From Linnemannia elongata (taxonomy: Eukaryota > Mortierellomycota > Mortierellomycetes > Mortierellales > Mortierellaceae), in NCBI GenBank assembly GCA_036320915.1, contig JAXBDG010000010.1, forward strand, positions 1,364,001 through 1,428,000: a stretch of DNA of 64,000 nt, read 5' to 3'. Positions 1 to 64,000 of the stretch are shown here, piece after piece; the first letter of the stretch is position 1, and every line of letters starts with the position of its first letter. Both the position numbers and the translations under genes were made by a program. The notes below the pieces were generated by a model that worked only from the letters and a program-made list of their open reading frames with translations, did not search any database and was not told the DNA's origin.

Positions 1-3000
1 TTGAAGAGCAGACATACGATCTATATTGTGTCGGATGCACCCGAGTTTATCTTCCAGGACGTGACAGCCCTGGGAGCCAAGTACCGTAATGCCAAGGTCG
101 ATGCAGGCGTCGTCCAACCACTGGTAAGTTTCTTTCTTTTATCTGCTGTTGCTTTGTGTGTTTTTTGAGAGATGAAAACGGGGTGTATATAGCTGATTGT
201 TCTGTTGTACAAGCTTCGTGTACGTTTGTGTGAGAGTGGTTATATGAGTGTGCATGTCTTCTTTGATTTCATTTCCCAACATACGATGCCTTGCCCTTGT
301 TTCCAACATGGGACATGGATACATTCATTGGCATGGATTTAATAGATGAAAAAAAATGAAAAGAAAAAAAAAAAAAAGAGACCCGTTTCATTGGATCAAT
401 GCAATGCAATTCATTTTTTGTGTTGATTCTATTTGTGTTCACTCACACCTTAAAATGATCACTAAATCACACATTGAACAAAGACAAAGACAAAGACAAA
501 GGCATTACTCTGCTTCTACTTGTCAACCCTTCATTACTGACTGACTGACTTACTTACTTGCTTTCTTACTAACATCACCCATAACCTACATTCCTCTACC
601 TCCTTTACTTAGGCATACTCGGTCGATAGACAAAAGACCATCGAAGGTGTCAAATCCTTTCTCGCCCGTCGTGAAGAGATCCTCCAGACCGAAGTATCCT
701 GGCTGGCCCAGGTCGGAGCTGACTGTGTCCTCGCCGACGCACCCTTCCTGCCCTGGTAAGCTAAGCACTGAACTGAAAGGGGAGGTTTTTTTTTTTCTTT
801 TCAACTTTTCTCCGAATCAAAAGCGATACTTTCGTGGAGGTATATCGAAGAAAAAGCGATGAAGGTTCAAGAGGGTATGGAGAGGGAAAACAAAGGCTTT
901 ATGCAGACAGATGTTTACCCTCACAAGATTACAGCACAACAATCAAGCATGCAAACGAGCGAGAGCAAATTAACATCTCATCCGGGCAAACGGCCCAACA
1001 AATTATATGAATGTGCTCTGCTGTTGATGGCCTACGGGCTTATAGCCCATGGCTCTCTTGCCATGCTCTCGTCACTATTATAATGCCATGTTTTGAGCAT
1101 GAGCATCTCGCAAAAATTGGAGGGAAATGGGTCTAATAACATACGATGCACACCTAGACAATGCATGTTTGATCCTCCCTCACTTACATTTGTTCCCTTA
1201 TCCATCAGCTCTCTCCTTACCCATGCACATACACAAAAAAAAAAAAAAAAAAATAATAATAAGAGAGCATGCTTGAAATGCGATCGCTTATTGTTGAGCA
1301 TTACTTATTTTGCGACTCAACTCCTCGACAACCAACTGTGAACCTAACCATAAAAACTTTTGTTTTTCTTCCATCCATAGTGCGGCTGCAAGTGCTTACG
1401 GAATTCCTGCTTGCTTGATCACCAACTTCACATTCGACGAAGTTTACCGATTCTTGCGGGAGGGAGATACACTGGACAAGGATGTCATGGCAGTCGCCGA
1501 TGCAGCATTGGAGGATTACAAAAAGGCTTCTCTCCTCTTGCGATTGCCTGGATCGATCGACATCCCTTCGTTCGAGGATGAGATTTTGGCAATGGAGACT
1601 TCTCGGTCTAACGGCAGTCCCTCTATTTCGGATATGGATGACACGGAGGAGGATCATCGTATCCTGTCGCTCTCGGCAATTCAGGAGCAAGAACATGATC
1701 TTCAGCAACAGCAGCAGCGCCAACAACTCCAGGCACCTAGCAAAGCCAAGGAGGATGGAAGCATGGCAGCGCCTTTGGCCATGGATGTGGATGAGTACTA
1801 CCGACGAAACAGCGCTATCCGCCAGCACTCAAATGATACCATCATGGGCGATACTACTCCTTCAGGAATTCTGTCCCCCGCCACGAGCACCGGAACCACA
1901 GTCTCGTCGCCCAGTCCTTCAATCATGGGTCGCTTCCGCGCATCGTCGATTGCAGCCGGCAGTGATTCGTCTCTGTCAATGGCGGCCGCATCTCCCATGG
2001 CCTCCAAGGTGCGCTCATTGACGCGCAAGGTGGTCGATGTGCCACTGGTGGTCAGGATGGCTGTCAATACTCGCGAGGATGTCTTGAGATCCTTGGGAGT
2101 CGACGAGCTGACCATTGCGACCAAGAAGATGGTCCTGATTTCGTTTGGTGGTCAGAGGTTGAAGCAGGGATGGGGTAACCCGCTCCCCGAGGGATGGATC
2201 GGAGTCATCTGTGGATTGCCCGTTGAGCATGAGTTGCCTGAGGGATTCTATAGGAGTCCTCATGGTGTCTACGTTCCTGATCTCACCCGCGCCGCCGATA
2301 TTGTCATTGGCAAGCTGGTATGTTTTCTTTTATTAGATACTTTGGTGTCACTGTGCTCGCGGAACTATTTTTTGAACCCTTTTTTTCTGTGTTCTATTCC
2401 GTTTCATACTAACCACTCTGTATTACTTCTATTTTCATTTGCTGATTTGTTTTTTACAGGGCTACGGAACGTGCTCGGAGTGCATTGCGCATGATACGCC
2501 CCTGATCTATGTCTCTCGTCCCCAGTTTGTTGAGGAACACGGATTGATAAAGATGATGATCAACCACGGCTTGCCTGTCGAAATGACCGCTGAGGAGTTT
2601 GAGAACGGACAATGGCAACGGTCAATCCTTGAAGCTGACCGACAGGCGCAGGATGAGAAGGAAGGAAGACGCTTGCATATGGAGAGCTGTAGCGAGGATT
2701 CGCACGATGACGATGAGGAGGTGAAGCAGGATGATGAGGAGCAGACGACTCCTGGGGACGTGGTTTCGCTGGCGGAATCTGTCAACAGGGGAGAATTGGC
2801 CAAAGCAGAGCCCATTTCGCTCGGTCGGAGGACACGGCGGTCGTCTTCTGTCACCTCGTTGTCAGCTTTCAGGGTCAAGGGACCCAAGATGGCACGTCTT
2901 TCTCCTGTAGGTGACGGTGATGACCAGTCTTCTACTCACGAGAGCAAGGACCAGGAGGAGGAGCCATTGCCACCGATTGAGGCGGAGCTGGAGAAGGCGT

Positions 3001-3107
3001 ATGTGCCCGCGGTCTGGTTCGAGAGGAGGATACCTCATAATGGTGGCGAGGTGTGTGCGCGTTTAGTCGAGGAGTTTATGGCGCGCCTTGAAGAGGACGA
3101 TGAGTGA
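1..3107 (+). CDS. L-arabinokinase N-terminal-domain-like glycosyltransferase homologue, 5' partial
   Basis: Exons as read: <1-123, 613-755, 1381-2317, 2460-3107. All junctions are GT-AG and keep frame; the first exon is open at the window edge, so the start is missing. The spliced protein resembles the UDP-glycosyltransferase-like N-terminal half of plant L-arabinokinase (ARA1). Shared landmarks are SVDRQKTIEG, LADAPFLPCAAASAYGIP, CLITNFTFDEVY, a LISFGGQ strand followed by LPEGW and VYVPDLTRAADIVIGKLGYG, then TCSECIAHDTPLIYVSRP. A low-complexity Ser/Gln/acidic insert lies between the two halves of the fold, and the C-terminal ~150 residues are acidic and probably disordered. No GHMP sugar-kinase domain follows, unlike in ARA1, so sugar-kinase activity is not expected. 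The substrate is unknown; a nucleotide-sugar-binding or regulatory role is inference. The family match is confident, the function is not. Confidence 0.8.
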
Positions 3108-3224
3108 AATGCGTTTTGTGGCAGGGCATTTACCTTAGAACAACCATTACCCTTTAGAAAACAACAATAGAAACCCCCCACCACCACCACTACCACCAAC
3201 CATTGTACAACAGAGCTTTTTTTT

Positions 3225-4151
3225 CTATTCCAGAAATCGCTTTTTTTGTTTGTATTTTCTAAAGTCTTTCAAGCAGTCTTGCAAGACCCTCGGGTATCTA
3301 CTGTAGTTAACGCGTCCGTCTGCATTGATAATGACGGTCCTCAACTTTTTGGACTTCAACATCGACAATACTTCTAACTGCTCATGAAACTGTTCCAACT
3401 GTTTGATTTGCTCCCTTCGGTCCTCAGTGAGGTATTCCCAGGTTGACGTCCTCAAGACCTCCAGCAGATCTATAGTGTTGAAATATTGGTCTTTACCATC
3501 ACGGAAAGCATTCCTTGCGACGATGAGGTTGAGCGTCTGGATTTTGGTACAAGCCCAATGAGTGAAAGGGATGACAGCGTCGTCCAGATGGACGTATGTA
3601 GATCCTGTACAGGACAGTTCCTCTAGACCGACGCACGTCTTCAGCAGGAAACCGATAATCAGACTCAGGCTCCCCCTACAATCATTAAATGTAGCCTTCC
3701 GGAGGGTGGTTAAGTGTCGGCTGATCCCAAGTGTGGCTCTCCCGAAATCCGGCGTGCTACTGAAACGGTCGTACTCGACTTCCTCGACTTGGGATTCGGG
3801 TAAGAGGGTCATCATTTCGTGGATGAATGAAAATGTGCTCTCTTCATGGTGGCCCGCGTCATAGACTAACGTTTTCAGCTTGCGGCAGGTCCCGGCGATG
3901 ACAGCCACCAGCGCATGTTGATCCTCCTCCGGGATGTCAAAGTGCCACTCCGTCGACGCCGAGAGACTGACCAAATTGGGACAGCGTTCCAGGATCCCCT
4001 GAATGTTTTCGAGCGTGAAATCCGCAGTGAATGGAGGGATGTTGAGCTTCTTCAAGCCCGGCAACGATTCCCGCTCCAAAGGACGCTCAACAACCATTGC
4101 CTGTTCTCCTCCCTCATTCACATCCTTACCATTACCCCCATTCAGCACCAC
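3225..4151 (-). CDS. F-box/LRR-family protein lacking the F-box (short paralogue)
   Basis: Single exon of 308 residues. It aligns with the C-terminal half of the neighbouring 633-residue F-box protein: both contain a V(V/K)(E/K)RP.(E/Q)RE.LP.L block, then a CPN(L/I).S strand, C.KL(K/R).L, a QVEEVEYDRF / QLEEVDCLRY pair, and C.GLEEL. The repeats are degenerate leucine-rich repeats, as in fungal F-box proteins. No F-box is present upstream of the first methionine, so it may be a 5'-truncated duplicate or a gene with an unrecognised first exon. If expressed without an F-box it could bind a target but not recruit SKP1. It is convergent with the upstream glycosyltransferase-like gene (117 bp apart) and in tandem with the next gene. 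Confidence 0.6.
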   Translation of the reverse strand: MVLNGGNGKDVNEGGEQAMVVERPLERESLPGLKKLNIPPFTADFTLENIQGILERCPNLVSLSASTEWHFDIPEEDQHALVAVIAGTCRKLKTLVYDAGHHEESTFSFIHEMMTLLPESQVEEVEYDRFSSTPDFGRATLGISRHLTTLRKATFNDCRGSLSLIIGFLLKTCVGLEELSCTGSTYVHLDDAVIPFTHWACTKIQTLNLIVARNAFRDGKDQYFNTIDLLEVLRTSTWEYLTEDRREQIKQLEQFHEQLEVLSMLKSKKLRTVIINADGRVNYSRYPRVLQDCLKDFRKYKQKKRFLE

Positions 4152-4352
4152 ATTGTGAAGAATACAAAAAACCCTTAATTTCGATGTCAGTGATGTGTAA
4201 TACTATGAGAATCTACAACTTCTACTCAAACATACTCTATCGTTTACCGCATATCAGAATGGAACCCTGGAGCCACAAAAAGTACTCGCCTGGCATCTCA
4301 TCCTACCATTAAAACTTGACAAGCCAGAAGTATTTATCACTTACGCGTATAT

Positions 4353-6254
4353 TTAGAGCGCAATAGTCCCGGGTTCTGGACCTTCCTCGTATGGCACCGA
4401 CAGCGCCAACTTCCATCTCTGACGCTGATCCCGCAGCCACTGAAAACACTCTGCAGGCTTCTCGTCTTCCAAGTAAAACTCTGCGACTCGCAAATCAGGC
4501 CAGTGGTCATGGATCCATCTCGCCTCTGCCCTCCTATCCGTTACCTCTTCTTCCTCCTCCTCCAAAATGTACACAGACCCACGAATCTCTTGCAGCTTTG
4601 TCAACCCACCAAGCAGACTTAAGAACCCTTGCTTGCCAGTCTCTTTGTCTCCCAGGGTCATCAACTTTGGAAAGCTGTCCTGATCGTAAAACTGTTGTCT
4701 ACAAGCCCTGCCGTCTTTATCGGCCTGGAGAGCCCGCAAGCGCAAGTACCGTAACTGGGTCAGAGTTCCGATTTGCTGGTAGAGTTGTTCCAGCGTAGTA
4801 TTCGTACTCATGATCTTTGTCTTTTGCGCGTCTTGCATGTCTCCTGCGTTGTAGGGGTGGTTGGGGACATCCACAATGGCAAGATCGAGGCGTCGGATGT
4901 TGGTGCAGGTCCATGGCTGGCCGGTGGCAGCATCTGATAGTTGAATAAAGGATAGTCCATGAAGAATCAGCTCCTCTAAGCCTGAACACTCTGTGAGTAC
5001 CAATCCTATGACCGGGCTCATACACTCATCACAATCGTCAAACGTGATCCGTCGAAGAAAGATCGAGTGTCGGCGAAATGCAAGCCTCCATTGGTTGAAG
5101 TCCCTGGTGCCCTTATAACGCAAACAATCAACCTCCTCGAGCTGTCCCGCAGGCAAGGCCATCATGAGACTGGGCAGGCTGTCGAAAAGATTCGCCCACT
5201 CTTCCTCTGCATCAAACTTCAACCGCCTCAGCTTGGGACAGGAAGATACGAGAATAGGGATCAGCGTAGGATGGTAGATCTGATCGTCGTCGCCGTGTTT
5301 CACACACACAGATTCAATGTTAGGGCAGTATCGGTCCAGAACGTTCCCAATATCTGATGCAGTGAATTCACTGTAAACGGTATCCAGGTAGGGAAGTGCA
5401 AGATCCACCAGAGCTGGTAAAAGTTCCCGCTGTCGAGGTCTCTTCACCACCAACGCCTTACCTCCAAACACACTTTCCCCCTCCAAGTTTCTGCCACTAA
5501 TCGATGAGTCGATAGAGACGTGAAACTTCTTCAAGGATAAGGGCGCACTCAGCAACAAATCCGACCAGACTGGAAATATGTCGACATGTGACCAGAAGGT
5601 CAGCCCGCACTCCAGTTCTCGAAGCCTCGACAGTCCTGCAATGACGCCCGCCAGGAACCAGGCCTCTCGCATGCCTCCGATACGGAGCCAGTTCATCGAC
5701 AACTTCACCAGGTTAGGGTTCAACTGGAGCATCCAACAGACTTGAGAAAAAATCGCCAGAGTGGTATTGGCTGAAGGGAAGAAGCACGCAAAGCTCTCTT
5801 GGTGGTAAATCGCTTCAAAGTCCATCTTCAGTTCCGTCAGGTTGGTCATTGGCGCGAGCGGGATGTCGGGCAAGGATAGTTTGTTCGGGGGAGGGAGCCA
5901 GGTGGGGAGAGTTGCCGAGGGAGTCGCCTTTTGGTGGGTCAAGAACCAATTGTACAAGTAGGCCCTATCAAGACGACAGATATCAAGCGTTCTCACGGAC
6001 GAGATATGCTTGGAGAGCTGGTCGACGGCATTTGGGAGCTCAAAGACTTTTATGAGCTGCAGCGGGTAAGGCGCGTAGTATTCCGATTTGAGATGGGTGA
6101 AGAGGAGGGGTTCGCACCATTGATTCAATTGACGGTTCGTCTGTACAAGTTGCGATATATTGTCTATCTCCAAATATCCTGCAGTGATGTAGACGAGTTC
6201 TGGAGTGTTGAAGAACTGTTCCTGACTTGACGGTAACGGCGACGACGATGACAT
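4353..6254 (-). CDS. F-box/LRR protein
   Basis: Single-exon ORF of 633 residues. Residues ~12-60 (FFNTPELVYITAGYLEIDNI, then a QTNRQLNQWCEPLLF segment) have the F-box-like pattern, which in the family binds SKP1 within an SCF ubiquitin ligase. The rest is a run of irregular LRRs with repeated LxxLxL and CPxLxxL/CSGLEEL motifs. The protein is probably an SCF substrate receptor; the target is unknown. It lies 201 bp upstream (on the minus strand) of a shorter paralogue, so a local duplication is likely. The start is the first in-frame ATG, just upstream of the F-box-like segment. Confidence 0.75.
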   Translation of the reverse strand: MSSSSPLPSSQEQFFNTPELVYITAGYLEIDNISQLVQTNRQLNQWCEPLLFTHLKSEYYAPYPLQLIKVFELPNAVDQLSKHISSVRTLDICRLDRAYLYNWFLTHQKATPSATLPTWLPPPNKLSLPDIPLAPMTNLTELKMDFEAIYHQESFACFFPSANTTLAIFSQVCWMLQLNPNLVKLSMNWLRIGGMREAWFLAGVIAGLSRLRELECGLTFWSHVDIFPVWSDLLLSAPLSLKKFHVSIDSSISGRNLEGESVFGGKALVVKRPRQRELLPALVDLALPYLDTVYSEFTASDIGNVLDRYCPNIESVCVKHGDDDQIYHPTLIPILVSSCPKLRRLKFDAEEEWANLFDSLPSLMMALPAGQLEEVDCLRYKGTRDFNQWRLAFRRHSIFLRRITFDDCDECMSPVIGLVLTECSGLEELILHGLSFIQLSDAATGQPWTCTNIRRLDLAIVDVPNHPYNAGDMQDAQKTKIMSTNTTLEQLYQQIGTLTQLRYLRLRALQADKDGRACRQQFYDQDSFPKLMTLGDKETGKQGFLSLLGGLTKLQEIRGSVYILEEEEEEVTDRRAEARWIHDHWPDLRVAEFYLEDEKPAECFQWLRDQRQRWKLALSVPYEEGPEPGTIAL

Positions 6255-8197
6255 TGGCGGGCTGGGGGTGATGGGTGGTTGATGGCAAGAACAGAAAGTG
6301 GATGCCGATCAACAATCTGTGCCTCTTTTTTTTTTTTTTTTTTTTTTTCTAAGAATCAACTGACACCCTTAACTTTCTACCCAGTTCATGCAGGTTTTTT
6401 GCTCCACTCCAACACAATGCATTCTTTTGCTCTTCCCTCTCCTGTCAATTGCCTCTTCCCCCCTTTTATTTGCATTTTAGAAAAACTTTCTCCCTGTTCA
6501 TTCTTCCCTCTCTTTCGTTTATCACGATGTCTTGCACCAAGGTCATTTGAACAGCCAGCAAGAGGAGTGTTCTTGTCCAAGCTCCTTTAGTATCTGTCGC
6601 CTATGAGGATGCATTAGAGTTTGCACCAATTGAAAAAGAAGGGTTTGGCTTCCCATCCCCCTATCCATGCCCACAACTCCATAAAGCCGAACCCTTTTAG
6701 TACGTTTTCTTTTTGACCGTTTCTCCTCAGAGTCCAAACGTCAAGAAGCTCTAGCACTGCAATTCTTATGACGAATTTGCTTTTTTATTTTATTTTACAA
6801 GCTATCCTGGAAGAGATTAGGCGCATTAAACCACAATGGCCAATGCTCTGTCTACTCTTATTCGATTCTGGTGTCGCATAATAACAGCGATAGATACGAT
6901 GGGTGAACATGACGTTGAGGATCCGACTAGACTCGAAGTGGATGCATTGTCGCGAAAAAGAGGAACAAACAAAAATGAGAACAGTAATCAGGTTGGACAG
7001 GAAGGCTGACGTCCTACAGGACATGCTAATGACTGTTGCTGGGGTGAATGAATGTAAAATCTGTATCTGTATCCAAGATAGAAAAAAAAAAAAAAAGGCT
7101 TGGTTGTGTACAAGGTGCAAGATCCTCTCGATGGGCAGGTAGCTTTCATGCAATTGTATAGGTGAGCAAATGGGTTGTGATTGTGGTTGCGGTTCAAAAT
7201 CAAATGCGATTTGTTCAAAGCAAAAATAGTTCGGCTGTTGGCGATTTTTGAATATGGCTCCCCAATGCCCCAAATGGATGTGCTCCTTTTTTATTGCATT
7301 TGTTTTTCCATTGGCAAAACAAAATGGGGTTTTGGATTTGACCACAGTGCTTGAGTGGAATAACCATAGCCATGCATATGTTGTGTTTTCTGCAACTAAC
7401 AAATCCTGTTTGTGTATGTGCTGTGGTTGAAAAAAGAAAGAGACGGAAAATGAAAGGGAAATGGATTACGGGAATAAAAAAAATAGAAGAAAATGAGCTC
7501 GGTCCCCAATGGTATGCATTTTCTATTTTCCGAGCCAATGCAATTGCATGGTTTGTTTATGGGTGGGATTGGAAAGGAGCGGGAGTGCATGTGTTATTAA
7601 TACAATTGAAGAGAAGGAGTTCTTCCTTCGTTGCTGCTATGGTTCCTTGAAATCGATAAAAGAGAAGTACAGTAGAATGAGATCCAGAGTGAGATTTAGC
7701 AAGAAAAGGATGAGTGAAGGAGAAGAAGAGGCAGAGTCTTGGCGAGAGTGTGTTCAATAAGGAAGAAGGGATCCATCCCCCCTCCTCCTCTCTTGGTTGG
7801 TGGCAAACAAAATAAGAGAGACGAGGGGCATCATCGCAGTTGGTTTTTCATTGCATATATGTCGTCACATTTGGCCAGACCATGACTTCATTCAAGTTCC
7901 ATGCTTCCTTTCCTTCTTCTTTCCGTCCTTCCCTTTCGTTCTTTCTTCCTTCCTTCCTTCCTTCCTCCCTTCCTTCCTTCATATATCTTTCCTTCGCTTC
8001 ACACTCCTTCTTCTTCTTCCCTTTCACCCATTCACCCCTCCTCGCCTCTCGTCTGTCTTTTCTCCTTCACATTCTCCTTCACATCCCTCCTCCTACAGAC
8101 AGACTCCCCTTCTCTTTTTCATTTTCTTTTTTTAGTCAGTTCACTTCCTCCTCTTCATCTCTTTTCAACACACACCAACTGTACTACTTGTCGCCTA
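6255..8197. other. intergenic region, no gene recognised
   Basis: This 1.9-kb gap lies between a minus-strand F-box gene and the plus-strand SPO71-like gene, so it holds both promoters. It has a poly-T tract near 6328-6350, a poly-A tract at 7082-7096, and a CT-rich stretch at about 7895-8160 built from CCTT/TCCTT units. The CT tract lies directly upstream of the SPO71-like start codon and is typical of fungal promoter and 5' UTR sequence. The longest ORF (6785-7402, minus) has low-complexity, non-protein-like composition. Confidence 0.6.
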
Positions 8198-11100
8198 ATG
8201 TCCTCCTCCATTCTCTCCACACATTCTGGACACCACAGAATCTTCATCGGTCCTGTCGTCCAAGGACGCATCAATAACAACAATAACAACACCACCAACG
8301 TAACAGTGACAAGTACAACCTCTAGCCACAGCCACCATAAAAATCATAATCATACCCAACCGAAACACACCCAAGCTCAGGCACCCAAACCCTGGTGGGA
8401 ACAAGGATCTTCCTTTCTTCGATCCCACCTCTCCCTTCACAACGTCTCTACTTCTGCCACGACAACAACACCTCCTCTGACAAACAGTAACAGGACAACA
8501 CCAGCAACAACCCCTTCGCCACAACAGCACCCTGCTTTATCCACCTCGCAACGCCAGACCAATATACCCCAGTTCTCATACACCTTCAGCGACGACGACG
8601 AACACTCGAGCTGTAGCAGTAGCGAAGATGGCGATGAAGAAATCAATGCTTACGATAGTGAAGATGAGCGGCGAGACTATACTCAAGACCATGATGTCAA
8701 TGATGATGATGATGAGGACGGGAACAACAACCAAGACGACGACAGCGAGATCAACAACGAACCAGTCAATGGCAACAACCATCCGTTTCACACTTCATCA
8801 TCCTCCGAATCATTCTCCGCTCCTGTCGCTGCTGGGCACAGCAACAGCAGCAGCAGCAGCAGCGGATACAATCAGCACCAACAACAACATGGACAACAAT
8901 CCTCAGAGGAATCTGGCCAACTACTAAACGTCGATTCAAACGGCAACCCTACCAAGAACAAGGATAAGGGAAAAGCCAGGGATGCAGATGCACAGGCGCA
9001 ACAGGCACAGGACGACGAATACATGTCAAGAACAAAGTCTGTGAAACGGTGGAGGACTGGAGGCAAGAAACGCACAAAGAGTATGAGGGACGAGGGAGAA
9101 CCGAATCGATTCAAAAAGATGCTTGGATCCCGTCGAGACCGCCAACAAAAGGATGAACCAGATCTTGGTTGGGAAAGCGACGGATCAAGGTAAGGCCAAA
9201 ACAAGGGGTAAAAATCGAAGGAGGGGTTGAGGGAGTGGGGAAACTGCACATGAATAGATCGCTTTGACCACCCCTGACATACATCTGAACATCTGAACGG
9301 CAGCTGACAGTTAAAGTTAGGAGGAAGAGAGTTACAAGGAAAGGATAAGGAGAATATGAATGAAAAGTAAACCGCAAATAACAAATGTACTTCCACCCTT
9401 TATACAAATAATCAACCCCACAAAACATAGAGCGTCAAGACCCCGCCTTGGCCGACAGATGACTTCAGGGGCATTGCTTGTTGGCCACCACCATGATCGT
9501 CAGGAACATCACACTGTTCTGGTGAGCTCACCCATGTCCTCCGAGGTCAACCTACCCGCCACCAATGGCCCTATCTATGTCAACTCGCCTGTGTCCTCAG
9601 CATTGGACGTCAGCAATCCCGACAACCTCGAGCGTCCTGACCCAAGTCCCATTCAAAATCTCGGAAGCGCTGCAGGAGTCGGAACAGGAACAGATCTACT
9701 CGCTCCAGGTTGGAAATCACATTCCAACAGCTCGCTCTCTTCTTCAGGAACGCCCAGGAACAGCAATATGCAGCGTGGTGCCACCTGGGTTACGGCACGA
9801 GAATATGGCTCCAGCTTCGGGCATGGCTCGCTCTATGATAAGGCCATTGAGGAGGAAAACGAGTCAGACGAGTACGGCGAGGAGAACGATCGTTACTCCC
9901 TGGCCAAGACGACAAGCAGGGCGACCGACTGGGAGGATGCAGAGGAGGAAGGCGAACCTAATCAAGGAACCAGCAACGCTGCTCCAAATGTCACGAATCC
10001 GACGGCAATTGATGAGACTGCACAGGATGTAACCTCCAAGGAGCCTTTATCAGCCACCATCAGCAAAGCGGGCACTCTTTTGAGCAGGACACTGCTGAGA
10101 AGTGCTCCTACAGGATTGAAGACTCAGGAAGGAGAAGCTGACCAGCCAAAAGTGACTCGGCCAGTGGAATCGATCTGCTCCATCGACAAGGATTGTCAAA
10201 CCACGGCCGCGGAACCCGGCAACAAGAAGCACGTCCGCTTCCTTACCAAGGTCCAGAACCCAATCTCGTCCAGTCGTCAACCAACAATGCTCTCGACAAA
10301 CCCATTGGTCAAGCAGGATCGCATGTTAGTCAGGAAGGAGGTGACGGAACGCCCAGGACCCCATGTCTTCAACTCTGATACCGCACGACGCTTTGAGCTC
10401 CAAAGTGAAGGATGGAAGGAGTGGTGGTGTGTCATGAAGGGACCTCCTGTAGGGCCCAAGCCTCCTGTCAACAAGATTCGTAGGAAGTCGAAGCGTGCCA
10501 AGGGTGTCGAAAAGGGCCGACTGGAGTTCTTTTACAACCATGTAAGCAGGACGATATTTTATTACGGAATGAATTTGGGCGAATTGAAGAGGCTGTGGAA
10601 TGAACGTGCGCTGACCATGCATTGACCTCCTGGCTTATCTAAAATAGAAAAAAATCAAGGGCACCGTCATTCTATCGTCTCATACGACGGTGTCGCTCTA
10701 TTCGTCGCTCGATTACTCAATTGCAGTGACGCAAAACTACCCAGAGGCCGTGGGTCTTACTGTTTTCATCCTGCGCCCTCGCACTATCTCGCTGGCTTGT
10801 GCCTGGTACATGGAGATCTACACCCTGCTGAACGGTAAAGCACCCATCCCATCCTTCATCGAGATTGGAGTTCCAGATTTTGACGTCAAAATTCGAGTCC
10901 CGATCCCGGAAGATTCAGAGACTGAGACAGAGTCTGAGACTGACAGTGATTCCCAGGATCAAGAAGACAACGACGATAATGACGATAATGACGATAACGG
11001 TGTCAATGGACGCAGTAACACTGTGAACGACACAGGCCTGAGCAGTGCATTGCCTCCTCAAGACACGCCTTTGCAGAGCTTCAGGACAGCAAGGACCAGT

Positions 11101-13345
11101 CTTCCTGAGCGCTTGGCGTCCAAGACGTTCTATTTGAACAACGATGACGCACGCCCAACATTGGTGGCGCCCGACGAGGTGACTCCACGACTTTTGCGAT
11201 CTCATGTACTGGCGCTGCTCAAGGATGTTCCAGACTGGACCGAGGTCGTCAAGATGTGGCGGGATCCTTCACAGTTCGGTGATGTTGCTCTCTGCTGGAA
11301 ACGGTATGATAGGATCGAGTGGATCTATTGGGGCGAGCGCATCCCTGGCGAGACAGATAACTTACACTTGAAGAAGGAGCACATTGGATTTGCCGATGGG
11401 TCGGACTGGGTCGGACGAATGGACGAAACTGTTGTTGGCCCGCAAGTCCTGGACAAGGTAAAGCTTCATGACATATGCTTTGTCACTAATTTTTCTCTTT
11501 GGTGAATGCATGCATGCTAAATGATTTTTGTCTTTTGTATATATGTAATAGACTCACTTGCTTGAGTTGAGACCAATCACTCACTACCCAACAAAGGCCA
11601 AGGATTCGAGTGGCATGGAGCTGCATGAACCCGATCCTATCGAGGGATATTTGGTCCGCGTCAGCACGTTTTCAGGAAACCCGATCCGCCGCTTCAGACG
11701 CCTGTACTTGACCTCTCACGACCACATGCTCATCTACACCGTCCCTTCACAGTCTCACAGTCCGACGATGCAGCACGCAGGAGCAATTGACCCCACAGCC
11801 CTGATGTTCTGCATCAGTCCTCACCACTCGGCCAACCCTGACCATAAGGACATGGCACAAAGTCGATCAGTCCGCCGCTTGAAGGCTCAAGTGAGATCGG
11901 CACAGGGATTCATCGACATGACCAAGATTGCGGATGTCCGAGTATTGACGAACCAGGAGTGGGAGACGGTGCGACATTTGCCCTACGACAAGAAGGACAA
12001 GGAGAATCTCACCAAACGAGAACGACTTGGGAAGGCGGTACAGAGGGTGGCGGTGGCTGCTCAGGAATCCAAGGCTCGTGCGGAGGAGGCGAGAGCGGCA
12101 GATAGCATTGAAGCTCAGGAGCAGCCGCAAATGGTGATGAAGGAGCCGGACCATTACTTTTTCAACGCTGCAGGAATCCCAGACGCACCAGAGGGCTCAT
12201 CCAGTACTGCCCAGCATAACTCAGGAAGCTCCGGACAACAACAACCATCAATGACAGACCTCGACTCCAACGAGCCTTTGACTGCTTCGCTCTCCAAGAG
12301 GCCAGAAGGATTCGTTGCTGAACATAACAAAGGATCGTCTTCAACACCGACGTTTAAAGACTCCATTGTCAGGTCGACAACCTTCATGGCCGACCTTCTC
12401 CTCCATAACGATGCTGGCGTGGTGGATCAGGCGGACGAGGACAGCAACGTGATCGAGATTGAGATGTTGGAAGGGCCTTGTGTTCGGTTCAGAGCCTTCA
12501 ACTCCGAAGCCGCTCATCTCTGGCGCGACCAATTGGAGAAGCTTTCAGAGTATTGGAGGCTGAGAAAACATCTGGATGTCAAGGAGCATATGGCTGTTTC
12601 CCAGGCCAATTACCAGCTGGCCTCGAGTTTGGACGATGATGAGATTCAGGTCGGCGAAACAATTCAGGACTGGGACAACGATCGAGCTGTGGTCTCGCCC
12701 TCGATCTGGAATTGGTGTGTTGTCAACGGTTGCCGGAGTGTGACCAGGTCTGGATACCTGTACTATAAGCCTCGACTCCATAGCACCTTCCGTAAGATCT
12801 TTATGGTCCTGACCGAGGGTATGTTAATGATGTTCCACCCGCACCGACGATCCAAGGCATCAGGACAGTTGACCCCGACGACGGCCTGCAAGCTACTCTC
12901 GGTTCACTCCTTGACGGACGTTTACATCTACTCTGGACACTTTTCGGACGAAGACACCAGCCACGGCACCAACGACGAATCAGAACGGCTTCCACGATTC
13001 TACCCCGACGGATTGATTGTTGACGACCCAGATGAGGACTGTACGTTTTCGATCTGGAGAGGCAAGCGGAGAAAAATGTTTAGTCGCCGCGGAGCCGCTC
13101 TGACGACCATGTCTTCCAAGGCCATGACAGGATCATCGCGCGTCTTTGGCAAGGATGGGTTGCTGTCGAGCATTGTCAAACAGGGGGTTGTCTATGGATC
13201 ATCCCCTCAAAGCTGTGCCGTCCTTCGTGCGCGGTCGAGGCCGGATCTGGAGCAGTGGGTGTCTGCGATCAACACGGAGGTTGAGCGGGTTGTTCGGGCT
13301 GAGCGTCGACGTGTCCGTGGCAAGGGAAATAACCATCAGCATTAG
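8198..13345 (+). CDS. SPO71/Mug56-like multi-PH-domain protein
   Basis: Exons 8198-9189, 9431-10541, 10648-11457, 11552-13345 keep frame and give 1568 residues. The N-terminal motif GHHRIFIGPV (residues ~11-20) resembles the Spo7_2_N signature of the fungal SPO71/Mug56 sporulation family. A long Asn/Ser/Asp-rich disordered region follows. Three PH-like segments start near residues 640 (ELQSEGWKEWWCVMKGPP), 1000 (PDPIEGYLVRVSTFSG; preceded by LELRPITHYPT) and 1360 (SVTRSGYLYYKPRLHSTFRK). In yeast, SPO71 acts at the prospore membrane with lipid-transfer factors; a role in spore or membrane development here is inferred from family. ATG 8198 was chosen because upstream sequence in the same frame is CT-repeat-encoded and not protein-like. 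An AATAAA lies at 13385. Confidence 0.8.
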
Positions 13346-14809
13346 CGTCCATAGCACTTTTGTGCTGTTCGTTTGAGGAGTGAAAATAAAGCGGTTGAAC
13401 AAGAAGGAGAGAGAAGGAGTGAGATCCAAAACTATGTTTGCTAATTTATTTGATTATGTTTGTCAATGAACGATTGCTGAAAGCTGGTTGCTCCTTGCAA
13501 AGTCGTCTTCCTCCTACGCTGTAATCATCCATTCAGACGTTAAACATACTTCAACTTCTTCCTGAGCATAAAATAATCTGGACTCGCAAGCTGATTGTTT
13601 GATGTGCCTCTTTTTTTTTTTTTGACGCGTCGCGTTCTCACGCGTTCATCGACTACAACAACGCAACTCGGTTTTGATACCCTCAAAAGGTACTGTCACA
13701 CATCGCCATTCATCCTTCTGCCTCTCGTCCATTCATATCTTCACCCCTTACTTTAGTCTTTGTCACTGCCATGGTAGTATGTTTACTCTGCCAGATGTTA
13801 ACCCCCTTTTCACTCCTAATTGTGTTTTGTCTATGAGAAAAAAAGGTATCAAAGAAAGGGCCGCATTGAAAGATTCCCTCCTTGTCACCCTTGGACCAAA
13901 CGTATCTTTTTTGTTTTCTTTACATCCTTCTGTGCCCACGAAGATTAACGTTGCTACCTTTCTCATTGATACTCTTATAGACACTATCTTTCTTTAACGA
14001 GAGGGGTGGTGGGAATCGTATTTTTTTTTATTATTCATTCTTTGGCTTCTTCGTTGTGGTCAAAAGTATCCCGCTTCTCATTCATGATTTCGATGAAAGA
14101 AGCGAGAAGGATGACAAAGATGAGCATGAAAATAAGGACGAGGAGGAGGTAGTGAAAAGAAAACAGGGGATATACTCGTAGAAGGTTTCCTTTATTTTAG
14201 TTGTCTCCTGGATTACACTGCACATATCCCCTTGAAGCAAACTGTGAAGTACGAGAGGAAGGAAGTTAGCCAGCAAGAAAGCAAAAACTCCCAAAGGAGA
14301 AATAGAAGAACGGACGGAAAAAAACAAGGAAAGGAGTGAAAAGGAGGAGGGGAAAAAAAGGAGACCCTTTTTAAGAAAGGTCCATTCTATCTGTCTGCTG
14401 TGAGCGCGCGTCAAAACAGATTTTGATGGCAATGGTCCCATTCAAGGTGTTTTCTCACCCCTTCTCGATCTTACCCTTTTCACTCACCTCCTTCTTCTGT
14501 CGCTCTTCTACTACCTCCTCTTTCTCACACGCCCTTGTTGCTTATCGACTGAACAGTACTCACACAATATATCGAGGATTTGAAGAAAGGTCGATGCAGT
14601 CTGTTAATAAACGATTGACTCGAAACTGAGTCTACCCCCTCTTCTTCGATCCACCTCGTCATATTTTTCCATCTTTTTCCTTTCTTTCTTTTTTTTCTTT
14701 CTCTTTTTTTTATCAACTTAACAGTAGAAACAAGCAAGCGACGATCCTCACCGCCAATCCCTTCCGTGACTCATTTATACATACAAGAAGTAGAAGACGC
14801 CTCTCAAAG
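13346..14809. other. intergenic region, no gene recognised
   Basis: This 1.5-kb spacer lies between two plus-strand genes. It contains the 3' end of the PH-domain gene (AATAAA at 13385-13390), short T-runs (13613-13623) and a CT-rich stretch at about 14640-14715 ahead of the next start codon. No ORF with convincing protein composition was seen. Confidence 0.5.
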
Positions 14810-17800
14810 ATGAGAGTTCTTTCACAGCCGATTGCACTGGCTATAACTTTGACAACCTTACTTTGTGCAACGATTGGGAGTATCGCACAGGGTCAAGGCG
14901 TGGAGCAACAGCAGCAGCAGAAGCAGGACCGCTTAGCCATCAACATCCAAGAAGAAGGAAGAGCGCAAGTAGAACCATCCAAGAGTCGCATTAACGGCAT
15001 CAGTAACAATAATATCCTTCGCGCTCAGGTGCTGACGGAGGGAGGCTTGTTGGTAGATCAAGAATTGTTCCACCGACACGCGTTCAGACAGACCTTGGTC
15101 CGTCGACACCATAACCATCCACGACACAAATCTCACCCCGGCAAGAAACACCATCATGGGAAGCATCGACATAGAAGGAAGTCGGGTCACCGATCCGGTA
15201 AACATCACCATCACCATGATCATCCCAAACATAGCCTCAAGGGGAATGGTGAGGCCATCGTTTGTTGTAGATTTACAACAAGCGTTTACCGACTTGCATA
15301 TATCATTTCTTGTACTAAAGTTAGTCTCTGTTTCTGTTTCAACTTAGCCACGCTGGTACATCTTGTGTGCGACCGGTTCGTCATCGATCGCATCAAGTGT
15401 TTACACAAAACAGAGCAGTGCTCTGGAACTATGGCAGAGGAGAGCAATGACAGGCCTGGCAAGTTTATCGGCGATGTCCAGATTGTCGAGGAGCGATTCA
15501 TTCAGATGGACTTGCCGTGTTCCCCTGACCTTCCAGCTCCATGCATCTTTGATGGACGCGGAAGTGAAGCGAATGTTGTGAGCTCTGAATACACGGACGA
15601 CAGTGCGCAAGATAATGTTGAAGTGGAGACTGAGGAGGAACTTCGACGCAGCAACAACAACAAACATGTCAAGCGCAACTCAGACTCCAAGCATCACAAA
15701 CACCTCCATCCCAATCACAACCACCGTCGTCCAAAGAAGGCTCATGGAAGCTATCACCACCACCATCATCAACGCCACAAGAAACAATATCACAGGCACA
15801 AGGGGCACAAGAAGCACCCCAAGAAGAAGAAGCTCAAGCACGTGTACAAGGATCGTTGTGTTGCTGTAGGCGATTTCTGTGGTGACAAGGTCTATGGATG
15901 CGACTACCCGGCCGAGAACCTTTACGTGTGCGAATCTGTCGGGCAGCCCCTTATCCTGAAGGGAAAAAAGTCTCCCAAGTGCATGCCCGAGCCCGATCCG
16001 TGCTTCTGTTCGTCAGTCGGTTCGATTTGTGGTTCGCAGTTGCCTCCAGCGTGTTCTGCGAACCCCAACGCGGTCTACAAGTGTGTTGCTCTTGCTGCTC
16101 GTCCTGAACTGTCGAAGGTCTGTGCTCCTGGACTCCAATGCCAGGCTGGCATCTTGCCCAACGGAGATGGTTGTGGTTCTTCCAACTGCAACTGCAAGGG
16201 AAGCGCTAAGGTCTGTCCGGACCACTTCCCTGCCTCGTGCGGCCTGAAAGCGAATGCGATCTACCAATGCGCTTTAGACAATGTCCCTGTACTGGTCCAA
16301 ACCTTGACCGAGACTGAGGTCTGCCACACGACTACCGATGGATCGATTGTCACGTCGACGAGCTGTTCGTGTCCCCAAGATGGACTTGTATGCGGTGACC
16401 AGTTCCCGGGGGCGTGCAAGGTTGATTCTGGGTCGCTGTATGCGTGCAAAAAGGGCCTGAACCCGGTGTTCAGCCGTGCGTGTGGTGGAGACAGTCGGTG
16501 TGTGCATATCTCGGATATGTCGGATGACCTATGCTTCTCGACCTGCAACTGCACTTCTTCTGGTCTGGTAAGTTGCACTGTTGAAAACTTTGATGACCCT
16601 CCTTCCTTTTTTGGAACAAAACGCGCTCTACAAACAAACCCTATCCTCGCTCACACCACTCTTTCTCTTTTTTGTCTTTTCTTCATACTCTACACTCGCC
16701 TTTACTCATTCACCATGCAAACAGGTCTGCGGATCAACTCTGCCCGGCAGCTGTGGATTCCTCCCGTCAACCCTCTACAAGTGCTCTGGACGTGACACTA
16801 TCCCCCAACCACTCGAGTCCTGCAATCTCGGCGGATGTCTTGTCAACAACGATGACGATGCGTGCTCCGCCGACGAATGCACCTGTCTCGGCATCGGACT
16901 CGCCCCCGTCTGCGGTACCCTCCTCCCCGAAGCTTGTAAAGCCAACCCAAACACAATCTATCGTTGCCCTGGCGGAAGTGGCGCCAAACCCGAGGCTATG
17001 ACCGTTTGTTTCCCAGGGAGTGAGTGTCTTCACAAACCCAACCCCGAGGGTGCTGCCTGTGGAATCAATGAGTGTCAGTGCCCGGGCGATGGATATGTGT
17101 GTTCTTCGGCTTTTCCGGAGCGATGCAACGTTCAGCCCAATTCGCTTTACAGGTGTACGCAGGGTGGGACTCCTGTTCTTGATGTCAAGGGTGACTACAA
17201 GAAATACTGCGCGTTTGGGATGGGCGGATCCGAGTTTATTGACAACTCCTGCGAGTGCAAGGAGGACGGTGTGGCCTGCGGAGACCGGTTCCCTCCAAAG
17301 TGCTTCCTCAAGTCTGGGTCTCTTTACACCTGTGCTAAAGGCAGACTTCCTGTTGTTTCCAAGGATTGTTCACCTAACAAATGCGGAAAGGTCGAGATCC
17401 CTCTCGTTGGCGCTGCCCCTCTCGCCGATGTCTGCCTCGATGCCTGTCTTTGTCCCGCCAAGCGCTCGGTATGTTCCCCCACTTTACTTGCTCAACTGCA
17501 CTTGGTTAATTGCTACATCGCAACTAAATATCCGTTTTCTAAATATTCGTTTACCCACGCTCTTTCCGTTTCCTTTGTAGATTTGTGGAACGACATTCCC
17601 AAAGCAATGCAACTTCAGGGCAAGCACCCTGTATGACTGCGCTGGTCCAGGCGAGGTTCCAAAGGAGCTCGAGGTTTGCTCTCGCGGCTGCATAGTCTCT
17701 CTTCTTCAAGACAGTTGCTCCAAGGAGAAATGCTCCTGCACTACCTCTGGCACTCTGCCTGTCTGTGGGTCTGAGCTCCCTAGTGCATGCAATGCCGAGT

Positions 17801-20800
17801 TGAATGCCGTATACAGCTGTCCTGGAGGATCAGGCACCAAGCCCGAGATTCTTTCGCACTGCTTGCCTGGTACTTCATGCAAGAAGCGACCCTTGCCTGA
17901 AGGTGCCGTCTGCGCAACCAACGCATGCACCTGTGTCTCCAACAAGGATATCTGCTCGGAGGTCTTTGGTGCAGAGTGCGGTCTACAAAAGAACACGATC
18001 TATAGGTGCGCGCCCGGTGAAAAGCCCGAGATCCTGAAGCCTTGCGATTTCACACAGAAATGCCAGACAATCTCTACCGGAAGCTCTTGTGCGTCTCGAG
18101 AGTGCAAGTGTCCCCGCGATGGTCTTGTCTGCGGCGAAGTGTTCCCATTCAGCTGTGGCAAATCAGCCTCGTCACTCTACACCTGCACGGCTGGCGAGGA
18201 TCCTCAACTCCACAGTACCTGTCCCGGTCGATGCTCCATCGGCAAATGCGAAGATCTTTGTGCCTGCCCAGAAGCTGGAAACGTAAGCTGCATTCTCTTT
18301 TACTCTTGGTTGAGGCGCATGTATGATCGTGAATGCGTGATGCTAATTTCATCGCGCTTTACGTATTCTTGTCAAAATACCAAGTTCTGCGGCAAGAGTT
18401 TCCCTTCCTCGTGCCGATTTAAAGCAGATACGGTCTACAATTGCGTGCGTCCTCAAAGCAATCCCTCTCCACGTGAGATCTGCGAAGAGAATGAATGCGA
18501 GATTAACATTGGCGATGACTTTTGCGATCCAAAGTGCAAGTGTACCACAGGCGAGGCTCTTTGCGGAGATGCTCTTCCAGCGCATTGCCAGGCCAAGCTG
18601 ACCGACTATAAGGAGAACGCGATCTACGACTGCCCATCTGGATATCCACACTTGAGGCTCCCTTGTGTACCTGGAACGCATTGTAAGGTGACCACGGCAG
18701 GGATGTCGGAGGGAATGTCAGAGTTGGCGATGCCGGAGCCTGCCTGTGAGCCAGATGCATGCAGGTGCAGGGACAAGGATGCGGTGTGCGGTGGCGCGTT
18801 CGCGGACGAGTGCAGATTCGACAAGGCTGTGCTTTACTCTTGCTCCGGTGGTCTGGGCTCAACTCCTACTGCAGGAATCAAGTGTGCCGCTGGAGTCTGC
18901 AACGTTGTAGCAGGACCTGACTCGTGCAAACCCGTCGTCAATCCTCCTATCACTACCACCACTACTACTACAACCACAACAACAACGACTACGACGACTA
19001 CTACAACAACTACAACAACCGACTCTAAGCCGGGAAAAGCTCCTCCAAACTGTCTCTGCTTGCGAGCTACGGATATCTGTGGTGGATCTTTCCACCCGGC
19101 CTGCGATTTCAACCCCACGATCCTCTATTCCTGCGAGGGAGGCAACGGCACCGAACCTATACCAAAGCAATCATGTGATTACGGAACTAAAGAGCTACCT
19201 TGCGTCATCCAGTCGGGACCTGATGCTTGTCCCAACCCTCCAATCGATTGCTCCTGCACAAATGCCGACGACCATTGCGGATCAACGTTTCCGCCTGCCT
19301 GCGAGTTCCTCTCTAATTCTCTCTACGCCTGTCCAGGCGGAGCGGGTTCGAAGCCAGAATTAAAGGCTGACTGTACTCATGGGGATTGCGACGCCTCCGC
19401 TGAACCTAATGTCTGCCCGGAGCCTATCAAGAACTGCAAGTGCCTGAAGACAAATGCAATATGCGGCAGGTCATTCGACGATGACTGCAACTTCGAACCG
19501 AACACGTTGTATTCTTGCGACGGTGGTAATGGTACGGATCCTGTGGCGGCCTCAGCCTGTGAGTTTGGCAAATGTATCATCCAGTCGGGTCCTGATGCCT
19601 GTCCCAAGCCTCCTATCAACTGCAACTGCACCAAGACCAACGCTATCTGTGGAGGATCGTTCCCCGCCGCCTGCGACTACGACCCCAAGATTCTCTACTC
19701 CTGCGACGACGGCAATGGAGCCGTTCCTGTTCCCAAGGATGTCTGCACTGATGGTCCATGTATGATCGTGTCTGGGCCTGATCTCTGTACCCCAGCGGCT
19801 CCCCGGGAGAAATGCAAGTGTGAACGAACCAAGGATGTCTGCGGGTCCACTTTCCCAGAATCTTGCAACTTCAAGTTTGACGGTCTCTACTCTTGCGAAG
19901 GAGGAGTTGGGGCAGAGCCCTATTTCAAGGAAAACTGCGCTAACGGCCCCTGCCTAGTTCAGCCTAGCTCAGACGTCTGCACGGTGCCTGACCCGATTAA
20001 CTGCAAGTGTACCAGGAAGAGTGCGATCTGCGGAGGATCCTTCCCAGAAGGGTGCGGATACGAGAAGGATGTCCTTTACTCATGTGAGGGTGGCTCAGAC
20101 TCTGACCCGGTTTCCGAGACCCACTGCATGGACGGTCCATGTTTGATCCAGCCCGGCCCTGACACCTGCTCCAAGCCTAAGGTCAACTGCAAATGCAAGA
20201 AGCTGTACTCCGTCTGTGGTGCTTCTCTCCCAGAGACATGCGGTTTTGATGCCAACACACTCTATAGCTGCGATGCCGGCGTCGACACAGATCCTGTCGC
20301 CATCGAGGCATGCAGTGAGGGTTCTTGCATCATCAAGTCTGGTGACGATGTCTGCCCCGCCAAAACCCCATCGAGTTGCGCTTGCTCAAATGCCGACCCC
20401 ATCTGCGGAAAATCCTTCCCTGAATCGTGTGCCTACGAGCAGGAGACCTTATATGACTGCTCGGGAGGAGCCGGTAAAGACCCCGTTTCTGGTGAACTTT
20501 GTTCTGATGGACCGTGTCTTGTTTTCGATGGACCTGACGCATGTACGGAGAAGCCTCCCGTAAACTGCTTATGTACTAAGACGAGCAACATTTGCGGTGC
20601 CTCCTTCCCGTCCGAGTGCGGTTTCGACACCACGGCTTTGTACGGCTGCTCCGACGGAAACGGAACGCAACCGATCATCAAGGAGACATGCCAGTATGGC
20701 GAGTGTATCATCCAACCCGGTCCCGATATTTGCCCAGAGGAGCCCATCAACTGTAACTGCCAAAACTCTATGGACACTTGTGGCTCAGTCTTCCCGCTGA

Positions 20801-23800
20801 GTTGCGGCTACAACAAGACGATGCTCTACTCTTGTGAGGCTGGTGCTGATACCGTGCCTGTGGAGCTGGAGGTGTGTACGGAGGGTGTCTGTTTGATTCT
20901 GGACGCCAACGATGCCTGCCCCAAGCCTCCGATCAACTGCAAGTGCACTAAATCGAACGACGTTTGTGGAGCCAGCTTCTCCCAGACCTGTGGCTACCTC
21001 ACGAACGCGCTTTACGAATGTCTTGACGGCGCCGGTCCTGAACCTACACTTAAGGAGGAGTGCACTGAAGGCGCATGCGTGATTCAGTCTGGTAACGATA
21101 TTTGCCCGAGCCCACCTCCTGGACCTGACTGCAGCTGCCCTGGCATCGGAGACTATTGTGGCGATGCATTCCTTCCCGGTTGTTCTTACAACTCGTCCAC
21201 CCTTTACGACTGCTCTGCTGGTGCAGGCAAGGACCCCACTATCAAGGAGATTTGCACAACCGGTCGTTGTGAGATTCGGGAAACGGATGATGTTTGCGCA
21301 AGTCCACCAAAACCGATCTGTGAGTGCACATCTTCTCTGGACGCATGTGGTAGTCGGTTCCCCGTCGCCTGCAACCTAAAGACAAACACGTTATACAGCT
21401 GCAGCGGAGGCACAGGATCAGCCCCCGTCGAGATCGAAAAGTGCAGAAGCGGCGACAAGTGTCTCGAGCGGTCAGGAAACGATATGTGTCCCAGCCCTTG
21501 TTTCTGTACGGACTATAAGACCAAGTGCGGGAGCGACATCCCAGCCGAATGCGCGAGCAAGCTGAATGCCACCATCGAGGAGAATGCGTTGTACGAGTGC
21601 CTCCAAGGTGCGTATACGTTGCCGGTTCTGAAGGAAGGTTGTGGATCGGACGCGGTATGTGAGCGTCGCACAGACAGCGATGCCTACTGCAAGAGTCTGT
21701 GCAGCTGCGACTATGATGAGGACCTCCCTCTCTGCTCCACCAAGTTCCACAAGGCCTGCCGCCTCAAAACCAAGGGAGTGTACAAGTGCAAGGACCATGT
21801 GCCAGTCGAGGTCGAGGTGTGCGGTAAGACCGATATCTGTCTCCCTATTGACGAGGACGATCCTTTGTCTGCATCACAATGCCTTGACCAGTGCCTGTGC
21901 AGAGGCAAGCGTATCGTAAGTCTTCTCTTATAGATTTCTCTCCATTGTTTGCTACCGTTATTTGCGAAAGAAGACTAATTCCGTATCACATTCTATGCAT
22001 GTTTTGTAAGACCTGTGCGTCCAAGTACAGCCCCAAGTGCGGATACGACTCCAAGTATGTCTACGACTGTTCGGGATTCGGAGAGGCTCTCAAGACCAAG
22101 GAGAAGTGTACGACCACATGCTACACCTACCGGAAGGGCGGTGGATGTACCGGCGATCCTTGCGTCTGCTGGAAAAAGGGAGATACTTGCGGATACACGT
22201 TCCCTCTACACTGTGACCTGCTCAACCACACCTTGTACGAATGCGAGGCCGCCGGGAAACCACCCAAGTATGTCGGGAAAGACTGCCTCAGCGACCAAAC
22301 TTGTACCACATACTCCCAGGAGAACGACCAATGCACGACCACAAACACTTGCAAGAGCACGACCAAGGAGTCAACCTGCAGCCAAGAGTACCAGCCCGAG
22401 TGTGTCCGGTTTGAGACCAATGTCAACGGAACTTTCAACACGTATGGATTCAACCTGCAGGCGACGGTGGACCAGAACTCAAAGGCCGAGATTTGTCCGT
22501 TCGGATGTTCTGGTGGAGTTTGTAGCGATTGTGAGTGCAAAGAAAATATGACTCGATGCGGCTACACCTATCCTCGATCGTGCAATCTCGACTACCATCG
22601 GATGTACAAGTGCGAGATTGGCAAGAAACCCAAGGAATCTGGTTCGTGCGGCAAGGAAGGATGTGTTCCTGGATTTAATCGGACCGCGGAGGATGGATCG
22701 ACCATTACTGGGCCGCTCAACGATACCTGCCTCAACAACTGTCTCTGCCGTTCTGCCAACAACGTAAGCGTCATTAGCTTTTTTCGTAGACATGTTGTCA
22801 GGGAAACATATTTGATGGCTAATCATACGATGTGTTACGTTTTATTATTAGGTCTGTGGACATGGATTCCCTGCAAGCTGCAAACTGGATCCGGATATGT
22901 TATACACATGCAGCGGCATCGGTGAAGAACCGTCTTCGCCTGTGTTCTGTAAAGGAGGATGTATGGCTACGACAAGGGACCACACATGTCGCGACTGCAG
23001 GGCCAAGACTCAGGATGTGATCGACCAGATCCCTACGATTTCGGCAGCCTTGACAAAGAACAAGGTCATAAACGGCATCACAAAGGTCATCTTCCCGTCC
23101 CTGGTCAGCAAGTTACCGGCAGTGCAGACGAATCTAACAAAGTTCAAGAATGACGACGACACGACCGAGCTAGGATGGACCGCAGGATATCTCCAACTGC
23201 ATCTCAACATGACGCTGAACGACTTGAAGCGTCTCAAACTGGACTCGACCAAGGTACCAACGACTCTCGAGACTCAACTTGCCAAGTTTGAGGCGGCCGT
23301 CACAGAGTTGGAGCTTTGTTCGAGCGCCAATGTGACACAGTGTCCGGATGTGCTTGAGACGTACGACAAGAACACGGCAGAGGCAATCAATTTGTTGAAG
23401 GCCACGTCGTTACCTAATGGAGAAATCGCGATCGTCCAGGCGGCTGTGGATAAACTCAGAGGAGTCATTGACAGTAACGACCAGGATGCGTTGGATGAGG
23501 CCTCGGAGGATCTGAACAGGATCTTAGTCACTGCCAAGTTAGACGCTTCTCAAGGCCCTGCCGTCACTGGGCCTCTTGAACTCATCATCATCACCGCAAG
23601 AGACACCCTTGACTGCAAGAGTAAGCCATTTTTTTTGTGCCATCATTCAATAAAAATTGTAACTGTTGTAATTGTTTAATGCGAGAGAGCTAACGCAAAC
23701 TTTTCGTTTCCCCCTTTTTCTATAGGTGGTTTCAAGCTCATTACGAAGGACTTGGAGGATCTTTGCTCGGCCTACATGCGGCGGTTGAAGGGCGAGACGG

Positions 23801-24408
23801 CCAGGATTGGAAACGTGCTCGAGGAGGTGTTTAAGATCAACCCTGTCCTTGGCTCGCTGCCTCTGTCAAAATCGATCGCCCCAACCCTGACGACCATCAA
23901 CGAAGCTCTTACCACTCGAGGCGAGGATCTGGGCAACGCGACGCGCAGCCTCCAGTCGTCGCTACTGCTCATTAGGGACGCGATCAAGCAGTCCCCGTCG
24001 TACAGCACTGACAAGGCCAAGACCGTCATCGAGATGATTGACGACTCCAAGCAGGTGTCGGATAAAGTCACAGCCTGTGCTGCACCCGGGGTGGATAACT
24101 GTGATGGAATGAGAAGACTGACTCGTGCGTTCGGACTGTCGGCATCGGCGGCGGTGACAAAGGCAACCAAGGAGGATGACTCGCCGAGTGTGTCGTTCTT
24201 GGCGGCGGCGGAGGAGGTCAAGGACAAGTTGAAGGATTTGAATAACCTGTTGAACCGCAAGACACCTGCGGATATGACGGAGGTCTGTGATGCGGTGAAG
24301 ACTTCTGCGGGCGTGTTCATAAAGACGGCAGATGTGGGTCCCTTGGGAAAGGAGCCGTTGGGTATGGTTAACCTTGCCTGTGATCGTGCCAAAGTCTGTA
24401 CTCCTTAG
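14810..24408 (+). CDS. giant secreted cysteine-repeat protein
   Basis: Eight exons: 14810-15248, 15348-16567, 16725-17468, 17581-18282, 18385-21915, 22011-22763, 22852-23620, 23726-24408. Together they give 8841 nt and 2946 residues in one frame. An N-terminal signal peptide (MRVLSQPIALAITLTTLLCA) is followed by two His/Lys-rich basic stretches and then ~30 cysteine modules of the form CxC-x6-CG-x-(S/T)FP-x2-C-x6-LYxC-x-G-x3-P-x4-C-x3-C-x6-D-x-C. Thirteen near-regular 62-residue copies lie in the large exon after a run of 23 threonines (residues ~1225-1247). The last ~430 residues are cysteine-poor and helical. No membrane anchor is obvious. A secreted or cell-wall matrix or adhesive role is inference; I do not recognise the repeat as a named family. 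Metal binding by the His-rich stretches is possible. The 99-bp first intron is a multiple of three without stops, so its removal is the least certain junction. An AATAAA lies at 24535. Confidence 0.75.
18952..19020 (+). repeat. poly-threonine codon tract
   Basis: Twenty-three consecutive ACN codons separate the irregular N-terminal cysteine modules from the regular 13-copy array. Codon choice is mixed (ACT, ACC, ACA, ACG), so the tract is not a simple triplet slippage product. It is probably an O-mannosylated stalk. Confidence 0.85.
19050..21490 (+). repeat. thirteen tandem ~62-residue cysteine modules (coding repeat)
   Basis: Read from the protein, the unit repeats thirteen times with eight cysteines each. 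It starts at an (N/D)C-x-C pair and ends at a D(A/V/I/L)C followed by a Pro-rich linker such as PKPPI. The DNA is diverged between copies, so the array is old rather than recently amplified. CG-x-SFP-x2-CG and LYSC-x-GG are the most constant parts. Confidence 0.85.
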
Positions 24409-24557
24409 TTCTGGTTTTTTTTTCAAGATATTTATTTAGCGGGCTCTTTTTTTGCAGCCAGAGCGTGTTAATATAAAAAAGCTGTTATTTCAGGGTACCT
24501 ACTCGTTGTTATTGTTTGAAGAAAAATAGAGAGAAATAAAGGACACATTTCATCTTA

Positions 24558-26627
24558 TCATTGACGCAGACGCTCTTCCTTCTCAGCTATGATCTCAGCG
24601 CGGGTCGGCCACTGGAGTCCAAGCCAGGCCAGGTCATCCAGTGTCATTGGTCCATACCACCCTTGGCCACTTCTTGTCACCTTACCCTTTTGAACACCCC
24701 AACGTGTACCTGCAACCTTTTCCAGGCTGTCCTCCCTATCCTGTGGTTCCATGTCGTCTCCACCCTCAGTCTCTTTCAACAACTCAAGCACGACCTCCTG
24801 TGTCATCGATTTGATAACCATACACAACTCACTCCAATCCAAATCCACCTTCTTCAACGATTTCACTGCTTTCAATCGTCCAAACAGTTCCCGCATCCTG
24901 CGGATAAATAACACCCGATGGTGGCGGTAAGGTCTCATAATCGCCTCGGAATACTTGTGGGGAGGTTGTTCAAGGTAGTCATCGAGAGTGGGGGTTTGGT
25001 TCCAGTAGCGGGAATAGTCGAGAAAGATATTACTGCAGCTGTTGCGCTCCGTGTCGCCGAGGGATGTTAGGCGGAGGTGAGTCAAGGATTCGAAGGATGT
25101 GTTGATGCTATTGTTGTCGACGATGGCGGCGAGGGTGTTGACGATACCGACGTCATCGTTGGAGCCAGAGTCGGCACCAGTAGAAGGAGAAGAAGGTGAA
25201 GGTGGGGTGTAAGGGGGTTTGTCGAGGAAGGAAAAGTCCATCCTTGAAATCGGCTCGATAGTCAACTCCTTCAGTTTCTTACAATCGGCCCAACTCAGTC
25301 CAGCACCTCTCAGCCCAACCCGGAAGGGGTTGGGGTGGCTCCATCCCCCATCATCCGACTGCACAGCAACCCTCTCCAAAGTTTCTGTCGACCTCACCAA
25401 CAAGCCTGAGACATCCTCATACCCTCTATCCGTCCACAAGTTGTTCGAGAACCCCGTCACCATAAACTCTTTCAGCTTGTCAAACACTCCCCTCAGTGGG
25501 GTTCGGTCCTGAATGATTGTCCCCTCATCGTCATGAAGGTATGGGAGATCTCGTGGGAGGTGCATGGACGGGTGGTGCGCAAAGTTTGTCCCACCGAGGT
25601 GGATGGTGTCCAAGTCTGGGCAGGATTCGACGAGGGATTGGAGGAGGGTGTTGGGGTATCCGTGGTATCCTGCGATGGCGAGTTTGGAGAGGTGCGGGGA
25701 TTGCTTGGTGAGTGGGATGATAAGCCAGTCTGGGTAGTTGTAGCGGAATTCTGAAAAGTCGTCTTTGAGGAACTTTGTCTGGTCCCAATACGAGGATCCG
25801 GAGTCGCTGCTGCTGCTTCTGCTCTGTCGAGGAATATCGCTCAGCAGACATAATCGCTTCAACGACAAAAGCGGCGCCGGATCAATCACCTGCGGAGGGG
25901 GAGGCCTAGAGACCTGCGAAGGCCGACAGACCAGCTCAAAGTCCTCAATCCCCTCTGGAAGATGCTGCAACAGCCGCATCCGGAACTCAGCATCGACCGC
26001 ATAGTCCAGATGGATCTTGATCCGTCTCAACGACTTGTGGTTCGAAATCGCCTCCAGGACCTCTGTCGAGAAATGGTCCGTCCTGTAGAATTGTCGTGCG
26101 TGATGGATGTACAGGAACTGCAGTTTTGGTGAGTGTTGGATAAGTCGGAGGGCGTTTGAGGACTGAGGGACGATTGAGGGGCGGTCCGGGGCGTGGTAAA
26201 AGTACCCTTCGTCGCCCTTACCGGGTCGGGGTTGGTATCCAAAATCGAGACATGAGAGTTCTTGCAGGTTAATACACCGTCCAGCTGCCGCACCACTCAG
26301 TGCAGCCATCTTAGACACAGATCGATTCGTCATAGCAGAATCCTCCTTGGGCAAGAACCAACCCCCGTCCGAGATATCGATCTGAAGGGACCGAATCTGA
26401 GAAGCACGATCGAGGATCGGACGGATAAGATGTGGCGGGAGTTTGCGTGGGTTGGTGTCGAGGCGCACGAAGCGGTCGAGTTGAGGTTGGAAGGCGTTGT
26501 GCCAGTGGTGGGAGACTTGGATGCAGGCGAAGAAGTCTTTGCGTGTTAGGTCTTTGCAGATTAGATCAGAGATCAGTGGGATCTCGAGCGCCGACGCGCG
26601 CTTTTGGTGAGGTTGCGTTGGCGACAT
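24558..26627 (-). CDS. F-box/LRR protein
   Basis: Single exon of 689 residues. Residues ~15-55 (LEIPLISDLICKDLTRKDFF, then ACIQVSHHWHNAFQP) form a clear F-box-like helix set. LRR-type strands follow (RSLQIDISD, LQFLYIHHAR, LKRLCLLSD, LSKLAIAGY, LKELTIEPI, LTHLRLTSL). A Ser/Pro-rich loop interrupts the repeats near residue 480. The likely role is an SCF ubiquitin-ligase receptor. The stop codon is 150 bp from the convergent giant-protein gene. Its C-terminal GRLKAVKSLKKVDLDW segment matches the decayed F-box fragment on the other side of the transposon. Confidence 0.8.
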   Translation of the reverse strand: MSPTQPHQKRASALEIPLISDLICKDLTRKDFFACIQVSHHWHNAFQPQLDRFVRLDTNPRKLPPHLIRPILDRASQIRSLQIDISDGGWFLPKEDSAMTNRSVSKMAALSGAAAGRCINLQELSCLDFGYQPRPGKGDEGYFYHAPDRPSIVPQSSNALRLIQHSPKLQFLYIHHARQFYRTDHFSTEVLEAISNHKSLRRIKIHLDYAVDAEFRMRLLQHLPEGIEDFELVCRPSQVSRPPPPQVIDPAPLLSLKRLCLLSDIPRQSRSSSSDSGSSYWDQTKFLKDDFSEFRYNYPDWLIIPLTKQSPHLSKLAIAGYHGYPNTLLQSLVESCPDLDTIHLGGTNFAHHPSMHLPRDLPYLHDDEGTIIQDRTPLRGVFDKLKEFMVTGFSNNLWTDRGYEDVSGLLVRSTETLERVAVQSDDGGWSHPNPFRVGLRGAGLSWADCKKLKELTIEPISRMDFSFLDKPPYTPPSPSSPSTGADSGSNDDVGIVNTLAAIVDNNSINTSFESLTHLRLTSLGDTERNSCSNIFLDYSRYWNQTPTLDDYLEQPPHKYSEAIMRPYRHHRVLFIRRMRELFGRLKAVKSLKKVDLDWSELCMVIKSMTQEVVLELLKETEGGDDMEPQDREDSLEKVAGTRWGVQKGKVTRSGQGWYGPMTLDDLAWLGLQWPTRAEIIAEKEERLRQ

Positions 26628-26920
26628 TTTTTTTCTTCTTTGGCTAGATGGCGACGACGCGTGATAAACAAGGACCGGCTGAGGAGACGAGGAGACAAAA
26701 GAAGAGGTAATGGATATTGGTTCAATTGTTTGCTGGATGGTAAAGGAGAAAAGAGTAGATATCAGAAATAAGAAAAGAAAAAAAAAAAAAAAAAGCGAAT
26801 TTTAATGCTAACATTTTATGTTTGCTAAACAGGGGTAACAAACATATTTTCTTAAACCTCTAAGCCCAGGGTCGCACAGACGAAAATTCGACTTCCATCG
26901 AGCAGTTGCTAGAACAATCC
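26628..26920. other. F-box gene promoter / left flank of the transposon
   Basis: About 290 bp with a poly-A tract near 26778-26795 and no ORF. It ends at the left copy of the transposon's direct repeat. Confidence 0.5.
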
Positions 26921-26930
26921 ATTCACTCCC
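26921..26930. repeat. target-site duplication, left copy
   Basis: The 10-bp sequence attcactccc lies immediately outside the left inverted repeat and is repeated exactly at 43631-43640 outside the right one. Ten bp fits the 8-11 bp duplications of Mutator-like elements. The C-run on the right makes the last three bases less informative. Confidence 0.75.
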
Positions 26931-26944
26931 CAACGCGGAAATGC

Positions 26945-27256
26945 TTACAACCCTTGTAAATTAAATGCTTACAAGGGTGTATGCATGAAAGTGTACTATG
27001 AGTAAAGATTCGATGAAAGGGGGTCTTTTACATTAGTGTAAGACGCACTCAACGAGTGAATAAACACACATAGGTAAGCATTTCATAAAACGAAGGTCGA
27101 ACAACCCAGTAAGGCTCTGGTTTTTTTGGAATGTTTACAATGGTGTATCAATTAGCCCCAAATCCATTTTTTACATACTTGTAGGAACATACGGCATCGC
27201 CTTTTCTTACCCCATTGTAAACAAAACTCGATTCTGCTTCCTTTACAACTGAGTAA
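26945..27256 (+). promoter_or_regulatory. array of palindromic TTACA-N4-TGTAA motifs (candidate transposase binding sites)
   Basis: Copies occur at 26945-26959 (N5), 26969-26981, 27028-27041, 27064-27077 (reverse orientation, TTACC-N4-TGTG), 27135-27147, 27171-27183, 27207-27220 (TTACC) and 27243-27256 (AGTAA arm). A weaker copy starts at 27502. The spacer is four bases in nearly all and its sequence varies, as expected for a dimer binding site rather than a simple repeat. The mirror array lies in the right repeat. Confidence 0.65.
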
Positions 27257-27961
27257 GGATTACAGCAGAAAGGAGGCGGTTTTTATTTGCCGACAATTGG
27301 TCTAATCCTGGTTTGACCAGCGCTGCTGGATGCCTTAAGTCATTTGACTAGGCGACGCCCTTATCTGTGAATTGTCCATTTTTTTTGTTTTTGCCTCATT
27401 GATTTGACAGAAGGCAACAAAAGGTGTTTGACGCCTTGAGTGTCCATTTTGCTGGCGAATTTTTTTTTGTCTTCAGGATGCCGGCCATCTTGACCTGACT
27501 TTTACATCCTTGTTACAGTCATTTTTACACCCGTTCACACTTGAACCTGGCCAGAGTCGAAACACAAATTAGCCTCATCTTTCAGGCCATTACTGAACAT
27601 GCACCGTCATTCGCTTTGTCTTCTTTTCAGATCTCGTCTCTTCAATCTCTCTTTATATTCAAACACAAGGAAACAAGGCTAAATCAAGCTCCACCAAGCT
27701 CAGGATCCTACACAGTCCTTGTTTGCTCGTTTGTTTCTTTGTCAAATATGTCATACAGGACGAATAAAATAAGCAAAATATAGTTTATTCTTCGAGGTAT
27801 CTTATGCCTTGCCGTCCGTGTAATTCTGCACTCAAAGAGGAAGTGATTACAGGGAGAGGTGCCAAGGACCTGATTGTGCATCTAAAGGTAGAAGAGAATA
27901 AGAATTGGTGAGAGATGAAAGGTAGAAGGAGAGGCTAAAGGAGGGCAGAGGGAAGGTGAGG

Positions 27962-28172
27962 AGGAGTAGAGGGAGCAGCTAGAGGGGAGTAGAGGGGAGC
28001 ATCTAGAGGGGAGTAGAGGGAAGCAGCAAGAGGGGGGTAGAGGGGAGCAGCTAGAGGGGAATAGAGGGGAGCAGCAAGAGGGGGGTAGAGGGGAGCAGCT
28101 AGAGGGGAATAGAGGGGAGCAGCTAGAGGGGAGTAGAGGGAAGCAGCTAGAGGGGGGTAGAGGGGGGTAGAG
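27962..28172 (+). repeat. 24-bp minisatellite (GAGCAGCTAGAGGGGAGTAG type)
   Basis: About eight units of a G/A-rich 24-mer occur here; the right inverted repeat has about six in reverse complement. The copy-number difference is the largest difference between the two terminal repeats. Confidence 0.85.
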
Positions 28173-29103
28173 GGAAAGGGGGAAGGGTGTTAAGAAAAAA
28201 GAAAAGAGTGAAGGAGAAAGGGAGACAAGGGATAACGTGCGTGGAGGGAATGGGGGACGGATGGAGGGATAAAGAGGAAGAGGAGAGTTGAGTGTCATAA
28301 GGCGATATAATAATACGAAAGAGAAAAGGAAAATGTAACAGAAGGGAGGAAAAGTCCAATTCGGACTGTAGCTCTTTTTAAAACGTTGTAAGAATTCTCA
28401 ACAGCTGAGCTGTGTACAATGAGTCGTTTTTCTAATGACAGTCGTCCATTGCTCCCTCTCTCTCCTTCCTCTCCGCTCCCTGTATCTCTCATTTCGTAAA
28501 CTTGCACCCGTGCACGGGTGCTTCGAAAAGATAGAAAACAGAGAAAGGCAAGCGATACTAATCACCTGCATGCTCTTTTCTTACCCACACAATTATACAT
28601 AAGAAAAACAGTTAAGCAAAAACAACAACGATGAGGTAGCAGGAATGAGTGATTAAGTTAAGGAACAACCACCTCCACCATCAATCCAACAGAAAAACAA
28701 AAGATGGTGAGGGGCAGAACGAGAGGAAGCCAAGGAGGAACGATACAAGCTTTCAAGTAGACAACTTCCTCCTACTCGTGTTATAAAAAAAGAGAGAATT
28801 GGGCAAAAACATGTGCCTACGTCGCTTTCTTTTTTTTTTTTTTTTTTTTTTTTGTTTTCTTCTTTTACAAAGTGGTCAAAGCATAACGGCGCGAATGGGC
28901 CTCCATAACCTTATACTTTTCTTAGGCCTGGATCTTGATAGAAACAACAAGGTGTACAACCAAGGACGAATATCCCCAAATAAAAAGCTAGCGTGGGGTG
29001 AGAGAGAGGGCGAAAGGCAAGCTCGTGAGAACTCAGAATACGAGCCTTGCAAAGACTGACCTGGGATCAAAGGGTGCATGATGTGACGTATGCCTCTCCC
29101 CCT

Positions 29104-29842
<739 letters not shown>

Positions 29843-29844
29843 CT

Positions 29845-30480
29845 GCACATGTTTGCACGGGCCTTTCATTGATTTTCCTTCCTCTTTTTTTGACCACATC
29901 CTCTTCCCTTTATTCCCTCGCTTGCCTCTTTTTTTTTCTTGGATTCTGGCGAAGCGAATGCTTGACCAATATGAATAATACCCAATTAGTATAGCCATCT
30001 ATTTACCCACAATCACTTACGTAACACGCTCGTTCGCGGCTCCGTGAAAAAGGAGATGGAGGTGTGTGCGTGTGTGCGTGTGTGTGTGAGAGAGAGGGCG
30101 AGGCAGAGAGGACAAGCATGACTGAGGGACTCGAAAGAGAAAGGGTGCACATGTTTGCACGGGCCTTTCATTGATTTTCCTTCCTCTTTCTTGACCACAT
30201 CCTCTTCCCTTTATTCCCTTGCTTGCCACTTTTTTTATTTCTTTGATACTGGCGAAGCGACTGCCCGGCCGATATGAGTAATACCCAATTGATACTGCCA
30301 TCTATTTACTCATAGTCACTTACGTGACATGCTCGAGCGCGGCTCTCCGTGAAAAAGGAGATGGAAGTGTGTGCGCGTGTATGTGTGTGAGAAGGCGAGA
30401 CAGAGGCGAGACAAAGGGCGAGACAAAGAGGAGGAATGTGACATAGACTTGGAACACGATATCGTGTGCATATTTACATG
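29845..30480 (+). repeat. ~302-bp tandem repeat at the inner edge of the left inverted repeat
   Basis: A unit beginning gcacatgtttgcacgg starts at 29845 and again at 30147, with a partial third copy starting near 30460. Each unit has a CT-rich part, a tggcgaagcga block, a taatacccaatt block, a cacttacgt block and a GT/GA microsatellite. A more diverged copy is at about 29375-29500. The right inverted repeat ends inside this array (40299), so the array probably provided the breakpoint. Confidence 0.75.
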
Positions 30481-30808
30481 TATCTCCCATTGATTCTACC
30501 TTCTGTTTTAAAAAATAGCCGTGGCCATTTTTCTCATTCTATTCCATTTTCTATCGGACATATTCTTTATTCTGACTCTGCATCCTTCACATTCTTTGAG
30601 CCCTATCAGAATTCAAACCTACATACGGCGCAAGCATATGGCGTTTAAGGCAGCTGCAATTTTACAACACCGTCGATTCATCTAGTAGATTGACACCGAC
30701 AAAAGACACTTTTGCTCATGCACATACCTCCCCTATTGTTTTCATAATTGATAGTGATGTAGTACAAATAAAAAACACCTGCAGTTTATTCATGCAAACT
30801 TGCTCATT

Positions 30809-31621
30809 TCACTGATGTTTTGGTCTCTTCACATTCAACAAGTCTTGCCTTGCAATGTAACTGGTGGGATCCATAAAACAAGGTCTACTGTTCTTCGAGC
30901 GGGTTCCTTGAGGGATACGACGTTTTCTATTGTTTGTTCTTTCCGATCGGCGCCTCTTGACGAATCTTGGAGAGGAATTGCGAACCTCATTGGTATTCGA
31001 TCCACGCATGTCGTAAAAGGTGAAGAAGGGATGGTCGAGTTCTTGACCCGCAAGCTGAAATGGCTTTTCGAACGATAGGCTTGGTGATTGAATTGGAGGC
31101 AAAGTAACATCGGTGTCGTCTCCGGACAACTCCTCGGAAGTATCGTCCATGTATCCAGGAGACAGGGGGGATGTTTCATCGCATCGACGTAGGCTACCAA
31201 TATCAACATCCCCCAGCGACAGACCAAAGTGATCAGAGGGGTGTGCTTTTGGCTTGGTGTCGACCAGTCCTTCGTCCAAAAACGCGTCTAATTCAACGAC
31301 CTCCGCAGGCAAGAGCGAGAGGATAGTCATATCAGGGGCTGGCATTACACAAGACGAGCGATGAAGCTGAAGGACTGATCGACCTGGGCTGGAGGCACCA
31401 CAATAGCAAACAAACTCCATTGATTTGCTAGCCTTGCGGACAAATATCTCAGTACGTGGAGATTGCGCGGTGGGGTGGTTGTTTTTGAGAGACAGTGAGT
31501 AGGGGGTGTGATAGTCGTGAAAATGAAGCATTTTTTTTTCAATGATGAGAGGAGAATGAGGTCGCGCTGGCCACTTCATAGCGCAGTGGTAGTATGTGCA
31601 GGTGGGGAGGATGTTGGCCAT
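30809..31621 (-). CDS. element-encoded zinc-cluster protein A (unknown function)
   Basis: Single ORF of 270 residues inside the transposon. The N-terminus has two Cys/His groups: a Cys-x4-Cys with a later His pair (residues ~8-36, CTYYHC ... HFHDYH), then CYCGASSPGRSVLQLHRSSC (residues ~73-92), a C-x-C ... H-x3-C cluster. The middle is acidic and Ser/Pro-rich. The C-terminus is basic (RFVKRRRSERTNNRKRR), which suggests nuclear localisation or DNA binding. The same two-cluster layout recurs in the other minus-strand gene at the opposite end of the element. It could be an accessory DNA-binding factor of the transposon; no named family was recognised. Confidence 0.55.
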   Translation of the reverse strand: MANILPTCTYYHCAMKWPARPHSPLIIEKKMLHFHDYHTPYSLSLKNNHPTAQSPRTEIFVRKASKSMEFVCYCGASSPGRSVLQLHRSSCVMPAPDMTILSLLPAEVVELDAFLDEGLVDTKPKAHPSDHFGLSLGDVDIGSLRRCDETSPLSPGYMDDTSEELSGDDTDVTLPPIQSPSLSFEKPFQLAGQELDHPFFTFYDMRGSNTNEVRNSSPRFVKRRRSERTNNRKRRIPQGTRSKNSRPCFMDPTSYIARQDLLNVKRPKHQ

Positions 31622-32486
31622 ATTTTTTGATTAAAAAGTGAAGGACCAGAAGAAAAAAAAGTTGATGGTATCTACATGGAATGAACATTGGTCTCTTTAT
31701 ACAGTCCTGAAAAGCATAGACATTCAGGGCAGCGTTATTCTTCGTCTTGTCAAGTGTTAAGTATATCCTTAAACAACACTTTCTGCGTTTTTACTGTTCC
31801 TATTGCTTAAAGTGCTTGCGTTAGCGCAAGTGTAATGGTCGATGTACTTAGGTAATCAAACCCTCATATTCAATCCAATTCTGGTAAGTAAGAGGTACAT
31901 CCTGTTGGTTCCTGGGTATTGGCCTTTTTGTTCCTATACCGGTACAATGCAAGCTATTTAAAAAAATGCAACTGCATGGTAAGTCAACGCTCGTGGAAAA
32001 ATCGATTGCTAATTACTGATCAAGATTTTACTAAATGCCCAAGCGCACAATCCTTCCGAAGATTTTTTTGGATAAACTAAAGCCAGATTGACTTTTTCAG
32101 GCCTAGAGTTACTTAGGACAAGGGTCATATTCGGAGTCACCCTTGCCGTAAAAAGGAGCTTCGCCTAGTCAATGAAGGATTATGTTTGTTTGCTTATTTT
32201 AAAAAAATGAATCAAGTGCGAGTTGCTATTATACCTACCTCAAATGAATACAACCTTAGCACGACAATGGTGTTTCTCACATTGCAATCTGTGAAGAATA
32301 ATAGAGGTGTAAGCCCGCTTGCCTCTAAAACGCCAAATTTTGGATATCATTGGGTAGACTATAAAAACAATGATTCATAAGTAAAATTCCTCAATTTGTA
32401 AATTCTTACAACCATAACAACACCACCACTATACCAACACCACTGCTAATCCTACCATTAGTGCTACCACTCCCACCATTCATGTA
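31622..32486. other. divergent promoter region of the transposon
   Basis: About 865 bp separate the minus-strand zinc-cluster gene from the plus-strand transposase gene. No convincing gene is present (a 64-codon ORF at 32186 has no recognisable features). Two regulatory-looking sites near its right end are listed separately. Confidence 0.5.
32360..32411 (+). promoter_or_regulatory. putative TATA box and TTGTAA-N4-TTACAA palindrome of the transposase gene
   Basis: TATAAAA is at 32360-32366, about 120 bp before ATG 32487. A perfect 16-bp inverted repeat, ttgtaa-attc-ttacaa, lies at 32396-32411. Its arms are the terminal-array arms in opposite order, so the transposase might bind here and regulate itself; that is inference. 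Confidence 0.4.
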
Positions 32487-35400
32487 ATGATTCTCTGCAG
32501 TTTTTGGTACTTCACGTTTGAAACTAATTGTACATGGCAATCGTCTGATATCCCTACCCTTGCATCTTTCATTACCAAAAGCATGCCCTCGATTATCAAC
32601 ACCGCTTCGACCCCAATCGACGTTGACGCCTTGCCGCGGTTGCAGTCTGATGCGGCTTGGATTTATGGAAAGATCTGGCGAAACCGTGTTCCTTGTGCCC
32701 AGCTCCTAGAAGTGAACGATTTCCCTCAGTTTTCCTCGACCCGTAACACGGGTGAGCTACCGCATTGCACTACTTTGCCGGCAACAGTCCTTAACCAAGA
32801 GAGCCTTGCAGCTTTGAGGACTATTCCCAATCTCCAGTCCTATACCGCGACCTATAACAAGTTCAAGGACAACAACAACAACCTCGGCCTCTGGATTAAC
32901 ATTGGATCGACCTTTGTCCCCTTCCGCGTCTCCGAAGAAATAGACTTTGTCTTCTTGAAGGAGGTTGTCCAGTCTGGCTGCCTTATTGAGCATCTTCACC
33001 GAGCGCGCCGTTGGATGAGGAACTCTGTTGCTGCGTTGAACCCATCATTTTTTGAGTGGTACCAGCAACAGATGAAGATTATTCGCATTGATGACGCGCT
33101 GTTTTCTCTTGGTCCGGAGTCGGTTTCCCTCGCTTCCCTTCTCCCTCTCGCCGGCCAAGAGTGGATGACCTCAACCATTCTGGATGCAATCATGTGCGAT
33201 TTTGAGGTCCGATACGGATTGTACAACAGCAACACCAACCTGTTTATTTCGCCTTGTAGGCTGTCTGATTGGATGCGGGAGCACCCTAACTTAGGCAACA
33301 AAACCTTTCACAACTGGAATGTCGATGGTCTTAGAAACGGAAGCTATGACGCCGTCTATTCCATAGTCTACCTAGGCCGCCACTGGGGAGTGATCAAGTT
33401 GGATATGGTTTCGTGCGCAGTTTATGTTGGAGACGGAATGCGTTATTCGGACAACGGATACTCCACCGCCGTCCATGTCCTCAAGGCCTGGGTTAGTTTG
33501 GGGATATCCAGCCTTAAGTCTAAAAAATGGACTAGAACGAATATTCAACGCTTACACCAACCTCGGCAGTCGGACGGCAGCTCGTGTGGCGTAATTGCCG
33601 CACATATGATTGAGAACGATATCACAGGTCAGGAGTCTATAACCATCTGGACTGAAAAAGATAACGTTAAACACCGTGCCAAGTATTTGGCTCGATTGAT
33701 GGGCTTTGACAAGGTACACAAATGAGAATTTAGCCTGTGCCTTTTGTAGTTGTAAACGAAATCAAAATGCTTGTGTACTCTTGTTTAATAGACCTTGAAT
33801 TTTTTGTAGCCTAGGATTTCTCTTGATACAAAGGATGGCCAACTCAAAATGGAAAAGACGGCTATGGAAGCCGCGTTTGCCGAGACTACCATTTGTAGCA
33901 AGAACAAAGCCGAACCCTCATCTGCTTCCTTTGAGGCCTCTCCGGGCACAGAGCAACAACCAGTTCCTCAGTTCAAGGTAATGAAAAAAAAAAATCGCGA
34001 CAAAAAAGATAATAATCAAGAAACCAAGAAAAAAAACACCTGGGCTCACTCTTTTTTATTTTTATTTCTGAAAAATGTAACGTGCTTCTCAACGTAGAAT
34101 CTCTCCCCGACCTCTAGCAGCTCAAAGAACAGTGATAAGTCGTTAGACTCTTTCATCGCCCCCCCTAAAACACCGCTGACTACGCTTCCCAGCCCTTTGC
34201 AGCAAAAGGTACCTTAATGTCGCTCAAAACAATAACCCAGAAGAGTATGAAGTGACGTGGCCCATTTTGCTAACTTTTTTTTCATGGTTTTTTTAGGCTA
34301 AGGAACTTGGCGACAAATTCGAGAGCATGTTCTCTCATAACAACCTCGAAAAGGAGGTAACATAAAATCAAGACGGTGCTTTCATTACATTGTGGCATCC
34401 TGCCCTATTGCATTTGTGTATTCAATGCCTCTACCACTTTCTCCTCTATCATTCTTTTTTATTAGGGTGAACATTGGTCGGACAATGCTTTTACTGACTC
34501 GGATGAACAGAAAACGTTCAAGGACGATGACGAAGACGATGACGAGGCCGAGGGCCAGGACCAGGACGAGCTGTATGACGTTGAGACGGAAGAAGAGTTA
34601 TATTCGTCGTTCAATAACAACGCCTCATCAACCACTCTTTCCAGTTATCAAAACAAAAACATCACTTCGTCTTACAATCACGCAGCAGCTGTCAGTGCCG
34701 TTCTTTACAACACATCCTCAACACCTGTATTTTCCGCTCGGGAGCGTATGAGGGAGGATGAGAGCATGGATGAGATCGACGAGGACGAGTGCAGATATGA
34801 AGAGGATGGGTCGGTTCATGTTCCGGTCAAGGTTGGCGATGTTGCTAGTGAACTGCTGGTGGGCTGGGTGCCCACCTTTCACTATTGTCTTGGATCAAGG
34901 TCGGCTGCGGACGTATTTTTGAGGTCTTGGGCACTCAAAAAGGGGCACAAGCTTATAATTCGCACCTCGACTGTCAATGCCGGTAAGCAATATTGGTTTG
35001 TACATGTTATATCAAGTGTGAGATAGAGTTGAGCAAGAAATCGAAATCGCGAACCTTATCGTCTTTTTCATTTTTCTACCTCCTTATCCTCTTTCCTCAC
35101 CACTAAATAGTCAAGTACGTTTGCAGCTTCTTTGGGTTCTATACATCCAAGAAAGTTGCTGACGAGGATCGACAGCACAACAAGCGTGAGAGTCCACGTT
35201 GTGGTTGCCCATTCGCGATCAGCATATCTTCCCCTCTGTCCATCGCTCCTGATTACCACATCACCTCCTTCAACCTCGATCACTGTGAGCACCAGTTCGA
35301 TTTTAATCTTGGCCGAACCAACCCCTTGACGGCCCCTATGATCGCTTCTATTGGGAAATGTGCCCAGATTCGACTGTCCTACAAGCAAACACTGGACATT

Positions 35401-38033
35401 TTGCGTATCGAATTTCGGGATGCAAAGTTCTGCAAATATCAGGTATTGTTGTGGACAGTTACGGTTTGAGTGACAACTTTACATTTCGACTCAAATCAAT
35501 TTTCTCATACACATTTTTTCTCTACACACAAAAAAAAAAAAAGGTCCTCAACCGTCTTAAGGAGTTTAGGACTTTACTCCATGCCATCCAGATCCCTCAG
35601 ACGGTCCAGCTCCTAATCGCCTTATGTATGAGAGCAAATCAGGAGAAGGGATGGTATATTGCCACCGATGTTGATGACAAGAACCAGCTTGTCCGGGTCT
35701 TTTGGATGACCCCAGGACAGAGGGATCTTTTCCGTCGCTATGGTGATGTGCTAGTGCATGACAATACTTACCGCACCAATCGCCTTGGCCTCCCGCTGCA
35801 CAACTTTGTGGTCGTCGATTGCGAATTCAAGACACGACTCGTTGCGACCGCTCTATCTCGTCATGAGACAAAAGAGGACTACAAATGGGTTCTCTCCAAG
35901 CTTCAAGACGCAACCGAAGGACTACTGCCCAAGGTTATGATGGTTGATCAAGATGCGGCAATGGATAGAACGCTTCCTTTGGTGTTTCAGGGTGTCCATG
36001 TGATTAACTGCATATGGCATATCCAGGAAAATCTGAGGAAGCATTTGTCTTGTAGATTGAATGACAGATACAGTCAATTTTTCAGTATGTTCAAAACCGC
36101 CTGTTGTGCCTTAACAGCCGGCGAGTTTGAACGCATCTGGGCACGCATCCTTCAAAACTTTGGAGGAGACGGCTTTGGCATCTCTATCACCTCTACTATT
36201 ACTCCTAGCATCGATACCACCACCATCGCCACTACCATCGTCGACGAAAACGACAGCAACAACAACCTCAACACTCTACCCAGCCTCTCCACTCCACCCA
36301 ACCTTTCCACTCCAGTAAATGTCGCCACTTCCCACATCGCTGCTGACCCCATCTTGTCCGTACAGGAGCGTGATACTCTCGAATCTGGCGAAGTTGGAGT
36401 ACATCTTGCAAGGCTTTACAACCGTCGTCATTTCTGGGCAGGACCATGGGTGCAAGCCTCTTTCACCGCAGGGATGCGCTCCACGCAGCGCGTTGAAAAG
36501 AACCACGATGTGCTCAAGATGTTTCTGCACAACAGCAAGACTTCCCTATCGGATCTGTTCAAAGCGATCATGAACAAGATTGAAGATGAAATCGATCTCT
36601 TCACCATTTTGTCGAATGATCCGAATGACGCCAAACCGATGAGACGCTTAGGCGTCAGCGATACGACCTACGATATCTTTGGTCAAGTCCTCGATGCCAG
36701 CAAGGTATTCCTCAGCCAGTGGGCTCAAGGTCAGCTGCGAACCGAGATGGATTATTCCTTTGGCCTCAAGTTCACAGTCGTTAATTTCGGAGCGGTTCCT
36801 TATGTCCAGGATGGTGATTTTTGCTTGGTGAGTTTTTTAATGATCCTTTGCCTTATTTTTAACCTCTTTGCTACTTTTTCATTCCTTTTACGAGCATTTT
36901 TTTCCTTGGTTTATGTAACACAAAGGAAAATGCACTAATCGCCGGTTTATTCCATTCATTCCCTCCAGTCAAAACTATCCCGCGCCGAACAACTTCAGCG
37001 TGGCTCGGTTCATGCTTTGCTCGCGTCCATCCCCAGGCACACATCGGAAGGGGTTTTCCGTGTCTCTTCTATGGCTGACACAGGAAAAAGCACGCGCCCA
37101 GAGTATGTGATCTTACGAACAAACCGCACCTACTTCTGTACCTGCGCATTGCAACAGAATAAGGGCATTGTTTGTAGGCATTTCTTTTGTTTGATGATGG
37201 AGGATGCACGATTCCTTTTTCACCCTTGCATGATTCTGCCACGCTGGTACAAAGAGGGGAAACAATTTGATCCGAACCTCAAGCAACAACTCTCCGACAA
37301 ACCTTTCCTCCGCGCACAGACGGTAACAGTCAACGAGGGTGCCAGCAAAGACCCGGTCGGCACGGATCTATCCATCGATACCTTTATGGACGACTCTAAC
37401 TCTATCCTTCGACCTCCACCTGTTGCTCGTCATTCAACACAACCCAAAGCCCCAGGGAACAGGATCCTTATCTCCGCCAAAAGTCTCGTCAAAAACACCA
37501 GTAAGCTGGACGGGATCGCGGAGACGATGCAAGCCCTTGAAGAGGGTGCTCGCCTTCTAGTTCAACAGTCACAAGTGCCTGGAACAGTGGGCGCAGATTT
37601 GAGCAAGGGATTGGATCTAGACAGTATAGTCGATGGAACCGAAAATGACCTGAAAGGAGAAGGTCGTCCACGTGGAGTCAGCCTTCCGCACGGTTGGAAG
37701 TCCAAGGCCACCAAGAAAGCAAGCAAGACTATTACCACTGGTGCAGCAATCCAAGCGACCAAAGCGACCAAGGCGACCAATGCGATCAAGGCAACCAAAG
37801 CAATCAAGGCGACCAAAGCGACCAAGGCGGCCAAATCTACAGCAGCCAATGGAAATGGTGTTCGCGTTGCTGTCAAACGAACAAGAACGGGAGACGATAA
37901 TGGCAGCGACGGCGGTGATGTTGAGGAGGTAGACTTGCCAAAGAAGATGCAGAGAGGGCCAAAGTCAAAGTCCGGCGAGGGGCGAGGTTCAAGAAGGCAG
38001 AGAAGCGGGAGTATGGATGCCCCTGGCCAGTAA
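32487..38033 (+). CDS. Ulp1-type (C48) protease - MULE transposase fusion protein
   Basis: Exons 32487-33713, 33810-33977, 34098-34208, 34297-34356, 34466-34982, 35111-35442, 35544-36827, 36969-38033 give 4764 nt and 1587 residues, all GT-AG with phase kept. Residues ~290-390 form a Ulp1/SENP papain-fold protease with catalytic His299 (GRHWGVIKLD), Asp316, Gln361 and Cys367 (QSDGSSCGV). An acidic, Ser-rich linker of about 190 residues follows. A FAR1-like zinc domain spans ~640-740 (SFFGFYTSKK, PRCGCPFAIS, HCEH). The MULE DDE core has Asp878 (VHDNTYRTNRLG), Asp940 (MMVDQDAAM), Cys961-x2-His964 and Glu1123 (STQRVEKNHDVLK). A SWIM finger, C-x-C-x9-C-x-H, is at 1290-1304, then a basic tail with ATKATK repeats. 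It should catalyse cut-and-paste transposition; the protease may process or deSUMOylate a nuclear partner (inference). The true start may be ATG 32583 or an upstream exon. If the first intron is not spliced, the protease ends alone at 33725. Confidence 0.8.
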
Positions 38034-38952
38034 TGGTGCATGTGAAGGGAGAGAAAGGGTTGAGGAGGAGGCGAAAAAATGGTAAAATATGAAACAAGAG
38101 AATGAAGCCTGAAGAATACTCAATTAAAGACATATGATATTATGTGATTTTTTTTTTATTCAAATACAAAGTCTTTGACGTGGTCTAAATTGAGGTTGTA
38201 AGATGGTAAAAGAAGGGAGCAAATCATGGATGTGTATCGTGCTGCGGGTGTTAACAGATGGGTAAAGGATGTGCCTACGGTCGTGTTTTGGCAGCGGGAG
38301 AAGGAAAGAAATGAAGAAGGGAAGGGAATTTAGGCGAAAAGTAACTGGTTTGTGGACGACTCTTTCTTTGCAGGCCCTTTACTCTCGTAGCTGCGCGCCC
38401 ACCCGATAAAGTATGGTTAGGGAAACTCTTCTTTCGACGGTTTCATATGTGCTGCTTTGTGTGATTGTGAATAAAATAAGACACCGTTGCCGATCGTAGT
38501 TAAGGGATGGGTTGCACATTGCTTGCTACGTTTGTACTGTGAGGGACACTATCTTTTCTTTGTGGTATTCTCCACCACCCCCCACCCCCCCTCCCCGGCC
38601 CAAGTAAAAGTAGGCATGTGTCCCTTTTGACTATCTTAGACTCGTAGCACGCACTTGTAGACGGGTAAGGCCTGTTGATCAACTGTGTTTATGTGTCAGT
38701 AAGTGTAATTTTGACCGAGTGGTTGGCGTAGGTCGGGAGTGAGTACTAACGGGTCAACGGCACAGAGAAAGAGAACCATCTGCAATGTGTAAAGGCGTTG
38801 GTGCCAAGGGCTTTGAAAGGGGGGTTTACATTGTATACTATGGTCAAACGTAATCAGAAAAATAACGAGCATGATGGTGGGGTTCAGGACGACTCTTGTT
38901 GTTTGCATATAGCCTTCTCCTCCTTTACACTCTCTCCTTTGCGCACCTCCTT
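38034..38952. other. intergenic region within the transposon
   Basis: About 920 bp between the convergent transposase and zinc-cluster B genes. It contains a T-run (38148-38158) and a C-rich tract (38576-38594). Nothing else was recognised. Confidence 0.5.
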
Positions 38953-40062
38953 TCACTCCTCCGCCTCCTCCTTCACATCCTCATCCTTATGCACTTCTCC
39001 CATCTCCTCAGCTGCATCCTCCATGTCCTGTGAGTCCTTCTTCGCTATCTTCATTTTATTCTCTTCTCCAGCCATCCCACGCGAGAATTCCTCATTGTGG
39101 TGTGCAGTAACTTGAGCCTGCGCCATGTTTCTTTCCAAGCTATTTTCATACTCTGGGGACTCGGACTCTGAGATAACTTGATCGTGGTCATCAAGATGCG
39201 GGATGTAGCGTCTCAGGTCGACACCAAGCCTAAAGTGTCCATCGACAGAACTTCCTGGCATGGTGAATCTTTCCTGTGAATCTAAGAAAAAAAAAACGTA
39301 AGAGTTAAGTTAATTTGAGAAAACGCACAGCCACATGCATAAGGAGAGCAAGTGTTTACCTGTCTGCCACCCAGGCTTCTCAAATGTGAACCTCTCGATC
39401 CTGTTAAGCAGTCCCTCAGTCTTGTTCATCAGTTTCACAATATTTTCAATGATCTTGTTTTGCTTGGCGGAAAGGTCCTTGTTATTATCCATCAGTTGTT
39501 TAAACGATGTCGAAAGGTCGGCCTTGAGACTATCGATGCTGTCCTCGATCTGATATAGCCGCTCAGACCCCATCTGACTGTACCCAAGAAGGGCCATAAC
39601 GGTGTTCTGGAACCGAACTATGCCTTGCACTTGCTCCTCGTTGGAGCCGTCCATGTCGATGTCGGGCTGTAGAAATGGACTCATGGGAGCTCGATGGCCT
39701 GAGCTTGCGCTTGAAGAGGCACTTGTCGCTGGGTAGGGAGCCTGACGCGCCCGCTGCTGTCGTCCTAGTTGTTGGCGGAGTAAACGGAAGCGAGCGGTGT
39801 CATCGGAGCGTACAAAACGGCAGACAGCAATATGCTTCAACACATTCTGACGAACATTGGTGGTTACTTGGCATTGGGTCGACGGACATGGATAATGATT
39901 ATCGTGTTCCTCGCTGCGTTCAACCATGATATCGGGGAGTCCAGGTCGTTGAACAAGAACCGCAATCTTCTCATGGTATCTCTTGTTATGCTCCTCGGTT
40001 TGTTCCTCCGGAGGGATCCGGCAAAGTCTTCGATCAAAGTGTGGGCAGAGGACGGTAGGCAT
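38953..40062 (-). CDS. element-encoded zinc-cluster and coiled-coil protein B (unknown function)
   Basis: Two exons on the minus strand: 40062 down to 39360, and 39281 down to 38953 (intron 39282-39359), giving 343 residues. The start MPTVLCPHFDRRLC was chosen because it opens the first Cys/His cluster; an in-frame ATG at 40239 would add 59 poorly composed residues. Cluster 1 is C-x7-C with a later H-x4-H (residues ~6-30). Cluster 2 is CPSTQC-x11-H-x3-C (residues ~61-79). A Ser/Ala-rich linker follows, then a probable coiled coil with DSIDSLKADL and KQNKIIENIVKLMNK (residues ~160-225), and an acidic Glu-rich tail. The cluster layout matches zinc-cluster protein A, so the two probably share ancestry. 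Oligomerising DNA binding as a transposition accessory factor is inference. Confidence 0.6.
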
Positions 40063-40984
40063 CGAGGGAGTTATGAGTGGAAATGTGTCTAGAATACTTT
40101 TCTGCTGTTGTGATATGGAAGTGTTGGAATTGGTTTGCTTATGAACAGTATGCAAATAAATAAAAAGAAAAAGAGATATAGATGTCGTTGTTGTACGAGA
40201 TTTATTTTGTGGTTCGTTGGGTGTGCATTGCAAGGACAAACGCGATTCTGCTTCTTCTGATGTGGTCCTGTTGGCTTCGGCGCGGACGGGCGTATCATGT
40301 AAGTGACTATGAGTAAATAGATGGCAGTATCAATTGGGTATTACTCATATCGGCCGGGCAGTCGCTTCGCCAGTATCAAAGAAATAAAAAAAGTGGCAAG
40401 CAAGGGAATAAAGGGAAGAGGATGTGGTCAAGAAAGAGGAAGGAAAATCAATGAAAGGCCCGTGCAAACATGTGCACCCTTTCTCTTTCGAGTCCCTCAG
40501 TCATGCTTGTCCTCTCTGCCTCGCCCTCTCTCTCACACACACACGCACACACGCACACACCTCCATCTCCTTTTTCACGGAGCCGCGAACGAGCGTGTTA
40601 CGTAAGTGATTGTGGGTAAATAGATGGCTATACTAATTGGGTATTATTCATATCGGTCAAGCATTCGCTTCGCCAGAATCCAAGAAAAAAAAAGAGGCAA
40701 GCGAGGGAATAAAGGGAAGAGGATGTGGTCAAAAAAAGAGGAAGGAAAATCAATGAAAGGCCCGTGCAAACATGTGCAGCTGTTGTGGTACGGGTTTATT
40801 TTTATTTATCCGTTTTTTTAACGAAGAAACGCTCAACCGATCAAGCCACACGAGCCGATACTGCTTATTATCTGCTCTGTGGTGCAAAATAAAGAAAACG
40901 CACTCTTTCTTCTCGTTAATTCTACCCATACTTCTCACACTCTTTTCATTTTCGAGTCCCCCAGTCATTCTTGTACTCTCTGTC

Positions 40985-41120
<136 letters not shown>

Positions 41121-42429
41121 GCACACACTTCTATCTCCTTTTTCATGGAGGGTCGAGGCCGAGCGTGTTATGCACGTGATTGCGAGGTTGGTATCGCCTA
41201 TATCGACCAAGCAATTGCTGGACCAGAGTCAAGGAAAAGAAAGGGGTGAAAAGTATGCAGTCTAAGTTAACGAGAAAAAAAGAGTTGTTTTATTGTTTTA
41301 CACCACTGGAGTGATATTTAACCACAGATGTGATAGTTAATCACAGAGGTGGTAAATAATCACGGAGATGATGATTATTATAAACAATCACGGAGGTGGT
41401 AGTTGAGAAGCGACCATCCGCCATGTGGTGATGTGGTCGCTAGCAGCACTTCTTCGTTAAATAAAAAGACGGGGTAAAATAGAATAAAAACCCCGTACCG
41501 CAACAGGGGGAGAGGCATACGTCACATCATGCACCCTTTGATCCCAGGTCAGTCTTTGCAAGGCTCGTATTCTGAGTTCTCACGAGCTTGCCTTTCGCCC
41601 TCTCTCTCACCCCACGCTAGCTTTTTATTTGGGGATATTCGTCCTTGGTTGTACACCTTGTTGTTTCTATCAAGATCCAGGCCTAAGAAAAGTATAAGGT
41701 TATGGAGGCCCATTCGCGCCGTTATGCTTTGACCACTTTGTAAAAGAAGAAAACAAAAAAAAAAAAAAAAAAAAAAAAGAAAGCGACGTAGGCACATGTT
41801 TTTGCCCAATTCTCTCTTTTTTTATAACACGAGTAGGAGGAAGTTGTCTACTTGAAAGCTTGTATCGTTCCTCCTTGGCTTCCTCTCGTTCTGCCCCTCA
41901 CCATCTTTTGTTTTTCTGTTGGATTGATGGTGGAGGTGGTTGTTCCTTAACTTAATCACTCATTCCTGCTACCTCATCGTTGTTGTTTTTGCTTAACTGT
42001 TTTTCTTATGTATAATTGTGTGGGTAAGAAAAGAGCATGCAGGTGATTAGTATCGCTTGCCTTTCTCTGTTTTCTATCTTTTCGAAGCACCCGTGCACGG
42101 GTGCAAGTTTACGAAATGAGAGATACAGGGAGCGGAGAGGAAGGAGAGAGAGGGAGCAATGGACGACTGTCATTAGAAAAACGACTCATTGTACACAGCT
42201 CAGCTGTTGAGAATTCTTACAACGTTTTAAAAAGAGCTACAGTCCGAATTGGACTTTTCCTCCCTTCTGTTCCATTTTCCTTTTCTCTTTCGTATTATTA
42301 TATCGCCTTATGACACTCAACTCTCCTCTTCCTCTTTATCCCTCCATCCGTCCCCCATTCCCTCCACTCACGTTATCCCTTGTCTCCCTTTCTCCTTCAC
42401 TCTTTTCTTTTTTCTTAACACCCTTCCCC

Positions 42430-42590
42430 CTTTCCCTCTACCCCCCTCTACCCCCCTCTAGCTGCTTCCCTCTACTCCCCTCTAGCTGCTCCCCTCTATT
42501 CCCCTCTAGCTGCTCCCCTCTACCCCCCTCTTGCTGCTTCCCTCTACTCCCCTCTAGATGCTCCCCTCTACTCCCCTCTAGCTGCTCCCT
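42430..42590 (+). repeat. 24-bp minisatellite, right copy
   Basis: About six units of the C/T-rich complement of the left minisatellite, with the same unit variants in the same order apart from two missing units. Confidence 0.85.
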
Positions 42591-43630
42591 CTAATCCTCC
42601 TCACCTTCCCTCTGCCCTCCTTTAGCCTCTCCTTCTACCTTTCATCTCTCACCAATTCTTATTCTCTTCTACCTTTAGATGCACAATCAGGTCCTTGGCA
42701 CCTCTCCCTGTAATCACTTCCTCTTTGAGTGCAGAATTACACGGACGGCAAGGCATAAGATACCTCGAAGAATAAACTATATTTTGCTTATTTTATTCGT
42801 CCTGTATGACATATTTGACAAAGAAACAAACGAGCAAACAAGGACTGTGTAGGATCCTGAGCTTGGTGGAGCTTGATTTAGCCTTGTTTCCTTGTGTTTG
42901 AATATAAAGAGAGATTGAAGAGACGAGATCTGAAAAGAAGACAAAGCGAATGACGGTTCATGTTCAGTAATGGCCTGAAAGATGAGGCTAATTTGTGTTT
43001 CGACTCTGGCCAGGTTCAAGTGTGAACGGGTGTAAAAATGAGTGTAACAAGGATGTAAAAGTCAGGTCAAGATGGCCGGCATCCTGAAGACAAAAAAAAA
43101 TTCGCCAGCAAAATGGACACTCAAGGCGTCAAACACCTTTTGTTGCCTTCTGTCAAATCAATGAGGCAAAAACAAAAAAAATGGACAATTCACAGATAAG
43201 GGCGTCGCCTAGTCAAATGACTTAAGGCATCCAGCAGCGCTGGTCAAACCAGGATTAGACCAATTGTCGGCAAATAAAAACCGCCTCCTTTCTGCTGTAA
43301 TCCTTACTCAGTTGTAAAGGAAGCAGAATCGAGTTTTGTTTACAATGGGGTAAGAAAAGGCGATGCCGTATGTTCCTACAAGTATGTAAAAAATGGATTT
43401 GGGGCTAATTGATACACCATTGTAAACATTCCAAAAAAACCAGAGCCTTACTGGGTTGTTCGACCTTCGTTTTATGAAATGCTTACCTATGTGTGTTTAT
43501 TCACTCGTTGAGTGCGTCTTACACTAATGTAAAAGACCCCCTTTCATCGAATCTTTACTCATAGTACACTTTCATGCATACACCCTTGTAAGCATTTAAT
43601 TTACAGAGTATTGTAAGAAATTCTTTTTTG

Positions 43631-43640
43631 ATTCACTCCC
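43631..43640. repeat. target-site duplication, right copy
   Basis: attcactccc, identical to 26921-26930. It runs on into a homopolymer tract of about 14 more C and 18 T (to 43672). Confidence 0.75.
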
Positions 43641-43672
43641 CCCCCCCCCCCCCCTTTTTTTTTTTTTTTTTT

Positions 43673-44107
43673 CATGCACTGCATCTATGCAAGTAAATCA
43701 CTCACTCTGTCGCACAACGTACAAGTACAGTACATGGACATGTACATACATACAACACAATAATTAGCATGTGCAATACTTTTTTTTCTTAGTCTCCCAG
43801 AAGGATCCCAGCTCTGCTCAAGCCTGTCAAATGGAGTACATTGACACCATTGCTAAACTCACATCTAGGCCTTACGCTGCGGTATGAGTCAAAAAGACCA
43901 AACTCAAACTATGTGTGGGAGGGAATGTGATAACCTGCCACACCTTGAACAAGGTTGTCCAAAGCGGTGGGAGCCTTTCGTCGCGTCGTCCAAGTCCTTT
44001 CAATGTCGGTTGATGCGAGTGTTGTCGATGTCGCCCGTGCCTCAGGGGCCTCTCTTTCCATCGTCATCTTGGGGTATCTTGCAGGTAGAGGTGGTGTTTT
44101 CGCGTTG
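43673..44107. other. right flank of the transposon, unassigned
   Basis: About 430 bp with short coding-like stretches (for example 43793-43890 after an AG) but no consistent reading frame or recognisable domain. The minus-strand side may be the far 3' end of the decayed F-box gene next door. Confidence 0.3.
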
Positions 44108-44660
44108 TCATGTTGCTCCCTCGATGAGGTGTAAAGGTACAATAGAGGTCTCGATGTAGGGTTGGGAAAGCCAAAGAGGACAAAGGCACACTTGATTCTT
44201 CCTGGCCATCTCTCCCCGCCACCCGTTCGGCGTCCTTTCAGATCCGCTGTTGCTCCTGTTGTCCTTGAACTCGGTCTTTCGGAATAACTCCAAGGCATAC
44301 TCCGACGACATGTTAGAGATACTCGAACACACAACCCAGTTGCGTCAGATCCTTGAGACGACCGAAATAGTTCTCGCACTTGAAAAATAAACACCCGTTG
44401 ATGGTTCCTCTAGGCCTTTTTTTCTGGAGCACTCGAGTCTTCTCCTCTTCCTCTGTCTTAGCGAAACTCTTCAAAGGCTCCTAATTCTCATTATCCTTCT
44501 CGTTGAACTCCATGTCATAGAGTTCTTTACGGTATTTGTCGTAGTAGTTCAAGACATCCTGCATTTCCTCTATTGTGATCCCCATTTGGAAATTCCTCCT
44601 CTCACAAAGGCCCCTTTACCGCCAGTCGCAGTTTCTCCATTTTTTGCACCAGCTAGTTTC
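44108..44660 (-). pseudogene. decayed F-box/LRR C-terminal fragment
   Basis: Minus-strand reading gives broken pieces: MGITIEEMQDVLNYYDKY, then an in-frame stop near 44480, then CENYFGRLKDLTQLGCVFEY, a frame change, and MSSEYALELFRKTEFKDNRS. The YFGRLKDLTQL piece has the same layout as GRLKAVKSLKKVDLDW in the F-box gene at 24558-26627 and is typical of the last LRRs of fungal F-box proteins. Internal stops and frame changes mark it as dead. It is not a direct continuation of the F-box gene on the other side of the transposon, which is intact. Confidence 0.6.
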
Positions 44661-44854
44661 CGTAGTCTCCATCCATTTAGTTCGAGGCACCATATTATCC
44701 ATATTATCCTAATAGACCATGGTCTTGCTTAAGAACTCACCATACTAAATAAAGTGTCAATTGAATATGTTTTCTATGATTGCTTATGTAGATAAACGAA
44801 CAACGAAATAGGGAGGATGTATATGCCGTCTCTCTCACGAGCAATAAGCTAAAT

Positions 44855-44901
<47 letters not shown>

Positions 44902-45310
44902 TGACTTGTCCACATGCCGTTCGAATACCTTTTATGCTCAACTCTCGTTTTGCGCTCAGCCCAATTTTTAGAAACAAACATCATCACATTCTGTCCTAAT
45001 AGAGAGAGAAAGGGAGAAAAAAGGTGCACAGCCAATAAATGGAGCAGGGACAAAGCGAAATAGTGTTACTTTTAATGACATGCCTATCCATTCACCCATG
45101 AAACCGACGATAGCAACAACGACGATTATGGGTGTATCATTGTGTGTTCATATGAGTGCGTCTCTGTAGTTCCTTTCATATGTGGGGGTGGGGGGGAGAC
45201 AAAAGGGTCGCGCAATTGATACAACCGGGGAAATATGTACAACGAGCCTACAACGAAGTCAGACGTTGAGGCAACGACAGCTCCTATGTCCAACAAGGAC
45301 GAGGATACCA

Positions 45311-45366
<56 letters not shown>

Positions 45367-45681
45367 TATCCCTTATCCATGAGGAAAGTCGCCCTTTCCC
45401 TCTCTTTCACTCTCCTATCCTTTGGTCGATATTTCCCTTGTCGTCCTACTTCCTTCCTTTATGCGGGGTCCCCTTGTTTGATATGTAGGTGATGTCTTCG
45501 TGAATAAATATTTCAGTTATTGTTGACGGCGTCTCTTTTCTTTTTTTTTTTGTCTCCTTCAGTCAACATCCTTCCATTCCAACAACCCCTCCTTTCCCTC
45601 TAGTTTTGCGTTAATTTATTTAGCCTTTCTGTGCCTTCACTCTTCTGTACCCACACCCCTTTCTCATCCGCAGATCCAAAA
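44661..45681. other. intergenic region with microsatellites
   Basis: About 1 kb with a GA tract at 44859-44899, a CT tract at 45317-45361 and a T-run near 45540-45551. It includes the CT-rich former promoter of the Kelch pseudogene. No gene was recognised. Confidence 0.6.
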
Positions 45682-47345
45682 ATGTGGCAGCCCTCTCTTC
45701 TTCTCAGTGTATCGCTCGCACCTTTTCTACGGCCTATACCCACGCACAACAGAATTACACGTTAACCACCTACTATGACCCAAAATCAGCATTCGCCGAG
45801 GGTAAAGCCCTCTACCTCTATGGTGGAAGGGCTGTCGCCTTGACTGACGCCAACTTCCCCTCCAACCAAACATTTCTGCTCTCTCAACCTCATGGTCCAA
45901 CGACAGCCCTGTCTTTCGCCAGCTAGCGTGTGGGTTCCCACCCAAGGGGGCCACAAGCGCAATCTACAACAACAAAAATACCTGGTGCATTTCCAACTAA
46001 CAGTATATCTCCCTCTATGACGTCCAGAAGAACACCCAGGGGGCATTACCTTGCGATACAAATACAGTAACCTGGAATTTAACATGGCCGCCATCGCGCA
46101 TCTGATCAACAACCCTGTCTATGTCGGTCAATGGATGGCAGGCCGACTCCAACTTGTCCAACTCCGTCAGTACGATGCACTATGATGAGATGAAGGGTCA
46201 AATCTTTCCCTGTTGGGAAAAGTGTCCCCTTGAGCGGTGGTTATGCTGCAGTATGAAGTACGAAACGAAATTTGATCGTTATCCATGGTGGGTATAACAG
46301 GCCTGGACTATTAAAGAAGGCGTCCTGTACGAGTACATCCCCATCACCCATAAGGGCGAAATCCCACCTCCTCACTATGGGCACTGCATGATTGAAGCGT
46401 ACGGCGATACCATGGTTATTCTCATTGGAGGGTCACTGACCTGAATCCGACGAGTGCCGATATCTCCATCTTTGACGTGGCGACCTTGACGTGGACAGAG
46501 CCCGACAGGAGAATCAACCGTTAGTAGAGCGTACGCGGCTTGTGCTGTCACCAATGACGTGTTTGTTGCCAGGGGTGGAGCCACACAGATGGACAACAAT
46601 TTAGACCCGACGACTGTCTACAACTTGAAGATAAATAGGAATGGTGCCTGGCAAAAGAACTTTTCGCCTGACAGCGTTGTCGCGCCGTCACATGTTGGAG
46701 CTATTGTCGGAGGGGTCCCTGATGGATTGGCATTGATTTCTGAGGTAGTGCTCGGGTTCGTTGTTTACCGTCGCAAGAAACGCGCAGAGGCTGAGAAACA
46801 TTCTTTATCGAGGGAAGAAGAAGGTATTACATCTAGATCCAATTCAGACGACTCGATTACGCTCAAGCACAAGGAAGGAGTGGGCACTCAACGTGCGTCC
46901 TATGTGGTCCATGCACCCGTCACCACTGATATCTCACCCATGACCCCCACCGGATACGAATCGTCGGCCTACACAGCCATCGGCTACGCTCAGCCCAGCA
47001 GTCAACCCCAGCCCCAGGTGTACACTTCCGTCGGTGCTGCTCCTGTCATCGACGGCTCAATGTACTGTACAACACAGGATATACCCCTCCAACACAGTAA
47101 ATCTACGACCCCGAGCGATTGCTCAAGGAGCCTCCTCTTGTGACCCAACCTTATGTCGCCACAGACTCACCACAGTTCCAAAACCAACAAACAACATACC
47201 AATTTGGTAATGAGGTTAAGAGGACATGGAAGACCGTACAGCAAGGATGAGGTTGCCCGTCGCAACCCTCAGGGGGTCGGAATGATTATTATAGCCTCAA
47301 TAACAGCAAGCCCCCTCAGCGACATTATTTTTTTCTTCATGTGCA
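45682..47345 (+). pseudogene. decayed Kelch-repeat membrane protein gene
   Basis: It begins with an ATG and a signal-peptide-like stretch (MWQPSLLLSVSLAPF) but shifts frame almost at once. Pieces in different frames follow: FAEGKALYLYGGRAV, stops near 45925 and 46000, a HCMIEAYGDTMVILIGG segment near 46384-46430, ACAVTNDVFVARGGATQ near 46540-46590, then a TM-like segment and tail (to 47143), with the tail resuming in another frame as IYDPERLLKEPPLVTQPY up to ~47345. Each piece matches the two intact Kelch genes downstream in the same order. Several frameshifts and stops mean no functional product; I do not reconstruct it. Confidence 0.85.
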
Positions 47346-48146
47346 TTGGAGACTAACAATTGCGAGAAAACAAATACGCAAATACCAATAAACAAACAAA
47401 CAAGCCAACAGACTACCAATCCTCATTTTTTTACCGCCACACAAAAAATGAGCGCTTTGATTTTCTTCATCTTTTTTCTCGCTTATTGGATTTTTTTTGT
47501 GGTACCCCATGATGAGAGCAGCTTACTAGTGGTAACTCCGAAGGAGGGAGGGGGAAGGAAGGAAGGAAAATAGGGTGTATGTTTGCTTGGATGTGTATGT
47601 TTTTATGAGGGTGTCTGTGAAAGATGAAGGAGAGGAAAAGTGTATGTGTGTAGGGGTACATCAAGGCAGACAGGCATAGCACCGCATAGCGCGGGTCCCC
47701 TCTCAAAATCGGCATTTCCCTACTCTGTGTTGTTTTTTTGTGTATTTGTTTTTCTGTAACTCCACTTTGTACCTTTGAGGGAGAGGGAGAAGACCTTCGA
47801 GATAAACAATCGAGGGAGAGAAGTGTGTGCAGCCCACTTTACCCAATTCTTGAGCGAGGAGTTTCTCTTCCATTCCTTTTGCTCGATTGCTTCTTGTCTT
47901 CTTCTCCCTCCTCTTCTTTCCTTTTGCCTCTCCATTGACTCACAACTTTCCCTTCACCTTCTATTTCCACCGCTCGCTCTCTCTTCTTCTTTCCTCCAAC
48001 TCCAATTCTCCGTCGCTTTGTTATCTTATGTCTTGACAACTGTAACTGCTCTCGTTTCTCTCCTTGTCTCCCTCCCACCCTTCCATCATCCTCTCTCTCT
48101 TTCCCCTGCCTCTTCTCCGCCTTGTCCCTCTCAAATTCAGCCAGTA
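47346..48146. other. intergenic region / CT-rich promoter of the Kelch gene
   Basis: About 800 bp. The right half (47860-48140) is strongly pyrimidine-rich, as usual upstream of genes in this window. The open frame that runs through it into the Kelch gene encodes low-complexity Ser/Pro/Leu and is taken as 5' UTR. Confidence 0.6.
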
Positions 48147-50717
48147 ATGCAGTTATCACTTTCCCTCAGCACAGCTGTGCTACTCCTGCTACGGCTGCCC
48201 CTGTTCCTCACGACGACCACCACAACCATCACTCACACCCAAGCCCAAGAAGTACCACCAATAACAGCACCACCGCCGCCACCGTCACCGTCACCAACAA
48301 CTGGACCATACAACCCCACATCACTATATAGCGTCCAATCGGTATTCGTCGAGGGACAGGCCCTCTACGTCCACGGCGGATTGAATAGTGTCACTGGTGT
48401 ACCATCAGGTCAAACATTCGCCTTAGACCTCTCTGTCTCCTGGAAGACCAGTCAACCGGCCTTCAAACAACTTTCTACTTCGTTTCCCTCCTCTGCCATC
48501 ACCAGCGCCCTTATGCCAGACAAGAACAAATGGGTAATGACCAATGGCACCCAGGCTGTCTTTTATTCTATCGAGAAGGATACATGGAATAACCCTATCA
48601 CATTAACCGAGTTGAACCCCAAGCCGGGGTTGCCCGCGGTGACGGATATGTCGACGGGCGTGGTCTACTTCGTGAATGGGTTTGTTATGCTGGGCGGGAG
48701 CGCCCCTGCTGTCGAGACGATACCGGTGATGATGATGTTGAAGTTAGTTAATGGCTTGAATACATTTTCGTCTATGGGCACTTCGACCAAGTTCACGGTT
48801 GTTGATAGTGGATATGCGAGCTGTTGGAGCACCCTCCGAAAGTCGATCCTTCTTCATGGTGGGCTGACCGGGTCGCCCAACCTCATCTACCAAAGGACGC
48901 TCTACGAGTTCAATACGACACTGTCTACGTTCGCCACGATTAATGACAACGGTGCGATACCCACGGCGCGGTCTGGACACTGCATGGTGGAGGCGTACAA
49001 TGGGACCAAGATTGTGCTGTTTGGAGGGGTGGACCAGACGAGCGCGGGATTGTCGGATATCTATTTCTTGGATGTCGCGACGTTGACGTGGACGACGGGA
49101 AAGACGGGCGGAGCTGGAGTCGGGAGGGCTTATGCTGCCTGTGCGGTGACGAACGACAGGTTTGTTGCCTGGGGTGGAGCCTCGAAGATCAATGGCGACT
49201 TTGTGGCCGTACCGGCGACCAATGCGACGGTTGTTTACGACTTAATCCAGAACAAATGGATAACGACATTTTCGCCTCTTAAGACCAACAGTACTTCACC
49301 GGACCCTGACCCCTCGACTCCTTCCGCTGGTGGAGAGACCTCATCCTCGAAGGGTGCTCTCATTGGAGGGATTGTTGGAGGAGTTATTGCGCTTGCTGCG
49401 ATTGCAGTGTTCATCTTCTTTTGTCGACGTCGTTCAGCTCGCAGGAAAGAAAGTAAGGAAAAGAAGATGTCCTTCGCAACCTTTGCTGCCATGCCTGTCG
49501 TGACCGCCAGGACCGGTTCTACCTCGGACGACTCCCACCCAGACCACCAGCAACAGCAGCAGCAGCAGCAGCGGAGGAACACGAGGGAGACTGAGAAGGA
49601 TGATGAGGAGCAGGATGAATGTGGGAGAGAAGAGAAGCTTCTGGACGACGATAACGATGGGATTACTTACGTCGTCGGATCACGCGCCATGCCTACGTCC
49701 CCTACTGAATCGTCCTTCCGCAATTCCGGCATCATTCCTCAAAATCACAACTATCAAAAACTCCAACAGGTACCACCGACCCAACAACCACTTCAACAAC
49801 CATTGCAACCACTGCAACCACTATCGCTAATTCAGGAACAACAACAAGCCTACCATTCTACCGGTGGGATCCCATTCCCACCTCCTCCAGCTAGCGCTGC
49901 GAATGTCTCCACTGGATACACTGTCCCTGTCCTCAAGTTCTTCAACCCAACCGCCAACACTCCCACCAGTCCTACCACCACGTCTCCTTTTACCAATACT
50001 CCCATCCCTATCCCTTCATCCCCTGTCGCATCTGTCATCCCTCTTCCCCCTCCTTCAATACCTCAACGTCCTCAATCACTCATCCCCGGTGGATTCATTG
50101 CTCCACGCGTTGTCCACCCACCCTCTTCCTCTCAGCCAAAAGAGCCTTCCTACACTACTCTCATCCCTTACTTCTCCCCTATCGCCTCCGTCTCCTCTCT
50201 TCCTACTACATCTCAGAGTCCTCATTCAATTATTCCCGTCAACAACAGCAACAACCTAGCTTACACCAACGATCAATACCATGACCAACAAGGAAAAGAG
50301 GAAGTACTCCGCCAAATACTACAACAACAACAAAGAACACCACCCACTGTTGAGTACGGCCCCAACTCTTCACCAGCCCTGTCCTATTTGGCCATCAGCT
50401 CACAATGGACGAGCTCCCATGGATCCACGCTTGCCGCTCCTCCTCCTGCTCCTGGTACTGGTAGCAATCCTTATTCCACCTTCTCTCCATCACCGCTGTC
50501 AGGCTTTCCTACCGGCCCTGCTCCTGTTAGCGGTAATGGCTTTGCGGCTTTCACACCTTCGCCGTTGTCGTCGTACTCCGACAGTACTGAGGCCAGGAAT
50601 TCGCTGTCATTTGTACCTGTTGTCGACGGTGACATTGGAGGTAAAGATCCTCAAAAGACTGGTGATGGGTTGACGCCTCCGACCACCCCTCCTCGCAACC
50701 CTCACGGCACCCTTTAA
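48147..50717 (+). CDS. Kelch-repeat single-pass membrane protein
   Basis: Single exon of 856 residues from ATG 48147. A signal peptide (MQLSLSLSTAVLLLLRLPLF) leads to a Kelch beta-propeller (residues ~55-380) with blade motifs GQALYVHGG, KSILLHGGL, ARSGHCMVEAYNGTKIVLFG, LSDIYFLDVATLTW and DRFVAWGGA. A Gly/Ala/Ile transmembrane helix at ~401-426 (GALIGGIVGGVIALAAIAVF) is followed by a Cys-Arg-rich stop-transfer and a ~430-residue Gln/Pro/Ser-rich cytoplasmic tail. Topology is type I: propeller outside, disordered tail inside. A surface-sensor or adhesion role is inference. It is the middle member of a tandem cluster. ATG 47775 in the same frame was rejected as the start because a signal peptide begins at 48147. 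Confidence 0.82.
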   Translation: MQLSLSLSTAVLLLLRLPLFLTTTTTTITHTQAQEVPPITAPPPPPSPSPTTGPYNPTSLYSVQSVFVEGQALYVHGGLNSVTGVPSGQTFALDLSVSWKTSQPAFKQLSTSFPSSAITSALMPDKNKWVMTNGTQAVFYSIEKDTWNNPITLTELNPKPGLPAVTDMSTGVVYFVNGFVMLGGSAPAVETIPVMMMLKLVNGLNTFSSMGTSTKFTVVDSGYASCWSTLRKSILLHGGLTGSPNLIYQRTLYEFNTTLSTFATINDNGAIPTARSGHCMVEAYNGTKIVLFGGVDQTSAGLSDIYFLDVATLTWTTGKTGGAGVGRAYAACAVTNDRFVAWGGASKINGDFVAVPATNATVVYDLIQNKWITTFSPLKTNSTSPDPDPSTPSAGGETSSSKGALIGGIVGGVIALAAIAVFIFFCRRRSARRKESKEKKMSFATFAAMPVVTARTGSTSDDSHPDHQQQQQQQQRRNTRETEKDDEEQDECGREEKLLDDDNDGITYVVGSRAMPTSPTESSFRNSGIIPQNHNYQKLQQVPPTQQPLQQPLQPLQPLSLIQEQQQAYHSTGGIPFPPPPASAANVSTGYTVPVLKFFNPTANTPTSPTTTSPFTNTPIPIPSSPVASVIPLPPPSIPQRPQSLIPGGFIAPRVVHPPSSSQPKEPSYTTLIPYFSPIASVSSLPTTSQSPHSIIPVNNSNNLAYTNDQYHDQQGKEEVLRQILQQQQRTPPTVEYGPNSSPALSYLAISSQWTSSHGSTLAAPPPAPGTGSNPYSTFSPSPLSGFPTGPAPVSGNGFAAFTPSPLSSYSDSTEARNSLSFVPVVDGDIGGKDPQKTGDGLTPPTTPPRNPHGTL

Positions 50718-51374
50718 TACCCAACAGGAGGATGGGCTTCTACTTTACCCCTTTTTTCCATTAATTTTTTCATCCCTCATAATAAAAGCATTAGTTAAGC
50801 ATTTTTCAGGAACAAAAGGGAGGTGAGAAAAAAGCGTGTCTTTTTTTTTGTGTGTGAGTATCTCTCTCCCTTTGAATGTTTTTATGCACAGCCCAAAGTG
50901 TAATAAAAAACACAATAAAAAAACAATCAACAAAAAAGTAAGGCATTTTTTTCAATCGGTTGGGTGGATAAGCTGCAAACAGGAACAATATACTTGCTCG
51001 TTTTTTTGTGCTGGGGATGAATGAAGTTCGACGCATCCTCAAGCAAGACGGAGTCGTCCGATGACAAAAAAAAAAAAAAAGGCCTTAAATCAAGGCAATG
51101 CTAGACGCTCTGTATTGAAAAAAGGGAGTGGACTGGTCCGAAAGAAATGAGGACTACGTCAATTGCTCTTGTTAGTGGCTGTGGGTTTGGCGCACACAGG
51201 CCACGTACATGTGCACTTAAAGGCCGATAGGTGAATTTGTCTGAGGCATCGACGTGTGAAGGTAGCAGACACGCAAAGGGAAAGCAACGCTAAGTGTGTG
51301 GAAGGAGAGTACATGCAGAGAAAGACGAAATCGAGCAGGAGGGGGAAGCCATAATCTCATTCCAGTGCCAAATA

Positions 51375-51423
<49 letters not shown>

Positions 51424-52345
51424 GAGACATAACAAAAACCTTTTTGGTCAATGGTCACTGGCATCTGGGTATGCCTTGCGTGAATATAGTTTTTTTTTTT
51501 GCTTTGCCAAAAAATCAAAGGATGAGTGCCATCCTTGAATCTACCTTACCAATGCTCATTTTCGTTTGATTTTTTTTTCACTGCACCTTCACTGTACTTT
51601 CATGCCCCCATGCCATCGCTTGACCAATTCTTTCAATCTTCGTCTTCATCATGATGACCCTCTCCTTGTCGTTTGGTGAGAGTTGGCTTACACATCCCTT
51701 CGATCACAAAAAGGAAGATAAGTGTATGTTAAAGAGAGAAGGAGGAGAGAGAAGTTGGCTCTCATGATAGATTTCTTTCTTGTGTTCACCGTGAGGTGAA
51801 GACCCATCACGCAAGTAATATACAACGGACGGACGGACAGACCGAAGAAAACAGCCCACCAATGAGGCCAAACAACAAACAAACAAGCAAACAAGTTGTC
51901 GCTGTTGTTGTTGTTGTTATTGTGAGTGACAAAGAAGAAATAAGGTCTGCAAGATTCTTTGGCGGTGCTACCAACTTGTGTCGGAACCAAATAACATGAA
52001 TATGCCCATTCTCTCCCATTCCCTTCTTTTTGCTGGCGAGAGAAAGAGCGAGCTGATGCTCAGACTTTTCTAACTGAACACTTTGTTTGATTTGCTTCTC
52101 TGTAATTGTTGTTCATCTTCCCTTCCCTTGCGTCTTCTCGTTCGCCTTTCTCCTTTCTTTTCTCTTCTCTTTTCTTCTCTTTCTTTTTTTTTGCCCTTCA
52201 CGCTTCCACTCGTCCCTTACTTCTTCCTCCCCTCCACGTCCCTTTCTTCCTTTTTACCATTTTTCATATTCCTCGTTTTCATTCACCTCTCTTCATTTTT
52301 TTTGTGCACGGTGTACCCTCGTGCACGTAAACATCTACATCAACC
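50718..52345. other. intergenic region, no gene recognised
   Basis: About 1.6 kb between two Kelch genes. It has a 44-bp poly-A run at 51376-51419, shorter A and T runs (51065-51079, 51490-51500) and a pyrimidine-rich stretch (52100-52320) upstream of the next ATG. Confidence 0.6.
51376..51419 (+). repeat. 44-bp poly-A homopolymer
   Basis: Uninterrupted A run. It could be the tail of a degraded retroposed sequence, but no target duplication or adjacent element was seen. Confidence 0.9.
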
Positions 52346-54031
52346 ATGCGACCAAACCTCTCGCTCAGCGCTACCCTCATCCTCCTCTCCCTTTCCTCCT
52401 CCCCCTTATGTACCAATGCTCAATCTGCGATAACTACCCTCTACGGAAGCCAATCCATCTTCATCGAGGGCAAAGGCCTCTACATTCACGGCGGAACCGT
52501 CAGCGACACATCCGACACGATCAAGAACCCCAACTCTGGGCAGACCTTTGTCATCAACCTCAACAACACCTGGTCCATCGAGAGCCCCGATATCCGACCC
52601 CTACCTACTTTGTACCCCTCTGGCGGAACTGGAAGCACATTGTTCAACAACAAAACGTCTTGGTTTTTGAAGGGTACCAACGCGGTCCATATCTTTGACA
52701 TGGAATCCGAGACCTGGGCTCTGGAGGAGGTTGATAATAACATTAACCCGTACCCGTCGCTGGCAGCTGTCGCGGTGCCGATGGACAATGATTATGTCTA
52801 TCTTATCAATGGTTACAAAGACGCGAACGCGACGAACAGCACTGCGCTCATGATGAGGTATAACGTCCAAGCTCATTTGGTCGAGCCCATGCTGCACGCT
52901 ATGCCCGTCGCGACCGACCATGTCAGTATCTGGAGCACGCTGAAGGGGTCTGCATTTATCTATGGAGGTGCTGACTATGCCGACCAGTCGCTCTTCGAAT
53001 TCTTCCCGGGTAACCCTAAAGATATCACGTCTGTCAAGCGCGCCATCTTTGGTGACATCCCCGCAGGGCGGTTCGGACACTGCATGGTCGAGGCTTATGG
53101 GGGTGCCCAGATTTATGTCTTTGGAGGCAACACCAAACAAGGGACCACCTCGGATATCTACAGAATCGATGCGCATACGATGAGATGGACCCGACTCGGA
53201 GCAGGACCGACATACACCGCCAGGGCGTTTGCGGCTTGCGCCGTGACCAATGACATGTTTGTTGCCTGGGGAGGAGCCACATGGGACCCAACCAACAAGC
53301 GGTATACGGTTGTCACGAAACCCATTGTCGTGTACAACATGCGTACAGGAGAGTGGCCCTCGACCTTTGACCCAACCCTTGCAGCAAACTCGACTCCACC
53401 AACAGGCATCCCCCCCTCTCATGACGACGACGATTCGGTACCACGCTTGATCCCCTTGGGTGGTATTCTCGCAGGAGTCGCAGGGATTCTGTTGTTGGCT
53501 GGCATTGGTGTTGGGGTCTGTTACTGTCGTCGAAAGCGACAGACCCGTCGTGGGATGCCCTTCATGAAGGTCGGTGATCACGATGGTGGTGATGACGACG
53601 ACGACAAAATTCTTAAAGGAGGCAAGAACGGGTTCTCTTCTTCTTCTACTCCTCCATCTTCCTACAAGATGAACCACCTCCAAGGCAACGAGAACGGCAA
53701 CAGCGGCGATTCGGACCAGCAACACCCATACCACCAGCAACATCCATACCAGGAACAACAACACCACTACCAACAAGAGCCCCTTCTGGACCCCTTTGCC
53801 GATTCCACGCATGGTCACGGTCATTTCGATCTGAGTAAGAGAGATGGGTATGAAGCGTCGCCCTCTGTAGGATACCAACAACCCCCCGGTGGGAACCCAT
53901 TCGCCTCTGTGCACGATGCCTCGGTGAAGGTGGATGTAAAGGATTATGGTAGACCTGATGGGCGCGTTCCTGGTTTTGGAGGCGGTTATACTGGTGGTGC
54001 TTCTGGAGGACGAAATCCGTACTCGCAATAG
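52346..54031 (+). CDS. Kelch-repeat single-pass membrane protein
   Basis: Single exon of 561 residues. It has a signal peptide (MRPNLSLSATLILLSLSSSP) and Kelch blades including GKGLYIHGG, SAFIYGGADY, GRFGHCMVEAYGGAQIYVFG, TSDIYRIDAHTMRW and MFVAWGGATWD. A transmembrane helix at ~366-392 (LGGILAGVAGILLLAGIGVG) is followed by CYCRRKRQ and a His/Gln/Gly-rich cytoplasmic tail. The layout matches the upstream paralogue but the tail is much shorter. RFGHCMVEAY and FAACAVTND are also visible in the pseudogene, so the three arose by tandem duplication. Confidence 0.85.
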   Translation: MRPNLSLSATLILLSLSSSPLCTNAQSAITTLYGSQSIFIEGKGLYIHGGTVSDTSDTIKNPNSGQTFVINLNNTWSIESPDIRPLPTLYPSGGTGSTLFNNKTSWFLKGTNAVHIFDMESETWALEEVDNNINPYPSLAAVAVPMDNDYVYLINGYKDANATNSTALMMRYNVQAHLVEPMLHAMPVATDHVSIWSTLKGSAFIYGGADYADQSLFEFFPGNPKDITSVKRAIFGDIPAGRFGHCMVEAYGGAQIYVFGGNTKQGTTSDIYRIDAHTMRWTRLGAGPTYTARAFAACAVTNDMFVAWGGATWDPTNKRYTVVTKPIVVYNMRTGEWPSTFDPTLAANSTPPTGIPPSHDDDDSVPRLIPLGGILAGVAGILLLAGIGVGVCYCRRKRQTRRGMPFMKVGDHDGGDDDDDKILKGGKNGFSSSSTPPSSYKMNHLQGNENGNSGDSDQQHPYHQQHPYQEQQHHYQQEPLLDPFADSTHGHGHFDLSKRDGYEASPSVGYQQPPGGNPFASVHDASVKVDVKDYGRPDGRVPGFGGGYTGGASGGRNPYSQ

Positions 54032-55171
54032 ACAGCGCACAAACTTTTGCTTTTTTTCATAAACCTTTTATTTATTTTCATTCTTCTTACAAAAGAGGAG
54101 TGTTGGCAAGGCGAGAGGACAATGTGATGCGACGAAGTTGGTGAGAGTGAGTGGACTGTTGATCTCTTTGACTTTAAACAAGCGAGCGATGAGATTTTTG
54201 TGTCAAGGAAATGGTTAATGATGAGTGAAGAGAAGAAGGGAGAGAGAAGGGAGGGAATTAATAAATGATCTTTCTGTCTTGATGATCAACCGTATTGGTC
54301 TTAAATATTGATCAACCACGAAACAACGCGAACGTGACAGACTTGACGATGGATATTAAACGCGTTCGTCTATCCATTACCGAGTTCAACGTGCAGACCT
54401 TTCTCGCTTGTCCACAGCTAGTCTGCTGCAATTGCGATCTTACCTTAACAGTCTTGAAAGAGCGGGATAGTCAATAAACGTACAAGCCAACGGCATGGTC
54501 CAAAGCGATTTAGTGCCAATCCCTCCGTGGCTTGCCAAGAACGAAGGATAAAGTCCCGTTCTCCATGCGCTTTTACTTCCCCCTCAGCTCATCTTTTTAT
54601 CTCTCTCACCGGAGTGATTGCTGCGGGAGACGTTCCGTTCCCGTTACATCACATCTCCCAATTGCATCTATCAGTGCATCAGAGGGATCGTGCGAAAAGT
54701 GTTTCCCTCCCTCTCCTTGTCTCCCAGGTATGGGCAATTGACAATGCTTGAGGGACATAAGGAGAAGGAAGACAATCAATTACGATATGTCTGTCATTCA
54801 TTCCACTTCGCACTTTCATGGACTAAAATACGGCGTCTGTTTGCCTCCTGTCTAACCTCTCACCCTTTCTCTCCCATGCAATTGAATTGCCTTCCCAATC
54901 TGGACTCGAATCGATATTTCTTTTCTGTTTCTTGGCTCGGCGAAACCTAAATCGATGTTTTGCCAAGAATTCATTCTTGGCTTCTATTTCCCCTCTTGTG
55001 CTCTCCTCTCTCTCTCACACACACATACACTCAGACCAAAAAGTCGACAACAAACATGCTGCGGGGAAAAAAAAATGATATATAAGAGTGCACATGGCCA
55101 CAACATTCCTTCTTGTTCCCATCATTCGCTCTCTCTCTCTCTCTCTCTCTCTCTCAACTGATTCAACAAAC
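54032..55171. other. intergenic region with promoter of the following gene
   Basis: About 1.1 kb. No ORF of note. The last 150 bp contain the shared promoter block and TATA box described separately, and a CT tract (55128-55155). Confidence 0.5.
55031..55086 (+). promoter_or_regulatory. shared promoter block and TATA box (copy 1)
   Basis: tcagaccaaaaagtcgacaa (55031-55050) with core GTCGACA at 55043-55049; TATATAAG follows at 55079-55086, 86 bp before the ATG. The same arrangement is seen upstream of the paralogue at 63314 and of the decayed copy. Confidence 0.6.
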
Positions 55172-56863
55172 ATGGCGACCCACTGCAACAACAGCAACTC
55201 GAGCAGTCAGTTCCCTTCCGTCTGCTGTGTCCACAACACAGAGTCCCAACCTCTGCTCGGCCACCACAGCGGTCATCATACTTCTGGTAGTTCCCAGTAT
55301 CAGCCACCGCCACCAGATTATTATGTTGATATGAGCGGCATTAACAAGGGTGGTCATTGCACCTCTTCAAATGCCCCCTTCCAGCAACAATGTAAGTGAG
55401 CAACACCCCTTGCTTGCTCTATACATAAACGCTTTCTATTCCTCTTTCCTTTCGTATCTAATCATTTCATCATTTTCTCATTCAACATAGGCCACTGCCA
55501 ACAACACTACCACAACCACCACCATCACAGACATCACAGCGACAACCAGAGCGACTGCTCCAGGACCTCCAAGCAGAGGGACACCACTCGATGCGGTGGC
55601 ATCCTCATCGGCTTGTTCTTTGTCTTTTTCTTCATCTTTGTCTCGTCCACTGGCTCTGGCCATTCTCGACCCTCTGGGCCCTGGAACGCTGCGTCAGGAA
55701 GCACCGCAGCCAACCTCAATGGACTGGATTTGCTCTCAAACGACAGCAACAATCTCAACTTTGATCGCTGTCGCGATAACGCCATTGAATGGGACGGACC
55801 CTCGACCTTCACGACTGATGTCAAGAACTTCCGACTTAAGATTGGCCAAGGCAATATCTTTTCGCGTGTCAACATCTCGACTGGTCCTGTTGCGCTCCCT
55901 ACTTTTCATATCCTTGGTGAGGTCTCTCCTTATGAGGATAATGTGAAGAATAGCAAGCCTACCATTTCTCGCAGAGAGAAGATTGATATTGATTACTTGG
56001 GACTCCATGTCGAGATCGTCGAGATGGACAACCAGTTCGATGCTCAGGTCTGGTACGATAAGAGGGAAGTCGTCGACCCTCGCGATGGACAACATTACCG
56101 TGCCTGTGCTCGCCTTTACTTTGAAGTCATCCTCCCCGAGTCCTTCACCTCCTACGGTTCCATCACTATCGACGGCCCTGTCGTCGTTATCAACGCTCAC
56201 GATCTGGAAAATGTCAAGTTTGACCGTCTTCATTTCGGTTCCTCTGTCGGCGAGATCTCAACCCGCGGCCGTATCCAGTCCGATATTTTTGACGCCAAAT
56301 CCAATACTGGCCTCATCCGCGCAGAAGCAGTTCAGGTTGCTACTGCAGGCAAACCTCTCGATATCCAAGTCTCCTCGATCACCGGCGGCGTGCGATTGAC
56401 TGCCGAGACCACCGATGTCGATGCTTCAGAAGAGAACCCCCACAAGGTCCATGTTTCTACCAACACCGGCCGCATCGAGCTCACCGTCCAACCTTCCACC
56501 TCCTCCGCCATCGCCACCAAGCATGGAAACCTGGATATCTCAACCACCGCCGTCACAGGATCGATCGATGCCACCATCGCCCTCGCCTCCCAGGACCAGA
56601 TCCTCACCCTGACCTCAAGGACCAACACCGGTTCGATCCGCAGCCACATCTCGGACGCCTTCTTGGGTCACTTTGCGCTCTCGACAAAGTGGGGCTCTAC
56701 CCGCGTTGAGCCAGCCAAGGACTCCAAGAGCACGATTACGTACGAGAAGTTGAATGCTCGTGAGAAGATTGGCTCCAAGACGCTGGATGGTGCTGAGAGT
56801 GTTGCGGGGTTGATCGAGATTAGCACCGTTACTGGCAGCACTAGCCTCGAGTTCACCAACTAA
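55172..56863 (+). CDS. type II membrane protein with DUF4097-like beta-solenoid ectodomain
   Basis: Two exons, 55172-55391 and 55491-56863, joined in phase 1, give 530 residues. The N-terminal ~115 residues are cytoplasmic in type: a TESQPLL segment, PPPPDYYVDMSGINKGGH, and a Cys/His-rich stretch at the exon junction. A transmembrane helix (GGILIGLFFVFFFIFVSSTG, ~115-135) has no signal peptide before it. The ectodomain is a series of short beta-strands with TGxI/GxIxxx turns (STNTGRIELT, TKHGNLDIST, SRTNTGSIRS), like DUF4097-type parallel beta-solenoids. Function is unknown; a cell-surface or wall-associated role is inference. A short paralogue and a dead copy follow downstream. Confidence 0.75.
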
Positions 56864-57490
56864 TCGAGAGGAGCGCGTTCTATCTTGTAATGACCCATTC
56901 AATAACAACAGCAGAGGCACATAATGTATTACCACCACATTCTCCTTCCACCTAACACCATGTACATAACGATACCAAAATAAATCACAGAAATATCATA
57001 ATGAAAAAGCGTGTCCGACAATGTATGTTTGTCCATGTGCACGTGGCATGTAAAGCTGGCGATTGCAAGAATGTCAACAAAGTATCCAGCCACCATTGGG
57101 CGCCAAGAGCAATGTTTAATTAGACAAGCAGAAAGGGGAATGCACAAAAGGATCCATTTCGTTTCTGCACTCATGATCAGAGACAACCCTAATAGTGTCA
57201 GAGTACTAATTAAAACGCAACCATATCAGTCTCAATTACTGATCTAACGCAACGTAACAGTCTGGAAGGCTGAAGGGCCTTATAGAGACAGCTCTCCAAA
57301 CGTCATAGCCAATACAGGTTTCGTCGACTTGTCCACGCACCCGCCCATTCTCCCGTCCTACATCTCTCAACGGCATGCCCTTCTTGCCTTCCGTTTCTGG
57401 ACTCGAATTCACCTTTTATTCTTTTGCTCGGTCAGTTCTTTCGTCATAGCCGTAACCTGCGTTTTTTTTTTGTTATTTTCACATACGTCT
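56864..57490. other. intergenic region with a fragment shared with 62.9 kb
   Basis: About 630 bp. 57008-57110 and 57315-57400 match 62890-62985 and 63003-63075 respectively (segmental duplication). Both copies of the first block can be read as A-C-K-x3-CKNV-x-K followed by S-H-(H/Y)-W-A. Confidence 0.55.
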
Positions 57491-57840
57491 GTCAGACCGG
57501 AAGTCGACAGCATTAACACTGGTCTCGCACACATGCAAACACACGAGAGAAAAAATATGAACCAGAGCGCACAATCCATGCAACCCCCCCCCCCCCCCCC
57601 CCTTTTTTTTTTCTCTCTCATCATTTACCCCTCCTCTCACTCCATTGCAACCGAAAAAAAAGGATACCAACCTCCACAGTGATCACAACAGAGGGACACA
57701 GCCTTTTGCTCGATCACCTTAGCGCCCATCATACGTTTTGTAGCTCTCATTATTTAGAACAGGCATTACTACCACTAAAAGAGTACTATTCAACATGAGT
57801 GGCATCGACAGCAACATCAAGGGTGTCCATCACCCGCTTT
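57491..57840 (+). pseudogene. decayed copy of the membrane-protein gene (N-terminal part and promoter)
   Basis: The promoter block is present (gtcagaccggaagtcgacag, 57491-57510), but the TATA position reads AATATGAA and the start codon is lost (ggatacc in place of the paralogue's atggacacc near 57661). Later bases still match the paralogue at 63314: agccttttgctcgat, and the segment for MSGIDSNIKGVHH at 57795-57833. The rest is missing. A C/T homopolymer (57585-57610) splits the leader. Confidence 0.7.
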
Positions 57841-59043
57841 AGCCGCTGTCATTCCCCTTGGCCATATCCCCACTCATTCTCAGCTGTCTTCTCTACCTTA
57901 GCTCCTCTATTTTTGGTCGATCCCTTAATTATTTAAACATTAGCTCTACCTTGCATCCCTCCTTTATTTTTTGATGCCTTTTCTCTCCATGCCCTTGAAC
58001 CATGTCCTATTTCATCCCTTAATCTTATCCCACCCTCCCACAACCCGTCCCTCTTGACAGGTATTTAATCGCAACCTATTCGGTTTTGGTATGATAGGAT
58101 GATAGGAAGTGCAGGCATTAAAGGACCAGGGAAATTACCTTACCCTGAATGCCTCAGGCCTGTTGGACTATAATATCCATCGATGCCAGTTTCTCTCCTA
58201 CCGTAGCATGGTTCAGCACCCCTATTTATTTTAATGATCGATTTTGCGTATATTTGTAGTTCACAACGGCTTTTTAAGGAGCCATTAGTCGCAACCTTGC
58301 TCTCAATCATTGATCTGATGGGTGTTATCAGAAACCGATGGGCGAAGTAAGTCGAGAGACCCAACCCATCACGGCTCTTTTACTTTTTAAATTAGCAATA
58401 CTCCTCCCCCCTTCCCCTATTCTCTTTCTGCTTTCTGCATGTTCAATAGTGCATGATGTTTGCCCAGGAAACGACTTTTGTCCATTTCTTCCCATATAAC
58501 ATTGCAATATGGGATGGCACAAAGCAAACAGTTAAAACTACTACCGTCTCCTTTTGCTTCTTTTCCCTCTTGACAACTCCTCTCACATGCATCCATCGTC
58601 TTCATTATTGCACACATCAACAACCCCATCCATCGCCTACACCTTTTTTCATTCGTTGTTCTCCACCGCCCCGCAGTGCACTTGTTCGAAATCAACTCTT
58701 CAATCAGCCGATACCTTGATCTCGATCAAACGTAAGAGTACTCGAATCATTAGAACACAGCAACGTAATCAACAGCGGCTAATGGTGCTCATAAATTGTC
58801 CATCACTCTCCTAAGGCGTGTCTTTCGTCAAAAGTCATTCACAGCACGATCGCGCGATCCTTTGACAAGCATCGCTCATACACAAACGGCACACTACTGA
58901 TGAGTTTAGCGAGATACGCCCAAACTCTATTAAAAAACCTCGCCAGTTGCTAACATGCCTTTGTCCTTCCAATTCGCATAGACGGTTCGCCACCTTCCGC
59001 AAATAATTGAAGAACTCGGATACTCAACAAAACCAACAAGAAG
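57841..59043. other. intergenic region, no complete gene recognised
   Basis: About 1.2 kb with pyrimidine-rich stretches and no convincing ORF. The last 62 bp (58982-59043) look like the end of a lost upstream exon of the NACHT gene. Confidence 0.5.
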
Positions 59044-62000
59044 ATGGAGTATGAGCTCTACAATCTCAGAATGCAGCGACTTAAGGATACCAAACTCTCC
59101 ATCTATATCTCTCCCATGGCCAAGGCCAGCCTTCAAGCTAAGGACAACGAGGTCTTCCCACTCATGGAAAAATTGCAAGAGTTCTTGACCAGTGATCGCC
59201 AGGTCATGTTAATCCTGGGAGACTCCGGAGCAGGCAAATCGACTTTTAACAAACATCTCGAGCATCGACTTTGGACAGAGTACAGGTGTGGCGAGCCTAT
59301 TCCTCTTTTCATCAATCTCCCAGCTCTTGAGAGACCGGCCAGGGACCTGATGGGCGAGCAGCTGAAAGAGCACAACTTTTCAGAGGAGCAGATCCAAGAA
59401 CTGAAGCAACGTCGGCAGTTCATTGTCATCTGCGATGGATATGACGAGAGCCAGCTCACTGTCAACATTCACAACTCCAACAGGTTCAACACCTCTGGAC
59501 AGTGGAATATCAAGCTTATTATCAGTTGCAGAAGCCAGTACCTTGGTCAGGACTACCGTGGCCGCTTTGAGCCCCATGAAGGTAGTCACTACAACCGCTC
59601 TGGCTTCGATCTGCTCCAAGAGGCCGTCATCGCCCCTTTTTCAACAGAGCAGATCAAGGACTACGTCAAGCAGTATGTTCCCTTGGAGCCAAGGACCTGG
59701 TGCGCCGAGGACTACATGGAAAAGCTGAAGACCATCCCAAACCTCATCGACCTAGTCAAGAATCCGTTCCTGCTCTCACTCGCATTGGAAGCACTTCCAG
59801 GCGTGATAGAGGGCAGGCAGGATCTGTCGACCATCAGGATTACCCGCGCTCAGCTCTACGACACTTTCGTGCAGCACTGGAGCAATGTCAATAAGCGACG
59901 ACTTCAGAGTAGCACGTTGTCCACGGAAGATCGTGCCGTCTTTGAGGACCTTTTGGATGCAGGGTTTTTTTCGACAAGCATTGACTATTCTACACGACTA
60001 GCGCTGGCAATCTTTGAGCAGCAGGACGGAAATCCGATTGTCCAGTATGTTCACCGCAAGGACAAGGACACGTGGAGAGCACAGTTCTTTGGGAAAGACT
60101 CCGAAGCCCGACTCCTACGAGACTCGAGTCCTTTAGTCCGCGCCGGCAACCTGCACGGCTTCCTTCATCGATCTATGCTTGAATACTTTTTCTCGCGTGC
60201 CATCTTTGACCCTAGCAGTCAAGGCGACGATGAGGGATCAACACCCCAGACCAATCCTGTTTCATTCGATGGCCAGGTGTTCGCCACCAACAACCCTTTG
60301 TTCACACGTAACCTACTTGCCGAGCCATCTGTGATCCAATTCTTGAGCGATCGCGTGAGGCAGAGTGCCAAGTGCAAGCAGTATTTCCTAGCGGTCATCG
60401 AGTTGTCCAAGTCGAACGCTCAAGCAAGCCAAGCTGCGGCTAACGCCATTACGATCCTGGTTCGAGCCGGTGTGCAATTTCATGGCGCCGATCTTCGAGG
60501 CATTAGCGTTCCAGGAGCGGACCTGACCGGTGGGCAGTTTGACTCGGCACAACTACAGGATGCCGACCTGTCAGGCGTCAACCTCTCAAAGGCTTGGATT
60601 CGACAGACCAATCTCAACAGGGCGTGTATGGATGGAACTCGGTTTGAAGAACTGCCGTACTTGGAGAACCTGGAGGAAGTCTGGTCATGTGTCTTTTCGC
60701 CAGACGGCAAGCTTCTTGCGGCAGGTCTGGGCAACGGCAACATCGGCATCTACGACACTTCAACTTGGACGAGGATTGAGGTGTTTCAAGGGCACCAGCA
60801 AGCTGTTACAAGTCTTGCTTACTCGCCGAGCAGCCAAAAACTTCTTTCTGGCAGCAACGACAAAACAGCATGGCTTTGGGACAGCGAGACTGGATCAACC
60901 GATCTCATTTTGGAGGGACACTCATACGATGTGAAGGCGGTGGCGTTCTCACCAACGGGTCAGCAAGTTGCTACGGCTAGTAATGACAAGTCGGTGCGAC
61001 TCTGGGACGCTCGGACTGGTGCTTCCGTTTTCATTTTAGCCCACAGTGCTGACATCGTTACCAGCATTGCCTATTCACCGGCTGGAAACACCATCGCCTC
61101 CACCGGCTTTGATGAAACGATCCGAATATTCGACACACTCACCGGGTTGCTTGTGATGGAGTCTTGCAGGGGCGGCGAATGGATTACATGTTTGACATAT
61201 TCACTTGACGGTTGGCGAATCGCTACAGGCTCGTCAGGAGGCCGCCTGCAGCTGTGGGAGGCAGCAGTGACCACTCTGGAGTGCGGACGGAAGTGGGCAG
61301 CTCACACATCTGACATCGCCAGTGTCACCTTTTCACCCGACGAGCGATGGATCGCCTCCTCCAGTCTGGATCGAACAGTGAAGCTGTGGGACTCTCGTTC
61401 AGGCTTACTTGTCTCATCATTTGTCAGCCATACTGCCCTTGTCAGCTGCGTTCGGTTTTCACCGGATGGTTCGCATATCGCCTCAGCTAGCAAAGACAAG
61501 ACTCTGCGGCTGTGGGAGGTGAACTCTTCAAGCCTGGGACTCGACTCGTATGAGTTACCAGACCAACAGTTATGTGCAACATACTCTCCGGACGGACGGC
61601 AGCTCATCGCTGGCAGTCAGCGGAGACCCATGCGACAGCTCGACGCGGATTCGGGAGACGTCGATTATGTTTTTCCTGATCATATGCACGATACAGATTG
61701 CATTGCATTCTCTCCGGACGGCCTTCAGCTAGCCATCGGTGGTGGCGGCGAAGAAGTGACGCTCTGGAGCGTCATATCCCGCTCTGCATCCTTTGTGCTA
61801 AGTGGGCACGAATTCCCCGTAGATTCTGTAGCCTTCTCACCTTGCAGTCGCTGGCTTGCTTCCGGAGGTATGGATGGCACGGTGCGACTTTGGGATACTC
61901 GTTCAGGTGCAGGTCATATTCTGATTGGCCTTAGGGGATTTGTACAGAGTGTTGCTTTTTCTCCGGATGGTCGTTGGATTGCATCGGCATGCAATTTTGA

Positions 62001-62613
62001 GAAGCTCCAACTCTGGGACGTCGCCACTGGCGAGCTCAAGGCAGATAAGAAGATCGATATTGGTCGGCTCGGAGAGAATTCTGTCGCTTATAAACCCGGC
62101 TGTCTCCAGCTCGCCTCCTGCCACGGAGACGGAACCATTCGACTTTGGGACGACGACCAGCAACTCCAAGGTTTCCGATATATCTTGAAGCAGGACCAGG
62201 AGAGCTACCAGTTTGCGTTTTCATCCTGCGCGCAGTGGGTAGCAACAGCTCACCGCACCTGTGTTCGCCTTTGGAGATTGCCCTCCCCGGATCAGGATCA
62301 ACAGGCGTTACCGCTGCGGGATCAAGATTGTGTGTCAGTCATTGAAGGGTTCACAAAAGTCATTGTAGACGTTGTTTGGAGACCCAACAAGTTGGAGTTT
62401 GTGACGGTAAGTCATGAAGGATCGATCCGCGCCTGGCGAGTAGTGGAGGACAGGGATGGGTCAGGAAGAGTTTCTGTTGAATTGGTGTGGTCGTCTGGGC
62501 CTGCTGTGCTAGTCGTCTCTGGTGCCGTCCTCGATGATGTTGTCGGTCTCAGTGCGATTAATCGCAGGTTGCTCGAGCAGCGTGGCGCTACTGGATCGGC
62601 GTCATTCAATTAA
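59044..62613 (+). CDS. NACHT - pentapeptide - WD40 STAND ATPase (NLR-like)
   Basis: Single exon of 1189 residues. The NACHT NTPase has Walker A GDSGAGKST (residues 59-67) and Walker B FIVICDGYDE (residues 126-135), with the usual LINLPAL-like strand between. A helical arm follows (to ~470), then pentapeptide repeats at ~480-535 (GADLRGISVPGADLTGG, DADLSGVNLSKAW). About fourteen WD40 repeats at ~540-1165 (KTAWLWD, SVRLWD, TVKLWD, TLRLWE, TVRLWD, TIRLWD) suggest two seven-bladed propellers. STAND proteins of this type are signal-transducing switches, in fungi linked with non-self recognition; the WD40 part probably senses the ligand. The protein starts only ~58 residues before the P-loop and has no N-terminal effector domain, which suggests 5' truncation. 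Confidence 0.85.
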   Translation: MEYELYNLRMQRLKDTKLSIYISPMAKASLQAKDNEVFPLMEKLQEFLTSDRQVMLILGDSGAGKSTFNKHLEHRLWTEYRCGEPIPLFINLPALERPARDLMGEQLKEHNFSEEQIQELKQRRQFIVICDGYDESQLTVNIHNSNRFNTSGQWNIKLIISCRSQYLGQDYRGRFEPHEGSHYNRSGFDLLQEAVIAPFSTEQIKDYVKQYVPLEPRTWCAEDYMEKLKTIPNLIDLVKNPFLLSLALEALPGVIEGRQDLSTIRITRAQLYDTFVQHWSNVNKRRLQSSTLSTEDRAVFEDLLDAGFFSTSIDYSTRLALAIFEQQDGNPIVQYVHRKDKDTWRAQFFGKDSEARLLRDSSPLVRAGNLHGFLHRSMLEYFFSRAIFDPSSQGDDEGSTPQTNPVSFDGQVFATNNPLFTRNLLAEPSVIQFLSDRVRQSAKCKQYFLAVIELSKSNAQASQAAANAITILVRAGVQFHGADLRGISVPGADLTGGQFDSAQLQDADLSGVNLSKAWIRQTNLNRACMDGTRFEELPYLENLEEVWSCVFSPDGKLLAAGLGNGNIGIYDTSTWTRIEVFQGHQQAVTSLAYSPSSQKLLSGSNDKTAWLWDSETGSTDLILEGHSYDVKAVAFSPTGQQVATASNDKSVRLWDARTGASVFILAHSADIVTSIAYSPAGNTIASTGFDETIRIFDTLTGLLVMESCRGGEWITCLTYSLDGWRIATGSSGGRLQLWEAAVTTLECGRKWAAHTSDIASVTFSPDERWIASSSLDRTVKLWDSRSGLLVSSFVSHTALVSCVRFSPDGSHIASASKDKTLRLWEVNSSSLGLDSYELPDQQLCATYSPDGRQLIAGSQRRPMRQLDADSGDVDYVFPDHMHDTDCIAFSPDGLQLAIGGGGEEVTLWSVISRSASFVLSGHEFPVDSVAFSPCSRWLASGGMDGTVRLWDTRSGAGHILIGLRGFVQSVAFSPDGRWIASACNFEKLQLWDVATGELKADKKIDIGRLGENSVAYKPGCLQLASCHGDGTIRLWDDDQQLQGFRYILKQDQESYQFAFSSCAQWVATAHRTCVRLWRLPSPDQDQQALPLRDQDCVSVIEGFTKVIVDVVWRPNKLEFVTVSHEGSIRAWRVVEDRDGSGRVSVELVWSSGPAVLVVSGAVLDDVVGLSAINRRLLEQRGATGSASFN

Positions 62614-63313
62614 AACTTAAGCCAAGTCGATACTCCCTTGCATTTGCCGTAGCGTTTTTATTAAATATCTCTTTATATATACTGCTGAACGCTATCCCCT
62701 TGTTTTTTGCATTCACGCTAGCTCATCATGCGCGCTCTCTTCTGAATAAACAAACTTCCTCTATTCAACCCTTCTCAGGTACGAAAGTGATGACAGAAGC
62801 ACGCTGAACCCAGACTCTTGTGAAAATTGTCATCCAAGGAGAAGATCCAAAAAATCAAAGAAAGAGACAGCCTTTGCCACTCTTGTAGATATACATGTTC
62901 GACACTGAATTCTTGCCCTGCGTGCAAAGTCGACACATGCAAGAATGTCAAAAAAGAAAACAGTCACTATTGGGCGTCACATCGGCCACAGCCAACACGC
63001 GTTTCGTCGCCTTGTCCATGAACTCGCCCATCTCCCCTGTACTACATCTCTCGTCGGCATTGCCTTCCGTTTATCTGGGCCATTTTTTTGGTTCTATTCG
63101 CATGATGTGTTCATTTCTACGTTCTGCGAAACCTAAAAGAGCAAAAGGTACTCTCTCGGCCTCGTGCCTCTCATACTTATCAGACATCGTCATACCAAAA
63201 GTCGACAAGAAAACACTGGTTTTCGCGCACGAGGGAAGAATATAAAAAGAAAACGTATAAATCCAAAGTCCATTATTTCCCTCCTCATCATTCAACCTCT
63301 CACTCACTCGAAA
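62614..63313. other. intergenic region containing the second copy of the shared segment
   Basis: About 700 bp. 62827-63021 is an open frame encoding a Cys-rich peptide (CHSCRYTCSTLNSCPACK, then CKNVKK), part of which is duplicated at 57.0 kb. The promoter of the small membrane protein follows. Confidence 0.5.
63191..63248 (+). promoter_or_regulatory. shared promoter block and TATA box (copy 3)
   Basis: cataccaaaagtcgacaaga (63191-63210) with core GTCGACA at 63201-63207 and TATAAAAA at 63241-63248, about 70 bp before the ATG. Spacing from core to TATA is 40 bp here and 36 bp in copy 1. Confidence 0.6.
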
Positions 63314-63836
63314 ATGGACACCAACCGCAAAGATGACTACAATACAGAGGCAGAGCCTTTGCTCGATCTTTACGACATCCCTCACGCTTCGTCTTCTAGT
63401 TCTCATGATCAACAACAGACTCTACCACCAGGGTATTACGTCGATATGACTGATATCGACAGCACCACCAAGGATGCCCATCATTCCACTTCACCTGCCG
63501 CTGTGGTCGCCCCTGTCCATCCTCAATGTAAGTATTTTTCTATTCCACAATTTCTCTATTTTTTTTACAACGTGCGCTTTCTCTCGTCTTCACTGCCATG
63601 ACAAAAAAAAATCTGCTCATTCATCCCCTCTTCCACTTATCCAACATATAGGCACATGCCAACAACAGTGCCCCTGCCAGCAGTGGCATTCAAGCAGAGT
63701 ATCAGTGTCTAAGGGACCTTGGGAATTGGTTAATGAGCGATTCGGCGTACGTGGTGTCATCTGCGTCGCCATACTCTTTCCCATAGTTATGGTGTTCATC
63801 ATGTCCTTATGCCTCAAGTTCATGTTTTTTTGTTAA
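63314..63836 (+). CDS. small single-pass membrane protein, short paralogue of the 55172 gene
   Basis: Two exons, 63314-63527 and 63652-63836, give 132 residues. The N-terminal part matches the cytoplasmic domain of the larger paralogue: a EAEPLLD segment, LPPGYYVDMTDIDSTTKDAH, and a Cys-rich stretch CTCQQQCPCQQ across the exon junction, with the intron in the same place and phase (phase 1, t|gc of Cys). After that it has only one hydrophobic helix (GVRGVICVAILFPIVMVFIM) and ends; there is no beta-solenoid ectodomain. Function is unknown. It could be a truncated duplicate that is still expressed, since promoter, start, splice sites and stop are all intact. Confidence 0.7.
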
Positions 63837-64000
63837 ACCACTACATTTTTCCACTGAGACTCTCTGCCCCTAGAGCCCTTTCGGTAGCACCATTGTGTCT
63901 ACCACAGCATAAATCAAGGGTGTAACCCCCTCCTCGAAGCGCCTTTGAACGTAAAGAGCGCCTAATGTCAAATGTCTATAAATCAATAAATAAAACAAGC
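63837..64000. other. 3' flank of the last gene
   Basis: Only 164 bp. It contains AATAAATAAA near 63983-63994, a likely polyadenylation signal for the small membrane protein gene. Confidence 0.4.

Follow-up and report, generated by a model that had tools for sequence, protein, structure and literature searches.

A TIR-bearing Mutator-like element of Linnemannia elongata with a probable C48 protease-transposase fusion

Introduction

Ulp1-like (C48) proteases recur in unrelated transposons. An active role of Ulp1 in transposition was proposed in the paper on Ginger (PMC2836005). The plant Kaonashi/KIU and VANDAL elements are Mutator-like elements (MULEs) without terminal inverted repeats (TIRs), and the available text places their Ulp1 either in one gene out of three or in a gene of the VANC type (PMC13317346). 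In the grapevine MULEs covered by the excerpts of PMC2528002, the ULP1-like region lies in the orientation of the transposase or in the opposite one. Ulp1 was also recorded in Mutator elements of hydra and lancelet, where the accessible portion of the report aligns it as a Mutator TPase domain (PMC2836005). As far as the available text goes, MULE transposases were not confirmed by Dupeyron et al. in lancelet sequences of another report (PMC6446971). MuLE elements are described as ubiquitous in fungi in PMC7928374, whose available sections do not mention Ulp1, and in the available part of PMC9569675 Ulp1 appears only within the reference list. No fungal C48-MULE appeared among the papers listed in searches of the open-licence literature.

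Here, a stretch of 64,000 nucleotides from Linnemannia elongata (the window) was analyzed. The gene at 32487..38033 belongs to a recently mobile TIR element, and it is likely that it encodes one spliced polypeptide, in which an N-terminal C48 protease is followed by an acidic linker, a FAR1-like domain, a DDE MULE core, and a SWIM finger.

Results

Element Boundaries and Copies

The window contains a complete MULE of 16,700 bp (26931..43630, forward strand). Its termini are identical in all four copies of its family, family A. The element is flanked by a 10-bp target duplication, ATTCACTCCC. The three other near-identical copies each have their own 9- or 10-bp target duplication (10, 9, 9, and 10 bp for the four copies). 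The left TIR, ~3.4 kb long (26944..30327, forward strand), is 97.7% identical to the reverse complement of the right TIR (40295..43617, reverse strand). The family A element combines TIRs with target duplications in the 8-11 bp range of MULEs. It is a Mutator-like, TIR-bearing element that was mobile in the recent past.

Two other ORFs are found in the element, both on the reverse strand. The divergent upstream ORF (30809..31630), with no assigned function, encodes 273 aa. All 11 family C copies carry a relative of it, with 34% identity, 5' of the C48 region, and an extra relative is present on C14, without C48. The other ORF (39310..40329) encodes 339 aa and is a candidate second gene. It is observed in 4/4 family A copies and, as one or two pieces, in 5/5 family B copies. 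Distant relatives of it are present elsewhere in the same genome.

C48-MULE Pairing in the Genome

The genome contains 22 MULE matches that exceed the Pfam cut-off, and each of them has a C48-like match 1.3-3.4 kb upstream, on the same strand. These loci fall into four families (A, B, C, and D), and the domain order is kept across them. The C48 sequences of two families are only 24% and 27% identical to that of the window. The C48-transposase arrangement is old within the genome, and the family A insertions are recent.

Gene Model and Domains

The first-pass annotation had proposed eight exons that keep frame, and the spliced model is indeed open through 1587 codons. Translation probably starts at the ATG at 32583. 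Openness is a weak test here, as chance splice chains reached exon 5 in 49 of 400 shuffles. All six frame-breaking indels among the family A copies fall in modelled introns, which is expected in part because the introns are homopolymer-rich; the exons contain a single indel, of 18 bp. Substitutions among these copies revealed no constraint (9 of 14 non-synonymous vs 9.9 expected), and the six in exons 2-5 are all non-synonymous.

Exon 1 (32487..33713, forward strand, like all exons of the gene) encodes a C48 (Ulp1/SENP-type) protease in an open frame. The sequence profile matches SENP1 and the fold matches SENP/Ulp1, which assigns the domain to peptidase C48. The catalytic codons begin at 33381 (His), 33432 (Asp), 33567 (Gln), and 33585 (Cys). 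These four residues, already noticed in the window gene, are invariant in families A, C, and D and in P0002 of Mortierella alpina, at 21-29% identity. The predicted structure has a mean pLDDT of 46.8 (<50 at residues 1-223, mostly 52-87 beyond), and given the low values it was interpreted for the C48 part only. Based on the fold and the catalytic residues, action of this domain on SUMO is plausible.

Exon 5 (34466..34982) is an open frame that contains the acidic linker, which is probably disordered, and the start of the FAR1-like domain; the FAR1 start is homologous in families C and D and in P0002. The FAR1-like zinc domain continues in exon 6 (35111..35442). PF03101 scores 20.0 bits there, under its cut-off of 28.1, and the C and H residues are invariant across A, C, and D. 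Exon 7 (35544..36827) encodes the MULE catalytic core. The PF10551 match (35748-36032) scores 70.5 bits against a cut-off of 27.6, placing the core among DDE MULE transposases. Inspection of the sequence points to D at 35760, D at 35946 or 35952, and E at 36495 as the likely DDE codons, and these residues are invariant across A, C, and D. Exon 8 (36969..38033) has no Pfam match. It contains a SWIM-type CxC..CxH pattern (37137-37181, read from the sequence), invariant in A, C, and D and also present in P0002, and a basic tail. A FAR1-type domain and a SWIM finger are not found in all MULEs.

MULEs often capture genes, according to the available text of PMC13317346, and the protease might be a host gene that was captured passively and has no role. 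As this explanation would allow, there are five persisting subtelomeric family B copies in which the protease frame is split. However, the catalytic residues and the domain order are kept between families at the low identity given above. In C18, the one family B copy that was read, the transposase is broken as well. Furthermore, the distances to the contig ends are similar among the family B copies; thus, these copies look to have spread with chromosome ends, not by transposition. Passive capture is very improbable. Since the pairing is common to divergent relatives in the genome, the protease probably functions as part of the element rather than being a gene captured by accident.

Junction Intron and Linker

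The protease is directly followed by a phase-0 intron (33714..33809, forward strand). Families A, C, and D share the position of this phase-0 intron to within about one residue, and in both divergent families, C and D, it opens into the linker frame. The linker frame is bounded by a stop, and that stop is the acceptor TAG of the junction intron. Families C and D, in which the linker is a single exon, lack the three introns that separate exons 2-5 in family A.

The linker continues through exon 2 (33810..33977), exon 3 (34098..34208), and exon 4 (34297..34356). When spliced, these exons are colinear with P0007 from Linnemannia zychae, with 31% identity over 113 aa and a score of 111. The shuffle maxima were 71 (5000 shuffles) and 70 (2000 shuffles), and all 7000 scored below 111. 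Exons 2 and 3 are in register with P0007 in the spliced alignment, and neither is significant alone (35 and 127 of 2000 shuffles, respectively, were equal or better). Exon 4, the best conserved piece, beats 2000 of 2000 shuffles by itself. With tblastn of P0007 on the 64-kb window, the linker was not recovered exon by exon; only the spliced linker matches. P0007 is matched in this way neither by exon 5 of family A nor by the C, D, and P0002 linkers.

The C48-to-MULE spacing differs by 90, 30, and 45 nt between family C copies, all in frame, which is expected in part because the linker repeat unit of this family is 15 nt. The 90-nt difference is placed in the acidic linker. Between family D copies, the spacing differs by 24 nt, also in frame.

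Alternatively, two tandem genes with their own transcripts could be present, one ending with the protease ORF at 33725 and the other, for the transposase, starting within exons 2-5. Exon 1 forms a complete ORF by itself, and in a relative 90% identical to it the ORF stops three residues beyond the same point. The plant precedents introduced above, with Ulp1 as one of three genes or as part of a VANC gene (PMC13317346, available text), also fit separate genes. Against this, only 20 and 82 nt lie between the protease stop and the linker frame in families C and D, respectively, with GT-AG in phase. The match to P0007 starts ahead of the first Met of the linker frame, in a part that is weak alone, and P0002 is annotated as a single chain. 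The tandem arrangement is improbable. The comparison supports the single spliced polypeptide that had been proposed from the window sequence: the junction intron recurs in three families, the linker exons match P0007, and P0002 is annotated as one chain.

When the junction intron is retained, translation meets an in-frame stop at 33723-33725, after three codons (VHK in the window gene, VKK in P0003). One gene might then give two products, a free protease by intron retention or early polyadenylation and the fusion by splicing. The donor of the window gene, GTACAC, looks weak, which is in line with retention, but the retained-intron readings are of unequal length in A, C, and D. Such dual output overlaps with the fusion reading and is possible, albeit rather unlikely.

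The first-pass annotation also suggested that the protease could release itself in the acidic linker. Viral C48-related proteases cut after Gly-Gly. A polyprotein of this kind would accord with a protease and a long linker in one chain. The only Gly-Gly pairs of the 1587-aa family A chain are at residues 1012 and 1548, outside the linker; self-cleavage is therefore not favoured. In the linkers of C, D, and P0002, Gly-Gly is not at a common place. The polyprotein is very improbable.

Relatives in Other Fungi

A C48 domain and a MULE domain in one chain, which the first-pass annotation had suggested looking for in related fungi, were found in Mortierella alpina. P0002 is one annotated chain with C48, the linker, a partial MULE core, and SWIM. 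The P0002 and P0007 models, both annotated automatically, look imperfect.

Of the 7996 candidates scored in the C48-only protein search, six were hits (P0003-P0008). P0007 and P0008 come from named fungi, and both are partial. In the transposase protein search, 7992 candidates were scored, with 46 hits at E <= 1e-10. Its four best relatives (P0009-P0012) have predicted chains that lack C48 and look like intron-blind calls. The named hits are plant proteins. This search did not list the related P0002, so its hits cannot serve to count fused against unfused relatives.

Discussion

Judged from sequence, the gene product is most likely a covalent deSUMOylase-transposase. In such a protein, the FAR1 and SWIM parts would bind the element ends and the DDE core would perform cut and paste. 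The tethered C48 domain may strip proteins at the element or the target of SUMO, or of a modifier that resembles it. The purpose would most likely be to counter SUMO-dependent silencing, or to spare the transposase from SUMO-marked turnover. Retention of intron 1 could additionally give free protease. It is tentatively proposed that in this fungal group the MULE transposase has the deSUMOylase as an integral part, fused to it long ago, which acts as a SUMO eraser at the ends and the insertion site, against silencing. In each of the four near-identical recent copies, the protease and the transposase lie in line.

The covalent pairing had been called unusual. This needs tempering, as Ulp1-transposase fusions are reported in the available texts on Ginger1 (PMC2836005) and CACTA (PMC2528002), and the same texts place Ulp1 in animal and plant Mutator elements, respectively.

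Like Kaonashi/KIU and VANDAL, the window element is a MULE with a C48 domain inside the element. Unlike Kaonashi/KIU as described in the available text, it has long TIRs and a putative N-terminal C48-transposase fusion. The hydra and lancelet Mutator elements share Ulp1 with it, but their hosts are animals, not fungi. MuDR-6_HM of hydra is a MULE listed with a ubiquitin-type cysteine protease motif and a single ORF, but the motif is OTU, not C48 (PMC6446971, available text). The same text describes MULE-Mucorales (Dupeyron et al. 2019), which resembles the window element in its Mucoromycota host, 10-bp target duplication, and SWIM finger, whereas its TIR is 40 bp, against ~3.4 kb here, and no protease is listed for it there. 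The oomycete CryptonF and CryptonS are also DNA transposons that encode a C48 peptidase, but with a tyrosine recombinase, and some CryptonS encode the C48 in an additional protein (PMC3212892, available portion). In CACTA-ULP, several of which are described in rice, the Tnp2 transposase and a ULP1 domain are in one protein, but the element belongs to plants and to the CACTA superfamily (PMC2528002, excerpted text). Ginger1 is likewise a TIR element whose Ulp1 is covalently fused to a DDE transposase; as far as the accessible text describes it, its core is of the Gypsy-integrase type with a GPY/F motif and its Ulp1 is C-terminal (PMC2836005), whereas the window chain has an N-terminal C48 and a PF10551 core. 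The Ulp1-transposase fusion is thus already known for other transposases, and a TIR MULE with an N-terminal C48 would be a new variant of it.

Structure of the Element and Its Genes

The gene at 32487..38033 (+) is inside a complete transposon of 16,700 bp, from 26931 to 43630. Its terminal inverted repeats (TIRs) are ~3.4 kb long (26944-30327 versus 40295-43617) and 97.7% identical to each other. They contain long GA/CT microsatellites and a 24-bp minisatellite. The element is bordered on each side by a 10-bp duplication. Three other near-identical copies in the genome share these ends, each with a duplication of its own (9, 9 and 10 bp). Shared ends with separate duplications are the signatures of recent MULE transposition, and the element, here called family A, is mobile.

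A 273-aa ORF (30809-31630, -) is located upstream of the protease in divergent orientation. It may be a conserved second gene of the element, because all 11 copies found of another family, C, have a 34%-identical relative upstream of the protease. A 339-aa ORF on the opposite strand (39310-40329, -) is found in family A and in a third family, B; relatives are on contig C2 (83% identity) and, away from the copies of families C and D, on C8, C12 and C31 (27-38%). The adjoining ORF at 38953-39309 (-) may belong to the same gene.

The eight-exon model of the first-pass annotation is right with exon 1 ending at 33713, giving 1587 codons and no stop. Translation probably starts at the ATG at 32583, the position at which the 90%-identical relative P0003 begins; this would give a protein of 1555 residues. 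The order is C48 protease, linker (exons 2-4 and the start of exon 5), FAR1-like domain, MULE core and SWIM, and the active sites are conserved. By itself, an open splice chain is not strong evidence, because when the region between the protease and exon 5 was shuffled by dinucleotides, some open chain was possible in 49 of 400 cases. The chain of the model, 453 nt, is not the longest allowed; the maximum of the real sequence, 522 coding nt, was reached in 5 of 400 shuffles.

When the gene was compared with the three other A copies, all six frame-breaking indels were within modelled introns, and the sole exon indel is 18 bp. This placement is supportive only, because the introns hold most homopolymer runs. 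Fourteen distinct exon substitutions were observed, none creating a stop; nine are non-synonymous (9.9 expected), including 6/6 in exons 2-5. Selection is invisible among these copies, which are too young, or else the linker is too free.

Pairing of the Protease and the MULE Core in the Genome

The genome was searched for both domains, and all counts are lower bounds. The MULE search yielded 24 matches, 22 of them above the Pfam cut-off. The protease search yielded 27 matches, representing 22 loci because every B copy yields two. When the lists were paired by script, 22 of the 24 MULE matches, including every one above the cut-off, had a protease upstream on the same strand, 1.3-3.4 kb away. 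The two unpaired matches are fragments under the cut-off. There are at least four copies of family A (including that in the window), at least five of B, at least 11 of C and at least two of D. The proteases of C and D are 24% and 27% identical to that of A. A separate C48 gene at C2:1680316-1681041, covered by three matches, scores best against Pfam in this genome and is probably the host's own Ulp1.

Family B is related to A but decayed. The gene of the copy on contig C18 is 99.7% identical across most of its length, but it has deletions of 1 base in the protease and of 2 bases in exon 5, and a ~1.16-kb insertion in the transposase core; past exon 7 the sequence differs. The insertion has short imperfect inverted ends, seemingly with TA on both sides, and is perhaps a Tc1/mariner-like element. 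In 5 of 5 B copies a break interrupts the protease frame at the identical place. These copies are near the ends of contigs C1, C13, C17, C18 and C20, four with the protease equally far (~20 kb) from the contig end and the fifth ~27 kb, suggesting that B probably spread along with duplicated chromosome ends.

Conservation of the Junction Intron

The intron between the protease and the linker (33714..33809 in the window) is phase 0 in A, C and D. The protease exons of C and D end within about a residue of that of A, right after the last conserved helix, with the donors GTAAAT in C and GTAAGT in D. The acceptor TAG is in all three families the in-frame stop bounding the linker frame. The linker of C and D is one long exon continuing into the FAR1-like domain, and thus no chain of small exons needs to be trusted; only A has additional introns in the stretch from exon 2 to exon 5. 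The following intron interrupts the FAR1-like domain and is phase 1 in all three families. The spliced chains are open, 1366 aa in C and 1561 aa in D, and finish with SWIM and a CCHC-like knuckle, which is absent from A.

Eight of 11 C copies share a spacing of 1332 nt from the protease to the MULE core; in the remaining three it is altered by +90, -30 and +45 nt, and between the two D copies the spacing differs by 24 nt. All these differences are multiples of three. For C this is in part expected, because its linker contains an acidic repeat with a unit of 15 nt, or five residues (2136-2766 of locus L029). An alignment of this region in five more C copies showed no indel in four; in the one on C14, 60 and 30 nt are inserted in frame within the repeat. 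An 85-nt gap at the extreme end of this alignment reflects only where the compared sequence ends. Elsewhere in family C, between the MULE and SWIM parts (about 2480-2955 of locus L003), three tandem 81-nt phase-0 exons, alike in sequence and in their introns, constitute a repeated-exon array.

Related Proteins in Other Species

In a whole-chain search restricted to long proteins (7988 candidates scored), the single hit was P0002 of Mortierella alpina (1326 aa). This one annotated chain includes C48, linker, FAR1-like part, partial MULE core, SWIM and knuckle. One stretch is missing from its MULE core, and thus the annotation probably cut out genuine sequence.

In P0007 of Linnemannia zychae, 88 residues are 66% identical to the protease, and the next segment matches exons 2-4, starting at residue 3 and extending to the last residue (31% over 113 residues). 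This alignment scores 111; the best of 5000 shuffles reached 71 and the best of 2000 reached 70. None of the linkers of C, D and M. alpina matches P0007 better than chance, and exon 5 of A shows no clear match (71 of 2000 shuffles equally good). The gene model of P0007 looks imperfect; the protease's catalytic portion is missing from it. The host of the element probably belongs to the Mortierellaceae.

The best transposase matches, P0009-P0012, have no C48 in the chain and look like intron-blind calls. The same search missed P0002; it therefore gives no measure of how often the domains stand apart.

Possible Function and Relation to Known Elements

We infer that C48 and the transposase are fused at the protein level. 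The tethered protease would strip SUMO at the element, which would counter SUMO-dependent silencing or else protect the transposase. The first-pass annotation proposed that the protease could release itself by cleavage in the linker; such a self-cleaving polyprotein is less likely, because the linker has no Gly-Gly. Retention of the junction intron could yield free protease in addition to the favoured tethered form.

Excerpts of Dupeyron et al. 2019 (PMC6446971) state TIRs of 14-500 bp for the elements it covers, with 640 bp as the largest tabulated value seen; those of the element in the window exceed both and are much longer than the tabulated ones. Anti-silencing by a MULE-coded protein has a precedent in the plant VANC proteins, according to excerpts of PMC5735166 and PMC10398659. 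The first-pass annotation considered a covalent protease-transposase in a fungal element unusual, a view that needs tempering. No description of a fungal MULE protein carrying C48 at its N-terminus was found in the excerpts of the literature searched. As excerpts of earlier papers indicate, Ulp1 fused to a transposase is already known in Ginger1 and CACTA (PMC2836005, PMC2528002), and Ulp1 has been reported in both plant and animal Mutator elements (PMC2836005, PMC2528002, PMC13317346).
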